Below are positions 1 through 44,819 of a DNA stretch of 44,819 nucleotides, piece after piece. Location: the IMG/VR virus record IMGVR_UViG_3300012006_000004, positions 1 through 44,819 of that record; one strand, given 5' to 3'. This stretch comes from a virus. Below the pieces are notes generated by a model. It searched no databases and was not told where the DNA came from. It worked only from the letters and a program-made list of their open reading frames with translations. The position numbers and the translations under genes were made by a program. Numbering within the stretch: position 1 is the stretch's first letter; each line of letters starts with the position of its first letter.

Positions 1-116
1 CTATAGTAAGTACACAAAAAGTATTTAAAACAAAGGTGTGAATGATGAGTTGGTAGATAATTTGGTTTAGTCGGACATTTTCGTCGTTTCCTGGTATTTA
101 TTTTTTCATAGTACTT

Positions 117-383
117 CTAATGTATACGTTTTTTGTTTTTTTTGTTGGTGTGATTTTTTTTAGCCACTGTTGCTGTTGCTGTATCGGATGCTTGTGCTGC
201 TTGCGTAACTTCAATAACTGCCGTAGAAAGAGCGGTATTGACTGCTTGTTGTGCAGGACTAACAACTACCTGCTCTGGTGCTGCTGGAATTGGATCATCA
301 GCATAAGCTAAAGATGGACCTAAAATAAAGAACCAGCCCATAATAAATAGGCTGGCTAATAGTAATTTTATCTTTCTAGTCAA
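117..383 (-). CDS. Small secreted or membrane-anchored protein
   Basis: An 88-residue protein of unknown function. Residues 1-28 form a Sec-type signal: basic MTRKIK, a hydrophobic stretch, then a plausible cleavage site after AYA before DD. The mature part is Ala, Thr, Val and Gln rich, low in complexity, and ends in a Lys/Asn-rich basic tail. The start is TTG, supported by AGGAG 6 nt upstream. It is the last gene of the lysis-side cluster, with its own extended -10 promoter and a 15-bp inverted repeat upstream. If the signal is not cleaved it would be a one-span membrane protein, so a role as holin or spanin partner of the endolysin is possible, but nothing in the sequence proves it. Confidence 0.7.
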   Translation of the reverse strand: MTRKIKLLLASLFIMGWFFILGPSLAYADDPIPAAPEQVVVSPAQQAVNTALSTAVIEVTQAAQASDTATATVAKKNHTNKKNKKRIH

Positions 384-391
384 TTGGCTCT

Positions 392-424
392 CCTAAGTAA
401 TATAAAGTATTTATATTACTTAGG
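392..424. repeat. Perfect 15-bp inverted repeat at promoter of secreted peptide
   Basis: Arms CCTAAGTAATATAAA and TTTATATTACTTAGG flank a 3-nt spacer (GTA). It begins 1 nt after the -10 box at 426-431 on the minus strand, and its far end overlaps the ribosome binding site of the 117-383 gene. It could be a repressor operator or, from about +1, a 10-11 bp 5' hairpin in the mRNA. Position and symmetry are seen directly; the role is inferred. Confidence 0.75.
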
Positions 425-425
425 A

Positions 426-434
426 ATTATAGCA
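426..434 (-). promoter_or_regulatory. Extended -10 promoter for secreted peptide gene
   Basis: The minus strand reads TGCTATAAT, a perfect extended -10. No good -35 is visible at 16-18 nt. The predicted start of transcription, near 419-420, lies inside the inverted repeat 392-424. Confidence 0.6.
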
Positions 435-463
435 GATTAATGTTGTTAAATTAAACTAGTTAA

Positions 464-652
464 CTATTTTGGATTATCGGTTTTGTAAAATCCATTACCC
501 TTAAATTGTATCCCAAAGGGTGTGAAATGTCTTATCATTTCAGAATCACACTCATCACAGACGTAGCCTGGATCATCTTCTGATATTGAACGGGTTATAG
601 AAAGTGTTGCATGAGAGTCATCTTCTACGCATTTGTATTCATAAACTGGCAT
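464..652 (-). CDS. FmdB-like zinc ribbon protein
   Basis: A 62-residue protein. The opening MPVYEYKC and a later CDEC pair at about residues 32-35 match the FmdB-type zinc ribbon family (putative regulatory protein FmdB). The family binds one zinc through two Cys pairs. Here the first pair is degenerate: C8 is followed by ED where a second Cys or Asp is usual. The function of the family is poorly known; DNA or protein binding is likely. The start codon overlaps the stop of the nuclease gene upstream (TAATG), so the two are probably translationally coupled. Confidence 0.75.
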   Translation of the reverse strand: MPVYEYKCVEDDSHATLSITRSISEDDPGYVCDECDSEMIRHFTPFGIQFKGNGFYKTDNPK

Positions 653-1059
653 TACTTACCGCTCTTTTTCCTCGCTTTAGCTAAAGCATCAAAATCTTTG
701 ACTTTAGTTTCTCCTAAATATCCCCAAGCATATCCATCATTAATCATCTTTTCATTTAAAGATAGCTCTGCTCCGTCTAAGAATACCCAACCTAATATTC
801 TTCCATACTTTTCAGATGAGTCCATTTTTTCTGTTTTAATTACAACAGACTTAGCTGCTTCAATTTCATGTTTTAAATATGCTTTTGCCTCAAGTCCTAA
901 AGCTTTTTCTGCTTTATCTGATGTTCTTGATTCTGGTGTATCTATGCCAGCAAGTCTTACTCTAGAACTAAATGAGATATCAAATCCAAGATCAATGTCT
1001 ACATCTATTGTGTCTCCGTCCACAACTTTTGTAACCTTTTTTACATAGTACTCAAACAT
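652..1059 (-). CDS. Staphylococcal nuclease-like (SNase) endonuclease
   Basis: A 135-residue thermonuclease-fold protein. I start it at the ATG at 1059 (MFEYYVKK) because AAGGGGA lies just upstream; the longer reading to 1107 has no ribosome binding site. The active-site residues known from S. aureus nuclease fall at the same numbers: D21, R35, D40, T41, E43 (in RLAGIDTPES) and R87 (in KYGRILG). It should therefore be a calcium-dependent nuclease acting on DNA or RNA. No signal peptide is visible, so it would act inside the cell, perhaps in host DNA breakdown. It is followed by the FmdB-like gene. Confidence 0.9.
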   Translation of the reverse strand: MFEYYVKKVTKVVDGDTIDVDIDLGFDISFSSRVRLAGIDTPESRTSDKAEKALGLEAKAYLKHEIEAAKSVVIKTEKMDSSEKYGRILGWVFLDGAELSLNEKMINDGYAWGYLGETKVKDFDALAKARKKSGK

Positions 1060-1161
1060 GATTCCCCTTAATATTGATGAGCAGTTTGAGGACTTGCTCA
1101 GGTCCATCCTAAGGCGTAACTAATTAGCCCGTGTCCCATCAGATGGAACAATACAATTATA
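1060..1161 (-). promoter_or_regulatory. Structured leader and -10 upstream of SNase
   Basis: This 102-nt gap lies between hsp20 and the nuclease. A TATAAT box sits at 1156-1161 (minus) without a TG extension or clear -35. Downstream, GTTCCAT and ATGGGAC pair across CTG (7 bp with one G-U), and TGAGCA pairs with TGCTCA across 11 nt. A 13-codon ORF beginning at the ATG inside the first hairpin could be a leader peptide. All of this is suggestive only. Confidence 0.35.
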
Positions 1162-1635
1162 CTACTTCTTCTTCTTTCTTACACCTGGCGCAAATACCTG
1201 CTCCTCTGGAGTAAAAGAATTAAGGATTTCAAATGATTTAGGCTTTGCCTCATCTGGGATATTTCTAATAACAAATACCTTTAGGATGCCGTCTGCCATC
1301 ATGACTCCAACAACCTCCATAAATTCTGATAATGAAAATGTTCGGCTGAAGTTTCTTGCCCCAATTCCCTTATGAATATATGTATTTGTTTCTTCTTCCT
1401 CAGATGAACCTTTAATCGTTAGAACATTTTTTTCCTGCTCTACTTTAATGTCATCCTTTTTAAAGCCAGCTAATGCCAGCTCAATTACATAACTATCCTC
1501 ATCTACCTTAACCAGATTATATGGTGGATAGTTTGTTGAGTTATGCATTACTTTTTCTAGATCTCTGAATTGGCGATCCCAACCAATAAAAAATGGATCT
1601 TTAAAAAGATCCAGTGTGAATGTTGTGTTATTCAT
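1162..1635 (-). CDS. Hsp20 / alpha-crystallin small heat shock protein
   Basis: A 157-residue small heat shock protein, an ATP-independent chaperone that holds unfolding proteins. The N-terminal arm (about 1-35) is followed by an alpha-crystallin beta-sandwich: YVIELALAGFKKDDIKVEQE, then LTIKG, a GIGARNFSRTFSL strand and an ADGILKVFV strand near residues 105-112. The C-terminal tail is Lys-rich and ends in KKKK. Class A or IbpA-like proteins are the nearest relatives; cyanophages carry similar genes. AAAGGGGA lies before the ATG. The gene stands alone between inferred promoters, so it may be expressed independently of the endolysin upstream. Confidence 0.93.
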   Translation of the reverse strand: MNNTTFTLDLFKDPFFIGWDRQFRDLEKVMHNSTNYPPYNLVKVDEDSYVIELALAGFKKDDIKVEQEKNVLTIKGSSEEEETNTYIHKGIGARNFSRTFSLSEFMEVVGVMMADGILKVFVIRNIPDEAKPKSFEILNSFTPEEQVFAPGVRKKKK

Positions 1636-1663
1636 GTTATTCCCCTTTCAAGCGAATAAATTA

Positions 1664-1696
1664 ATATACGGACCCTCTATTGAGCGGTCCGTATAT
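1664..1696. repeat. Inverted repeat 1 nt after hsp20 -10 (operator or terminator)
   Basis: Arms ATATACGGACC and GGTCCGTATAT, 11 bp perfect, enclose 11 nt that can pair further (CTC with GAG). It lies between the endolysin stop and the hsp20 start. On the minus strand it is followed by TAATTTATT, so it could work as a weak terminator for the endolysin. Its placement next to the -10 equally suggests an operator. Length and offset match those of the repeat at 392-424. Confidence 0.65.
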
Positions 1697-1697
1697 T

Positions 1698-1706
1698 ATT
1701 ATATCA
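1698..1706 (-). promoter_or_regulatory. Extended -10 promoter for hsp20
   Basis: The minus strand reads TGATATAAT, with TTGTCA 18 nt upstream of TATAAT inside the last codons of the endolysin gene. It is followed after 1 nt by the inverted repeat 1664-1696. Confidence 0.65.
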
Positions 1707-1710
1707 GATC

Positions 1711-2454
1711 TTATAGGAACTTGACAAGTTCGACCCAAGTCTTGGGACCAATAATACCATTTGAATCTACTAGATCATGATTGTCTTGAAATGCAATTAC
1801 TGACTTCTTTGTTGCTGGACCATATTCTCCATCTGCAAGTAAGCCGAGGGCCTTTTGAACAACTTTAACGCCATCATTTTTATCTCCTGGCTTAATTTGT
1901 CCTGGAAATGCTGGCTTATCCTGTGCTGGAATTTTTGCTGTAACTTCATTGCCCTTATAATTAGGACGACCCCAGCCAACTATTGAGACCATAACCTTTT
2001 TCTTATTTGTCTTATATGCACGAAGCTGCTCGCAAACTTCTCCGCCATTTCTTTGACTTCCAGTTTTCTTTCCAGAAGTATTTCCTTCTAAAGTTGTAAC
2101 AGTTCCATCTTTATTATCTTTAACGCAAATTCCTACATGAGAAATTCTATCAACACCGTCTCCTGGAAAATCAAAATACAGAATATCTCCAGGCTGTGGA
2201 GCTGTACCATTATCTGCTTCAAACCAAGTACCCATCTTTTTGAATGCTGCCGCACCTGCAACTGTAGAAACAGTATTAGGAACCTTTACGCCAGATTGTG
2301 AAGCACACCACATTACATAGCTTCCGCACCATGGTAAAAAATTAGCTTTTGTAAAAGCTCCGTATTTTGTTTCATTATCTTTTGGACCTTCAATAGTTCC
2401 AACTTCTTTTTGTGCAACTTCAATTATAGCTGCAGCTGTTCCTTTTTCTGCCAT
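1711..2454 (-). CDS. Endolysin: CHAP-like amidase/peptidase plus peptidoglycan-binding domain
   Basis: A 247-residue lysin that would cut cell-wall peptidoglycan at the end of infection. The catalytic domain spans about 1-160: C43 in PWCGSYVMWC, H106 in ISHVGI, and TLEGNTS with E123, the Cys-His-acid pattern of CHAP and NlpC/P60-type enzymes. A linker follows, then a PG_binding_1 domain at about 185-247 (GDKNDGVKVVQKALGLLADG, then YGPATKKSVIAFQ). There is no signal peptide, so a holin is needed for release. AAAGGAGA precedes the ATG. Dps lies 13 nt upstream, so the pair is probably co-transcribed. Confidence 0.9.
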   Translation of the reverse strand: MAEKGTAAAIIEVAQKEVGTIEGPKDNETKYGAFTKANFLPWCGSYVMWCASQSGVKVPNTVSTVAGAAAFKKMGTWFEADNGTAPQPGDILYFDFPGDGVDRISHVGICVKDNKDGTVTTLEGNTSGKKTGSQRNGGEVCEQLRAYKTNKKKVMVSIVGWGRPNYKGNEVTAKIPAQDKPAFPGQIKPGDKNDGVKVVQKALGLLADGEYGPATKKSVIAFQDNHDLVDSNGIIGPKTWVELVKFL

Positions 2455-2467
2455 TTTAAATCTCCTT

Positions 2468-2923
2468 TTAGTTATTAATAATTGTTTTAAGTGTTACTGT
2501 TAATTTCCATCTAAACTTTTCATGCGCTGTAATTCTATCTGCAAAGAAGTTTGCAACTCCTTGCTCGTTTGCATCAATTGCAACATTAAGAGCAGTTTTT
2601 AAATCTGCAATTATTTTATCGTTTGATGCAGTTAAAGATTTTAACATTTCAACAGCATTCCCAGTATTTGACTGTAAATCATACTTTACATTCGAAATAG
2701 CTAAAATTGTCTGTACATCAAATTCTGCGTACTCTCCAAAGATTCTAATCCACTCTGCATATTCATCTACTGATGACCACGCATCATTGTAGATATCTGA
2801 GAACATTTCATGGAACTGATCAAACAGTATACCTTCAACATTCCAATGGTAACCGTGAGCCTTTGTATAATAAATAAAAGCATTAGACTGTAAAAGTCTA
2901 AGCTGACCAATTAATTCTTCCAT
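2468..2923 (-). CDS. dps: Dps/ferritin-like iron-storage and DNA-protection protein
   Basis: A 151-residue Dps family protein. Dps forms a 12-subunit shell that oxidises and stores iron and protects DNA from oxidative damage. The inter-subunit ferroxidase ligands of Listeria Dps (H31, H43, D58, E62) have exact counterparts with the same spacing: H26 (GYHWNV), H38, D53 and E57 (DEYAEW). An active ferroxidase is therefore predicted. There is no long basic N-terminal tail, so direct DNA binding is less certain. AGGAGG lies before the ATG and an extended -10 promoter lies upstream. It is the first gene of a dps-endolysin pair, an odd pairing that suggests late expression. Confidence 0.93.
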   Translation of the reverse strand: MEELIGQLRLLQSNAFIYYTKAHGYHWNVEGILFDQFHEMFSDIYNDAWSSVDEYAEWIRIFGEYAEFDVQTILAISNVKYDLQSNTGNAVEMLKSLTASNDKIIADLKTALNVAIDANEQGVANFFADRITAHEKFRWKLTVTLKTIINN

Positions 2924-2953
2924 TTTTTTCCTCCTAAAAACTATAATAATACA

Positions 2954-2962
2954 ATTATAGCA
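2954..2962 (-). promoter_or_regulatory. Extended -10 promoter for dps-endolysin
   Basis: The minus strand reads TGCTATAAT between tRNA-Gly and dps. CTATAAT and ATTATAG form a 7-bp inverted repeat spanning the -10 and the start region (2941-2960). No -35 is recognised. Confidence 0.6.
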
Positions 2963-2975
2963 TTTACCTTACTAG

Positions 2976-3046
2976 AGCGAGTGACCAGAATCGAACTGGC
3001 ACCATCTGCTTGGAAGGCAGAAGCACTACCATTATGCAACACTCGC
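2976..3046 (-). tRNA. tRNA-Gly(UCC)
   Basis: A 71-nt cloverleaf. Acceptor GCGAGTG pairs with CACTCGC. The anticodon stem TCTGC/GCAGA holds loop CTTCCAA (anticodon UCC, reads GGA). The T arm is GCCAG-TTCGATT-CTGGT and the discriminator is U, as usual for Gly. CCA is not encoded. It reads an A-ending Gly codon common in this AT-rich genome. Confidence 0.95.
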
Positions 3047-3049
3047 AAG

Positions 3050-3121
3050 TGCCCTTAAAGAGATTCGAACTCCTGGCCTAACGGGTAGAAACCGTCCGCT
3101 CTTCCGCTGAGCTATAAGGGC
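3050..3121 (-). tRNA. tRNA-Arg(UCU)
   Basis: A 72-nt cloverleaf. Acceptor GCCCTTA pairs with TAAGGGC. D arm GCTC...GAGC. Anticodon stem GACGG/CCGTT with loop TTTCTAC (anticodon UCU, reads AGA). T arm AGGAG-TTCGAAT-CTCTT; discriminator A. AGA is rare in many actinobacteria, so the gene would help translate phage mRNA. It lies 3 nt from tRNA-Gly and 2 nt from the stop of the protein gene upstream. Confidence 0.95.
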
Positions 3122-3123
3122 AT

Positions 3124-3435
3124 TTAATCATTTGGAATGTCTTTGTCAGCAACATTCATTTCAATAAGTCCTAATTCTTTAGCCATCTTTTGTCCCTCTG
3201 GAGACATTTCAATTATAGCCTCTAAATTATCATCATATGATACGTTAATTAGTCCTGCTTCATATAAAGCAATTAATGAACTATCCACATGATCTGCATG
3301 AGCCTGCCATAATTCAGGAGCAATGTGTTTAGCTTTTTCTGTAATCTCAAAAATGAACTCTCCATCTTCATCCATGCCAGATAATTCTACAGCACCGATT
3401 TCAATGTAATAAGACAATTTATCATCTGGATCCAT
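3124..3435 (-). CDS. Hypothetical acidic protein nested between tRNAs
   Basis: A 103-residue acidic protein, not recognised. I start it at MDPDDKLS (3435) because AGAAAGG lies 6 nt upstream; the longer reading would run into tRNA-Met. The later part (EKAKHIAPELWQAHADHVDS, LIALYEAGLINVSYD, LEAIIEMSPEGQKMAKELG) looks helical, like a small winged-helix or adaptor fold. The stop codon is 2 nt from tRNA-Arg and the start 14 nt from tRNA-Met, so its mRNA is likely to be trimmed at both ends by tRNA processing. Confidence 0.75.
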   Translation of the reverse strand: MDPDDKLSYYIEIGAVELSGMDEDGEFIFEITEKAKHIAPELWQAHADHVDSSLIALYEAGLINVSYDDNLEAIIEMSPEGQKMAKELGLIEMNVADKDIPND

Positions 3436-3449
3436 TTTGTACCTTTCTG

Positions 3450-3524
3450 TAGGGCGGGTGGGACTTGAACCCACACCTTCCAATTTATGAGATTGAAGCT
3501 ACTGACCAATTAAGCTACCGCCCC
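3450..3524 (-). tRNA. tRNA-Met(CAU), elongator-type
   Basis: A 75-nt cloverleaf. Acceptor GGGGCGG pairs with CCGCCCT (one G-U). Anticodon stem TCAAT/ATTGG, loop CTCATAA (anticodon CAU). T arm GTGGG-TTCAAGT-CCCAC; discriminator A. It lacks the mispaired position 1-72 and the three G-C anticodon-stem pairs of an initiator, so elongator Met is favoured. A lysidine-modified Ile(CAU) cannot be excluded by sequence alone. Confidence 0.93.
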
Positions 3525-3550
3525 TTAATAACTAAATTCTATCATTATAG

Positions 3551-3955
3551 TTATATATTAGCAATACCTAAATACTTTAAAGCTGATTTTATTAATCTAA
3601 CATCATCATTTAAAAGACCAATTGCAGTATTACAATTGCTACATAAAACTCCACGAATACATTTGCCACATGAAAAACTGTCATCATTGCAACATGAATG
3701 ATCGTGATCTATATGAACTGCTTTTTTGTTTTTGCATATCCAACATTTACCATTGTATTTTTTTAACATATTGTCATATGCTTCTTTGGTTGTATTATGT
3801 CTTTTAAATCTTCTAGGATCGTATCCTATTTTTTCTATATCTTTGTTTCTTTTTAATCTTCTATACTCATTTGCAGAAAACCTGCATGGGTCACAGGGCT
3901 TTTCTTTATTTTTAATATGAGTACTGTATCCAGAATATGTTCCACATTTTACCAT
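3551..3955 (-). CDS. Endonuclease VII-like HNH endonuclease
   Basis: A 134-residue protein. The N-terminal Cys/His cluster (CGTYSGYSTHIKNKEKPC and a second CxxC by residue 24) is a small zinc module common in actinophage HNH proteins. The core is recombination endonuclease VII-like: C71-x2-C74, HIDHDH at 81-86 holding the catalytic His, then RGVLCSNCNTAIGLLNDD with C105 and C108. T4 endonuclease VII resolves branched DNA before packaging; a free-standing homing role is the alternative. No ribosome binding site precedes the ATG. Instead a -10 box sits 6 nt upstream, so a leaderless mRNA is likely. Confidence 0.87.
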   Translation of the reverse strand: MVKCGTYSGYSTHIKNKEKPCDPCRFSANEYRRLKRNKDIEKIGYDPRRFKRHNTTKEAYDNMLKKYNGKCWICKNKKAVHIDHDHSCCNDDSFSCGKCIRGVLCSNCNTAIGLLNDDVRLIKSALKYLGIANI

Positions 3956-3990
3956 GATATAATTATATCATAACTTATGTCTCATAACAA
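3954..3990 (-). promoter_or_regulatory. Leaderless promoter of endonuclease VII-like gene
   Basis: TTGTTA (3985-3990), 17-nt spacer, then TGATATAAT (-10 at 3962-3967). The ATG begins 6 nt after the -10, at the expected +1. An 18-bp perfect palindrome, ATGATATAATTATATCAT (3954-3971), covers the -10 and the start codon, so a bound regulator could block both. Confidence 0.7.
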
Positions 3991-3991
3991 A

Positions 3992-4240
3992 TTATAACGT
4001 GCCGTCTTCATTTTTGTCAATAGTTTCTTCTACTATTTGCTGTACATATTCAGAAAAATGTTTTCTTGTACTTCCTGCTGGTCTATTTCCTAGACTTTTC
4101 CAAATTCTTTTATATTCAATTACATTCGCAAATGTAGTAGGACATAAAGAAATTCCGTTATATTCTTTTAACACAGTTGGAAGTGGAACATGTTTGCCAC
4201 AACATTTACATTCTTTAGCTTGCTCTTGGTATATGCTCAT
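3992..4240 (-). CDS. Small zinc-binding hypothetical protein
   Basis: An 82-residue protein. CKCCGKHVPLP (Cys 11, 13, 14) and a later SLC at residue 32 form a treble-clef or partial zinc-ribbon start, followed by a helical, charged region. Similar free-standing Cys-rich proteins often sit beside phage terminases and HNH genes. It overlaps the terminase stop by 4 nt (ATGA), so it is translationally coupled to it. Function unknown; a packaging accessory is possible from position alone. Confidence 0.65.
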   Translation of the reverse strand: MSIYQEQAKECKCCGKHVPLPTVLKEYNGISLCPTTFANVIEYKRIWKSLGNRPAGSTRKHFSEYVQQIVEETIDKNEDGTL

Positions 4241-6036
4241 AGTATCGTCATTCTATCCATTGCCTCTTGCAAATCAGCTGGCATTCTGGGAGGTCTTATT
4301 AAGTTAATTGATAAGTCTTTTGATTCAGATGGATGAAAATCATTATCAAAACTCATTGATTCATATGTATGAATATTTACTTCTTCATTATTATTTGGCC
4401 TTGTTCTACTTATGGCATTGAATACTGATCCGCAAACAGCATCGGCTAAGTCTTTTGAACCTTTTCTTGGGTGATCTACCTTATCTCTCATGATTTTAAG
4501 CTGAAGCAATTCATCTATAAGTAATTTAATTCCTGGTCCAGATAATCTTTCTTCCATAATAACCATAGCCATATCGTCATAATGTTTTTTGGCAACTGAA
4601 AGCAATTCAGTACTAATGCCATATTGCTTTAACTGCTGCATCATATCATGCGAGTTCCATCTATCAAAGGTGCAGACACGGATATTAAATCCAAGAGTTT
4701 TGAGAGATAATATATAGTCTTTAACTTCAGTAAAGTCAACAGATTTATCTGGTGTTGGAGTCCAATATCTTACTGCATCAACAGTTACAATTGGAGCAGG
4801 CTGAGAGTACTCATTAGTTACTTTGACATTTACCCAGCGATCTACATGCGCTAAAGCAACAGCACAGTGGTCGTGTTTTTGAGCTAAGTCAACATGAATA
4901 AAGTATTCTTTTTCTTCATTTGGCTTAAACCATTCTTCAATTCTTCCAAAGTTATCTACAGCTAAAGACATTTGATTGAATGCTTTTTCAACTTTCTCTC
5001 TTGATTTAAAGAAGGCATCAATCATTTCTGGTGGCATACAGGCAAATCTTCCAAGTGCATCTAGACTATTTTTATAAAATGCTGTTTTAAAATCATCAAT
5101 TTTTCTTGTAGGGTTTACTTCCCATGTAGGTCTTTTTAGGGCATACACCTTTGGAATTAAATATGACTTTATGTGGTCTTCTTCCCACTCAATATCAAAT
5201 TCATTACCTTCCGTTCCATCTGGAAGATCCTCATCCATTTTAAAATGATGTATACGAATAACAGTATCTTTTTCAGCAATTACTGAATCATAAAACTTTT
5301 GAATAGGATCGTTTTTAAAGCGTGGAAATGAAAGAAGAATTACTTTACCAAAGTCTGGGAAACGAGAGTCTACTGATGCACGATACATATCGTATATAGC
5401 ATTAGCTGTCTTTGCTTGATCGTGACCAGTTGTATTATCAATCGCAAATCCTGATATTTCATCTAGAATAACAACAATAACGTTATATCCTTCCCATGCT
5501 TCTCTTTCTGAGTGACCTGAGTGAACTGTAACAGATTTATCAAACTTCATTTCAGAAGCTTTATCTGTGTACTTTCCTGCAAACCATGGAGATCTTTCAA
5601 TACGAGTTTTAAATCCTTTAAAGAAAACATTGTTTGCCTGTTGAGCATTTATAGCAATATTAAGAATATCTATTGCATCTCCTGGAGGCTTGCCATAATA
5701 TGTTGCTGGATCCTTTAGGCACAATAGTAAATACACTATATATGAAACTGCAATAGTTGAAGAATAATCTTTACCAGATCCTTTACCTAATTGTGCAATG
5801 ACTTCTGTAGCAGTTTGCTTAAACATTCTTGCGCCCTCTTCTTCACCAAAGAGCTTTTTTAATGTTGATTCTTTATAAATTTGAGAACTTTTTTCAATAA
5901 GAGTATATTGCAACTCAGATAACGGTGGTAAGCCTAAATACTCTGGGCTTGTTACAAATGTACGAAGATCTACTGGGCGTTCATCAAATTCTTCGCCATC
6001 AAGCATATCTATTAAATCATTAAAATCAAATTCCAC
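4237..6036 (-). CDS. terL: Terminase large subunit (packaging ATPase and nuclease)
   Basis: A 599-residue motor protein that pumps phage DNA into the prohead and cuts it. ATPase domain: Walker A LGKGSGKD at 83-90, Walker B VVILDE at 188-193. The RNase H-like nuclease starts at about 375, with D383 in FIHVDLAQKHDH, a second acidic site near FDRWNSHD, and DLADAVCGS near 545. The start is GTG, inside the end of the small-subunit gene (11-nt overlap), with GAGGA upstream. Length and domain order are normal for the family. The packaging type (cos or headful) cannot be told from this sequence. Confidence 0.95.
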   Translation of the reverse strand: MEFDFNDLIDMLDGEEFDERPVDLRTFVTSPEYLGLPPLSELQYTLIEKSSQIYKESTLKKLFGEEEGARMFKQTATEVIAQLGKGSGKDYSSTIAVSYIVYLLLCLKDPATYYGKPPGDAIDILNIAINAQQANNVFFKGFKTRIERSPWFAGKYTDKASEMKFDKSVTVHSGHSEREAWEGYNVIVVILDEISGFAIDNTTGHDQAKTANAIYDMYRASVDSRFPDFGKVILLSFPRFKNDPIQKFYDSVIAEKDTVIRIHHFKMDEDLPDGTEGNEFDIEWEEDHIKSYLIPKVYALKRPTWEVNPTRKIDDFKTAFYKNSLDALGRFACMPPEMIDAFFKSREKVEKAFNQMSLAVDNFGRIEEWFKPNEEKEYFIHVDLAQKHDHCAVALAHVDRWVNVKVTNEYSQPAPIVTVDAVRYWTPTPDKSVDFTEVKDYILSLKTLGFNIRVCTFDRWNSHDMMQQLKQYGISTELLSVAKKHYDDMAMVIMEERLSGPGIKLLIDELLQLKIMRDKVDHPRKGSKDLADAVCGSVFNAISRTRPNNNEEVNIHTYESMSFDNDFHPSESKDLSINLIRPPRMPADLQEAMDRMTIL

Positions 6037-6562
6037 TAGCGTCCTCTATTACAATTGCTTCTACAACACCTGTAATCTGGGACAAGCGTTTGGCAACATC
6101 CATCTTACACTTAGGGCAAGAAGAAGTTACTTCCTTTAAAATCTTTACTAAAATATCCTGTTTGCGTTCCGCCTCTGCAATTTGTGATGCAACTTCAGCA
6201 TTATCTAATAGGCCAACTTGTTGAAGCATACCAATTCTTTTTGTCTCAATATCTGAGATTAACTTAAGAGCATTAGCCTTAACATTAAGCTGTCCTTGTG
6301 TATCTGCGTCTTCTACGGTCTTCCAGGCCTCTTTAATGAGCATTGCATAGTGTTGATCTGCTCCAGAGACTGCTTCTTTGGCACGGTCTCTAGCATTAGT
6401 ATCATTGTGCACAACAGATTTCCAGTCGTCAATTAACTCAAGGACTTCCTTACGAGTGAATCCAGTAATGGTTGCAATTTGCGTAGTGTTGCTACCCTTG
6501 AGTAATTCCTCAACGACTTTGTTCATGCGGTCATAATGTACCGCTGGTTCAATTTGTGACAT
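6026..6562 (-). CDS. terS: Terminase small subunit (probable)
   Basis: A 178-residue protein directly upstream of terL, overlapping it by 11 nt. Residues 25-48 (TTQIATITGFTRKEVLELID) form a helix-turn-helix, as in the DNA-recognition part of small terminases. The middle (about 60-140) is long helices suited to ring assembly. A CPKC pair at about 150 is unusual. Small terminases bind the packaging start and bring the large subunit to DNA. The assignment rests on the HTH, length and position. The ATG is 6 nt after a -10 box and has only a weak GTAGGT before it. Confidence 0.8.
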   Translation of the reverse strand: MSQIEPAVHYDRMNKVVEELLKGSNTTQIATITGFTRKEVLELIDDWKSVVHNDTNARDRAKEAVSGADQHYAMLIKEAWKTVEDADTQGQLNVKANALKLISDIETKRIGMLQQVGLLDNAEVASQIAEAERKQDILVKILKEVTSSCPKCKMDVAKRLSQITGVVEAIVIEDASGI

Positions 6563-6568
6563 ACCTAC

Positions 6569-6597
6569 ATTATACTTCTAGTCGACTGAAATAGCAA
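6569..6597 (-). promoter_or_regulatory. Promoter of the terminase operon, probably leaderless
   Basis: TTGCTA (6592-6597), 17-nt spacer, TATAAT (6569-6574), then 6 nt to the ATG at 6562. It is the best two-box promoter outside the one at 22378. It lacks the TG extension. Confidence 0.7.
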
Positions 6598-6919
6598 GCT
6601 TATTGGCAATTTTGAGCAAGATTAAATACCCAATTAAATCGTCAATATCATTGTCTCCTGGAAATGCTTGATCATTCTGAATTCTATTTAGCTTATCATC
6701 AATACGGACTCTAATTTGTTCTCTTGATTCCGCCTTTGAAAATATACGAATAGGATTAAGGGCAGAGTTACCATATGATATATTTTTTTTAATAAGCATC
6801 TCTGCGGTCTCAAGACACTCAACAATAATCTTATGACCAGATGGAGCATCAGTTGCTATTAATTGTAAGTCTGTAATCCATGCTTGATATCCACCACTTT
6901 TATTTGGGTAATCTGACAT
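6578..6919 (-). CDS. Nucleotide modification associated domain 1 (Nmad1/DUF1599) protein
   Basis: A 113-residue protein. The pattern KKNISYGNSALNPIRIFS, then SREQIRVRIDDKLNRIQN and DDLIGYLILLKI matches the DUF1599/Nmad1 family, a MazG-like helical fold often linked by gene context to phage DNA base modification or nucleotide-pool control. The acidic residues of the last two helices would bind metal. The start has AAAGG upstream. It follows the methyltransferase and glycosyltransferase genes, and its tail lies under the terminase promoter. The chemical role is unknown. Confidence 0.75.
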   Translation of the reverse strand: MSDYPNKSGGYQAWITDLQLIATDAPSGHKIIVECLETAEMLIKKNISYGNSALNPIRIFSKAESREQIRVRIDDKLNRIQNDQAFPGDNDIDDLIGYLILLKIANKLAISVD

Positions 6920-6929
6920 TTATTTACCT

Positions 6930-7547
6930 TTACTCATGAATGTGCTCTGGTCGAATATAATCTGAATTTTTTCTAATCCAAACCTGCCATCCCTTTTCAA
7001 TAACCTCTAGGTGCTCTGAGTACATGCTTACAAACATATCTATGGCTGGCGCTGGATTATATTTAAAGCCTTGTGGATGTGTCCATGCATAATCATCAAT
7101 AGCCATAATGCCGCCTGGCTTTAATAGCTCCCAAGAAAGTAGTGCGTCCATCATAAATGCCTGTGGCATATGATCGCCATCAATATAAATAAAGTCATAC
7201 TGTTTAGATCTATTTTTCATTAGCCACTCATCGCTGTAAGCTTTTTGTTTAATTACTTGATCTTTAAATGGCTCAAGCTGCTCGTCAAAAGCTGATTCAA
7301 CATCAGAAAAATCAAATGCTTCGTGTGCCACATTTCCATTCCATGGATCTACGCATGTCAACTTTGAAGTTTTATCTGTTAATACATTTTCAATTGTCCA
7401 AGCTGCACTATTTCCACAAAATGAACCTATCTCTAAAAATTTTAAGTTTGGCTTTCCTTTAAACTCATCTAGTAGTCTATTAAAATCATCTTGAGTTTTA
7501 TTTCCTAAAAACCAATTTGGTAGCTTTTCTGCTAGTTCTCTTGTCAT
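6930..7547 (-). CDS. Class I SAM-dependent methyltransferase (Methyltransf_24-like)
   Basis: A 205-residue Rossmann-fold enzyme. SAM-binding motif I is KFLEIGSFCGNSAAW (37-50), motif II acidic TCVDPWN (D67), and YDFIYIDGDHMPQ (117-129) supplies the metal/acidic signature of the Methyltransf_24 and CmcI-like group. LLKPGGIMAIDDY follows. This group mostly methylates small molecules and sugars, not DNA bases. It overlaps the glycosyltransferase by 4 nt (ATGA). A sugar O-methyltransferase acting on the product of its neighbour is the natural guess. Confidence 0.85.
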   Translation of the reverse strand: MTRELAEKLPNWFLGNKTQDDFNRLLDEFKGKPNLKFLEIGSFCGNSAAWTIENVLTDKTSKLTCVDPWNGNVAHEAFDFSDVESAFDEQLEPFKDQVIKQKAYSDEWLMKNRSKQYDFIYIDGDHMPQAFMMDALLSWELLKPGGIMAIDDYAWTHPQGFKYNPAPAIDMFVSMYSEHLEVIEKGWQVWIRKNSDYIRPEHIHE

Positions 7548-8257
7548 GCGTTTCTCTTTTCTGGCACTATGTGGCCTGTTTCTCTAGTTTGAAATGTTGA
7601 TACTATATCATACAATTTACATCCAATTTCCGCAAGTGGGTGCGGGGTAAAACTTTTAAATATATCTGGTTGTCTATAAATATACCAGTCTATTGGCATC
7701 GTAAGTCCTGTGGCTATACATGCATCTAACATCTTTTTTGCAGACTTTCTATTTAAAACATAGCACAGCATTGACCAGTCCTGATAAGCTTTAACTATAT
7801 AAAGATTATCTGGTATAGAATGTATTTCCTGGCTAAATCTAGGAAGCTGATCTGGATGGACAAAATAACTAAATACATCCCAATCTTTTGGTAGTCCCCC
7901 CATATATTTTTCTAATAAATAAATGAATGCGTTTTTATCTGGCACATAAATATCATCTTCTATTAACATTAAATATTTTTTATCAGTATTTAAAAAATTC
8001 TTTATTGCTAATAGATTGCTTGCCCAAATACCCAACTCTCCCCATTTAAATTCACGGTTAGTTTTAATTAGATTATGCTTTTCATTAAAATCAAAGTAAT
8101 CGTTTTCATTACTTATCAATATAGTCTCAGTATCTAGCTTCTCCATTCTAATAGAAAGATAGTCATTTAAAGACTTAAATAGATCAGCTCTATCTAAATG
8201 TGATTCTCCATAACCTGGTATGTGAAAGATTTTATAACAGAAATCATCTTTGATCAT
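7544..8257 (-). CDS. GT25-like glycosyltransferase
   Basis: A 237-residue protein like family 25 glycosyltransferases (LPS and collagen-type beta-galactosyl/glucosyl transfer). GELGIWASNLLAIKNFL (73-89) is the family hallmark, followed by YLMLIEDDIYVP with the E100-D101-D102 metal/sugar-nucleotide motif. There is no membrane segment. The substrate is unknown: virion protein, host envelope glycan or modified base are all possible. Coupled by ATGA overlaps to the HTH gene upstream and the methyltransferase downstream. Confidence 0.85.
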   Translation of the reverse strand: MIKDDFCYKIFHIPGYGESHLDRADLFKSLNDYLSIRMEKLDTETILISNENDYFDFNEKHNLIKTNREFKWGELGIWASNLLAIKNFLNTDKKYLMLIEDDIYVPDKNAFIYLLEKYMGGLPKDWDVFSYFVHPDQLPRFSQEIHSIPDNLYIVKAYQDWSMLCYVLNRKSAKKMLDACIATGLTMPIDWYIYRQPDIFKSFTPHPLAEIGCKLYDIVSTFQTRETGHIVPEKRNA

Positions 8258-8400
8258 CTTTTTTTAATTAGCCCAAACTGTTCTAAGTGCCTCTGTATGG
8301 TCATAGCAGAAACATTGCACTCTTTAGCTATTTCAACAATAGTTTTTTTCTGAACAGAGTATCTGCGAAACAGCCACTCTTTACTTTGATATAATTTCAT
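8254..8400 (-). CDS. 48-residue helix-turn-helix protein
   Basis: A very short gene that fills the gap between the resolvase and glycosyltransferase, with 4-nt ATGA overlaps on both sides. The protein runs MKLYQSKEWLFRRYS, then a clear HTH: TIVEIAKECNVSAMTIQRHL, and ends QFGLIKKR. Trp, Arg and Lys richness fits DNA binding. It resembles the minimal HTH units (KEWLYxxYVxxKxSxxEIA) found near phage HNH and recombination genes. It may be a small regulator or a DNA-targeting partner of a neighbour. The junctions make it very likely to be translated. Confidence 0.85.
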   Translation of the reverse strand: MKLYQSKEWLFRRYSVQKKTIVEIAKECNVSAMTIQRHLEQFGLIKKR

Positions 8401-8963
8401 CTTTCAGTTAATACCTTATTTGTATAATGAGCTATTCCAAAAGAATCTGCCACATCAAAATCATCTAGTAACAGCCCATATTTACTATTAAAGTAGTCTA
8501 CAGTTCTTTGTTTACGCATATTCCTTATCTGGTTTTTATACCATGAATCTGCATATCCTGGATGATTTAATCTTATTGCCGCCTTTTCTTCTTTAGTTGG
8601 ATTCTTATTACCTATATATGCCTGCCAAGATGTTGGAGAAATAGTAATAACTTTAGCTCCAGTAGACATAAGCTCAGCAATAACAACGCCATAAACATAT
8701 GATAATTTTATCACAGCATCAGGTGATCTGACAAGTATTGCGCCTTCGACTACGATATAATCAGACTTTAGCTCATCTAACATAGCATGCATTTTAATTT
8801 TAGCGTCATGAATTTTATCATATATATCCATTCCAGCTAATTCAATTTTTCCCCATTTTAATGGAATATCATTTTCCATTAAGCAGAAGGCTATTGAATT
8901 TGTAGATGCATCTATGCCTAATACACGATGTGCCTTAGTCTTGACTAGATCAGCTAACTTCAT
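8397..8963 (-). CDS. RuvC-like Holliday junction resolvase
   Basis: A 188-residue RNase H-fold nuclease. VLGIDASTNSIAF gives the first acidic residue (D18), YIVVEGAI the second (E73), and LLDDFDVADSFGIAHY the C-terminal pair (D170, D173). This is the acidic set of RuvC-type resolvases. It would resolve branched DNA formed by RecA-driven recombination and replication before packaging. The start has GAGGA upstream and lies in the end of the zinc-ribbon gene (14-nt overlap). The Lys/Arg-rich stretch at 140-155 probably contacts DNA. Confidence 0.88.
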   Translation of the reverse strand: MKLADLVKTKAHRVLGIDASTNSIAFCLMENDIPLKWGKIELAGMDIYDKIHDAKIKMHAMLDELKSDYIVVEGAILVRSPDAVIKLSYVYGVVIAELMSTGAKVITISPTSWQAYIGNKNPTKEEKAAIRLNHPGYADSWYKNQIRNMRKQRTVDYFNSKYGLLLDDFDVADSFGIAHYTNKVLTER

Positions 8964-9228
8964 CTATCATCCTCTTTAACTTATTCTTATTGTTAATATC
9001 AATCTTTTTTTCACATCCAGCACAATAAATAGATTGATTGTATCTACTTAGCTGTGCACCACATTTTTTACATGGTCTTGCGGCACCATTTCTAATAGCT
9101 TTTTTCTCATAATACTTTTCCATAATACGACGATTAGTTGCAATTCTGCAACATTCATCCGTACAATATTTCTGGTTATGTGTTTTAGGAGTAAAGTCTT
9201 TAGCACATTCTTTATTGCCACAAATCAT
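8950..9228 (-). CDS. Double zinc-ribbon protein
   Basis: A 92-residue protein with two Cys modules: C3-x4-C8 with CTDEC (22-26), and CKKCGAQLS with CAGC (about 53-72). The central YCTDECCRIATNRRIMEKYYEK is a pattern I know from actinophage zinc-finger proteins. It overlaps the Cas4-like stop by 4 nt and the resolvase start by 14 nt. It probably binds nucleic acid or bridges the neighbouring nucleases. No enzyme motif is visible. Confidence 0.75.
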   Translation of the reverse strand: MICGNKECAKDFTPKTHNQKYCTDECCRIATNRRIMEKYYEKKAIRNGAARPCKKCGAQLSRYNQSIYCAGCEKKIDINNKNKLKRMIDEVS

Positions 9229-10016
9229 AGGGTTGGCATTTCATACAACTCAATTTGCACTGTTCCAACAGAAGTTTCTTTGCTGTAGCATTCTTTTTTA
9301 ATTGGACAATATGTGCAAGGCATCTTTGATTTAGTAGCTCCTGCTGGCTTCATTGGAAGATCGCCATCTTTAAAATTGTCCCAAACTTCTTGCATCCAAA
9401 TAAATGTATCTTCAATTATTTTAGTATTCTTTTCATTCATTGAAACAGGAATAACTAGCAGCTCTTGAGTATTCTTATTCTCATACAAGAAAAAGCCTTC
9501 TTTGGCATTTTTTAACTTCATATATGTAAGTAGTTGAAGCATATGATTAGGAGAAGACTTCATTTCTGATTGTCTTGTATCCCATACTTCTTGCTTAGCC
9601 GTTTTAATTTCTCCAATTACGGTCTCGCCATCATACTCCATAATAAGGTCAATGAATCCTCTAATTGGAGGATACTCATTAATGATTTCTTCTTCTTCCG
9701 CTCTCCATTGAGGCATAGTCTTAATTAAATTCTGCAGTCTTTCATGAGCCTGAGTTCCTTGAGCCATATTAGCAACAGCGACTGCATCGTTATCATCTAT
9801 AAACATTGCCCCGCTAAATGCCATATACCAATATCTTGGGCATCTTCCATGGCCATATCCCAAAGAACTAGGGCTAAATGATTTCTTTGTCATTTCTCCA
9901 TCAGCACGTTTGGTATTTCTATATGACTCATCTAGTAATTGTGCAAACAGTTCTGGGTCAAAGTGCTTACCAGTATGCTTCTTAAACTTAAGATTCTTTA
10001 CTATATCTCTACCCAT
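9225..10016 (-). CDS. Cas4-like RecB-family exonuclease (PD-D/ExK, Fe-S)
   Basis: A 263-residue nuclease. The RecB-type core has H91, D123 (GFIDLI), E136-x-K138 (IGEIKTAK) and Q161 in HMLQLLTY. Four cysteines, C59 (GRCPRYW) and C234, C237, C243 (CTYCPIKKEC), match the 4Fe-4S cluster of Cas4/AddB-type nucleases. Free-standing Cas4-like genes in phages process DNA ends for recombination or replication; no CRISPR array or other cas gene is present here. The ATG touches the HNH stop (TAATG), with a weak GGATAAG ribosome binding site. Confidence 0.9.
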   Translation of the reverse strand: MGRDIVKNLKFKKHTGKHFDPELFAQLLDESYRNTKRADGEMTKKSFSPSSLGYGHGRCPRYWYMAFSGAMFIDDNDAVAVANMAQGTQAHERLQNLIKTMPQWRAEEEEIINEYPPIRGFIDLIMEYDGETVIGEIKTAKQEVWDTRQSEMKSSPNHMLQLLTYMKLKNAKEGFFLYENKNTQELLVIPVSMNEKNTKIIEDTFIWMQEVWDNFKDGDLPMKPAGATKSKMPCTYCPIKKECYSKETSVGTVQIELYEMPTL

Positions 10017-10570
10017 TAAATCTTATCCATTCTATCTAGCCACAATGGTATCATCTTTTTCCATTCATTTAAACTCATATCAGATTTTGCAAAATTACAT
10101 ATTTTGCAACAGGGAACACAATTTTTTTTAAAATACCCTAAAGTTGAATCAATTCTATCTATTCCATTTACCAATACATTTTCATCATTATGCCATACGC
10201 TGCGCTTTACTTTTGTTATCTCTCTTTTTGCAAATGGTTCTCTGCCACAATAATGACATTTACTATTAATAAAAATTATAAAATCATCATACTCTAACTC
10301 AAAAGAATGCGATCTCTGTTTAGCAGAATGTTTATATTGCCTATACATTGTTTTATATATTATATGCTCAGCATTTTTTCTGTACTCAACCCTAGATTCA
10401 CATTTTTTACATTTTTTAAATTTTTTGTTATTAATTTCCCACTGCTGGAACTTTCTAGTATTTCCACACTTATGCTCCATCAATGTGTACTTGACAGTAT
10501 TATTTTTACCCCATGAGCCATATCCTTTTACGGTCCATGAAGAAATAGTAGTTCCAATACTTAATTGCAT
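10016..10570 (-). CDS. HNH endonuclease, homing-type
   Basis: A 184-residue HNH protein. The N-terminal half carries a DNA-binding segment with CGNTRKFQQWEINNKKFKKC and CKKC (zinc-like). The nuclease core is C105-x2-C108 (CHYCGREP), NGIDRIDSTLGYFKKNCVPC and CKICNFAKSDMSLNEW. That order is typical of free-standing homing endonucleases in T5- and SPO1-type phages. It is markedly AT-rich and interrupts a tight operon between the 10594 gene and the Cas4-like gene, which suggests insertion. It carries its own leaderless promoter. Confidence 0.9.
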   Translation of the reverse strand: MQLSIGTTISSWTVKGYGSWGKNNTVKYTLMEHKCGNTRKFQQWEINNKKFKKCKKCESRVEYRKNAEHIIYKTMYRQYKHSAKQRSHSFELEYDDFIIFINSKCHYCGREPFAKREITKVKRSVWHNDENVLVNGIDRIDSTLGYFKKNCVPCCKICNFAKSDMSLNEWKKMIPLWLDRMDKI

Positions 10571-10576
10571 AATACC

Positions 10577-10585
10577 ATTATACCA
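10577..10585 (-). promoter_or_regulatory. Leaderless promoter of HNH endonuclease
   Basis: The minus strand reads TGGTATAAT, then 6 nt (GGTATT) and ATG. No ribosome binding site and no convincing -35. The layout is the same as at 3962 and 29653. Confidence 0.65.
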
Positions 10586-10593
10586 TAAAGTCT

Positions 10594-10929
10594 TTAATTA
10601 TACTTTGCTGTATATTTAAGGGCAGAAACAAGATCATTTATTGACTGTGAAAGAGAATAATAGATATTCTTTTTATTATTATTAGGTGTTCCAGCTTTAT
10701 CTTTTGCAATAGTAGAATACACAGATGCAAGAACTGAAAATTTTGTAGCCATCGCCTGCATCTCAACAATTAAATGAGGAACCTTTGCAGAAGGAACATC
10801 TGGATTCATTAATAATTTTACCACAATGACTAGAGCTTTATCTAAGTGTTCATCTTGCATAAACTCATGAAGGTCATTAAATTCTGTGATATCACTAATT
10901 AACTCTAGTGTATTTTTATCTTCCGCCAT
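10594..10929 (-). CDS. Hypothetical helical protein
   Basis: A 111-residue protein, not recognised. I start it at MAEDKNTLE (10929), where GAGGA lies 6 nt upstream, rather than at 10953. It is largely helical: an acidic N-terminus (LISDITEFNDLHEFMQDEHLD), then LVIVVKLLMNPDVPSAKVPHL and VEMQAMATKFSVLASVYST. It overlaps the 34-residue membrane protein upstream by 14 nt. Its place between SSB and recombination nucleases suggests a replication or recombination accessory, but this is position only. Confidence 0.7.
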   Translation of the reverse strand: MAEDKNTLELISDITEFNDLHEFMQDEHLDKALVIVVKLLMNPDVPSAKVPHLIVEMQAMATKFSVLASVYSTIAKDKAGTPNNNKKNIYYSLSQSINDLVSALKYTAKYN

Positions 10930-11020
10930 TTTTAATCCTCTTATCCCATTCACCTATTAGTAGGCCACAACCATATCCAATAACTAGTCCGCATAGGAAT
11001 CCTAAAAGAAACATAACCAT
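10916..11020 (-). CDS. 34-residue one-span membrane protein
   Basis: A tiny gene starting in the TAATG junction after the XapX gene. The protein begins MVMFLLGFLCGLVIGYGCG, a Gly-rich hydrophobic span to about residue 22, then a charged tail GEWDKRIKNGGR. The orientation is probably N-terminus out and tail in. A start at the second ATG is possible. Its end overlaps the next gene. Small Gly-rich spans of this kind occur among holins and membrane regulators. Codon junctions and a clear hydrophobic pattern support it; there is no homolog I can name. Confidence 0.65.
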   Translation of the reverse strand: MVMFLLGFLCGLVIGYGCGLLIGEWDKRIKNGGR

Positions 11021-11175
11021 TAGATAAACCTACCAATCAATCCATAGCCTAGCCATAGTCCAAAAATTCCCATCAGTCCAGCAAATACAGGCGGAGCTGG
11101 GACTGGAAGCTTAAATACTCCAAATACTACTCCCACTCCTATACCAGTTAAGGTAGTCATTAAAATTTCTTTCAT
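11020..11175 (-). CDS. XapX-domain (DUF1427) membrane protein
   Basis: A 51-residue protein filling the gap after ssb, coupled on both sides by TAATG junctions. LTGIGVGVVFGVFKLPVPAP and PVFAGLMGIFGLWLGYGLIG give two membrane spans separated by the KLPVPAPP turn, which is the signature of the XapX/DUF1427 family. That family is usually a short bacterial inner-membrane protein of unknown job, sometimes near xanthosine genes. In a phage it could act on host membrane energetics or as a pinholin-like protein. The family call is firm, the role open. Confidence 0.8.
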   Translation of the reverse strand: MKEILMTTLTGIGVGVVFGVFKLPVPAPPVFAGLMGIFGLWLGYGLIGRFI

Positions 11176-11570
11176 TAGAAAGGTACCTCAGCATATGTTT
11201 TATATGAAGGGAAGTCATCATTTGCTTCCTTTGGCATACTTTTAGATAAAGAGTATGCTGTTACTGCAATTGTTTCAGCATTAACTTCATAAGTTGTTCT
11301 GCTATTACCTTCTTTGTCAGTCCAAGTTTCTTCATAGATCTTGCCCATGATTACAACTTCTTGACCTTTTTTAAGAATACTAGAAGCTTGCTCTGCAAGA
11401 CTTTTCCATGCCTTAACTGTCCACCAAGATGTGTCTTTATCATCCCAGTTACCAGTTGCATCATTTTTTACACGGTCATTAGATACAACTCTTAATCTAA
11501 TTCCTCCGCCATTTAGCTTAACTGGTTCTTGCCCTACACGACCAACGATAGTAATTGTTGGATTAGCCAT
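11175..11570 (-). CDS. ssb: Single-stranded DNA-binding protein (OB fold)
   Basis: A 131-residue SSB. The OB-fold runs from ITIVGRVGQEPVKLNGGG through the strand DTSWWTVKAWKSLAEQA to KKGQEVVIMGKIYEETWTDK, the standard SSB order. It coats single-stranded DNA at forks and recombination sites. The C-terminus is short, acidic and ends EVPF, close to the DDIPF-type tip that recruits partner proteins. GGGAGGA lies before the ATG. A second, gp32-like ssDNA-binding protein is encoded at 17218-17886. Confidence 0.93.
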   Translation of the reverse strand: MANPTITIVGRVGQEPVKLNGGGIRLRVVSNDRVKNDATGNWDDKDTSWWTVKAWKSLAEQASSILKKGQEVVIMGKIYEETWTDKEGNSRTTYEVNAETIAVTAYSLSKSMPKEANDDFPSYKTYAEVPF

Positions 11571-11871
11571 TATTATTTTCCTCCCAAAATGCGATCAAAT
11601 CTTCTAAGATTGACCACTCAATGATTCCAAGACGAACCTTGGAATCCTCACCTATAATTATTTTAAGAGCAGGATGCATATCCCGACTTACCTTAAAAGT
11701 ATCTGTACAGATTTTAGCCCATACATCTTTATTTAAATTAAATGATGCTTTAGCTTCTTTATAGTCCACTAAGAACTGTTTCCACTTTGCATCACCTTTT
11801 TGATATTCGCCACGGCCACTATTTTTTTGTGCTTTAGCGCCGTCACGTTTAACTTCGGATCTTTCTGACAT
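11563..11871 (-). CDS. Hypothetical protein next to SSB
   Basis: A 102-residue protein, not recognised. A basic N-terminal tail (MSERSEVKRDGAKAQ) is followed by a folded part: KWKQFLVDYKEAKASFNLNK, then SRDMHPALKIII and LGIIEWSILEDLIAFWEE. It overlaps ssb by 8 nt and the upstream zinc protein by 1 nt, so it is one translational unit with RecA and SSB. A helper of recombination or SSB loading fits the context; no catalytic motif is visible. Confidence 0.7.
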   Translation of the reverse strand: MSERSEVKRDGAKAQKNSGRGEYQKGDAKWKQFLVDYKEAKASFNLNKDVWAKICTDTFKVSRDMHPALKIIIGEDSKVRLGIIEWSILEDLIAFWEENNNG

Positions 11872-12062
11872 TAGTTAACCTTAAAAATTGTTTCATGCCC
11901 TTTAACGCATCTCCATGACATTACAAAATCAACTGGATCCCAGAAAGCGCCGTCAACATCTTCTTCACACTTTGAGCATGGCCTGATACCACTAATTTTT
12001 TCAATGTCGTATGGCTCTAGTTTTTCAACTGGCTTAGTAAAAAATTCATTAAGATCTGGCAT
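11871..12062 (-). CDS. Small zinc-binding protein after RecA
   Basis: A 63-residue protein. CSKC (29-32) and WRCVKGHET (C52, H56) could form one zinc site, a common short zinc-ribbon layout. The N-terminus is acidic and helical. The start lies inside the end of recA (14-nt overlap) with GGAGAAAT before it. Function unknown; coupling with recA and ssb suggests a DNA metabolism role. Confidence 0.7.
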   Translation of the reverse strand: MPDLNEFFTKPVEKLEPYDIEKISGIRPCSKCEEDVDGAFWDPVDFVMSWRCVKGHETIFKVN

Positions 12063-13053
12063 CTATTTCTCCAATTAAGTTGTCTACAACATCTGGATTT
12101 TCTTTTAAATAAGCTACAGTCTTTGCACGTCCTTGAAAACGTTCTCCATTTACTGTATACCATGCGCCACCCTTTTCAACAACTCCGCACATTTCTGCAA
12201 CATCAAGTGTCTCTCCTACTCTATCTACACCAAGAGTTTCCCCTTGGTAATAAAAGTCATACTGTCCTGATAAATTTGGGGGACCGAGTTTGTTGTAATC
12301 AATAATCCAGTTAACTGGTCGCCCGACTCTTTGTTCAATGATTTTGTCGCCAACTTTAATCCCAGCTTTAATAGCATTCGCCTCAGCCTCAGACGACCAG
12401 AGCTTAATGACAGTGGAAGAAAAGAACTTGACTGCCATGCCACCTGTTGGGATGTGACTAGCATGCATAGATCCAAACTGATTTCGTTGTTGAGAGATGA
12501 GAATAAGTAGTGTGTCTTTGTTTGCATAATTTAACATTTTGACTGCGTGGGTCATATCCTTTGCTTCTGCGCCGATTTGCTTTGTATCTTGCAAATCTTT
12601 CATTTCATTTCCGTCTTTTTCAAAGTAGATTGCTGGAAGCAATGCTGATATTGAATCTACTACAATTATATCTACGCCAGCATCCATAAGTTTAGTTGCT
12701 ACGTCTACCATATCATTAACTGTTTTTGCTTGAGAATAAATAAGGGAAGAAGAATCTACTCCAAGTGACTCTGCCCATTCCTGAGAGTATGAATGTTCTG
12801 CATCAATCCATGCACAAGTCTTTCCGTCTTTTTGTGCCATTGCAATTGTTTGCAGGCAGAAAGAAGATTTACCAGCAGATTTATTTCCCCATACTAATAC
12901 TTGTCGACCATAGCCTAGGCCACCCTTAAGTGCCATGTTAAGTCCAATACTCGGAGTAACCTGTTTTACTATCTTTACATTCTGTGCTGACTGAACTCTT
13001 GCTCTTGTTTTTGGATCTAACTTTGCTAGTATATCATCTAGTATAATTGTCAT
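12049..13053 (-). CDS. recA: RecA-family recombinase
   Basis: A 334-residue strand-exchange ATPase. Walker A is WGNKSAGKSS (55-64), Walker B DIIVVDSISALLP (D133), followed by the L1/L2 region with LILISQQRN and GGMAVKFFSSTVIKL. It would form filaments on single-stranded DNA for recombination-dependent replication and repair. The C-terminal LexA/RecA tail is short. It keeps the RecA core but lacks the long acidic end of bacterial RecA, so it is phage-type. AAAGG precedes the ATG, and an extended -10 lies in the gap before it. Confidence 0.94.
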   Translation of the reverse strand: MTIILDDILAKLDPKTRARVQSAQNVKIVKQVTPSIGLNMALKGGLGYGRQVLVWGNKSAGKSSFCLQTIAMAQKDGKTCAWIDAEHSYSQEWAESLGVDSSSLIYSQAKTVNDMVDVATKLMDAGVDIIVVDSISALLPAIYFEKDGNEMKDLQDTKQIGAEAKDMTHAVKMLNYANKDTLLILISQQRNQFGSMHASHIPTGGMAVKFFSSTVIKLWSSEAEANAIKAGIKVGDKIIEQRVGRPVNWIIDYNKLGPPNLSGQYDFYYQGETLGVDRVGETLDVAEMCGVVEKGGAWYTVNGERFQGRAKTVAYLKENPDVVDNLIGEIDARS

Positions 13054-13073
13054 ATTAACCTTTTCTTTCCCTT

Positions 13074-13082
13074 AGTATAGCA
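13074..13082 (-). promoter_or_regulatory. Extended -10 promoter for recA-ssb
   Basis: The minus strand reads TGCTATACT in the 29-nt gap between the MazG-like gene and recA, with a weak -35 TTCACG 17 nt upstream. Confidence 0.5.
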
Positions 13083-13421
13083 TTAAAATAAATTGCCGTG
13101 AAGCTTTGGACGGTCTTTATTTATATTCATTTTCTTTTCTAGAATTTCATCTAAACTATGTAACACAGCCTCTTCATTTCTCATTGCAGCATAAATGTCA
13201 AGTAGTCTGATTATTACATCTGCCATTTCTTCTACCACTTTTTCAGATCCGTGGCTCTTTCTAATTGCTTCTAATACTTCAGTGACTTCTGAATGTACTA
13301 AAGCTAATTTATTTCCAATTTTGTCATGCGTATATTCGCCATCCCAAAATCCCTTTTCTTTTGCTGTTTCATGTAATAGTGCTGCTAAGGCATCTAAGCC
13401 AAACTCAGTCAGATGTTCCAT
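13083..13421 (-). CDS. MazG-like nucleotide pyrophosphohydrolase
   Basis: A 112-residue all-alpha NTP pyrophosphatase-like protein. HSEVTEVLEAIRKSHG and KVVEEMADVIIRLLDIYAAM give the ExxE...ExxD metal-binding pattern of the MazG/dUTPase superfamily. Such enzymes clear noncanonical or regulatory nucleotides; phage MazG homologs may tune the host nucleotide pool or alarmones. It overlaps the upstream small gene by 17 nt, with an AAAGGA-like site. Confidence 0.88.
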   Translation of the reverse strand: MEHLTEFGLDALAALLHETAKEKGFWDGEYTHDKIGNKLALVHSEVTEVLEAIRKSHGSEKVVEEMADVIIRLLDIYAAMRNEEAVLHSLDEILEKKMNINKDRPKLHGNLF

Positions 13422-13617
13422 CTTGTTCTTTTTCCTTTAACTTAAAAGTAAATGATGGGCCATCCTCATCATACTCAATTACCAATTCTTTATCTGTACT
13501 AGAAGCGTCTAAAAATGTTAGAGTAGGAACTCTAACTTCACCAATAGTTTCAAGTACCGCTACTAAAATTTGGTTAATACTAACGGACGAAATTACGCCC
13601 TCAATATCATCTGTCAT
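13405..13617 (-). CDS. Small acidic hypothetical protein
   Basis: A 70-residue, acidic, mostly beta-like protein: SINQILVAVLETIGEVRVPT, then ELVIEYDEDGPSFTFKLKEKE. No family recognised. It starts in a 4-nt overlap with the polymerase stop and ends in the MazG-like gene, so it is part of the polymerase operon. Confidence 0.65.
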   Translation of the reverse strand: MTDDIEGVISSVSINQILVAVLETIGEVRVPTLTFLDASSTDKELVIEYDEDGPSFTFKLKEKEQDGTSD

Positions 13618-16600
13618 TTCATTTCCTTTACCATTAATGTTCCATCATCTAGTTTAGATAGAACTAACTTACATTTCATTCCTTCTCGCATTTTAGCAAT
13701 TGACATCTTATACATTGTAGGGAATACAATAACTCTTGTCAGTTCCTTATCCCTATTAGCTAAAACAATATGGCTCATCATCTTTCCAGCCTTTGTTTTA
13801 TATGGAGTAAAGTTAACCACAATATATTCATCTTCCGCCAAATCATACTCCTTACGATATAAATAGTCTACAAATAAATCATCGCCCTTTGGGTCCATTT
13901 CGCTAACCTTAATATATCTAGCAATACGGTTATCTCCTACAAGGATAAAATACATCTGTCCCGTTTCAATTTGTGTCTGTTCTGTATGGAATAAACCAAT
14001 TGATCCAGTCTCATCTACAAGCTCTACTCTTGCCCACCCATTTCCACGCTTAATTGCTTTAACCATTCCGAACATAACAAACGACCCTAAATCATCAAAG
14101 TCTTCAATTGGTCTGGCTTGTGCTTTAATGCGTGGAGGTAAGCCCTCTAAATTAAATGTAGGTATACCTAAATATTCGTAGTAGTTGTCTTTTTCTTGTC
14201 CCGATCTAGGATTATCATCAAACGCCGCACCACCGATGGCATTGAGAGCAGCAATAGCCCGACTATTAATCCCGCTACCTTTTTTCGATGATTGTTCAAT
14301 AAAGTCAACATAATTTTTAAATGGTTTCCTTTCAAGTATTTTATTGGCTATGCTATCTGAAATAAACTTAACTTCAGCTAGTCCAAATCTAATTGCATCT
14401 TTTTGCAATGAGAAGTAAATATCAGATTCATTAATATGTGGCAGTAGAACTTTTAGTCCTAGTCGCTTGGCCTCAATTAAATATTCCGTTCTTGCATCCT
14501 TATCATTTTCGTTTTTAAGAATCGAAAACATGAATTCCAAAGGATAATAAGTCTTAAGCCAAGCAGTGTAATAAGATAGCATGGAGTAAGCAACAGCATG
14601 AGAGCGATTAAAGGAATACCCAGCGTGAGCCTCAAAATCATGCCAGAGAGCTTCTGCTTTCTTGGGTGTAATATGTTGTGAAGCCCCTGAAATAAACTTA
14701 TCTTTGAATTGATCGAATTCATGTGCATCCTTTTTCTTTCCAATAATTTTACGAACTTTATCTGCTTCTGACCATGACATTCCGCCAAGGTACACGCATG
14801 CCTGCATAACTTGCTCCTGATATATAATTACTCCATATGTATTTTCTGTAAATGGTTTCATTATAACGTGGCTAAAATCAACTGCTTCTTTGCCATGCTT
14901 ACGATTAATATAAGCAGCACCAACAGTATTCATAGCTCCTGGACGAACTAAAGCATTTGACGCTGCAAGGTCCTCAAACTTATCTACTCCCATCTTCATA
15001 AGAAGATTTGTATAAGGCGTTGCTTCCGCCTGAAAGACTCCCTTAGTATATCCTTCGCTTAGCATCTGATAAACTTTTGGATCGTCTAAAGTAATTGAAG
15101 ATAACTTAATATCTTTTTTATGCCTTTCTTTTACAGAAGAAAGGGTATCTGAAATAACAGAAAGAGTTTTTAATCCTAGAGCATCAAGCTTAATTAAACC
15201 AATATCCGCCACAGAATCCATATCGTATGCAACAACAGGAATTCTACCAGATACGTCATCATCAGCATCCGCCCTTGATTCTACTGGTGCATACTTACGC
15301 AAGTCATCCTTTGCAACTACTACGCCCGCAGCATGAACTCCAACGCTTCTGATCTTGCCACGAAGTTTATCTGCTAACCAAACAACCTCTGGATACTTAG
15401 TTCTAAACTCTTTTGTATTTGGAGATTCCATAAAATCTTCAAACGTATCAATTGATTTAGTTGCACGGTTTGCATCTTGTAGTGGAACCATAAATACACG
15501 TGCCGCATCTTTAATAACACCCTTATCCTTAAAATAAGTAAATGTTGAAATAGATGCAACGTGCTTAAACCTTTTCTTTAAATAATCTTTTACCTCTTTG
15601 CGGCGGCGGTCTTCAAAATCCGTATCAATATCGGGAAAGTCATTACGCTCTGGATTAATAAATCTAAAAAATAGAAGATCATATTTAATTGGATCTACCT
15701 CTGTAATACCTAATGCATAACAAACTAAAGATCCAGCAGCAGATCCACGCCCAGGACCCACCATAATATTATTTTCTTTAGCCCAATTGATCATATCTGC
15801 CACAACAAGGAAATATGAGGCAAAGTTCTTTGAAGCAATTACCTCTAGCTCTTCGTTAAGGCGGTCAATATAAATTGGGTCTAAGGCCTTCTGGAGCCCT
15901 TCTAAGCCCTTTTCAGACAGTTCCCGTAGTCTTTCATCGGCATCAGTCTTAGGGACTGGCAGGAGGTCTAGGCCCTGATAAAAATCATACTCCCCAACCT
16001 TATTTGCAATCTCCATAGTATTGTCAAATATGTCTGTTCGATTAATTAGAGATTTCTTAAAGTCAGCCTCAATTTCTGCACGGCTTTGAATAAATAGATT
16101 ATAGTTCTGAAATGATATTTTGCGGTCAGGATAGAGATAGTTAAATCTATCGTTCATATCTTTAATCTGACGAGACATATCAAAGTCTGCATCTTCACCC
16201 TTTTTAGGAGATGTAGATAAAATAAGCATGGCTTCTTCTAATACTCTATCTTCTTCTTTAGCAAAGTGGGCATCTCCTGTTGCCACCGCCTTAATTTTAA
16301 GTTCATCCGCTAATTCTAATAGAGCAGAGTTGATTGGCTCAGGATTATGAGATTGAACCTCAACATAAAAGTCTGGTCCGAATGTCTTTTTAAACCCTTG
16401 AAGTAAAGTTCTAGCTTCATCTAGACTACCTCTATCAATAGCCTTACTAATTAATCCGTTAAGACATCCACTCAAAACAATGATACCTTCGCTATATAAA
16501 TCTAGTACTTCTTTATCAATACGTGGCTTATGATAAAATCCTTCATTCCAAGCAAGCTCCTGAAGGATATTAATATTCTCTAAACCCTTTTTATTTTTTG

Positions 16601-16883
16601 CAAGCAGGATTATATGGTTATAGGCTTGAATTGATTTATCTGTTTTAGAGGAGCGATCAAATCTATCTGTTGGAGATATGTACGCTTCTACTCCTAATAT
16701 TGGTTTAATGCCAACTTCTTTGGCCGCAATTTGCATTTCACGATGTGAGGACAGAGTTCCATGGTCAGTAATTGCAATTGCTGTTTGTCCAGCATCTAAT
16801 GCAGCCTGACATAATTCTTTCGGAGAGTTTAGCCCATCCATCAATGAATAGTATGAATGAACGTGTAAGTGTGTAAAGCTCAT
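13614..16883 (-). CDS. dnaE: DNA polymerase III alpha subunit (DnaE-type, C-family)
   Basis: A 1089-residue replicative polymerase. I start it at MSFTHLHVHSYYSL (16883), where its ATG forms a TAATG junction, rather than at 16901. PHP domain 1-270: HLHVHSYYSLMDG, ITDHGTL and ATGDAHF, with metal ligands kept. Polymerase core: GPGRGSAAGSLVCYALGIT (376-394), PDIDTDF with D418, D420 and D422, and GLIKLDALGLKTLS carrying the third catalytic Asp. VIIYQEQVMQACVYLGGMSW follows. A C-terminal OB region (KAIKRGNGWARVELVDETGS) ends the protein. Length is close to bacterial DnaE. With an intact PHP it may proofread by itself. No sliding clamp gene is seen, so the host clamp is likely used. Confidence 0.95.
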   Translation of the reverse strand: MSFTHLHVHSYYSLMDGLNSPKELCQAALDAGQTAIAITDHGTLSSHREMQIAAKEVGIKPILGVEAYISPTDRFDRSSKTDKSIQAYNHIILLAKNKKGLENINILQELAWNEGFYHKPRIDKEVLDLYSEGIIVLSGCLNGLISKAIDRGSLDEARTLLQGFKKTFGPDFYVEVQSHNPEPINSALLELADELKIKAVATGDAHFAKEEDRVLEEAMLILSTSPKKGEDADFDMSRQIKDMNDRFNYLYPDRKISFQNYNLFIQSRAEIEADFKKSLINRTDIFDNTMEIANKVGEYDFYQGLDLLPVPKTDADERLRELSEKGLEGLQKALDPIYIDRLNEELEVIASKNFASYFLVVADMINWAKENNIMVGPGRGSAAGSLVCYALGITEVDPIKYDLLFFRFINPERNDFPDIDTDFEDRRRKEVKDYLKKRFKHVASISTFTYFKDKGVIKDAARVFMVPLQDANRATKSIDTFEDFMESPNTKEFRTKYPEVVWLADKLRGKIRSVGVHAAGVVVAKDDLRKYAPVESRADADDDVSGRIPVVAYDMDSVADIGLIKLDALGLKTLSVISDTLSSVKERHKKDIKLSSITLDDPKVYQMLSEGYTKGVFQAEATPYTNLLMKMGVDKFEDLAASNALVRPGAMNTVGAAYINRKHGKEAVDFSHVIMKPFTENTYGVIIYQEQVMQACVYLGGMSWSEADKVRKIIGKKKDAHEFDQFKDKFISGASQHITPKKAEALWHDFEAHAGYSFNRSHAVAYSMLSYYTAWLKTYYPLEFMFSILKNENDKDARTEYLIEAKRLGLKVLLPHINESDIYFSLQKDAIRFGLAEVKFISDSIANKILERKPFKNYVDFIEQSSKKGSGINSRAIAALNAIGGAAFDDNPRSGQEKDNYYEYLGIPTFNLEGLPPRIKAQARPIEDFDDLGSFVMFGMVKAIKRGNGWARVELVDETGSIGLFHTEQTQIETGQMYFILVGDNRIARYIKVSEMDPKGDDLFVDYLYRKEYDLAEDEYIVVNFTPYKTKAGKMMSHIVLANRDKELTRVIVFPTMYKMSIAKMREGMKCKLVLSKLDDGTLMVKEMK

Positions 16884-17107
16884 TAGTATCCGCCCATGCA
16901 TTCATTTCTAGTATGATAAAGTCTAATCTTTGTCATAATCTTTTTTGTTGGTGCATATAAATCTTCTTTGCAGCAACCACATTTCATATGCCATTCTCTA
17001 GCAAAGAAGTCGTATACTGATCCTACATAATTCTTATATTTGTTAGTAACAAATGTTTCGAATGGGTCTGGTATTTCTAAATTAATCATTCCGCCGTTTT
17101 CTTTCAT
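16883..17107 (-). CDS. Small Cys-rich protein after tRNA-Leu
   Basis: A 74-residue protein. CGCC (about 44-47) and a late C70 (NECMGGY) suggest a zinc site. The rest (NLEIPDPFETFVTNKYKNYV) is aromatic and amphipathic. Function unknown. Its ATG lies 1 nt after the 3' end of tRNA-Leu, so it has no room for a ribosome binding site; a start at M7 has GGCGG but too close. Coupled to the polymerase by TAATG. Confidence 0.65.
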   Translation of the reverse strand: MKENGGMINLEIPDPFETFVTNKYKNYVGSVYDFFAREWHMKCGCCKEDLYAPTKKIMTKIRLYHTRNECMGGY

Positions 17108-17108
17108 G

Positions 17109-17181
17109 TACCCAATGTGAGATTCGAACTCACGCTGTGCAAATTTTAAGTCTGCTGCCTCTACCGCTGGGCTAATCGGGC
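17109..17181 (-). tRNA. tRNA with UAA anticodon (Leu), short variable arm
   Basis: A 73-nt cloverleaf. Acceptor GCCCGAT pairs with ATTGGGT (two G-U pairs). D arm GCC...GGC, anticodon stem GCAGA/TTTGC, loop CTTAAAA (anticodon UAA, reads UUA), T arm GTGAG-TTCGAAT-CTCAC, discriminator A. The variable region is only 5 nt. Bacterial tRNA-Leu normally has a long variable arm, so this is a class I-shaped Leu tRNA. Discriminator A73 suits Leu charging. UUA is a very rare codon in many actinobacteria. Confidence 0.85.
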
Positions 17182-17184
17182 ATA

Positions 17185-17208
17185 GGGGAGCAGATTTCTC
17201 TGCTCCCC
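17185..17208. terminator. Perfect 10-bp hairpin before tRNA-Leu
   Basis: GGGGAGCAGA and TCTGCTCCCC enclose TTTC, just after the gp32-like gene and 3 nt from the tRNA-Leu 5' end. No T run follows on either strand, so it is a U-less terminator or an RNA processing stem that separates the abundant ssDNA-binding protein mRNA from the tRNA-polymerase transcript. Confidence 0.6.
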
Positions 17209-17217
17209 GCCAAACTA

Positions 17218-17886
17218 TTACCAGTCTACGCTGCTACTGGTAGATGCTGCTTCTTCTGCGCCGTGTTCTCCTGCAAAGAATGCCTCTTGTTCGGTGTAAG
17301 GCATATCTCGTACAGCAGTTTCTTCTAGCTTATATAGTTCCAATGAAGAGGTATCGAATGGAGTTTCGTCCTTTGCTAATGGAATAATTGTATAACTTGT
17401 ATCTGTTTTTGTTCCGCTACGCTTAATGCGCCACATTAGATTAGTAATGCTGCCCATTTCTCCTGCGTATTCAATTAATGTAGGGGTTACTGTCTTTCCA
17501 CTTGAACCCTGAGAAAGGATTGCTACATACGGATCTTCTTTTCCGTCGTCAACTAATACGTTGATGTAGAGTCGTGAACGACCTTTCCAACCCTTTTTAT
17601 AGTCTTTGCGATGTTGCTCACAACCATAGCACTTTCCTTGGTCTTCCATTGAGCATAATGCCTTGCGGCGATAGTCTGCTGGGTTTGTGTGTTCTACTGC
17701 AATAAACCCTAGTCCATTTTTTTCATTATAGGTAGGTGAATCTGGATCTAGTTCTTGCAGGAAGCGAACTTTAACACTTTCCCCATCTTCCAGTTTAGCC
17801 CAGCGAGCTTTTGTTCCGTCTCCTTCAGAATATGAAGGCTTGTCCATTACTTGATTTAGTCCCTTGAGACCTTTAACGATACCCAT
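17218..17886 (-). CDS. gp32-like single-stranded DNA-binding protein
   Basis: A 222-residue protein resembling the T4 gp32/actinophage ssDNA-binding family. The N-terminus (GLKGLNQVMDKPSYSEGDG) is the cooperativity-type arm. A zinc site is formed by C78, C86, C89 and H92 in ALCSMEDQGKCYGCEQHRKD. RLYINVLVDDGKEDPYVAIL belongs to the OB fold. The C-terminal tail is acidic and Ser-rich, ending SSSVDW, as in proteins that bind replication partners. Strong GAGGAG ribosome binding site and its own promoter: high expression expected. It complements the SSB at 11175-11570. Confidence 0.85.
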   Translation of the reverse strand: MGIVKGLKGLNQVMDKPSYSEGDGTKARWAKLEDGESVKVRFLQELDPDSPTYNEKNGLGFIAVEHTNPADYRRKALCSMEDQGKCYGCEQHRKDYKKGWKGRSRLYINVLVDDGKEDPYVAILSQGSSGKTVTPTLIEYAGEMGSITNLMWRIKRSGTKTDTSYTIIPLAKDETPFDTSSLELYKLEETAVRDMPYTEQEAFFAGEHGAEEAASTSSSVDW

Positions 17887-17935
17887 TTGTATCTCCTCTT
17901 CTTATAGTTGATGGTATAGATCCATCTGTTTTACT

Positions 17936-17944
17936 ATTATATCA
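17936..17944 (-). promoter_or_regulatory. Extended -10 promoter for gp32-like gene
   Basis: The minus strand reads TGATATAAT. The TGA is also the stop codon of the primase gene. GATGG and CCATC pair across 7 nt in the leader. No -35 seen. Confidence 0.55.
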
Positions 17945-18940
17945 TTTATTCCAAGATCTGTATTCTATGTTAGATACAGCGTTTTTAATGCAGGTTTTAA
18001 TCTCTTCATCAGTCATATCGCCTACATCTTTTGCATCATGTGGGTATATCTTACCATATTCATACGAAGCCCACAAGAGGTCTTTATTCTTTAATTTATT
18101 AGAGATACTAAGCCCTAGTTCTCTGCCTGCCAAATCCGCATCTGTCATTATAGTTATCTTATTAAATGATCTGTTTAAAATGTGATGCTGTTCTGTTGAT
18201 AAAAACCCTCCTAGGGTAGCAACAACATTTGGGAATCCAGCCTGATGCACACGGATTGCATCAAAGCTAGACTCCACAATTATTACATGTTCTCCAATTT
18301 TCTTAGCACGGTGAACATTAAAAAGTGTTTTGCTCTTTGGTAAATTAGTACTATTCTTAAAAGATTTACCTTCTATCGACCTACCAACTATTCCAATTGG
18401 CATTCCGTCTGGGCTATGAACTGGAACAGTAACCATTCCCATATTTTGAGAATATCCTAGACCAAAATCTATAATTGACTGTTGATTAATTCCTCTAGAC
18501 TGAAAATATTCTTTGCCTGCTGTAGTTGAAATTAAGTCTGTATAAAGCTTAGATAATGTATCTTTAGGAAACTCTACAAATGCTGGCTTGTCTTGCATTG
18601 CATCTGCAAGTAATTCATCAAAGTTTTCTAAAGATTCCGTCTCTTTAGTTGAAATAAATCTTAGTGCCTCAAAATCATTCTTCTGCATGACACGTTTAAT
18701 CAATTCAATTAATGTACCTGCTTCTCCGCATGAAGGATTAAAGCAAATGAATGCACCCTTTTCTCGGCTTACGCTAAAGCTTGAAGTGTGTCTATTAGAA
18801 TGAAATGGACAATAGCATAGAAAGTCATGGTTAGTCTCACCAACAATATCTAATCCTATTGATTTTAGGATTGATTTGATATGCGCTGGGGCATACTGCG
18901 TGGTATCAATCTGCTTTGAGTTATACCCTCTGATTGCCAT
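17942..18940 (-). CDS. dnaG: DnaG-like DNA primase
   Basis: A 332-residue primase, started at MAIRGYNSKQI (18940) with GGAAAG upstream. The CHC2-type zinc finger uses C44, H47, C66 and C71 (CYCPFHSNRHTSSF, FICFNPSCGEAGTL). Toprim: VIIVESSFDAIRVHQAG supplies the Glu, and ITIMTDADLAGREL the DxD pair. It would lay RNA primers for the DnaE-type polymerase. It lacks the C-terminal helicase-binding domain of bacterial DnaG, a common phage truncation. The helicase gene lies just upstream, forming a split primase-helicase pair. Confidence 0.92.
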   Translation of the reverse strand: MAIRGYNSKQIDTTQYAPAHIKSILKSIGLDIVGETNHDFLCYCPFHSNRHTSSFSVSREKGAFICFNPSCGEAGTLIELIKRVMQKNDFEALRFISTKETESLENFDELLADAMQDKPAFVEFPKDTLSKLYTDLISTTAGKEYFQSRGINQQSIIDFGLGYSQNMGMVTVPVHSPDGMPIGIVGRSIEGKSFKNSTNLPKSKTLFNVHRAKKIGEHVIIVESSFDAIRVHQAGFPNVVATLGGFLSTEQHHILNRSFNKITIMTDADLAGRELGLSISNKLKNKDLLWASYEYGKIYPHDAKDVGDMTDEEIKTCIKNAVSNIEYRSWNK

Positions 18941-19167
18941 GCTTTCTTCTTTCCTACATATACTCCATGTAAAGTCATTAAGAACTTCCATGTCTCGCCA
19001 GTAAATTGTACCGAAAATGCTGGATCTATGTCAAGCACTCTCACATAGCCTTTTGATCGCATGTCGTGAGTTAATAAGATCTCGTATTGTGGACGAAGGC
19101 TTATTAGTTGTGCATTGTCATAAAATTCAACATCTATTTGAAATCTTTTAATTCTTTTGTGCGTCAT
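18865..19167 (-). CDS. Hypothetical protein between helicase and primase
   Basis: About 100 residues if started at MTHKRIKRFQID (19167); the start is uncertain because no option has a good ribosome binding site, and GTG at 19206 is possible. It is basic, with beta-rich parts (QYEILLTHDMRSKGYVRVLD, FSVQFTGETWKFLMTLHGVY). No family recognised. It is the only ORF covering 18941-19147, yet its last 76 nt overlap the primase in another frame. This is an unusually long overlap for this genome, so one of the two starts may be wrong. Confidence 0.55.
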   Translation of the reverse strand: MTHKRIKRFQIDVEFYDNAQLISLRPQYEILLTHDMRSKGYVRVLDIDPAFSVQFTGETWKFLMTLHGVYVGKKKAWQSEGITQSRLIPRSMPQRISNQS

Positions 19168-20392
19168 TCTGGAATGGGTTCTCATAAATTTCTTTAACGA
19201 TACCACGGTTGATATCCCAGTCTAAATACATACCAAATTCTTGGCCATGGCGATTCTTGCGTGAAACAACTTCAATCATATTTGTTCCAGTATATTTGTG
19301 AATAGCAATAGCCATATCAGCATCATATTCAATTGCCTTAGACCATGCTACTTGTGAAAGCATAGGTGGATTATCTTGATCTGATACATCATCCATTGTA
19401 GCCGCCGTAATATCAATAACTGGAATATTGTTAGTCATAGCAAGCATTTTAAACTCACGAGAAATATTCATGTTACGTTCTGTAGCACCCATACTCTTTT
19501 TGTTATCTGAAAAAAGCTGATGATAATCTAAGATAACCAAATCTGGTTTATGCTGGTCAATCTTTCCTTGAATTGTTGCTGGAGTAACTTCTGCCATACC
19601 CTCATTTGAAACAAGAACAAAACTATTCTTACCCTCAAACTTCTTCTTTGACCAAGTTTTAAAATCATCAATGCTAATATCGCCAGTTGAAAGTTCGCTG
19701 GCTTTAAATAAACCAGAACCCATCATTGTATAAATACGATCACGCATATTCTCTGGAGACATTTCAAGGGAAACAATCATAGGCTTGAAGCCTTGCTCCC
19801 ATGCCTTACATGCAAGATAGGATGTGAACCATGTCTTACCACGTCCTGGCCAGCCAATAGCCACGATAAGATGTCCTGGAGCCATTCCTGTAGGATAAGC
19901 TAAGTCAATTGCATCAAAGCCAGTTTTAATTCCTGGAGATCCACCCATTTCAGCAGAACGAACTTTAACTGCCTCAAAATGTCGTGCAGCATTATCAATA
20001 TCGGTTACATCTAAGTCTCGCACATTACTTGTAAACTTACTAAGTGTTGCTAATTGACTTTGCATTTCAGATAAAACTCTAGATGCTGCATCTTCTTTAA
20101 GCATAGAGCCGCTCTTAAGAATAATAGATTTAAGTCTATTGGATAGGTATTCATTTTTTAGTTTATCTAAGTAGTATGCAGTCTCTGCTTTTACTTCTAC
20201 TGGCTCAAAGTCTTTAAACTTTTCAATTAAAATGCCAGCTTCTGGAACAGCTTTAAACTTATGGTAATAAGACTTTAGCCCTTCCCAAATGTCTCTATGG
20301 GATGTAAATAGCTCATCAACGTTGCCTGCTAGCAGTGTGCTAATATCTTTATTCTTACAAACTGCAGAGATTAAGGTTGCTTCTGTATTCAT
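19148..20392 (-). CDS. dnaB: DnaB-like replicative helicase
   Basis: A 414-residue hexameric helicase. The N-terminal helical domain (1-110) is short, then a linker, then a RecA-like motor from about 145. Walker A is GWPGRGKT (180-187), Walker B LVILDYHQLFSD (D289), then NISREFKMLAMTNNIPVIDI and SKAIEYDADMAIAIHKY. It unwinds DNA ahead of the DnaE-type polymerase. It overlaps the upstream gene by 4 nt (ATGA) behind GGCGGA, coupling it to a possible loader. Confidence 0.93.
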   Translation of the reverse strand: MNTEATLISAVCKNKDISTLLAGNVDELFTSHRDIWEGLKSYYHKFKAVPEAGILIEKFKDFEPVEVKAETAYYLDKLKNEYLSNRLKSIILKSGSMLKEDAASRVLSEMQSQLATLSKFTSNVRDLDVTDIDNAARHFEAVKVRSAEMGGSPGIKTGFDAIDLAYPTGMAPGHLIVAIGWPGRGKTWFTSYLACKAWEQGFKPMIVSLEMSPENMRDRIYTMMGSGLFKASELSTGDISIDDFKTWSKKKFEGKNSFVLVSNEGMAEVTPATIQGKIDQHKPDLVILDYHQLFSDNKKSMGATERNMNISREFKMLAMTNNIPVIDITAATMDDVSDQDNPPMLSQVAWSKAIEYDADMAIAIHKYTGTNMIEVVSRKNRHGQEFGMYLDWDINRGIVKEIYENPFQNDAQKN

Positions 20393-20712
20393 GCCATTCC
20401 GCCTTCTTCAACCATCTTTTTCGTTTCTTGCAATAACAAACGACGTCTTTCTTTATCTTTATCTACTTCAGTATGTGAATTATCAATCCTATCAAAATTA
20501 TAAAAGAAGAATTGTAATGGGTGACCGCTCTTAGGAAGATTAAAATAGTATACCAAAAGTTCTTTAGCACGGCTAAACCCAACACTGTCTATTACATCCT
20601 GCATTCCCCACTTCTCACGGAATTTATTAAGACGTGGCTTTTTCCCATACTTCTCACTATATAGATTTTCGTATAGGCCAATTAGTATGTATGGCTCTTT
20701 CTCACTTGCCAC
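20389..20712 (-). CDS. Hypothetical protein, possible helicase-loading partner
   Basis: A 107-residue protein with GTG start. Basic and helical: YILIGLYENLYSEKYGKKP, FREKWGMQDVIDSVGFSRAK, then a Lys/Arg/Glu-rich coil at the end. The YGxxPxxNxFREKWGMQDVID part looks like a DNA-binding or loader adaptor that I have met beside phage DnaB genes, but I cannot name a family. Position directly upstream of dnaB, with overlapping codons, is the main reason to think of helicase loading. Confidence 0.65.
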   Translation of the reverse strand: MASEKEPYILIGLYENLYSEKYGKKPRLNKFREKWGMQDVIDSVGFSRAKELLVYYFNLPKSGHPLQFFFYNFDRIDNSHTEVDKDKERRRLLLQETKKMVEEGGMA

Positions 20713-20908
20713 GCTTTAGCTCTTCTTCCACTTCACGAGTCTTTTCAATAAGTTTATCTTCAACAAACTTATAGACACGCTCCATAGCGGTATCTGTATT
20801 CTCTCCTTGACGTACAAAATCCTCTATGCCAATTCCGATCTTGATACTTTCATAATTGCCTAAATTACGTGTAAACGATAGGTCTACCTTAACTTTAGTT
20901 TCCATCAT
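20702..20908 (-). CDS. Small hypothetical protein
   Basis: About 68 residues if started at the ATG in the ATGA overlap with the gene upstream (20908). The protein is a beta hairpin-like N-terminus (KVKVDLSFTRNLGNYESIKI) followed by a charged helix (ERVYKFVEDKLIEKTREVEE). Similar short proteins are frequent in actinophage replication modules, but no function is known to me. Confidence 0.65.
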   Translation of the reverse strand: MMETKVKVDLSFTRNLGNYESIKIGIGIEDFVRQGENTDTAMERVYKFVEDKLIEKTREVEEELKRGK

Positions 20909-21390
20909 TCCGCCTTCCATACTGGTACGAACTTTCCTTCTTCTGTCTTAGTATACAATATTAAGTTGTGTTTGAGAAGAGCCTGCAATTCTGTTTTTGA
21001 AGGCAGGCTTCCTGAGTGTCCAGAGTCTAATATAAACTCATGCAATTCAAGTATGTCTGATTCTTTAAACATATACTTAGACCATGTTTTACTATCTGGA
21101 TCACCAATAGGATAAACTTTCTGGGGAGTTCTAATTTTGCCCTCCAGAATATAATCCTCAATAGTCACTTTATGTTTATTTAATAGTTCACAAACTTGGG
21201 TGAGGCTAAATGCATTTTCCATATATTTATTTACTTGAGAATAAGAGTACAAGACTCTTTTCCTATCTGGATAGCACCAAGCCACAAGTTCATCCTTTGC
21301 ACGGGATGCCCTAAGAACTTTATGTATTTTATCGTTTAAGAAGAAATACCGAAAGACTTTTTGTGGGCTTCTTCTCTTTGATCTAGCCAT
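20905..21390 (-). CDS. Probable HTH DNA-binding protein (MerR-like)
   Basis: A 161-residue basic protein. It opens MARSKRRSPQKVFRYFFLND, and residues 60-85 (FSLTQVCELLNKHKVTIEDY) read like a MerR/excisionase winged helix: AFSLTQVCELLNKHK. A later IGDPDSKTWSKYMFKESDIL fits the wing. It may regulate the replication genes or bind an origin. It overlaps the zinc-ribbon gene by 55 nt and has a weak ribosome binding site, so it probably depends on coupling. Confidence 0.65.
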   Translation of the reverse strand: MARSKRRSPQKVFRYFFLNDKIHKVLRASRAKDELVAWCYPDRKRVLYSYSQVNKYMENAFSLTQVCELLNKHKVTIEDYILEGKIRTPQKVYPIGDPDSKTWSKYMFKESDILELHEFILDSGHSGSLPSKTELQALLKHNLILYTKTEEGKFVPVWKAE

Positions 21391-21521
21391 TTTGCAAATA
21401 CATTCGTTTCTCTATTGACCATCCATCGTTTTCCGCACATTACGCAAAACAATTCTATATGTAATTTCTGTGAAAACACTCTATCAATGAATACTCTACC
21501 TCGGCATTTTTGGCACCACAT
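21336..21521 (-). CDS. Small zinc-ribbon protein
   Basis: A 61-residue protein with two perfect knuckles: CQKC (3-6) and CVMC (26-29), separated by about 20 residues, as in rubredoxin-like zinc ribbons. A basic helical tail follows. It starts at the stop of the phosphoesterase (1-nt overlap) and overlaps the next gene by 55 nt. A role in nucleic acid or protein contacts is likely; the exact function is unknown. Confidence 0.7.
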   Translation of the reverse strand: MWCQKCRGRVFIDRVFSQKLHIELFCVMCGKRWMVNRETNVFAKWLDQREEAHKKSFGISS

Positions 21522-22324
21522 TATAAACTAAACATCTTTCCATCAACTACACAGCTATAATTTGGAGATACGTGAATCATTTGAACGTGTGGGTACTCTC
21601 CATTTTCAATATGTGCAATGGCAAAGCCTTTTTGCCAATCGTGGTGCTGGGTATATTTCATTCCTGGACCTTTTTCATCACACATGTGACCAATTTCATA
21701 TCCACGAAGAGTTTCTCCTTCACCATTATTTCTAAGTTCATAAGTTACCATATGAGAAGCAATTCTATGCGAGTGTCCTCTGATTAAAGATATTTGCATA
21801 TCTTCCATGTCTTTTCTTACTGCTCCACCAGCGGCAATTGAAAGTCCATGGTGAACATGGATATCGCCAAAACGAAGCTTTGGAAGTTCGTTATAATAAA
21901 TATATTCATATCCTAATGAATCAAGGCTCCATAATGCTTCTGGAGTTACTTCATTTACATAATCTGGAAGCTTTGCATCTATGTAATTAAATACTCTTAT
22001 GTCATGGTTTCCAAGAGCTGAGAATAATTGTGCGTCTGGCAACATCTCTCTTGTCTTAGCATAAAAGTCTCTTGCGCCTTTAGCTTCATGTCTCATCATT
22101 GGAACAATTAAATCACGACTATCATCTTTATGAAGTTGCATAAATTCAGCAGAGCGACCTTCTGTATATTTACTATAGCAAGCCTGATCGTCTGTATCTC
22201 CTAGATAATCCACAACATCTGGCTTAAACCATTTCATTACCTTAAACCACAAGGCAATCATTTTATCATCTTGATACGGGAACTGTTGATCGGATGATAG
22301 CATCCATTTTAAATCATTAGACAT
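21521..22324 (-). CDS. Metallophosphoesterase
   Basis: A 267-residue calcineurin-like phosphoesterase, started at MSNDLKWML (22324) with AAGGTG upstream. The metal motifs are in order: SSDQQ (D12), DYLGDTDD (GD), SALGNHD (GNHD), IHVHHG and LIRGHSHR (GHxH). It may act on nucleic acid ends or nucleotides, as Mre11- or phosphatase-like phage enzymes do. It is the first gene of the early replication block, with a strong promoter and a hairpin between that promoter and the gene. Confidence 0.87.
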   Translation of the reverse strand: MSNDLKWMLSSDQQFPYQDDKMIALWFKVMKWFKPDVVDYLGDTDDQACYSKYTEGRSAEFMQLHKDDSRDLIVPMMRHEAKGARDFYAKTREMLPDAQLFSALGNHDIRVFNYIDAKLPDYVNEVTPEALWSLDSLGYEYIYYNELPKLRFGDIHVHHGLSIAAGGAVRKDMEDMQISLIRGHSHRIASHMVTYELRNNGEGETLRGYEIGHMCDEKGPGMKYTQHHDWQKGFAIAHIENGEYPHVQMIHVSPNYSCVVDGKMFSL

Positions 22325-22343
22325 GTTACACCTTAATACGAAA

Positions 22344-22365
22344 AAAGTCACGGGTACGTGACTTT
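22344..22365 (-). terminator. Hairpin with T run: late-operon terminator or attenuator
   Basis: AAAGTCACG and CGTGACTTT pair perfectly around TACC on the minus strand, and are followed by further T residues, a textbook intrinsic terminator. It ends the structural operon. It also lies just after the predicted +1 of the promoter at 22378-22405, so it could act as an attenuator for the replication operon. Confidence 0.85.
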
Positions 22366-22377
22366 GATGTTACAGTA

Positions 22378-22405
22378 ATTGTAACATATGATTACAGATT
22401 GTCAA
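22378..22405 (-). promoter_or_regulatory. Strong promoter of the replication operon
   Basis: TTGACA (22400-22405), 16-nt spacer, TACAAT (22378-22383) with an upstream TG. It starts directly after the stop codon of the last tail gene. Predicted +1 is near 22371, 6 nt before the terminator-like hairpin. Confidence 0.8.
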
Positions 22406-22407
22406 GG

Positions 22408-22824
22408 CTAGTTGCAGATTACAATATAATAAAATTTAGTTTTAAAAGTTGGCCATCCTGCTGGATGAAAAACTTCTGCGCTAAAGCCAGTTGTGCTTAA
22501 AGCTGTTATGAAAGGCATTGTATGTGGATATTTTCCAGATGTATGAAATGGAGTTAGTATTACTGCTTTGGGCACAGAAGGAAGCGGGTTGCCAGGAAAT
22601 GTTACACTAAATGGAGTTATTGCTCCTGGAGTTAATGTTATGCTAGCTGTTGTTGCTGACCCTAAAATTGCAGGAGAAGTTACATTAGTAACTGTTGAAT
22701 TATCAATATTAACACTTGTAGTAGCGGCTCCAATTTGAGGGATCTTTGCCTTTAGCTCATTAACAGTTGTTTGTAACTTTGCTAATTCTGCTGCATCAAT
22801 TGGTGTTCCATCATTAAATGCCAT
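22408..22824 (-). CDS. Tail fibre-type protein, beta-sandwich end
   Basis: A 138-residue protein. The N-terminus is a helix (DAAELAKLQTTVNELKAKIP), then a Thr/Ser/Val-rich linker, then a beta-sandwich-like region: PKAVILTPFHTSGKYPH, TGFSAEVFHPAG, ending KFYYIVICN. The pattern of an aliphatic, aromatic last strand resembles receptor-binding or H-type lectin folds at phage tail tips. It is the last gene of the structural operon. Good AGGAGA site. The role in host binding is inferred. Confidence 0.65.
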   Translation of the reverse strand: MAFNDGTPIDAAELAKLQTTVNELKAKIPQIGAATTSVNIDNSTVTNVTSPAILGSATTASITLTPGAITPFSVTFPGNPLPSVPKAVILTPFHTSGKYPHTMPFITALSTTGFSAEVFHPAGWPTFKTKFYYIVICN

Positions 22825-23201
22825 TATAGTTGTTCTCCTAAATCGTGTGCCTGCTTTTCTGCCTCTGACACTTCAATAACTTTTGATCTATCTAATCCAT
22901 ACTTGTCAAATGAATCTGGGTCAACAATGTGTCTTAGTTTATTTTGTGATAACAAATATATCTTACCATCTGCTATGTTCTTTATCAAGGTGCCGTCTCT
23001 GAATCCCAGTTTTCCAACTAGTTTCATTCCAGATATGGCTTCCTCAGTTGCTAATGCAGTGGTAAATGACCAAGACTTTTCAGCCCGCTCTGATATAAGC
23101 TTAAAACGCTTACCGTCTTTAATCCAGTATGTGGCCTTTTCTGTTTTAACAGCAATGCCAGAAGGAAAATTAGTCGGTAAGGTTATTAAGGTGCTCGGAA
23201 T
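22824..23201 (-). CDS. Tail protein with repeat domain, start unresolved
   Basis: The open frame continues to 23306, but its first 45 residues are in the shadow of the coiled-coil gene 23170-23352 and look unnatural. After that gene ends there is no ATG, GTG or TTG before the conserved part (GIAVKTEKATYWIKDGKRFK, then GKIYLLSQNKLRHIV and DKYGLDRSKVIEVS). Those match the DGxxYxxxxGxxRxI repeats of some surface proteins. It is either begun from a rare codon such as ATT at 23201, or made by +1 frameshift from the coiled-coil gene. The coordinates here are a working choice. Confidence 0.55.
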   Translation of the reverse strand: MPSTLITLPTNFPSGIAVKTEKATYWIKDGKRFKLISERAEKSWSFTTALATEEAISGMKLVGKLGFRDGTLIKNIADGKIYLLSQNKLRHIVDPDSFDKYGLDRSKVIEVSEAEKQAHDLGEQL

Positions 23202-23352
23202 ATTCTTTCGCAGCTTCAACCTTGGCTTCTTTCTCTTCCATAAGCTGAGTAATTTCTGCCCGTAAAATTGCAATTTGAGTTTCATAGTTAGAAACAATTT
23301 CTCCAATGCGTTGTTGTAGGGCGGTAATAATTAGTTCCGCTTTTTGTACCAT
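23170..23352 (-). CDS. Short coiled-coil protein
   Basis: A 60-residue protein that is almost entirely heptad-like: IITALQQRIGEIVSNYETQI, then LRAEITQLMEEKEAKVEAAK. It could trimerise fibres or scaffold them. It stops 7 nt into the next part of the tail gene downstream (frame +1), and may be the N-terminal half of that protein. GAGA lies before the ATG. Confidence 0.75.
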   Translation of the reverse strand: MVQKAELIITALQQRIGEIVSNYETQIAILRAEITQLMEEKEAKVEAAKEYSEHLNNLTD

Positions 23353-23359
23353 TTTATCT

Positions 23360-23587
23360 CTATTCTGCTAATGCCTGTACTGCTGCCAATTCAGTTTGAA
23401 GGGCAGTTAATTGATCATCTACTTCATCAATCTGAGAATTCAAATTGGCAAGGACAGATGTCTCTGGGTTTAGTTTAGCATTTTCTTGAAGAATGTCAAT
23501 ATCAAGATTATACTTTGTGTAGGCAAGGCTACGAATATGAGAATTGATAATCTGTGCCTTTTCTTCTTTTGTTAAATTAATTGTCAT
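23360..23587 (-). CDS. Short coiled-coil tail accessory protein
   Basis: A 75-residue protein. The C-terminal half is a clear coiled coil (NLNSQIDEVDDQLTALQTEL). The first half is helical and charged. It has a strong AAAGGAGG site and an extended -10 promoter just upstream inside the tail operon. Probably a fibre chaperone or small structural component; no family name. Confidence 0.7.
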   Translation of the reverse strand: MTINLTKEEKAQIINSHIRSLAYTKYNLDIDILQENAKLNPETSVLANLNSQIDEVDDQLTALQTELAAVQALAE

Positions 23588-23603
23588 GTTTTCCTCCTTT
23601 CAT

Positions 23604-23612
23604 ATTATATCA
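23604..23612 (-). promoter_or_regulatory. Extended -10 inside tail fibre operon
   Basis: The minus strand reads TGATATAAT, directly after the stop of the gene 23614-23826. It would boost the last four small tail genes. Confidence 0.5.
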
Positions 23613-23613
23613 T

Positions 23614-23826
23614 TTAGACAGCTAAACTGTCTAGCTCTTGCTGCAATGCAGCAATTATTGATTGTCTATCTTTAATGTCTTGTTCATTCATATCAATTTT
23701 TAGCTGATTGCCCAATTCATTTAAGAAGTTTATTGCGCTTGTACTTTCATTTAGTCGGGCTACCCAAAACATTAACTTATGCTGTAATATTTCAAGTTTG
23801 CCATCTTTGTCTAATTCATTTAACAT
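23614..23826 (-). CDS. Small helical tail accessory protein
   Basis: A 70-residue protein, started at MLNELDKDGKLEI (23826) where AAGGAG lies upstream; the longer reading overlaps the adhesin end. Mostly helical, with LQHKLMFWVARLNESTSAIN and IIAALQQELDSL at the end. It may help fold or trimerise the long fibre upstream. Not recognised as a family. Confidence 0.65.
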   Translation of the reverse strand: MLNELDKDGKLEILQHKLMFWVARLNESTSAINFLNELGNQLKIDMNEQDIKDRQSIIAALQQELDSLAV

Positions 23827-23834
23827 TTTTCTCC

Positions 23835-26213
23835 TTAACTCATATACACTGTAGCAGATCCAGTTGTTGGTCCACCAGCGGAGTTTATGGCTTGAATAGT
23901 ACATCTATAATATCCAGTACCTGCCCAACCTAGTCCAGGACTTAAGTCGTACCCTGGTCTTATTGATGTTATGCTTAATCCATTAGAAGTAGTAAGAGCT
24001 GCAGATGGTTGTTGATATCTAGTTGAAAATGGTCCTGCAGAATTAGAAGCATTATAACCAATTGTTACTCTATATACTGGTGTAGGACTTCCAGTGCAAC
24101 TCCAAGTAAATGTTCCTCCAACAGAAAGAGAATTATCCCCAGAAACTACTGGTGTTCCTGGTGCGGATGTTGAGGCTGTCCATCTAGCATGCATTGTGAT
24201 ATTTGATGGAGCTACAAAAGATCCACCTGTTGATATAGGCCCGTAAAGGTAATCTCCAGATGGAGTATTGTAGTAACCATTGAATGTAAACCCAGATCTT
24301 GTTCCTGGAGAAGGTGCAGTATGTGCTGTGCCAGCATTGAATGGTCCTGTTGACCCTCCACCACTTCCTCCTCCTGCATTCCACGTTACTGTATATTGTG
24401 CTGGTGAGGTTATAAGGCTATAGTTTGCGGATGCTGTATTACCAGTAGAGGAAGTTACAGTAACGGTTCCAGTGTAGGTTGTTCCTGGACTAAGACTGTT
24501 ATTAGTTATAGATGTTGCAGTAGTTCCTGTTCCACTAATTGATCCATCTGAACTGAAGCTTGATTGATTACTTGATGACCAGTTTATTGTTCCTGATGTT
24601 TGTGTTACGCCGCTATTTGCACCCATAGTTATTGTTGGAATTACTGGAGTAAGAGTCCATCTGGCATACATATTTCTGTTTCCGTCTGGTGGAAACCACG
24701 ATGTACTTGCCTGAACTAGATAGGTGTAATCAAGGCTTCCTGTATCATACCAACCATTAAATGTGTAGCCTGCTCTTGTTGGGGTAGAGGCGGAAGTTGT
24801 TGGTCCTCCAGATGTAAATGTGCTAGTTCCTTGCGCTGTTCCACTTCCATCATTTTTAAGATAAGTTACTGTATATACTGGAATTGGTGGTGTCGTAAGA
24901 CTATAACTTGCTGTTGCAGTATTACCAGTCGAAGACGTAACGGTAATTGTTCCAGTATATGTAGTGTTTGGAGTAAGACCAGTCTTATAAACACCACTAG
25001 AACTACTTGGGCTTCCGCTAGCTGCAAATGCTCCGTCAACACTAAATCCATATTGATCTGTTGATGTCCAGTTAATTTGTCCTGTTGTAGTAGTTACACT
25101 AGTATTTGCTGCGATTGTAACTGTTGGAATCACTGTTACTAAAAACGGGCCTAAGTTACTAGATGCATATGTAGCTGGCGAACTAGTTCCTCCCGCATTT
25201 GTAGCTGTTACATAAAATGATAGAGTGTTTCCTCCATATGTTCCACCTACTGTCCAATCATAATATGCTCCAGATTGATTCAATGCTAATACGTTTGTTC
25301 CAGCAGCATTGTTTCTATCTAAATAATAAGTATATGAAGTAGGTGTATTTGTCCAAGAACCAGCGCTTAGCCTATATACCGATCCAACTCTATTTGCAGT
25401 TCCAGATAACAATGAAAATGTTGGAGCAGAAGTATTTGTTGGTTTGGCTACTGTAATTGTAGCTGTTGCAGTACTTGTTGCTGTAGTTGACCCACCAGAG
25501 TTTGTAGCAGTAATTTTTACTTTTATAGTATGTCCATTGTCCTCAGAAGTAATAGCATAGTTTGAACTATTAGTGCTATTAAATGCTGCAGTTCCAGTAT
25601 CTCCATATATCCATTCATATAAATATGTATCTGGTGTCCAGTCTCCTGAATTTATATTAGTAGTTTCCCAACTACTTATACCAATTAAAGTTTGTCCTAT
25701 TGTAGCCGTTCCACTAATTGATATGCTAATATTTGATGGAGTATATTTTACTAAATAAGCTTCATTAGAACTAGTTACCCAAGATGATGTTCCAGTAGCA
25801 TTTGTTGCCCTGACAACATAAACAATATATCTTTTATCCCATGTGCTAATATTTCCAGCAGTACTTAATGTTGTAGCTGTTTGGGAGGGGCTAAAATCTG
25901 AATATGGCCCCCCAGAATATGCTGACCATTGCCATTTATTTTCATATGAGGTTGGATTGTTTAGCCAAGATCCTCTGTATCCATATAGGACATCTCCAGT
26001 ATTTGATTTAACTGTTGTGTTATTTATATCCGTTCCGCCAGAATTTCTTACTTTTGGATAAGTAGATATAGAAGGGATTGGTTCAGCAGAAAAGAATTTT
26101 TTCCAGACTCCACCAATTGTTACATAGCCAGCATTAATTTTTTTCCAGACTCCGCCAATTGTTATGTATCCATTATTAATTCTTTTCCATAGGCCACCAA
26201 TAGTTACATACAT
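23835..26213 (-). CDS. Large repeat-rich tail fibre / adhesin
   Basis: A 792-residue, Thr/Ser/Gly-rich beta protein. Order: three tandem 14-residue units (YxTIGGxWKxI) at residues 2-42; Ig/FN3-like domains to about 370; then two copies of an Ig-like plus InlB B-repeat bimodule (about 370-530 and 530-680), each B-repeat ending in a YARWT- or HARWT-type motif; then a last Ig-like domain. InlB B-repeats (Listeria-Bacteroides repeats) are usual in bacterial surface adhesins, so this protein probably contacts the host envelope. The repeats suggest rapid length change. Confidence 0.8.
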   Translation of the reverse strand: MYVTIGGLWKRINNGYITIGGVWKKINAGYVTIGGVWKKFFSAEPIPSISTYPKVRNSGGTDINNTTVKSNTGDVLYGYRGSWLNNPTSYENKWQWSAYSGGPYSDFSPSQTATTLSTAGNISTWDKRYIVYVVRATNATGTSSWVTSSNEAYLVKYTPSNISISISGTATIGQTLIGISSWETTNINSGDWTPDTYLYEWIYGDTGTAAFNSTNSSNYAITSEDNGHTIKVKITATNSGGSTTATSTATATITVAKPTNTSAPTFSLLSGTANRVGSVYRLSAGSWTNTPTSYTYYLDRNNAAGTNVLALNQSGAYYDWTVGGTYGGNTLSFYVTATNAGGTSSPATYASSNLGPFLVTVIPTVTIAANTSVTTTTGQINWTSTDQYGFSVDGAFAASGSPSSSSGVYKTGLTPNTTYTGTITVTSSTGNTATASYSLTTPPIPVYTVTYLKNDGSGTAQGTSTFTSGGPTTSASTPTRAGYTFNGWYDTGSLDYTYLVQASTSWFPPDGNRNMYARWTLTPVIPTITMGANSGVTQTSGTINWSSSNQSSFSSDGSISGTGTTATSITNNSLSPGTTYTGTVTVTSSTGNTASANYSLITSPAQYTVTWNAGGGSGGGSTGPFNAGTAHTAPSPGTRSGFTFNGYYNTPSGDYLYGPISTGGSFVAPSNITMHARWTASTSAPGTPVVSGDNSLSVGGTFTWSCTGSPTPVYRVTIGYNASNSAGPFSTRYQQPSAALTTSNGLSITSIRPGYDLSPGLGWAGTGYYRCTIQAINSAGGPTTGSATVYMS
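24175..25130 (-). repeat. Duplicated Ig-like + InlB B-repeat module
   Basis: Two protein-level copies, about 25130-24655 and 24640-24175. Shared pieces include NTTYTGTITVTSSTGNTA against GTTYTGTVTVTSSTGNTA, and GYTFNGWYDT against GFTFNGYYNT. This indicates a tandem duplication within the fibre gene. Confidence 0.75.
26085..26213 (-). repeat. Three tandem 14-codon units at fibre N-terminus
   Basis: The gene begins with YVTIGGLWKRINNG, YITIGGVWKKINAG and YVTIGGVWKKF. The DNA also repeats (TTTTCCAGACTCCRCCAATT on the plus strand). It may be the fibre attachment site on the tail. Confidence 0.85.
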
Positions 26214-26221
26214 TATTTATC

Positions 26222-28351
26222 CTATCCTGTATACTGGAATCTTATAGTGCCTTCTTCATTTATACTTGAAGTTCCAGTAAAATCTGTTGCTATATTGGTC
26301 AGAATAATATTTCTAATTTCTGTAACGCCATTTATTGTAGATGCTGCGCCAGATCTATAAATTTGATCTACTTGAACAAAAAGTCTATTTGTAAGGGTAC
26401 CATTGCTAGCTGTAATCAAAGTAGTATTTCTAAGACTATTACCAGCGCTACCATAGGTATTACCATACATAACAATGTTAGGCCCATAGTATCCTGGTGG
26501 TTTTATATAAAAAGCATGATCGTTTGCTTGTATGCTTCCGTTATTACCTGCCGAATCCCAAAAATCAATTACGTTTGTCACTCCAGATGAATACATTTGT
26601 ATTCTTGCTCCAGATGAAGCAGTAGAAAAACTTGAACCACTGATTTCTGTTCCTGTAATTGTTGATCCAGATGTAATAGAACCATTTATAGTTAATACTC
26701 CATTAGGAGTTAATGAAAACTTACCAGCAGAATCTTTAATTCCATCTACTGGGTCAATAGTAATTCTTTCTACTCCGCCTTCATATAAGCCCGTTCCTGA
26801 ATTTAAAGTTGCTCCAGTGATTAATGCAATCTTTGGTGTACCTTGATTTAAAGAAATTTGATTAGCGCCATTACTTCTCAATTGAGTAGAGTTTATTTTC
26901 CATCCACCAATTGTTCCAGACTGAGCAGTTAGTATTCCATTATTTACAGTAAATAAACCACTACTTGCAGATAGGTTACCAGTAAATGTTCCACTTGCTC
27001 CACTAATATCTCCTGTAAATGTTCCTCCGCCAACAATTGAAAGTCCACCAGATAATGGTGCACTTAATACTGCTGTTCCAGCAGAGTTATAAATATAAAG
27101 ACCTGCCGCAATGTCAATAGTTCCATCTTCAATAGATGCTGAAGAAATTTCTACTCGTGCTCCAAGACCAGTTGTTAAATTTTTACTGCCAGCTCTTATA
27201 TAAGAAGTACTTGTTATTGTTCCAGCCTCTAAATTATTTACTGATATTGTTCCAGCTTTTAATTTTAAAACATCAATTTCTCCAGCTTTGATTGTTCTAG
27301 CAACAATTGCGTCCGTATCAATTTTTTCTGCTGTAATAGCAAGAGCATCAATTTTTGCAGAAGTAACTGCTCCAGCAAATATTTTTGGAGAGGTTATTGC
27401 ACCATCTTCTATTTTAGTTGCTGTAATTGAACCAGTTGCAATTTTAGTTGCAATTACAGAATTAGCTACTAATTTAGCGCTTGTAATTATGTCATCTGTT
27501 AAATCAGATCCTATTGCAGAACGTGCACCTAAACTATCGTTTGCGACATTAGCCTGTATTGTTCCAACTGTGCCGTCTTTATTAACTGCGGCAGCATGTA
27601 TATATACTGGCAAATTGTATCTGAGGTATGTTCCATCTACTGGCACTGTAATTGAGTTCTTAAGGTTATTGCCAGTCATTACTCCAGCTTCAGTATATGT
27701 CCCACTTGTAAGCGTTGCTGAATTTCCAACATATATTTTAATTGCTTTAAATCCTGTAAATGTTCCATTAGCATACGTTCCCGCCCAATTAACTTGAATT
27801 CCAGAGAGTATTCTATCTATTGAAAATCCGCTTGGGTTTGTTGGAGCTTGTACTACTTCTCCTACTGCAGAAACATTAATTGTAAATGTATTTGTTGGAT
27901 TGCCATTTATATTAGTTGGAGTAACAGTAATTAAAGAAACTTGATATTCTCCACCAATAACTGATATGTTTTTTGTTCCTGCTGATAAAAAATAATCTGC
28001 TACTTTACCAGTCCCAAATTCTCCGCCAATTATGTATATATCTACACGCTTTGCATTTGTTGGAAATGTTGTTAGTGTTACTGGTATGCTTCCTGTAGAT
28101 GTTGATGGCACAGTTACTGAAGGTGCTGAAGGAACATTTTCTGTAGCAGTTGCTAATTGATATCCTGGAGACCAATTACTAACTTCACCATCTTCATATA
28201 TCCATTGAAATTGAAACGAATAAGTTTGATCAACTTTTAAGCCAGTTACTTGAATATCAAAATAGTCTTTATCAACATCAGGCTGTGCGGAAATAGCGAG
28301 GTCTTTTGGTACAACCTTGCCTGCTGCATCTAATGTTGGAATATTAGCCAT
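26222..28351 (-). CDS. Tail fibre / tail spike-like protein
   Basis: A 709-residue protein. N-terminal FN3-like domains (about 20-190), then a linker, then a series of short (I/V)TxxKI turns between about 270 and 370 (AITAEKIDTDAIVARTIKAG), typical of the stalk of siphovirus central or side fibres, then Gly/Ser-rich beta-helix-like repeats (GDISGASGTFTGNLSASSG, LFTVNNGILTAQSGTIGGWK) and a last globular region. It should be part of the host-binding apparatus. GGAG before the ATG; it follows the 28352 gene directly. Confidence 0.8.
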   Translation of the reverse strand: MANIPTLDAAGKVVPKDLAISAQPDVDKDYFDIQVTGLKVDQTYSFQFQWIYEDGEVSNWSPGYQLATATENVPSAPSVTVPSTSTGSIPVTLTTFPTNAKRVDIYIIGGEFGTGKVADYFLSAGTKNISVIGGEYQVSLITVTPTNINGNPTNTFTINVSAVGEVVQAPTNPSGFSIDRILSGIQVNWAGTYANGTFTGFKAIKIYVGNSATLTSGTYTEAGVMTGNNLKNSITVPVDGTYLRYNLPVYIHAAAVNKDGTVGTIQANVANDSLGARSAIGSDLTDDIITSAKLVANSVIATKIATGSITATKIEDGAITSPKIFAGAVTSAKIDALAITAEKIDTDAIVARTIKAGEIDVLKLKAGTISVNNLEAGTITSTSYIRAGSKNLTTGLGARVEISSASIEDGTIDIAAGLYIYNSAGTAVLSAPLSGGLSIVGGGTFTGDISGASGTFTGNLSASSGLFTVNNGILTAQSGTIGGWKINSTQLRSNGANQISLNQGTPKIALITGATLNSGTGLYEGGVERITIDPVDGIKDSAGKFSLTPNGVLTINGSITSGSTITGTEISGSSFSTASSGARIQMYSSGVTNVIDFWDSAGNNGSIQANDHAFYIKPPGYYGPNIVMYGNTYGSAGNSLRNTTLITASNGTLTNRLFVQVDQIYRSGAASTINGVTEIRNIILTNIATDFTGTSSINEEGTIRFQYTG

Positions 28352-29257
28352 TTAAAACTCCAGCGTCAACTTGTATTCTATATCTACTTGTCTTCCAGAA
28401 GCTTTCTGCAAAGGTGTTACTAAAACTGAACGACTAATTAATCCATATGTTGGATCAAATGTATCTTCGTCATTTACACGAAGTCCGTCAAAATATACTG
28501 TTGTAGTTCCAGAACTTGCTGTAACTTCTACTCCAACTTTAATAATTGATGTTGGATCTGGAGTTCCAACTTGATTTGAGAATAAGTTATTCATAGTTTT
28601 TGAACTAATTTTATCTCCAGTGCCAGACTCTGGTGTATAGTCCATATAATAATAATCTGAATTTGAACTATAAAATTTAACACGAATTTTGCTTGCAAGG
28701 GTATCTGCTTTTTTATATGCAATAGTAAGTGTATCATTTACGCTGTATCCTGATATATCATATGTGATTAAAGAATTTACATACTCCTTAGGAGTTCCAG
28801 AAACCGCTTGAATTTTAATCATGCTCTCACCAATTTTTGAAAGAAATGGAAGCGCCGTATCATTCATTTGTAATTGTGGATTATATGTGCCGTCCGACCA
28901 ATTTAAATTGTTTTCAAACGTTGTGATAAACTTACTATCAAAGTTATTGTATGATGTTCTAGATCCTGGATACAAGCCTACCTCTGAGATAACCCCCGCG
29001 ATATCTTGAGGAATTGTTGCCATATAAATAGCTGCATATGAAAATATTGGATCTCCATCTCCGTCTACGCCAGTTTGTTGAATGTCAATGCTGCCTAATG
29101 TTGCAGGTAATCTATAAAATTCAAACTGAAGTCTTGTATCGTTACCTTTTGCATTTGCCGCAGTAGATCCGATACCCAAGGCAATATCCTTTTTAACAAA
29201 ATCGACATTGCCAGCCAAATAGCTTATTAAAAATCTTTTACCAAATTTAGTTATCAT
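28352..29257 (-). CDS. Baseplate or minor tail protein
   Basis: A 301-residue protein. It opens MITKFGKRFLISYLAGNVDF and contains IALGIGSTAANAKGNDTRLQ, then beta-rich parts; the end reads ASGRQVDIEYKLTLEF. The tone is that of a baseplate or fibre-adaptor protein, often found between hub and fibre genes. Overlaps the upstream gene by 4 nt. No catalytic motif; specific role unknown. Confidence 0.7.
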   Translation of the reverse strand: MITKFGKRFLISYLAGNVDFVKKDIALGIGSTAANAKGNDTRLQFEFYRLPATLGSIDIQQTGVDGDGDPIFSYAAIYMATIPQDIAGVISEVGLYPGSRTSYNNFDSKFITTFENNLNWSDGTYNPQLQMNDTALPFLSKIGESMIKIQAVSGTPKEYVNSLITYDISGYSVNDTLTIAYKKADTLASKIRVKFYSSNSDYYYMDYTPESGTGDKISSKTMNNLFSNQVGTPDPTSIIKVGVEVTASSGTTTVYFDGLRVNDEDTFDPTYGLISRSVLVTPLQKASGRQVDIEYKLTLEF

Positions 29258-29646
29258 AATATAGATACTCTCGCATTCATTCCTTTTAGATTTCCGTTAC
29301 TAGAATTTTTAATCTTAAATATAACTGTTACGGATGGAGTTCCGTCCGCATCATAAACTACCTTGTTTTGAATAACAGATATGTCTCCCAAAGAAGGAGC
29401 CGTGGCTGGAGACGGATCGTTGGCTGGGTCATACTCTGCCCCATCAATTACTGCTTCCAATATATCACTTGTTAAGTTTTGATCAGCTGATAAATCGGTT
29501 GAGGCAAAGTATTGAGAGGAAACTACATTTCCCTGAATAACTCTAACATGTTTAGGATTTAAATCAGTAAGCTCTGGAGAGTTTTCATAAAATGTAAGAG
29601 GAACATCATGAGTGATGCTATAATCGGAAACTCTCTCTTTAGTCAT
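29254..29646 (-). CDS. Small tail/baseplate protein
   Basis: A 130-residue acidic protein with beta-strand pattern: VTVIFKIKNSSNGNLKGMNA at the C-terminus, and TDLNPKHVRVIQGNVVSSQ near the N-terminus. No family recognised; position says baseplate. The ATG is 6 nt after a TGGTATAAT box and there is no ribosome binding site, so a leaderless mRNA is predicted inside the tail operon. Confidence 0.7.
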   Translation of the reverse strand: MTKERVSDYSITHDVPLTFYENSPELTDLNPKHVRVIQGNVVSSQYFASTDLSADQNLTSDILEAVIDGAEYDPANDPSPATAPSLGDISVIQNKVVYDADGTPSVTVIFKIKNSSNGNLKGMNARVSIL

Positions 29647-29652
29647 TTTATA

Positions 29653-29661
29653 ATTATACCA
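29653..29661 (-). promoter_or_regulatory. Leaderless promoter inside tail operon
   Basis: The minus strand reads TGGTATAAT, then TATAAA, then ATG at 29646: the same layout as at the two HNH genes. Confidence 0.6.
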
Positions 29662-29662
29662 T

Positions 29663-31372
29663 TTAACTGTAGATAGATCTAGCAGTTATGCTGGTCTCCA
29701 ATCCGTCCGAAAATGAATTATTTACACTTGATACTACAAATTTTTGAGTCCCGTCTAAATCATTATTTGGATATTTAATTGTAATTATGTCACCTACAGA
29801 TATAAGTGGGTTTCCAAATACTTGAAGGTCTACAACTCTTTGTTGTTTTGACCATTGATTTTTAATCCAAGCAGATAGGTTCTTTGCATCTGATTCTGTT
29901 TGAATCCATGTTGATTCAAATATGACTGGCTCTGGTGTTGTATATTCATTAATTGAACTTTCTAGATAATCGTGTTGGCCAGATTGAACCACATAATTTC
30001 CAATTATACTAAATGAAGACATTCCAGCATCGTCAAGTGGTACATAAGTTCCAGCATTATTTAACAAGTAAACCTCAGCTCCAAATGAAGAAAGCTTAGA
30101 TCCTAGGATTTGAATAAAGTTATTTATTCCAGTACTTGGATAAATTGGATACCCTGGGCGAGAATTATACTTTACGGAGATCTTTCTTAACTCTCTGGCA
30201 GTTGTTCCAAACTCATCCACTACGCCATTTGTTAAATTAGTTTTTGTAAAATTATCAAGGACTTTTTCTCCATATAAAAAGTCTAATGTTGTTTTTGCAT
30301 ACTGTCCAGTATAAATATTATATAAAGGGGCATTTTCGGAATACTGGGCAGATGTTAAAGGAATTGAATATATATAATCAAAGTTAGATGTACCAATTGA
30401 TGCAAACATTGCAAACTTGCTTGTCTTTGGAAGCATATTATCTTTTGGATCTGTAGAGCCAGCTTTATTAGAATCTACTGCAGTTATCTTTCTTCCATTA
30501 ATAAATACATTAATAATTCTAGCAGTAGCTTGAGTTTCAACCTTAATGTCTATTTTATATGCGGTTGCTCCATAAATTCCAGTAATTGATTTAGCTATAG
30601 TTTCTTGGCTATCGGCTAATGGTATCTTTACTCCATTTACTACCTTTATAATTTTAACATCTTTATCGTCATTTGGAACTTGACTAGAGGTTGTCTGTAC
30701 TCTCACATAATATCCATTCATTCCGCCATTGCTTGTGTAAAATCCAATTCCGCCGCCAGCTTCAGTTGAGTCAATATTTGGAGTAAAGAACATGCTAGTC
30801 CCAAATGAGTGATAGTTTGATGAAGTAGAAACTCCTAGATCTTTTTCTACTAAAGAATATTTATTTTTATTTAATTGATTATTTGTTACGGTAAATAAAG
30901 ATTTAGCAACTTGATTATTTCCTCTAATTGCTGAAGATGTTCCAGGCTCTGTTGAGTTCTTAGCAACATTTGACGGAGTTGCCGTTCCAGGAACTGTTGC
31001 TGTCACTCCTCCAACTGGTGCTACTTTTAAAGTAGTAAAGACTGCTGCTTGATACGCACCATATGTTCCAGTTGCTCCAGCTCCAGAATATGCTCTAACC
31101 CTAAGTGTATATGACGCTCCTGGAGTTAATCCAGTAATAGATTTTGTTGTTCCAGTAAAAATAAATACTCCATTTGAATCATTAAATGTATATGTTGTAT
31201 ATGATCCACCGTAGCTTCCTACCGCTGATGGTGGAGCAGAAAGAACTAGTGTTACAGAAGTATCCGTTATATCTTGAATGCTGATCCAAGGTATCTCATA
31301 ATTTGCTGGAACTGATGCTGTTGGTGCCGCATATCCTCCACCGTCTATTAATAATAAATTAGGATTAATCAT
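29663..31372 (-). CDS. Minor tail protein with FN3 and LamG-like domains
   Basis: A 569-residue protein. FN3 domain at about 25-115 (VTLVLSAPPSAVG, TGLTPGASYTLRVRAYSG). A LamG/concanavalin-like region follows (GGGIGFYTSNGGMNGYYVRV, RIINVFINGRKITAVDS, about 200-310). The C-terminus (VVDLQVFGNPLISVGDIITI) resembles the last domain of tail hub proteins. It probably decorates the tail tip and contributes sugar or surface contact. It abuts the next upstream gene (1-nt overlap). Confidence 0.75.
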   Translation of the reverse strand: MINPNLLLIDGGGYAAPTASVPANYEIPWISIQDITDTSVTLVLSAPPSAVGSYGGSYTTYTFNDSNGVFIFTGTTKSITGLTPGASYTLRVRAYSGAGATGTYGAYQAAVFTTLKVAPVGGVTATVPGTATPSNVAKNSTEPGTSSAIRGNNQVAKSLFTVTNNQLNKNKYSLVEKDLGVSTSSNYHSFGTSMFFTPNIDSTEAGGGIGFYTSNGGMNGYYVRVQTTSSQVPNDDKDVKIIKVVNGVKIPLADSQETIAKSITGIYGATAYKIDIKVETQATARIINVFINGRKITAVDSNKAGSTDPKDNMLPKTSKFAMFASIGTSNFDYIYSIPLTSAQYSENAPLYNIYTGQYAKTTLDFLYGEKVLDNFTKTNLTNGVVDEFGTTARELRKISVKYNSRPGYPIYPSTGINNFIQILGSKLSSFGAEVYLLNNAGTYVPLDDAGMSSFSIIGNYVVQSGQHDYLESSINEYTTPEPVIFESTWIQTESDAKNLSAWIKNQWSKQQRVVDLQVFGNPLISVGDIITIKYPNNDLDGTQKFVVSSVNNSFSDGLETSITARSIYS

Positions 31373-33339
31373 TAGTTCCAGATCACCTCATATCCTGGCC
31401 ATGCATCAAGAATTTCTTTTGCTCCTGCTATATGCGTAGCAACACTAGTTCCAAACGCACCTCTTGTTTTAATTCTATACCTTCCGCTAGGTCCATAGTT
31501 ATCTGATCCTATTGCTGCCTGCCCTTGATACTTTAAAACATCTGAATCGCTTGTTATGTCTACAAGCTTTAATCCAGTTGCTACTTCTGTTGGTGTAACT
31601 AGCTCAGCGGAATTTGAAGGAACGTACTGATATTCAATTGCATCATATTCAAGAATTTCTGAATCAACAACTAGGTATCCACTATATTCATATAAAGCCT
31701 GAATATTTTGATAAGCATTAGTTATGATCGGTGCCAGAGTTATATAAATTTTTGTTGTATATAAATTATTTACCATTACTGGAATATCTGTATCATAAAT
31801 AGTTTTTTGAAGTGAGAGCGCTCCCATATATGTTGTTCCAGATTTCCATAATGGTTGAGAGTCTTGTGAATATTGAGATGTTGTAACACTTGTCCACCTA
31901 ACTAAAACTTGATTTGCCGATGGTAAATCTTTTTTAGATAAAGATGAAATATTAGGCAGCAAGATATTTGGAGAAGTTCCTTCCGCTGCATATCTAAATG
32001 ACCAATCAGTAGTTCTATTTGCACTAAACATATAGTCTCTAGTATAAAATTGCAAAACATTATACTCATCAAAGCATGCTACCATTTGTGAATCACGGCA
32101 TAGTTCTTGAATTGAACTCCATACTGGCTTACTGTCGTCCGTCCACCAAAAGCTCGGAGAAAATATTGATGTATCGTTTTCTATTGTATTAAAATTATAG
32201 TTTGTAAATCCTACTGCATCAAGCAAGGTTCTTATGATTGCGGTAGCTGAATATTTATCACATAAAATACTAGGGGCTAATATTTCTTGAAGTATCTTTG
32301 ATCCATCTAATGCTGTTAATGAAACATCACCAAATTCTGATAATGACCATTCATGTGAAAAAAAAGTTCCTTGAAGAATCTTATCGTATTTCCCATTTGA
32401 GTCTGTAAGTAATCCATCAGTATGATAAAGTTTAAAATATGGCTTTATCTCAACTTGCTTATACAAATATGTTTTTGTATTATCTAAAGTATTTTCCTTG
32501 CTAAATGACAGTACATTTCTTTCATCATAAGAATTCATATCTAAAGATAAAGAGTTTGCAGACACTTTTCCAACTGGCAAAATATCATCTGCTCCAGTTG
32601 AGGATTCTTTTGAAATTGAAAAGCTGACTAAATTTGGAGTTACGTCTACAACCCATTTTGGAGAAAGCTCAATTAATCCAATATACTTACCAGATACGGC
32701 TGGAGCTGTTATTTTAACACTAGTTAAAGATACATTGCTTGAAACATTATGAAGTGATTCATTTGTAGTCCATGCAGTTCCAGTATAATAAATTGTTACT
32801 GTGCCAGCATTATAATTTTTAATCCCGCTTGTTTGAAATGGAACAATTGATGTACCAGTTGCTAATTGAGTTCCATTTCCATATATAGTCCAGCTTCCTG
32901 GAGTTGAATGGGACAATTCAAAACGGGCAACAATCTTATTTGTAATAATAGTCTTTGGATATGTAATAGTTACATCTACTGCAGTATCTTTTGGGGCCAC
33001 CCAATATTTATAGTAGGTATCAATTCCAGGATAATATGTTCTATAGTTTAAAGGATATGTCGGTGTAGATGGATCTCTATATGTGCCAAGTGTCACGTCT
33101 CCATATATTCCATATTTGATTCCCGCCCCAACTGGTCTAAATGGCTTAATGATTGTATCAATTGGAAAAAGCTTCTTAAAAGGCTTTGATCCATTTATTG
33201 TAGCGTAATCATTTGGGCTGGTAACTGTAATATTATCCACTAAAGAATTCATATTATATTCAAATGTGCAGCCTGCTTGTAAATTAGTTGATGTGCTTTT
33301 ATCTAGTATGCTTTTTACATTGTCGTTGGCAATAATCAT
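31372..33339 (-). CDS. Tail hub-like minor tail protein
   Basis: A 655-residue protein downstream of the distal-tail-like gene, where siphoviruses encode their tail-associated or hub protein. Recognisable parts: VSISLTKE-like SISKESSTGADDILPVG, LQGTFFSHEWSLSEFGDVSL, then SLSKKDLPSANQVLVRWTS, and the closing KTRGAFGTSVATHIAG which is typical of hub ends. It would form part of the tail tip and open on infection. No peptidase motif seen. Confidence 0.75.
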   Translation of the reverse strand: MIIANDNVKSILDKSTSTNLQAGCTFEYNMNSLVDNITVTSPNDYATINGSKPFKKLFPIDTIIKPFRPVGAGIKYGIYGDVTLGTYRDPSTPTYPLNYRTYYPGIDTYYKYWVAPKDTAVDVTITYPKTIITNKIVARFELSHSTPGSWTIYGNGTQLATGTSIVPFQTSGIKNYNAGTVTIYYTGTAWTTNESLHNVSSNVSLTSVKITAPAVSGKYIGLIELSPKWVVDVTPNLVSFSISKESSTGADDILPVGKVSANSLSLDMNSYDERNVLSFSKENTLDNTKTYLYKQVEIKPYFKLYHTDGLLTDSNGKYDKILQGTFFSHEWSLSEFGDVSLTALDGSKILQEILAPSILCDKYSATAIIRTLLDAVGFTNYNFNTIENDTSIFSPSFWWTDDSKPVWSSIQELCRDSQMVACFDEYNVLQFYTRDYMFSANRTTDWSFRYAAEGTSPNILLPNISSLSKKDLPSANQVLVRWTSVTTSQYSQDSQPLWKSGTTYMGALSLQKTIYDTDIPVMVNNLYTTKIYITLAPIITNAYQNIQALYEYSGYLVVDSEILEYDAIEYQYVPSNSAELVTPTEVATGLKLVDITSDSDVLKYQGQAAIGSDNYGPSGRYRIKTRGAFGTSVATHIAGAKEILDAWPGYEVIWN

Positions 33340-33812
33340 TATACTTCATCCAGGTCTAATGACACATTCCAAAATGTCTGTATTCCTCTTTTTAGCGCAG
33401 TAAAATTTGGTGGGCCAGCAAATACAACTGTATATTCTTCATACCCAGAAGACTCTTGCGTAGTTCCATTTTTTGCTAGGTTAATTCTAATTTTAAATGA
33501 GCCTGTTCCTTCTCCTACATAAAATGCTCTTAGGTCTTCCGCTCCCCAAAATCCATCAACAGTAAGAGTTCTATATGCTGGGAGCATAGACCAAGACGTT
33601 GAGAATTTCTTTTTATCGGTTATATAATTTTTTCTAAGTGTTCCATTAGACATTCTTTGAATTTTTTCAATTCTTTCTGTGGCAATTGTAAATTCAGAAC
33701 GATTGTGCTCAGTAACCTTATTCCATACCTTAGAGGTGCCTGCAGGGGTCGCTAAGAGGTCTTTAGCCTCTATGCTAATGATTGACCCTCTAGGCAAAAT
33801 TAAAGCTGTCAT
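33339..33812 (-). CDS. Distal tail (Dit)-like protein
   Basis: A 157-residue protein directly after the tape measure gene. RMSNGTLRKNYITDKKKFST, then SWSMLPAYRTLTVDGFWGAE and LRAFYVGEGTGSFKIRINL are a pattern I associate with actinophage distal or minor tail proteins. It would form the ring at the tail end that holds the hub. The start has GGAGGAAG upstream and overlaps the tape measure stop by 4 nt. Confidence 0.78.
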   Translation of the reverse strand: MTALILPRGSIISIEAKDLLATPAGTSKVWNKVTEHNRSEFTIATERIEKIQRMSNGTLRKNYITDKKKFSTSWSMLPAYRTLTVDGFWGAEDLRAFYVGEGTGSFKIRINLAKNGTTQESSGYEEYTVVFAGPPNFTALKRGIQTFWNVSLDLDEV

Positions 33813-36800
33813 GGTCTTCCTCCAAAGGTTCTAGACGGACCCTCTTTTGCATTAATGAGGGATAGCTCTTGCTTGAACTTTCTCATTATATCATCTGCTG
33901 TAACATTTGTGCCATTCAGTTCTATATTGATATTATACATATTACTATTTGAAGATCCATTTGTATTTCCGCCAGACATTCCAGTAATATTGCCTGTAGG
34001 AATATTAAATCTTGGACCTGAAATACTATTAGGAATAATAGTGCCGCTCATTCCTGGAACAAACAATTCTGGGCCTTTTTCTCCAACAATATAGGGAGTA
34101 CTTCCTAAAACGCTTCCTCCCTTTGCTTTTCCAGTTGGCTTTACTTTGCTTACGCCTGCTTGATTTGGAAGGGCTGTAATAATATATTCTTTTTTATCTG
34201 ATCCTTTAAATTTAGTTCCTATTCCAAATGCTATGCCCATTCCAGCAAGCGTTGCGGCGGATACGGAATATTCAGTAGTTGATGCCTGATGAGTTACATT
34301 TGGATCTGTTTTTGTAGCTGTAACTGTTGGGGCAACCGTTGCAGATTTATCATAAGTCTTAACTGCATCAGCATAAATATTTATTTGTTTTGCTGTAATT
34401 CCTTTTTCAAGAGCAGAGCTAATTGAAGTTAACATACTATTGTTTACTTCCGCAGCATATTTAGCAGCCACATCTCCTTCTCTTTTTGGAAGAACTGGCT
34501 TAATTCCTAATTTTAATTTTGCGGCATCTGCTGCTGCAAGATCATCTTTTTCTCGTTGGCTTCCAGAATAGTTTGGATCTAATGCTCTGTTTAATAAAAT
34601 TGTAGATAATGCAGTATTTAAACCTTCAAGATTGCCTTTTAGTGTGGCAGCCTCTGATTGTAATTTTCCTAAGCTTTCTCCTGCGAGTGCCGCTTTGTTT
34701 CCAATTGCATCTTGAGCATTATTAATTTTGTCTAATTCTGCTTTAAGTGGTGCAATTTGTTTTTCAGCATTTGTAGAAATTTTATCTTCTGCTGCTTTTT
34801 GTTGTGCATCATTTGTTATTTGCTGAATTGTAAGTTGAGCTTGTGCCGCAGCATCTCTATCCCCACGGGCAATTGCTGACTGATAATCTAATTGAGCTTT
34901 TTGAATACTAATCTTCGAATTTTCAGCTTCGTTTGTCTTACGTAAAGCTTTAATTTTTTCATCTGCTGCTTTATTAATAGAGTCAATTTCTTCATTAATA
35001 CTTTTAATTCTTGCCTTAGTATCAATTTGTTGTTTAACAGTTTGACCCTTAGATGCTGTAATAAGATTTTTAATTTTTGCAGTTAATGTATCATATTTAG
35101 AATATTGTTTTATTAATGCTGGGTCATTTTTTAATACGCTTGTAGTAGTTTGAGATATAGTATTTGCAATAACTAATGCAGCAGAAGCTGCTTCTCCACT
35201 CATTGATTTAATATCTACGGTTACGCCTTTTATCACAAGTTGATACTTAGACCATGCGCTAGATAATGTGTCTGTGCTATTTAATATTTTTGCAAGCTCT
35301 GGGTTTTGCTTACCCAATTCTGATATAACAGATTGATTTAATTTTTGTTGAGTTTTTGTGCTAGCATTAACTTTATCAATTTGTTCTTTTGTAGCATCGC
35401 CATAAGTAATTGCATCTTTTTTTGTTTTCTTAGAAGCCTCTTCGCTTTTTTTAACAGTATCATCAATTGCAGAATCAATTGCTTGAAACGATGTAAGCAA
35501 TGCTTGTGCTTGAGATTTTGAATCTCCAACCTGCATAGATGCTTCAAATGTTTTAGCTGTTTGTGCTGCAGCATCTGAAAGATTTTTAATTCCAGTAAAT
35601 GATTTTGATGATATTGAACTTGCAGCAGAACTAGCTTTATTTGATTCAGAAATTAATGTATAAATTTTTGCTGTTGCTGTTTCTGCAGAATCTCCTGCAG
35701 CCATAAATTGTGCCTTTAATTGTGTTGCAACTTGACCAACATCTTTTCTGTTTGTTTGATCAAATAGCTTGACATAATCTCCCATTGTAGCTTTGACTTG
35801 TTCTTTAAGTTTTTTATACTGCTCAATTGTCATCTTTAATGGTGTACCAGATGAAGTCATACTCTCATATAATAAATGATTACGCTCACGTAATGCCTTA
35901 GCATTATCTATTGCATCTTTTATCTTCTTATTATAATCTGTATATTTTAATCCCGCCTTTTGTGCAGCTTCTGCAGTTAGTCCATACCCTAGGGCATTTA
36001 TTCTTAATTCTTCATTATGATCTTTCCACAATTTAATGCCAAGCATGATGGCACCAGTTCCTAGGCCAATTGCTACATTCATTCTAGTTAATCCAAGTGC
36101 TACTCTGCCTAAAGTAGATGCCAATCTAGTCCCGCCCATTGAAGATTTAGCTAATGCCGATTCAAATTTTGCAGCGGGTCCAATTGTTTTTGAAAATGAA
36201 TCTGGAAGCTTTGACATTTGTCTTGACATAAATCCAGCACGAGCTGAACCATCTTCATTTTGTCCACCCCCCATTCCGCCAAAACCAAAACCCATTCCGA
36301 GCATGCTTGATCCCATTGATACTGCTTGTCCCAAGCCTCCGCCAATTGCATTACCAATGTACTGGCCTCCCATTGAAACTGCAGCTCCACCTACTAAAGA
36401 TCTTACTAGGCCTCCTCCAGCCATATGTGCTACGCCACCGCGATTCATTGTTCTTCTGTTTTTATAACTTCCTGTATAAGAAGGTCTTGGGGTTGCACTT
36501 GGCCAACCATGTCGACTAATAGTCGTAAGCTCTTGTCTTATTGCATTTGTTACTAGTCCGCCAAATTGTCTCTCATTAATATTTCCAGGAATTCTAGCCA
36601 TTTTTGCATTGACATTATCTAAAACTCTCTGCCTTACAGCAACAATATTAGTTGGTGGAATTTTATTAGATAGTAGATAGCTTGTTAATCCAATTAAGTG
36701 CTCAGGTCTTGCACCACTGGCCATCCATGAAGCAGCAGTTGCTGTTCCTTTATTTAACTGAGTATTAAAAGATCTTCCAAATGTCATTATGTTATTTGGC

Positions 36801-39800
36801 AAAATATCAAATAGATTGGCTGAAGAATTTACAGAAAGTCCTTGTGCGGCAAGCTGCTCTCTTGTTAATCTAGGAGAAGATCCTCCTACTCCAGAACCAT
36901 ACATTCTTGTAAATTGAGGACCATATAAATGTCCAACAACTTGATCCCGACCTTTTGGCATTCCTTCTGCAAGCAATGGACTCTTTTTCCAGAAATTTCC
37001 TCTGCCAGATTCTATAGAACGCATTTGCTCATAAGGCATTCTAGAATTTGAGCCGCCCTGCAAAGATCTTACTGAACGTGTTCCGACTTTTCTTACTCCG
37101 CCAATCATTGATGCTTGTTGTAGGAATCCCTGTGCAAACGGTGCAAACTTAGATGCTACTACTCCACCAATTGCCATTCCAGGACCATTTGCCTGTTGTC
37201 CACCATTTATGTTCATTAACAAGCCCATGTTAGCTTGTGCTGCATCTTTATTTACAACAAATTCTCCAGGAGTAAGCATTGCTGGAACTGTGTCGCCTTC
37301 GCCTTGTCCAGGAACCCAGCCTCCCATTGCAAGTCTTTTTGGAATAGTTGTTTCTGTGCTATAGCCTGCGCCAAATGTTTTTACATTTAAGTTACGTGCA
37401 ATTTTATTAAGAAGTTCTCTTGTTCTTCCTGGTCGTGTTAATTCTTTAAGATTTGATTTTCCAGTTGGTCCAACGATAGGCTGGTCCACTAATGGAACCT
37501 TAGTTAGGTTTATTGATCTTCCTTGTGATGCCGCTACCGCAGTTGCAGTTTCACCCATCATTGCTTCTACATTAGCATTCAAAGCAATAATTTTTGCTCT
37601 AGCTGCATCTACAGTTACTTTACCTGCTTGTAATTCTGCAACAATTGCTGCTGATTCTTGTGCAGCCATAGAAGTTAATTTTGTCATTTCTGGCAATAAA
37701 GCTTCGTATGAAACAGATAACTCGGAGGTAATTAATCCTGTTGCAGATACTTCAGCTTTTAATTTTTGAATTTCTGCTTCTGATTGCATTGCAATTGCAC
37801 CAGTCATCGCATGCCATTTTGCAGCTTCTGCAGCTACAACTCCAGTTGAAACTCCATTAATTGATGTAAGCCCTTGAACTTTTGGAAGGTCGCCTTCCAT
37901 ATAAACCTGTGGATTATTGCTAATTTTTTGATTTACTTTAGGTGCTCCAGGAACTACTCCAAATAAAGTTTGTGAATACTTTTGTTGCTCTGTCATTCCA
38001 GCAACTGGATTTAGATGTGACATTGAGCGAGTATCTTCTGGACTTAATAGTGGGTGATTTGGATCTACTTGTCTTCCAGCATTAGCAACTGCTGATAAAG
38101 TTGGCTTAACAGAAATAGAGTTTGATGAGGCTTTAGCCTGTAGTATTGCAAGTTCTGTGTTTAAATTCTTTAGAGCTAATTCTAATATAGATGCTGCTTT
38201 TGCATCACTATACATTGTTGTTTCCATCATAGAGCCAGCTTTTTCAGCCGCCAAAATTTCAGGAGTTAATAATTTCCATCCTTCTCCGCCACGGAATAAT
38301 GCTTTAAAATGTGCAACTCCTTTAATAATATATCCAAAGAAGTTAGCTAGAACACCTGTAAGCATAATAAGTGGACCAGCAATTGCTGTTAATCCACCAA
38401 TAGCTGTAAGAATTTTTTGAATTGGGTCTGGAAGTTTATTAATAAAACCAATCACTTTATCTGTTAGATTAATAAAGAATGTCTGTAGATTTAAGAATTG
38501 CTCTCCCACTCCTGCTAAATCAGCCTTTAATCCCTCTAATGCTCTGCGATATTTACCTGAAGCTGATTCTGTTACCTGTGATAATTCTCGTCCAGCAATT
38601 CCAGCTAAATCTTCTGAGCTTGCTTTCATTAGGTCCATTACTTTAAGAGTCTGGCTACCTTGTTTTCCTAAATTTTCAAATAGGGCTGACATTCTTGCAA
38701 ACTGAAACTTACCAAACAATTGCTCAATTGCTTTTGATTTACTTAAAGGATCTAATGTTTCTAGTGCTTTTTGTAGTTCTACTATTGTTCCTGTTAAGTC
38801 ACCAGCATTTTTTGTTACAATTCCGCTTAAATCTATTCCAAAACCCGCAAACATTTCTTTGGCAACTTTTGTAGGATTAATTAATGATGCTAATGAAGAC
38901 TTGATTGCATTTGCTCCTTCTGATGCATTAATTCCACCTTCCTTCATTGCAGTTAAATAAAGTGCTAAATCTTGAATACTTCCGCCTAATGATTTTACAA
39001 CTGGTCCAGCTTTTGGAATTGCTTCAACTAAGTCTGATAAAGTTGTAGATGTCTGGTTTTCAACTGCGTTAAGGAAGTTAATTGACTTAGACAGCTCATC
39101 TGTATTTTGCTTAAAGCCAGACTGAATTGCAAGTGTTGCTTTCATTGCTTCTTGTCTATCAACTTCACCAAGCACTGATAAGCGGCTTGTTTCTTTAATT
39201 GATCCCAATAATTCATTTCCAGTTTTTCCAGTTGCAGCAATATCTGCAGCTAGCGCAATTGTTTCTTTAAATGAAACTCCATAAGCAGATGCTATATCTT
39301 TTGCCGTATTTGATACATCTATTCTTACTTGTCCTAATTCTGCTGATGATGTTTGTGCTAGCCCGCCGTAAACTTTTGTAAGTCTGACAAGCTCTTGATC
39401 TGCTAATTTAAATGCATCTGCAGCAGCTTTACCAAATGCTGCTAGTGGCAACGTTAATCCTACTGTTAACTGACGACCTGCCCACTGAGTATTTTTACCC
39501 CAGTTAATTAATTGAACTCCGCCATCCTGTACAACTTTATTTAAAATTTGTAATTCTTGTCTTGCAATTGCAGTCTTATTTTTTATTGTATCTAGTCCTT
39601 GTGGGACCTGTACATTAAATTGCATTAGCCCCTGGGCATTTTTCCCCAGGGGTTGCAATATAGCATTCTGCATAGCAACTTGCTGTTGAGCAAGCTGTCT
39701 GATTAAGCCTCCAGAAGTTTTTGTATGCTCTTGAAACGTTTGAAAATATTGCTTTAACTTAAGCTTTCCACCGTCAAGATTCTTACCAAATCTATCTACG

Positions 39801-40024
39801 TCTGAAGATAATGAAACAAAGTGGGTTGAAAACTGCCCAGTGCTTCTTAATGTTTCTGCAAATGTTGAACTTATTTTTGCGGCTTGAACTGCAAGGGTTT
39901 TATTAGAAGTATTTAACTGTTGCTGAAGATTAGCCAACGATGTCGTGGCCCTATTAATATCTGTAATAAGACTTGAAAAGTCAGCCGTAGCGACTATATT
40001 CGTGACTATATTTTGATCAGCCAT
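33809..40024 (-). CDS. Tail tape measure protein
   Basis: A 2071-residue tape measure; length sets the tail length (about 0.15 nm per residue gives near 310 nm, if fully helical). N-terminal coiled coil 1-150, then the TP901-type core (about 190-450: LTLPLAAFGKAAADAFKLAD). Hydrophobic spans near 545-580 and 1200-1300 could insert in the host membrane. GEGDTVPAMLTPGEFVV (about 905-925) and a C-terminal GEKGPELFVPG are typical tape-measure signatures. A basic region (965-1195) fits neither coiled coil nor span. Upstream GGAG is 15 nt from the ATG. Confidence 0.95.
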   Translation of the reverse strand: MADQNIVTNIVATADFSSLITDINRATTSLANLQQQLNTSNKTLAVQAAKISSTFAETLRSTGQFSTHFVSLSSDVDRFGKNLDGGKLKLKQYFQTFQEHTKTSGGLIRQLAQQQVAMQNAILQPLGKNAQGLMQFNVQVPQGLDTIKNKTAIARQELQILNKVVQDGGVQLINWGKNTQWAGRQLTVGLTLPLAAFGKAAADAFKLADQELVRLTKVYGGLAQTSSAELGQVRIDVSNTAKDIASAYGVSFKETIALAADIAATGKTGNELLGSIKETSRLSVLGEVDRQEAMKATLAIQSGFKQNTDELSKSINFLNAVENQTSTTLSDLVEAIPKAGPVVKSLGGSIQDLALYLTAMKEGGINASEGANAIKSSLASLINPTKVAKEMFAGFGIDLSGIVTKNAGDLTGTIVELQKALETLDPLSKSKAIEQLFGKFQFARMSALFENLGKQGSQTLKVMDLMKASSEDLAGIAGRELSQVTESASGKYRRALEGLKADLAGVGEQFLNLQTFFINLTDKVIGFINKLPDPIQKILTAIGGLTAIAGPLIMLTGVLANFFGYIIKGVAHFKALFRGGEGWKLLTPEILAAEKAGSMMETTMYSDAKAASILELALKNLNTELAILQAKASSNSISVKPTLSAVANAGRQVDPNHPLLSPEDTRSMSHLNPVAGMTEQQKYSQTLFGVVPGAPKVNQKISNNPQVYMEGDLPKVQGLTSINGVSTGVVAAEAAKWHAMTGAIAMQSEAEIQKLKAEVSATGLITSELSVSYEALLPEMTKLTSMAAQESAAIVAELQAGKVTVDAARAKIIALNANVEAMMGETATAVAASQGRSINLTKVPLVDQPIVGPTGKSNLKELTRPGRTRELLNKIARNLNVKTFGAGYSTETTIPKRLAMGGWVPGQGEGDTVPAMLTPGEFVVNKDAAQANMGLLMNINGGQQANGPGMAIGGVVASKFAPFAQGFLQQASMIGGVRKVGTRSVRSLQGGSNSRMPYEQMRSIESGRGNFWKKSPLLAEGMPKGRDQVVGHLYGPQFTRMYGSGVGGSSPRLTREQLAAQGLSVNSSANLFDILPNNIMTFGRSFNTQLNKGTATAASWMASGARPEHLIGLTSYLLSNKIPPTNIVAVRQRVLDNVNAKMARIPGNINERQFGGLVTNAIRQELTTISRHGWPSATPRPSYTGSYKNRRTMNRGGVAHMAGGGLVRSLVGGAAVSMGGQYIGNAIGGGLGQAVSMGSSMLGMGFGFGGMGGGQNEDGSARAGFMSRQMSKLPDSFSKTIGPAAKFESALAKSSMGGTRLASTLGRVALGLTRMNVAIGLGTGAIMLGIKLWKDHNEELRINALGYGLTAEAAQKAGLKYTDYNKKIKDAIDNAKALRERNHLLYESMTSSGTPLKMTIEQYKKLKEQVKATMGDYVKLFDQTNRKDVGQVATQLKAQFMAAGDSAETATAKIYTLISESNKASSAASSISSKSFTGIKNLSDAAAQTAKTFEASMQVGDSKSQAQALLTSFQAIDSAIDDTVKKSEEASKKTKKDAITYGDATKEQIDKVNASTKTQQKLNQSVISELGKQNPELAKILNSTDTLSSAWSKYQLVIKGVTVDIKSMSGEAASAALVIANTISQTTTSVLKNDPALIKQYSKYDTLTAKIKNLITASKGQTVKQQIDTKARIKSINEEIDSINKAADEKIKALRKTNEAENSKISIQKAQLDYQSAIARGDRDAAAQAQLTIQQITNDAQQKAAEDKISTNAEKQIAPLKAELDKINNAQDAIGNKAALAGESLGKLQSEAATLKGNLEGLNTALSTILLNRALDPNYSGSQREKDDLAAADAAKLKLGIKPVLPKREGDVAAKYAAEVNNSMLTSISSALEKGITAKQINIYADAVKTYDKSATVAPTVTATKTDPNVTHQASTTEYSVSAATLAGMGIAFGIGTKFKGSDKKEYIITALPNQAGVSKVKPTGKAKGGSVLGSTPYIVGEKGPELFVPGMSGTIIPNSISGPRFNIPTGNITGMSGGNTNGSSNSNMYNINIELNGTNVTADDIMRKFKQELSLINAKEGPSRTFGGRP

Positions 40025-40034
40025 TAACTATATT

Positions 40035-40693
40035 TTACTCCTTAGCGTATCCTAATCCTTCTCCGATACCGAAACCAGCTTGCGCTGCTAAGCGACCCTG
40101 TAGAGAAACTACATCATCACCACTAGCATTAATTCCTAATGCTTTTCTTTCTATATCATCAAAAGATGGACCTTCTTGTTCTTCATCAATATCAAGATCT
40201 ACACCATTGAGACTTGCGGTAAACCTTCTTGAATTTGATTCCCTCTTGTTGTACGCCTTCAATGTTTGAATCAACTCTGGCATTGAAAGATTTTCTTCTA
40301 GTTCTTCGTAATTTTTCCAATTACCTAAAAGAAAAAGCTCTCCCTCTAAAGCGGCTAAATCTAGTTCTGACCAGCCAGAACCGCTGCCGCTAGAAGGTTT
40401 GGGTCTTCAAGGTCGATTCCACCGCAAACTTTAATGATGCGGTAAATAGTTGGCATGTCTAGAACTGACTCAAAAGCATCTCTATCTTTTACAATAGCTG
40501 GAAGTTGTGATTCCAGAGCAATGCCACATGCATCAATTAAGATGGTTAGTGTTGCGTCTTCTGATTCTGAACTAGCTGTTTTTTGGATTTCAGCCATAAA
40601 GTCTTTTAGTTTTTTAATTGATAGTGGCTTCAGTTTAACTACTGAGCCATCTTGTAATTCAATTTCTTCTACGTCGTATACTGTAGTTGCCAA
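40035..40693 (-). CDS. Tail assembly chaperone GT (made by -1 frameshift)
   Basis: The downstream frame opens after a stop at about 40409 and continues without an ATG until 40283. Reading G up to AAC at 40397 and slipping back one base joins ...LEDPN to PSSGSGSGWSELDLAALEGE, and on to the C-terminus at 40035, about 219 residues. WSELDLAALEGELFLLGNW is the usual opening of siphovirus T parts. GT binds the tape measure and recruits tail tube subunits. Its ratio to G is set by the frameshift. Confidence 0.87.
40361..40693 (-). CDS. Tail assembly chaperone G
   Basis: A 110-residue protein with TTG start behind AGGAGGAT. Content: EEIELQDGSVVKLKPLSIKK, then a helical part (FMAEIQKTASSESEDATLTI) and RIIKVCGGIDLEDPNLLAAA at the end. 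Position between major tail protein and tape measure, and the overlapping -1 frame, mark it as the shorter chaperone. It has its own promoter after a terminator-like hairpin. Confidence 0.87.
   Translation of the reverse strand: MATTVYDVEEIELQDGSVVKLKPLSIKKLKDFMAEIQKTASSESEDATLTILIDACGIALESQLPAIVKDRDAFESVLDMPTIYRIIKVCGGIDLEDPNLLAAAVLAGQN
40397..40403 (-). other. -1 frameshift site CCCAAAC
   Basis: The 0 frame reads C CCA AAC, the X XXY YYZ form; after slipping, CCC and AAA pair perfectly in the -1 frame. GTTCTG and CAGAAC can form a stem 15-16 nt downstream, a bit far for a stimulator. The slip must fall after 40409, where the -1 frame has a stop, which leaves this as the only canonical heptamer. 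Confidence 0.87.
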
Positions 40694-40718
40694 TTTATCC
40701 TCCTAGGATGTCTTAATT

Positions 40719-40747
40719 ATTATAACAAAACCCTCTTACTAATACAA
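40719..40747 (-). promoter_or_regulatory. Promoter of G/GT and tape measure
   Basis: TTGTAT (40742-40747), 17-nt spacer, then TGTTATAAT (-10 at 40719-40724). It follows the hairpin behind the major tail protein gene. Confidence 0.6.
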
Positions 40748-40749
40748 GC

Positions 40750-40787
40750 AGAAATCCCCTAAATAAATTAATATCTAGGGGATTTCT
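40750..40787 (-). terminator. Hairpin after major tail protein gene
   Basis: AGAAATCCCCTA and TAGGGGATTTCT pair over 12 bp around 14 nt. Only a short T-poor run follows on the minus strand (GCTTGTATT), so it is a leaky terminator or an mRNA-stabilising 3' stem. Both would raise major tail protein mRNA over the genes after it. Confidence 0.75.
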
Positions 40788-40801
40788 ATTATTTAATTGT
40801 A

Positions 40802-41512
40802 TTAAACTGTCAATACACGGTCAATAATCTTACCGTATTCTGAACCAGCGTAGTTAGCATCTGGTAGAAGACGGAATGTTACTGGGAATGTAGTTGCAGT
40901 TGTACGTGCAAGAGAGTGCTGTGACTGTTGTACAGACAAAACACGACGTGCATAATATACACGCTCTGATGCTGTTGAACCTGCTGTTGGAGCCTGTCCT
41001 ACTGCAATTAATTGACGCTCTGTTGGAGCGGCACCTAGTGAACCTGCTGCCAAACCAAGTTCTTGCTTGGTTGTCTGGCCTGTTCCTGTTACTGCTGAAA
41101 GTGTACTTGAGCTCTGTCCGAACACTGTTACGATGTTCTCTAGAGTACCTTCTGACATTTCTGTTGCAATCATAACTTCCATTGCAGACTTGAAAAGCTT
41201 AGCTGTATCAAGTAACTGATCAACTGTTACTGAATCGAATGTTGGGTTATATGTAATCTGGAGACCATTGTTGGTAAAACCAACGTTACGGTATCCAAAA
41301 AGTCCTGCTGTTTGGTTTACGCCATTAAGCGTAGTTGCATATGATGCTCCACTTGCAAAAGCTGGAACTCCTACTGTTGTTGCGCCTGCTGAAATAGCGA
41401 CGCCTGCTTCTGCGTTAGCGATATAATCTGAATCGTTAATGTCAACATTTGACAAGAACAACGGAGATGCGCCAACAAGAATATTTTTAGCATTACCTAC
41501 TGATTGTGCCAT
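40802..41512 (-). CDS. Major tail (tube) protein
   Basis: A 236-residue protein in the classic place before the G/GT chaperones. Rich in Ala, Thr and Gly, with beta-strand pattern: NAKNILVGASPLFLSNVDIN, GLQITYNPTFDSVTVDQLLD, FPVTFRLLPDANYAGSEYGK. It is expected to stack in rings around the tape measure. Codon use looks less AT-rich than in neighbours, fitting a very highly expressed gene. GGAGGAAAAA site before the ATG and a strong hairpin after the stop. Confidence 0.85.
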   Translation of the reverse strand: MAQSVGNAKNILVGASPLFLSNVDINDSDYIANAEAGVAISAGATTVGVPAFASGASYATTLNGVNQTAGLFGYRNVGFTNNGLQITYNPTFDSVTVDQLLDTAKLFKSAMEVMIATEMSEGTLENIVTVFGQSSSTLSAVTGTGQTTKQELGLAAGSLGAAPTERQLIAVGQAPTAGSTASERVYYARRVLSVQQSQHSLARTTATTFPVTFRLLPDANYAGSEYGKIIDRVLTV

Positions 41513-41629
41513 TGTTTTTCCTCCTATATTTAAAAAAATATATATATATTTGTTAAAATCTAAATCTAAAGCTGGCTAGGCTTCTTTCCTCTTAGTCCAA
41601 TTTTAGGTCATAAAAGGTAAAAAGGCAAA
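41513..41629 (-). promoter_or_regulatory. Leader region of major tail protein gene
   Basis: A 117-nt gap without ORF. TTGCCT, a 17-nt spacer and TAAAAT (minus strand) make a plausible promoter near its upstream end. A run of alternating A/T (near 41532-41552) precedes AGGAGG. An A/T-rich leader of this kind would leave the ribosome site unstructured. Confidence 0.4.
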
Positions 41630-42139
41630 CTAGTTGAAGCGTCCCAACGGATCCAGGATTCTGGAGTATTTAATTTCTAATACTACCTCTGCTGAGAAGA
41701 AACCCTTTAATTCATCTGATGGGCCTGTTGGAGAGATATCGGCTATATACATGCTATAGAATTTAAATTTATTTGATATTACCCCAGATCTATTTATATC
41801 CCTAGCTGAGTCGTCCATTCTTCTAAATAAGTCTGTCATTAAATTTCTAATTTCCGCTATTTCGCTTACATCTGTTGCATATATTGTAAATAGCAGTTGT
41901 TCACAGCAAATAGCCCAGTTGTCTTCATAGGCTATTCCTATCTTATCATAGACCAAATGTTTCTTGCCGCTAAAAAATTGATTAAGCTCTGGTGACTGCT
42001 GGACTGGAATAATTGGAATTATTTCACCATTCATTTCATCATGATAATAATCATCTGCATTAAAGATTTGCGTGGCTGTTAATTCATTCCATAAAAATTT
42101 ACGCACATCAAACATTACATCTTCTTTATAATTTGTCAT
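41630..42139 (-). CDS. Tail completion / tail terminator-like protein
   Basis: A 169-residue protein. VRKFLWNELTATQIFNADDY at the N-terminus, then WAICCEQLLFTIYATDVSEI and FFSAEVVLEIKYSRIL at the end. Its place just before the major tail protein is that of the tail terminator (gpU-like) that caps the tail tube. Sequence features alone do not prove it. Overlaps the upstream gene by 4 nt. Confidence 0.7.
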   Translation of the reverse strand: MTNYKEDVMFDVRKFLWNELTATQIFNADDYYHDEMNGEIIPIIPVQQSPELNQFFSGKKHLVYDKIGIAYEDNWAICCEQLLFTIYATDVSEIAEIRNLMTDLFRRMDDSARDINRSGVISNKFKFYSMYIADISPTGPSDELKGFFSAEVVLEIKYSRILDPLGRFN

Positions 42140-42918
42140 GATAATCCTCCAAATGCTGCTGTTATTGCTGATTCCGCCTGCATGTTAATTGTACCAGGAG
42201 AAAAGGAATATTTCACCTTTCTGATATCTGTTGGAACTGCTAGAGATTTAGACATACCATTTTTAAAGATATTTTGAAATCCAGATCTTTTTATTGAATT
42301 GTTTACTAGCTGTCCACTAAAGAATCTTGCATATGCAAGTTTAAATTGATTTTTTGCGGCGGTTCCACCAGGATTTTTAACATATACTGCTGCGCCTTTA
42401 GGCATAGCAATTACTAATCCATTAATTTCAAAAACCAGTCTTTCTGCATTTTTAGGAGCAATTCTGACTGGAGTTCCTTGTTCAATAATGCTGGCCTTAT
42501 TTGTAAACACATGTCTACGCTTACTATATTTATTAGGAACTAATGATTTAGATGGTAGCGTCATATAGTCAAGTCTAAATGATAAATCTTTAGAATCTAT
42601 CTTTTTTAATTTAAATAGTCTTGCTGTTGGTAGTCCCGTTTTTTTCCACTCATACATATGGTGGAGGCTCTTGGGCTTAGTTCTTGCAAGTGAGTCTACA
42701 TACTCGCCAAAGTCTTTCTGAATCTGATCAAATATTACTTTTTGAAATTTGCTCTGAAATGTTTTATTTGTTGTAAGTTTAGAAACAACTTTAGCCTGAT
42801 AATATATTGCAGCTGATATCTGTGCTACATTACTATCTTTTAAAGTCTTTCCGCCTGCTCCGACCATCAGTCTTTCTAGTCCGCTGGCAGCCTGTACTAA
42901 AAGTGCGCTAGAGTCCAA
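42136..42918 (-). CDS. Head-tail connector / neck protein (HK97 gp10-like position)
   Basis: A 260-residue basic protein with TTG start. Helical N-terminal half (QISAAIYYQAKVVSKLTTNK, FQKVIFDQIQKDFGEYV), then a beta part (RLVFEINGLVIAMPKGAAVY). Location between the closure-like and tail terminator-like genes matches the neck protein that joins head and tail. Family not confirmed. It overlaps the upstream gene by 11 nt. Confidence 0.65.
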   Translation of the reverse strand: MDSSALLVQAASGLERLMVGAGGKTLKDSNVAQISAAIYYQAKVVSKLTTNKTFQSKFQKVIFDQIQKDFGEYVDSLARTKPKSLHHMYEWKKTGLPTARLFKLKKIDSKDLSFRLDYMTLPSKSLVPNKYSKRRHVFTNKASIIEQGTPVRIAPKNAERLVFEINGLVIAMPKGAAVYVKNPGGTAAKNQFKLAYARFFSGQLVNNSIKRSGFQNIFKNGMSKSLAVPTDIRKVKYSFSPGTINMQAESAITAAFGGLS

Positions 42919-43342
42919 TTACCTGATTCTCCGATCTTTTCAGAGTTGTGTTCCATGCCAAAACATCTCCGAATGGATCGGTCATAGGAGTAGTGCCAAT
43001 GATTTCAAACACTGTTGGAGTGTTATCTGGAAAATTTAATTCTGTCCAAATTGCCACTCCGTGCTCTGTTCTAATATTAGTTATTTTTTCACGAAGGCTT
43101 ATCTTCTCAGTACTTCTAATTTCTACATACTGTGTGTCTTTATATTGAGCAGCAATTTGTTGTCTGTCACCAGATCTGCTAGAAGCGCTATTAGAAATAA
43201 CTCCCTTAGCATAACATTTAACTGTTCTGTCATAATGCCATTCTTTTTTTATAGCACCTGTATTTGTATCTTGACTGTCAAATTGCTTATATACATCAAT
43301 TAAATGTGTGTAAGTAGCAGCAACGATGTCAAAGTCATACAT
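42908..43342 (-). CDS. Head closure (stopper)-like protein
   Basis: A 144-residue protein. THLIDVYKQFDSQDTNTGAI starts it and beta strands follow (YVEIRSTEKISLREKI, IWTELNFPDNTPTVFEIIGT), ending in WNTTLKRSE. This is the usual layout of the SPP1 gp16/HK97 head-closure group, which stops DNA leak before the tail binds. Inference from position and strand pattern. Confidence 0.65.
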   Translation of the reverse strand: MYDFDIVAATYTHLIDVYKQFDSQDTNTGAIKKEWHYDRTVKCYAKGVISNSASSRSGDRQQIAAQYKDTQYVEIRSTEKISLREKITNIRTEHGVAIWTELNFPDNTPTVFEIIGTTPMTDPFGDVLAWNTTLKRSENQVIGL

Positions 43343-43343
43343 T

Positions 43344-44321
43344 TTATATCAATACCATTTGAGTTAATACATAAGGCAATAGTAGCTGGTCAACATAAAG
43401 ATTACCAGTACCAATAAATGCGCCTGTATTATATTCAAAGTGCCAGTCAAATGACTGTACGCTATGTAGATATTTGTTTCTCCATATTTTATCCCTTGAG
43501 AAGTAGTCTTTCATTAATTCAAGACATGCTAGCTCAACTTCATCTGGAACTCTTTCCCATCCAAAGTACGCTTCTATCTTGTAGGCTACCCCTCTAGAAA
43601 ATCCTCCGCCAGACCCATCGTTGATTGTTGGTGGTACAAAACCATTTGCAGTATAGACGGTATTATCCAATAGATTGGCACGATTAATTCTAAGTGCAAA
43701 TCTAGATTCAGATATTTTAACATCATATCCAAAATCGTCTAAGTTTGCATCAACATCAATTAATTTAATATCATTTGAGTACAATTCTTTAAGTTCTGTC
43801 ATTCTATATGGTACTGGAAGAACATCTGTTCCGTCTCCATATCCAGTATGTGAGTCGTAGTATTCATAGAATCTTTGTCCAGTATATGCCTCAATTACTC
43901 TACGAGCATATGATTCAGCATCTTGAAGTTCAGCATAGGATTTGTAATTTGGATCTGAAGGATCAGAACCAATATCTAATGCATCTACTGCTTGTGTTAA
44001 ATCAACATATGGCTGGACTACAAATAGGTCATGTCTTTTTTGCACGAAAGAGCCTTCGACATAGTACTCCCATAGAAGCTGTAATTGTCTAGTTCTTGAA
44101 GCATAGAGCAATGGAATAAATACTTGATAAACACCAAAATCTGTTTCAAAAGATTCGGCAGTTAGCTGTGTTAAGAATACAGATGTTGTTGGATCTTCTA
44201 GTGTTGGATCTTCTGTTACATCATATATTTTAACTATTGGTGCACTGTCTGCCGCGACAGTTTGTCCTTTCCAATAAATTCTATGCCTTACTGGTGGGTT
44301 GGTATTTACTAATATTTCCAT
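43344..44321 (-). CDS. Head-tail adaptor-like protein
   Basis: A 325-residue protein. N-terminal beta region (HRIYWKGQTVAADSAPIVKI, YQVFIPLLYASRTRQLQLLW), then AESYARRVIEAYTGQRFYEY, which looks like the helix seen in adaptor (gp6/gp15-type) proteins, and a helical end ELACLELMKDYFSRDKIWRN. Longer than the usual adaptor of about 100-150 residues, so it is probably adaptor fused to an N-terminal Ig-like domain. Confidence 0.7.
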   Translation of the reverse strand: MEILVNTNPPVRHRIYWKGQTVAADSAPIVKIYDVTEDPTLEDPTTSVFLTQLTAESFETDFGVYQVFIPLLYASRTRQLQLLWEYYVEGSFVQKRHDLFVVQPYVDLTQAVDALDIGSDPSDPNYKSYAELQDAESYARRVIEAYTGQRFYEYYDSHTGYGDGTDVLPVPYRMTELKELYSNDIKLIDVDANLDDFGYDVKISESRFALRINRANLLDNTVYTANGFVPPTINDGSGGGFSRGVAYKIEAYFGWERVPDEVELACLELMKDYFSRDKIWRNKYLHSVQSFDWHFEYNTGAFIGTGNLYVDQLLLPYVLTQMVLI

Positions 44322-44332
44322 TAATTATAAGA

Positions 44333-44731
44333 TTATCCGTAAAAATCCTGTACTTCTTTAGGTGTTGCTAAACGGAAACCTTCCTCCTTGTCAAAAATTG
44401 ACTGAGCATCTTCTTCCTTCATTGCTATAAATGGGTGTTCATTAGTGAACGTATAACCCAAAATATCATAACGGAAATTAGCTCTAGTCATTCTTACCAA
44501 TACTGAGTCTTTTGCTTGATCTTTTTTAGGATCAAACTTAGGTAATACTTCATCAGCATCTTCTTCAGCATCATCTAAATCTTTAACTGTCTTTTGATAT
44601 ACCGCCCATGTTACGCCTTCTTCAGACATAGCTGCAATGATATCATTTTTGTTCTTTAGACCATCGGTATCAACTGCAAAGTCCTCTGCAATTTTACGAA
44701 GGTCAGCTACTTTTAATGTTTCAAACGACAT
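44333..44731 (-). CDS. Rho-N/SAP-like head accessory protein
   Basis: A 132-residue acidic protein. The N-terminal SFETLKVADLRKIAEDFAVD and LKNKNDIIAAM resemble the Rho N-terminal or SAP-like helix-extended-helix module, which phages often place after the capsid gene. Later: VLVRMTRANFRYDILGYTFT, then SIFDKEEGFRLATPKEVQDF, a pattern seen in head-tail or capsid-end proteins. Role uncertain. AAGGAGA before the ATG, and an extended -10 box upstream. Confidence 0.65.
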   Translation of the reverse strand: MSFETLKVADLRKIAEDFAVDTDGLKNKNDIIAAMSEEGVTWAVYQKTVKDLDDAEEDADEVLPKFDPKKDQAKDSVLVRMTRANFRYDILGYTFTNEHPFIAMKEEDAQSIFDKEEGFRLATPKEVQDFYG

Positions 44732-44758
44732 TAATTTCTCCTTTTTCTAGGTACATTT

Positions 44759-44767
44759 ATTATAGCA
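44759..44767 (-). promoter_or_regulatory. Extended -10 upstream of head-tail operon
   Basis: The minus strand reads TGCTATAAT, with a weak -35 TTTCCA 17 nt upstream. It lies between the partial upstream reading frame and the 44333-44731 gene. Confidence 0.55.
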
Positions 44768-44776
44768 TTAGAGCCA

Positions 44777-44819
44777 TTATTTGGAAAGGGTTTTAGTTGG
44801 AATTTTTATAGCATCTTCT
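44777..44819 (-). CDS. Possible C-terminal end of an upstream gene (cut by window)
   Basis: On the minus strand one frame enters from the window edge and reads 13 codons (EDAIKIPTKTLSK) before TAA. The place fits the end of the capsid gene or a neighbour. Too short to identify. Confidence 0.35.
   Translation of the reverse strand, partial: EDAIKIPTKTLSK

Follow-up and report, generated by a model that had tools for sequence, protein, structure and literature searches.

We consider it reasonably probable that a GT25-type glycosyltransferase (GT) and a Methyltransf_24 methyltransferase (MT) form an exchangeable glycan-decoration module in a fixed slot of Stanwilliamsviridae-related actinophages and that, as part of the same explanation, the genes bordering the slot, HTH48 and N113, belong to the phage core and not to the GT/MT pathway. 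The window, that is, the whole stretch of DNA that was analyzed, comprises 44.8 kb of a 51.8-kb IMG/VR record, with a GC content of 36%. Its TerL, RuvC, HTH, and TerS genes have homologues in such phages and lie in the same order as in Annadreamy and Riptide, and we use the label Stanwilliamsviridae-like in this sense of homology and gene order. WhiB was found in 10 of 13 contigs tested, the carriers being relatives or MT-bearing phages other than the window record; the hosts are therefore likely to be actinobacteria. These hosts are uncultured, and the habitat of the group is probably freshwater. Elsewhere in the window, a MazG/pyrophosphatase-like gene (positions 13083 to 13421) adjoins RecA, as it does in Riptide and Peregrin.

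A preliminary description had placed four open reading frames (ORFs) between positions 8400 and 6578. All four were confirmed there on the minus strand, in the transcription order HTH48, GT, MT, N113 (Table 1). ATGA-type overlaps of 4 nt were found at the RuvC/HTH48, HTH48/GT, and GT/MT junctions.

Table 1. Genes of the slot region and its conserved flanks (window coordinates)
Gene	Position	Strand	Assignment	Best family match	Place
RuvC	8397..8963	-	RuvC-like resolvase	phrog_159, E = 9.5e-21	Conserved flank upstream of slot
HTH48	8254..8400	-	48 aa, helix-turn-helix core protein	phrog_9759, E = 1.9e-11	Left edge of slot
GT	7544..8257	-	237 aa, GT25-type GT-A glycosyltransferase (predicted fold), E100-D101-D102 invariant	PF01755, E = 4.9e-5	First cargo gene
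MT	6930..7547	-	205 aa, Methyltransf_24 class I SAM O-methyltransferase-like	PF13578, E = 1.8e-19	Second cargo gene
N113	6578..6919	-	113 aa, small all-helical core protein	phrog_1485, E = 5e-10	Right edge of slot
TerS	6026..6562	-	Small terminase subunit homologue	phrog_9507, E = 4.9e-54	Conserved flank downstream
TerL	4237..6036	-	Large terminase subunit	64.6% identical to terminase of Streptomyces phage Francob	Conserved flank downstream

The earlier assignment of the first cargo gene to a GT25-like transferase was borne out. As a single sequence, the protein scored 23.7 bits against PF01755, just below the cutoff of 24, and it reached 24.3 bits when neighboring frame pieces were included. 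A family profile built from 18 relatives, across which the E-D-D metal motif is invariant, matched solved GT25 enzymes in the PDB (E = 2.8e-11). The predicted GT-A fold (AlphaFold pLDDT 86) gave Foldseek matches of 1.5e-9 to 6e-8, including COLGALT1 (1.5e-9), mimivirus R655, and a bacterial GT25 beta-1,4-galactosyltransferase (5e-8). By profile and predicted fold, the enzyme clearly belongs to GT25: it shares both, together with the acidic motif, with LgtB-like enzymes, COLGALT1, and R655, whereas its identity to solved members is only about 15 to 19%.

The Methyltransf_24 assignment of the second gene is solid (71 bits against a PF13578 cutoff of 26.3; Table 1), with LEIGSFCGNS, DGDH, and DD conserved in the alignment and the DGDH...DD motif invariant. 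A PDB search with MT matched generic O-methyltransferases and no sugar-specific MT; bacterial relatives often adjoin glycosyltransferases (GT1, GT2, or GT4 genes). The best-matching PHROG family, phrog_2675, is named "DNA methyltransferase"; a glycosyltransferase of a Streptomyces phage falls into it as well (E = 1.6e-23). That glycosyltransferase matches the N-terminal part of the family and the window MT matches further along. On these alignments, phrog_2675 is probably a GT-MT fusion family and its label misleading. Against relatives, MT had a dN of 0.04 to 0.09 (dN/dS about 0.03 to 0.07) and GT a dN of about 0.14 to 0.23 (dN/dS about 0.1 to 0.2 in most comparisons), rising to about 0.5 in L112 and L115, where the same MT partners a divergent GT. 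With dN this low and synonymous sites nearly saturated, both genes are seen to be maintained under purifying selection, and GT evolves faster than MT.

The preliminary description had proposed a cassette of four coupled genes, to be refuted should the genes be found apart in relatives. Our first locus sets, which were fetched by N113, GT, or MT queries and are biased accordingly, were compared gene by gene. MT was present in all 18 contigs fetched with the GT query, and 29 of 31 loci fetched with MT had a GT25 neighbor. In 26 of the 31, with L116, L117, and L123 among them, this neighbor was an adjacent homologue of the window GT; three further loci, in unrelated phages (L118 to L120), have a different adjacent GT25 gene (PF01755), with a TOD1-type GT and TauD also near the pair in L118, and no GT was recognized in the short contigs L121 and L122. 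The pair occupies three positions, namely, the HTH48-N113 slot, the gap between PolIII-alpha and RecA (L116, L117, and L123), and other sites in L118 to L120. In the slot of L253, a GT2-like domain (own-profile match, 1.1e-8; no Pfam match to that half) is fused to MT24 in one protein, followed by an NAD-epimerase. GT and MT are thus a separate, tightly coupled two-gene module in unrelated phages, and the pairing and fusion of MT with GTs suggest that MT acts on a sugar hydroxyl. The coupling of GT with MT therefore stood, since the neighborhood comparison recovered them as a recurrent pair, but the four-gene cassette was rejected: in relatives, HTH48 and N113, core neighbors of RuvC and TerS, occur together without GT/MT or flanking other cargo.

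The biased sets contained 86 distinct HTH48-N113 slot sequences, of which 43 were empty, with HTH48 abutting N113; 17 held GT and MT, 6 held GT with other genes, and 20 held other cargo. A cargo-blind set of 80 loci was fetched with a RuvC query. There, the order RuvC-HTH48-N113 was found in 79 of 80 loci (L251 being without a detected N113), the HTH48-N113 gap was occupied in 67, and cargo lay anywhere from RuvC to N113 in 72, fractions that describe the nearest RuvC relatives rather than populations. The synteny RuvC-HTH48-[slot]-N113-TerS-TerL was kept in about 80 cargo-blind loci. Cargo ranged from one to four genes, and for about 100 of the roughly 150 cargo-blind slot ORFs, the cluster representatives matched GT, methyltransferase, or sugar-nucleotide Pfam families. 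The transferases of relatives were of the GT25, GT2, and OCH1-type/Gly_transf_sug kinds, the methyltransferases were FkbM, Methyltransf_11/12/23/25, and MT24, and other sugar cargo included a cytidylyltransferase (CTP-transferase) and an epimerase. One unclassified 220-aa family (cluster 1) accounted for 40 slot ORFs; it had no match in Pfam, PHROG, or PDB, and its start (G-x-A-x-R...P-K) looks nucleotidyltransferase-like. The slot is a hotspot of exchangeable sugar/methyl chemistry, and what this phage family swaps is probably the chemical decoration of its virions or of cell surfaces, not a modification of DNA.

Exceptions to the glycan theme were IMPDH (4 loci) and a 114-aa ORF without assigned function (4 occurrences). 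Together with the unclassified 220-aa family, which likewise has no evident link to glycans, they count against the decoration explanation. The IMPDH cluster (340 to 342 aa) comes third among the cargo genes of four phages related to one another (L229, L221, L222, and L227), and its representative, the L221 ORF, is a full-length IMP dehydrogenase. Next door, in the RuvC-HTH48 gap, L030 has, upstream of HTH48, a gene for an APS-kinase-like protein whose C-terminal domain resembles a nucleotidyltransferase, and L050 has a sulfotransferase-like ORF that scored below the cutoff; these two ORFs hint at sulfate decorations. Such IMPDH, APS-kinase-like, and unclassified ORFs, together with the general rule of mosaicism among phages, would suit a selfish or random mosaic slot in which ordinary moron turnover brings in cargo without a common function. 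We nevertheless judge that explanation improbable, as the cargo is strongly enriched in sugar/methyl enzymes and under purifying selection, and like cargo is retained at the same place in Streptomyces phages.

RuvC relatives were found in 136 phage records of Streptomyces and Rhodococcus phages, at no more than 51.8% identity. HTH48, a small putative DNA-binding protein, has orthologues at the same RuvC-adjacent place in the Streptomyces phages (Stanwilliamsviridae) Annadreamy (53%), Riptide (50%), and Francob (48%) and in one Rhodococcus phage, Peregrin (46%). TerS was assigned through Riptide gp92, an annotated terminase small subunit (46% identical). At the slot place, Riptide has a methyltransferase with relatives among those in the slots of the uncultured phages. 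The Loccivirinae Streptomyces phage Annadreamy, and also Francob, have an HTH-GT-GT-nucleotidyltransferase run at the slot place, after RuvC and HTH, and the first GT is homologous to that of the window (match to the window GT profile, E = 7e-20 for Annadreamy and 2e-17 for Francob). Unlike the window, their run lacks MT24 and N113 and contains a second, nonhomologous GT and a cytidylyltransferase.

Viral contigs contain at least 598 relatives of N113, which occurs whether or not GT/MT is present, unrelated phages included; no orthologue was found in Streptomyces or Rhodococcus phages. The earlier label for this protein, Nmad1/DUF1599, is plausible as a remote likeness but does not hold as family membership. 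N113 had no match to PF07659 (DUF1599) at an E value of ≤1, nor did any part of the whole record at ≤10 (Pfam cutoff, 25 bits). By hhalign, a deepened N113 profile gave a weak, colinear alignment to PF07659 domains (score, 28.8; 50% probability; P = 1.6e-4), above all 60 column-shuffled controls (maximum score, 23.1). The two families have a K-N-x-x-Y-G motif in common and are helical, and a remote relation is plausible; N113 differs in failing the Pfam model and in being a core gene unlinked to GT/MT. No DUF1599 was found in 41 bacterial genomes. A relationship of N113 to MazG was rejected, given that hhalign against the family of the window's MazG-like protein returned nothing and the Foldseek match to MazG was not significant (E = 4). 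N113 occurs with two alternative N termini (YPNK... and MLKPVF...); the window has the first, and most GT+MT contigs (L105, L087, L091, and L096 among the loci) have the second. These two types suggest crossovers within N113 during cargo swaps.

Phage GTs can glycosylate hydroxymethylated bases. This activity, the weak remote match of N113 to PF07659, and the name of phrog_2675 would agree with the hypermodified base raised in the preliminary description, here in a form in which GT and MT build it with a methylated sugar and N113 is an Nmad1-type partner. We regard this as very unlikely. Hypermodification of this kind should leave a hydroxymethylase or a TET/JBP enzyme in the genome; no PF00303 thymidylate-synthase-type hydroxymethylase and no TET/JBP match above the cutoff (some fell below it) were found in 13 incomplete contigs (the window record and 12 large others), and a hypermodified base is unlikely because of these results. 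No DNA-base-modifying enzyme appeared among the alternative cargos, the slot neighbors being enzymes of sugar and methyl transfer. In addition, N113 is found apart from GT/MT, and the phrog_2675 label is doubtful in a family that also covers a glycosyltransferase. DNA thus appears to be the least likely acceptor, and names such as "DNA methyltransferase" (PHROG) and "Nmad1" can point wrongly to DNA modification.

The other possibility raised at the outset, a methylated glycan, is supported by the GT+MT pairing and by the sugar/methyl cargos of the slot. GT would transfer a sugar from a nucleotide-sugar donor, its EDD motif binding the metal, and MT would O-methylate the added sugar to give a methyl-capped glycan; cargo swapping would then give phage lineages different decorations. 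Sequence alone does not separate virion, host surface, and DNA as acceptors. Judging from glycosylated mycobacteriophages, the likeliest acceptor may be a virion protein of the capsid or the tail, and we prefer it because glycosylated actinophage virions with GT and O-methyltransferase genes have been reported. According to PMC11600133, which cites Freeman et al. (2023), cluster O mycobacteriophages carry three tandem GTs adjoining an O-methyltransferase, and capsid and tail tube are reported to be modified. Virion glycosylation has also been suggested for Rhodococcus cluster CB (PMC13313380). The window likewise has a GT gene beside an O-methyltransferase gene in an actinophage; the difference is that an acceptor is reported for cluster O, whereas the window has a single GT, of the GT25 family, in a terminase-side swap slot. 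A 792-aa putative tail/structural protein in the window (positions 23835 to 26213; 32% Ser+Thr) is a candidate O-glycosylation acceptor. Counted against a virion acceptor is that lakes are without antibodies, leaving no obvious selective motive for varying virion glycans.

The main alternative, which we hold to be possible and rather unlikely, is that the module alters a host envelope glycan during infection, for superinfection exclusion or receptor masking. Loci for surface polysaccharides typically include GT25, GT2, OCH1-type, and FkbM enzymes, and the bacterial MT relatives lie beside GT1/GT2/GT4 genes. Sporadic, polymorphic clusters of GT, nucleotidyltransferase, and O-methyltransferase genes in jumbo cyanophages have been read in this way (PMC7824862), and the GTs of Nanopelagicales phages E7 and F5 were likewise suggested to prevent superinfection (PMC10202952). 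However, neither a lysogeny gene nor a polysaccharide exporter was recognized among the window genes examined (part of them annotated), the stretch between RuvC and the terminase genes that contains the slot resembles an operon, and the nearest actinophage wet-lab precedent is a virion protein (PMC11600133). Returning to the virion, a collagen-like pathway is the faintest of the alternatives, highly unlikely in our view: 2OG-Fe(II) oxygenases would hydroxylate virion residues, the COLGALT1-like GT25 would glycosylate them, MT would cap the glycan, and the HTH48-N113 slot would shuffle the last steps. Relatives and MT-bearing phages have up to 14 2OG-Fe(II) oxygenase ORFs (PF13640) in 86 kb, some of them as slot cargo; none was found in the window record, and those structural proteins that were checked showed no collagen-like G-X-Y repeats. 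Carriers include the contigs of L094 (G191), L022 (G200), and L084 (G189), among others, and several of the oxygenase ORFs lie in tandem (e.g., G200:34276-38229).

That phage glycan clusters vary between relatives is already known from the "capsular polysaccharide modification" clusters of jumbo cyanophages, which comprise GTs, HIGH-type nucleotidyltransferases, O-methyltransferases, and 2OG oxygenases (PMC7824862). Those clusters are, like the slot, polymorphic between related phages but are larger than the one to four genes between HTH48 and N113. GTs in freshwater actinophages have also been noted earlier (PMC10202952). In the open-license literature, we found no description of a single conserved slot, with HTH48 on one side and N113 or TerS on the other, that cultivated Streptomyces phages also have, or of a recurrent GT25-MT24 pair. 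A widespread group of actinophages, probably from freshwater, exchanges sugar- and methyl-transfer genes at one genome position, as do its Streptomyces relatives in culture. Provided that virions are what the cargo decorates, the slot would amount to a natural library of variants in phage glycosylation, open to testing in the Streptomyces phages Annadreamy, Francob, and Riptide, and a simple marker for predicting the type of decoration from metagenomic contigs.
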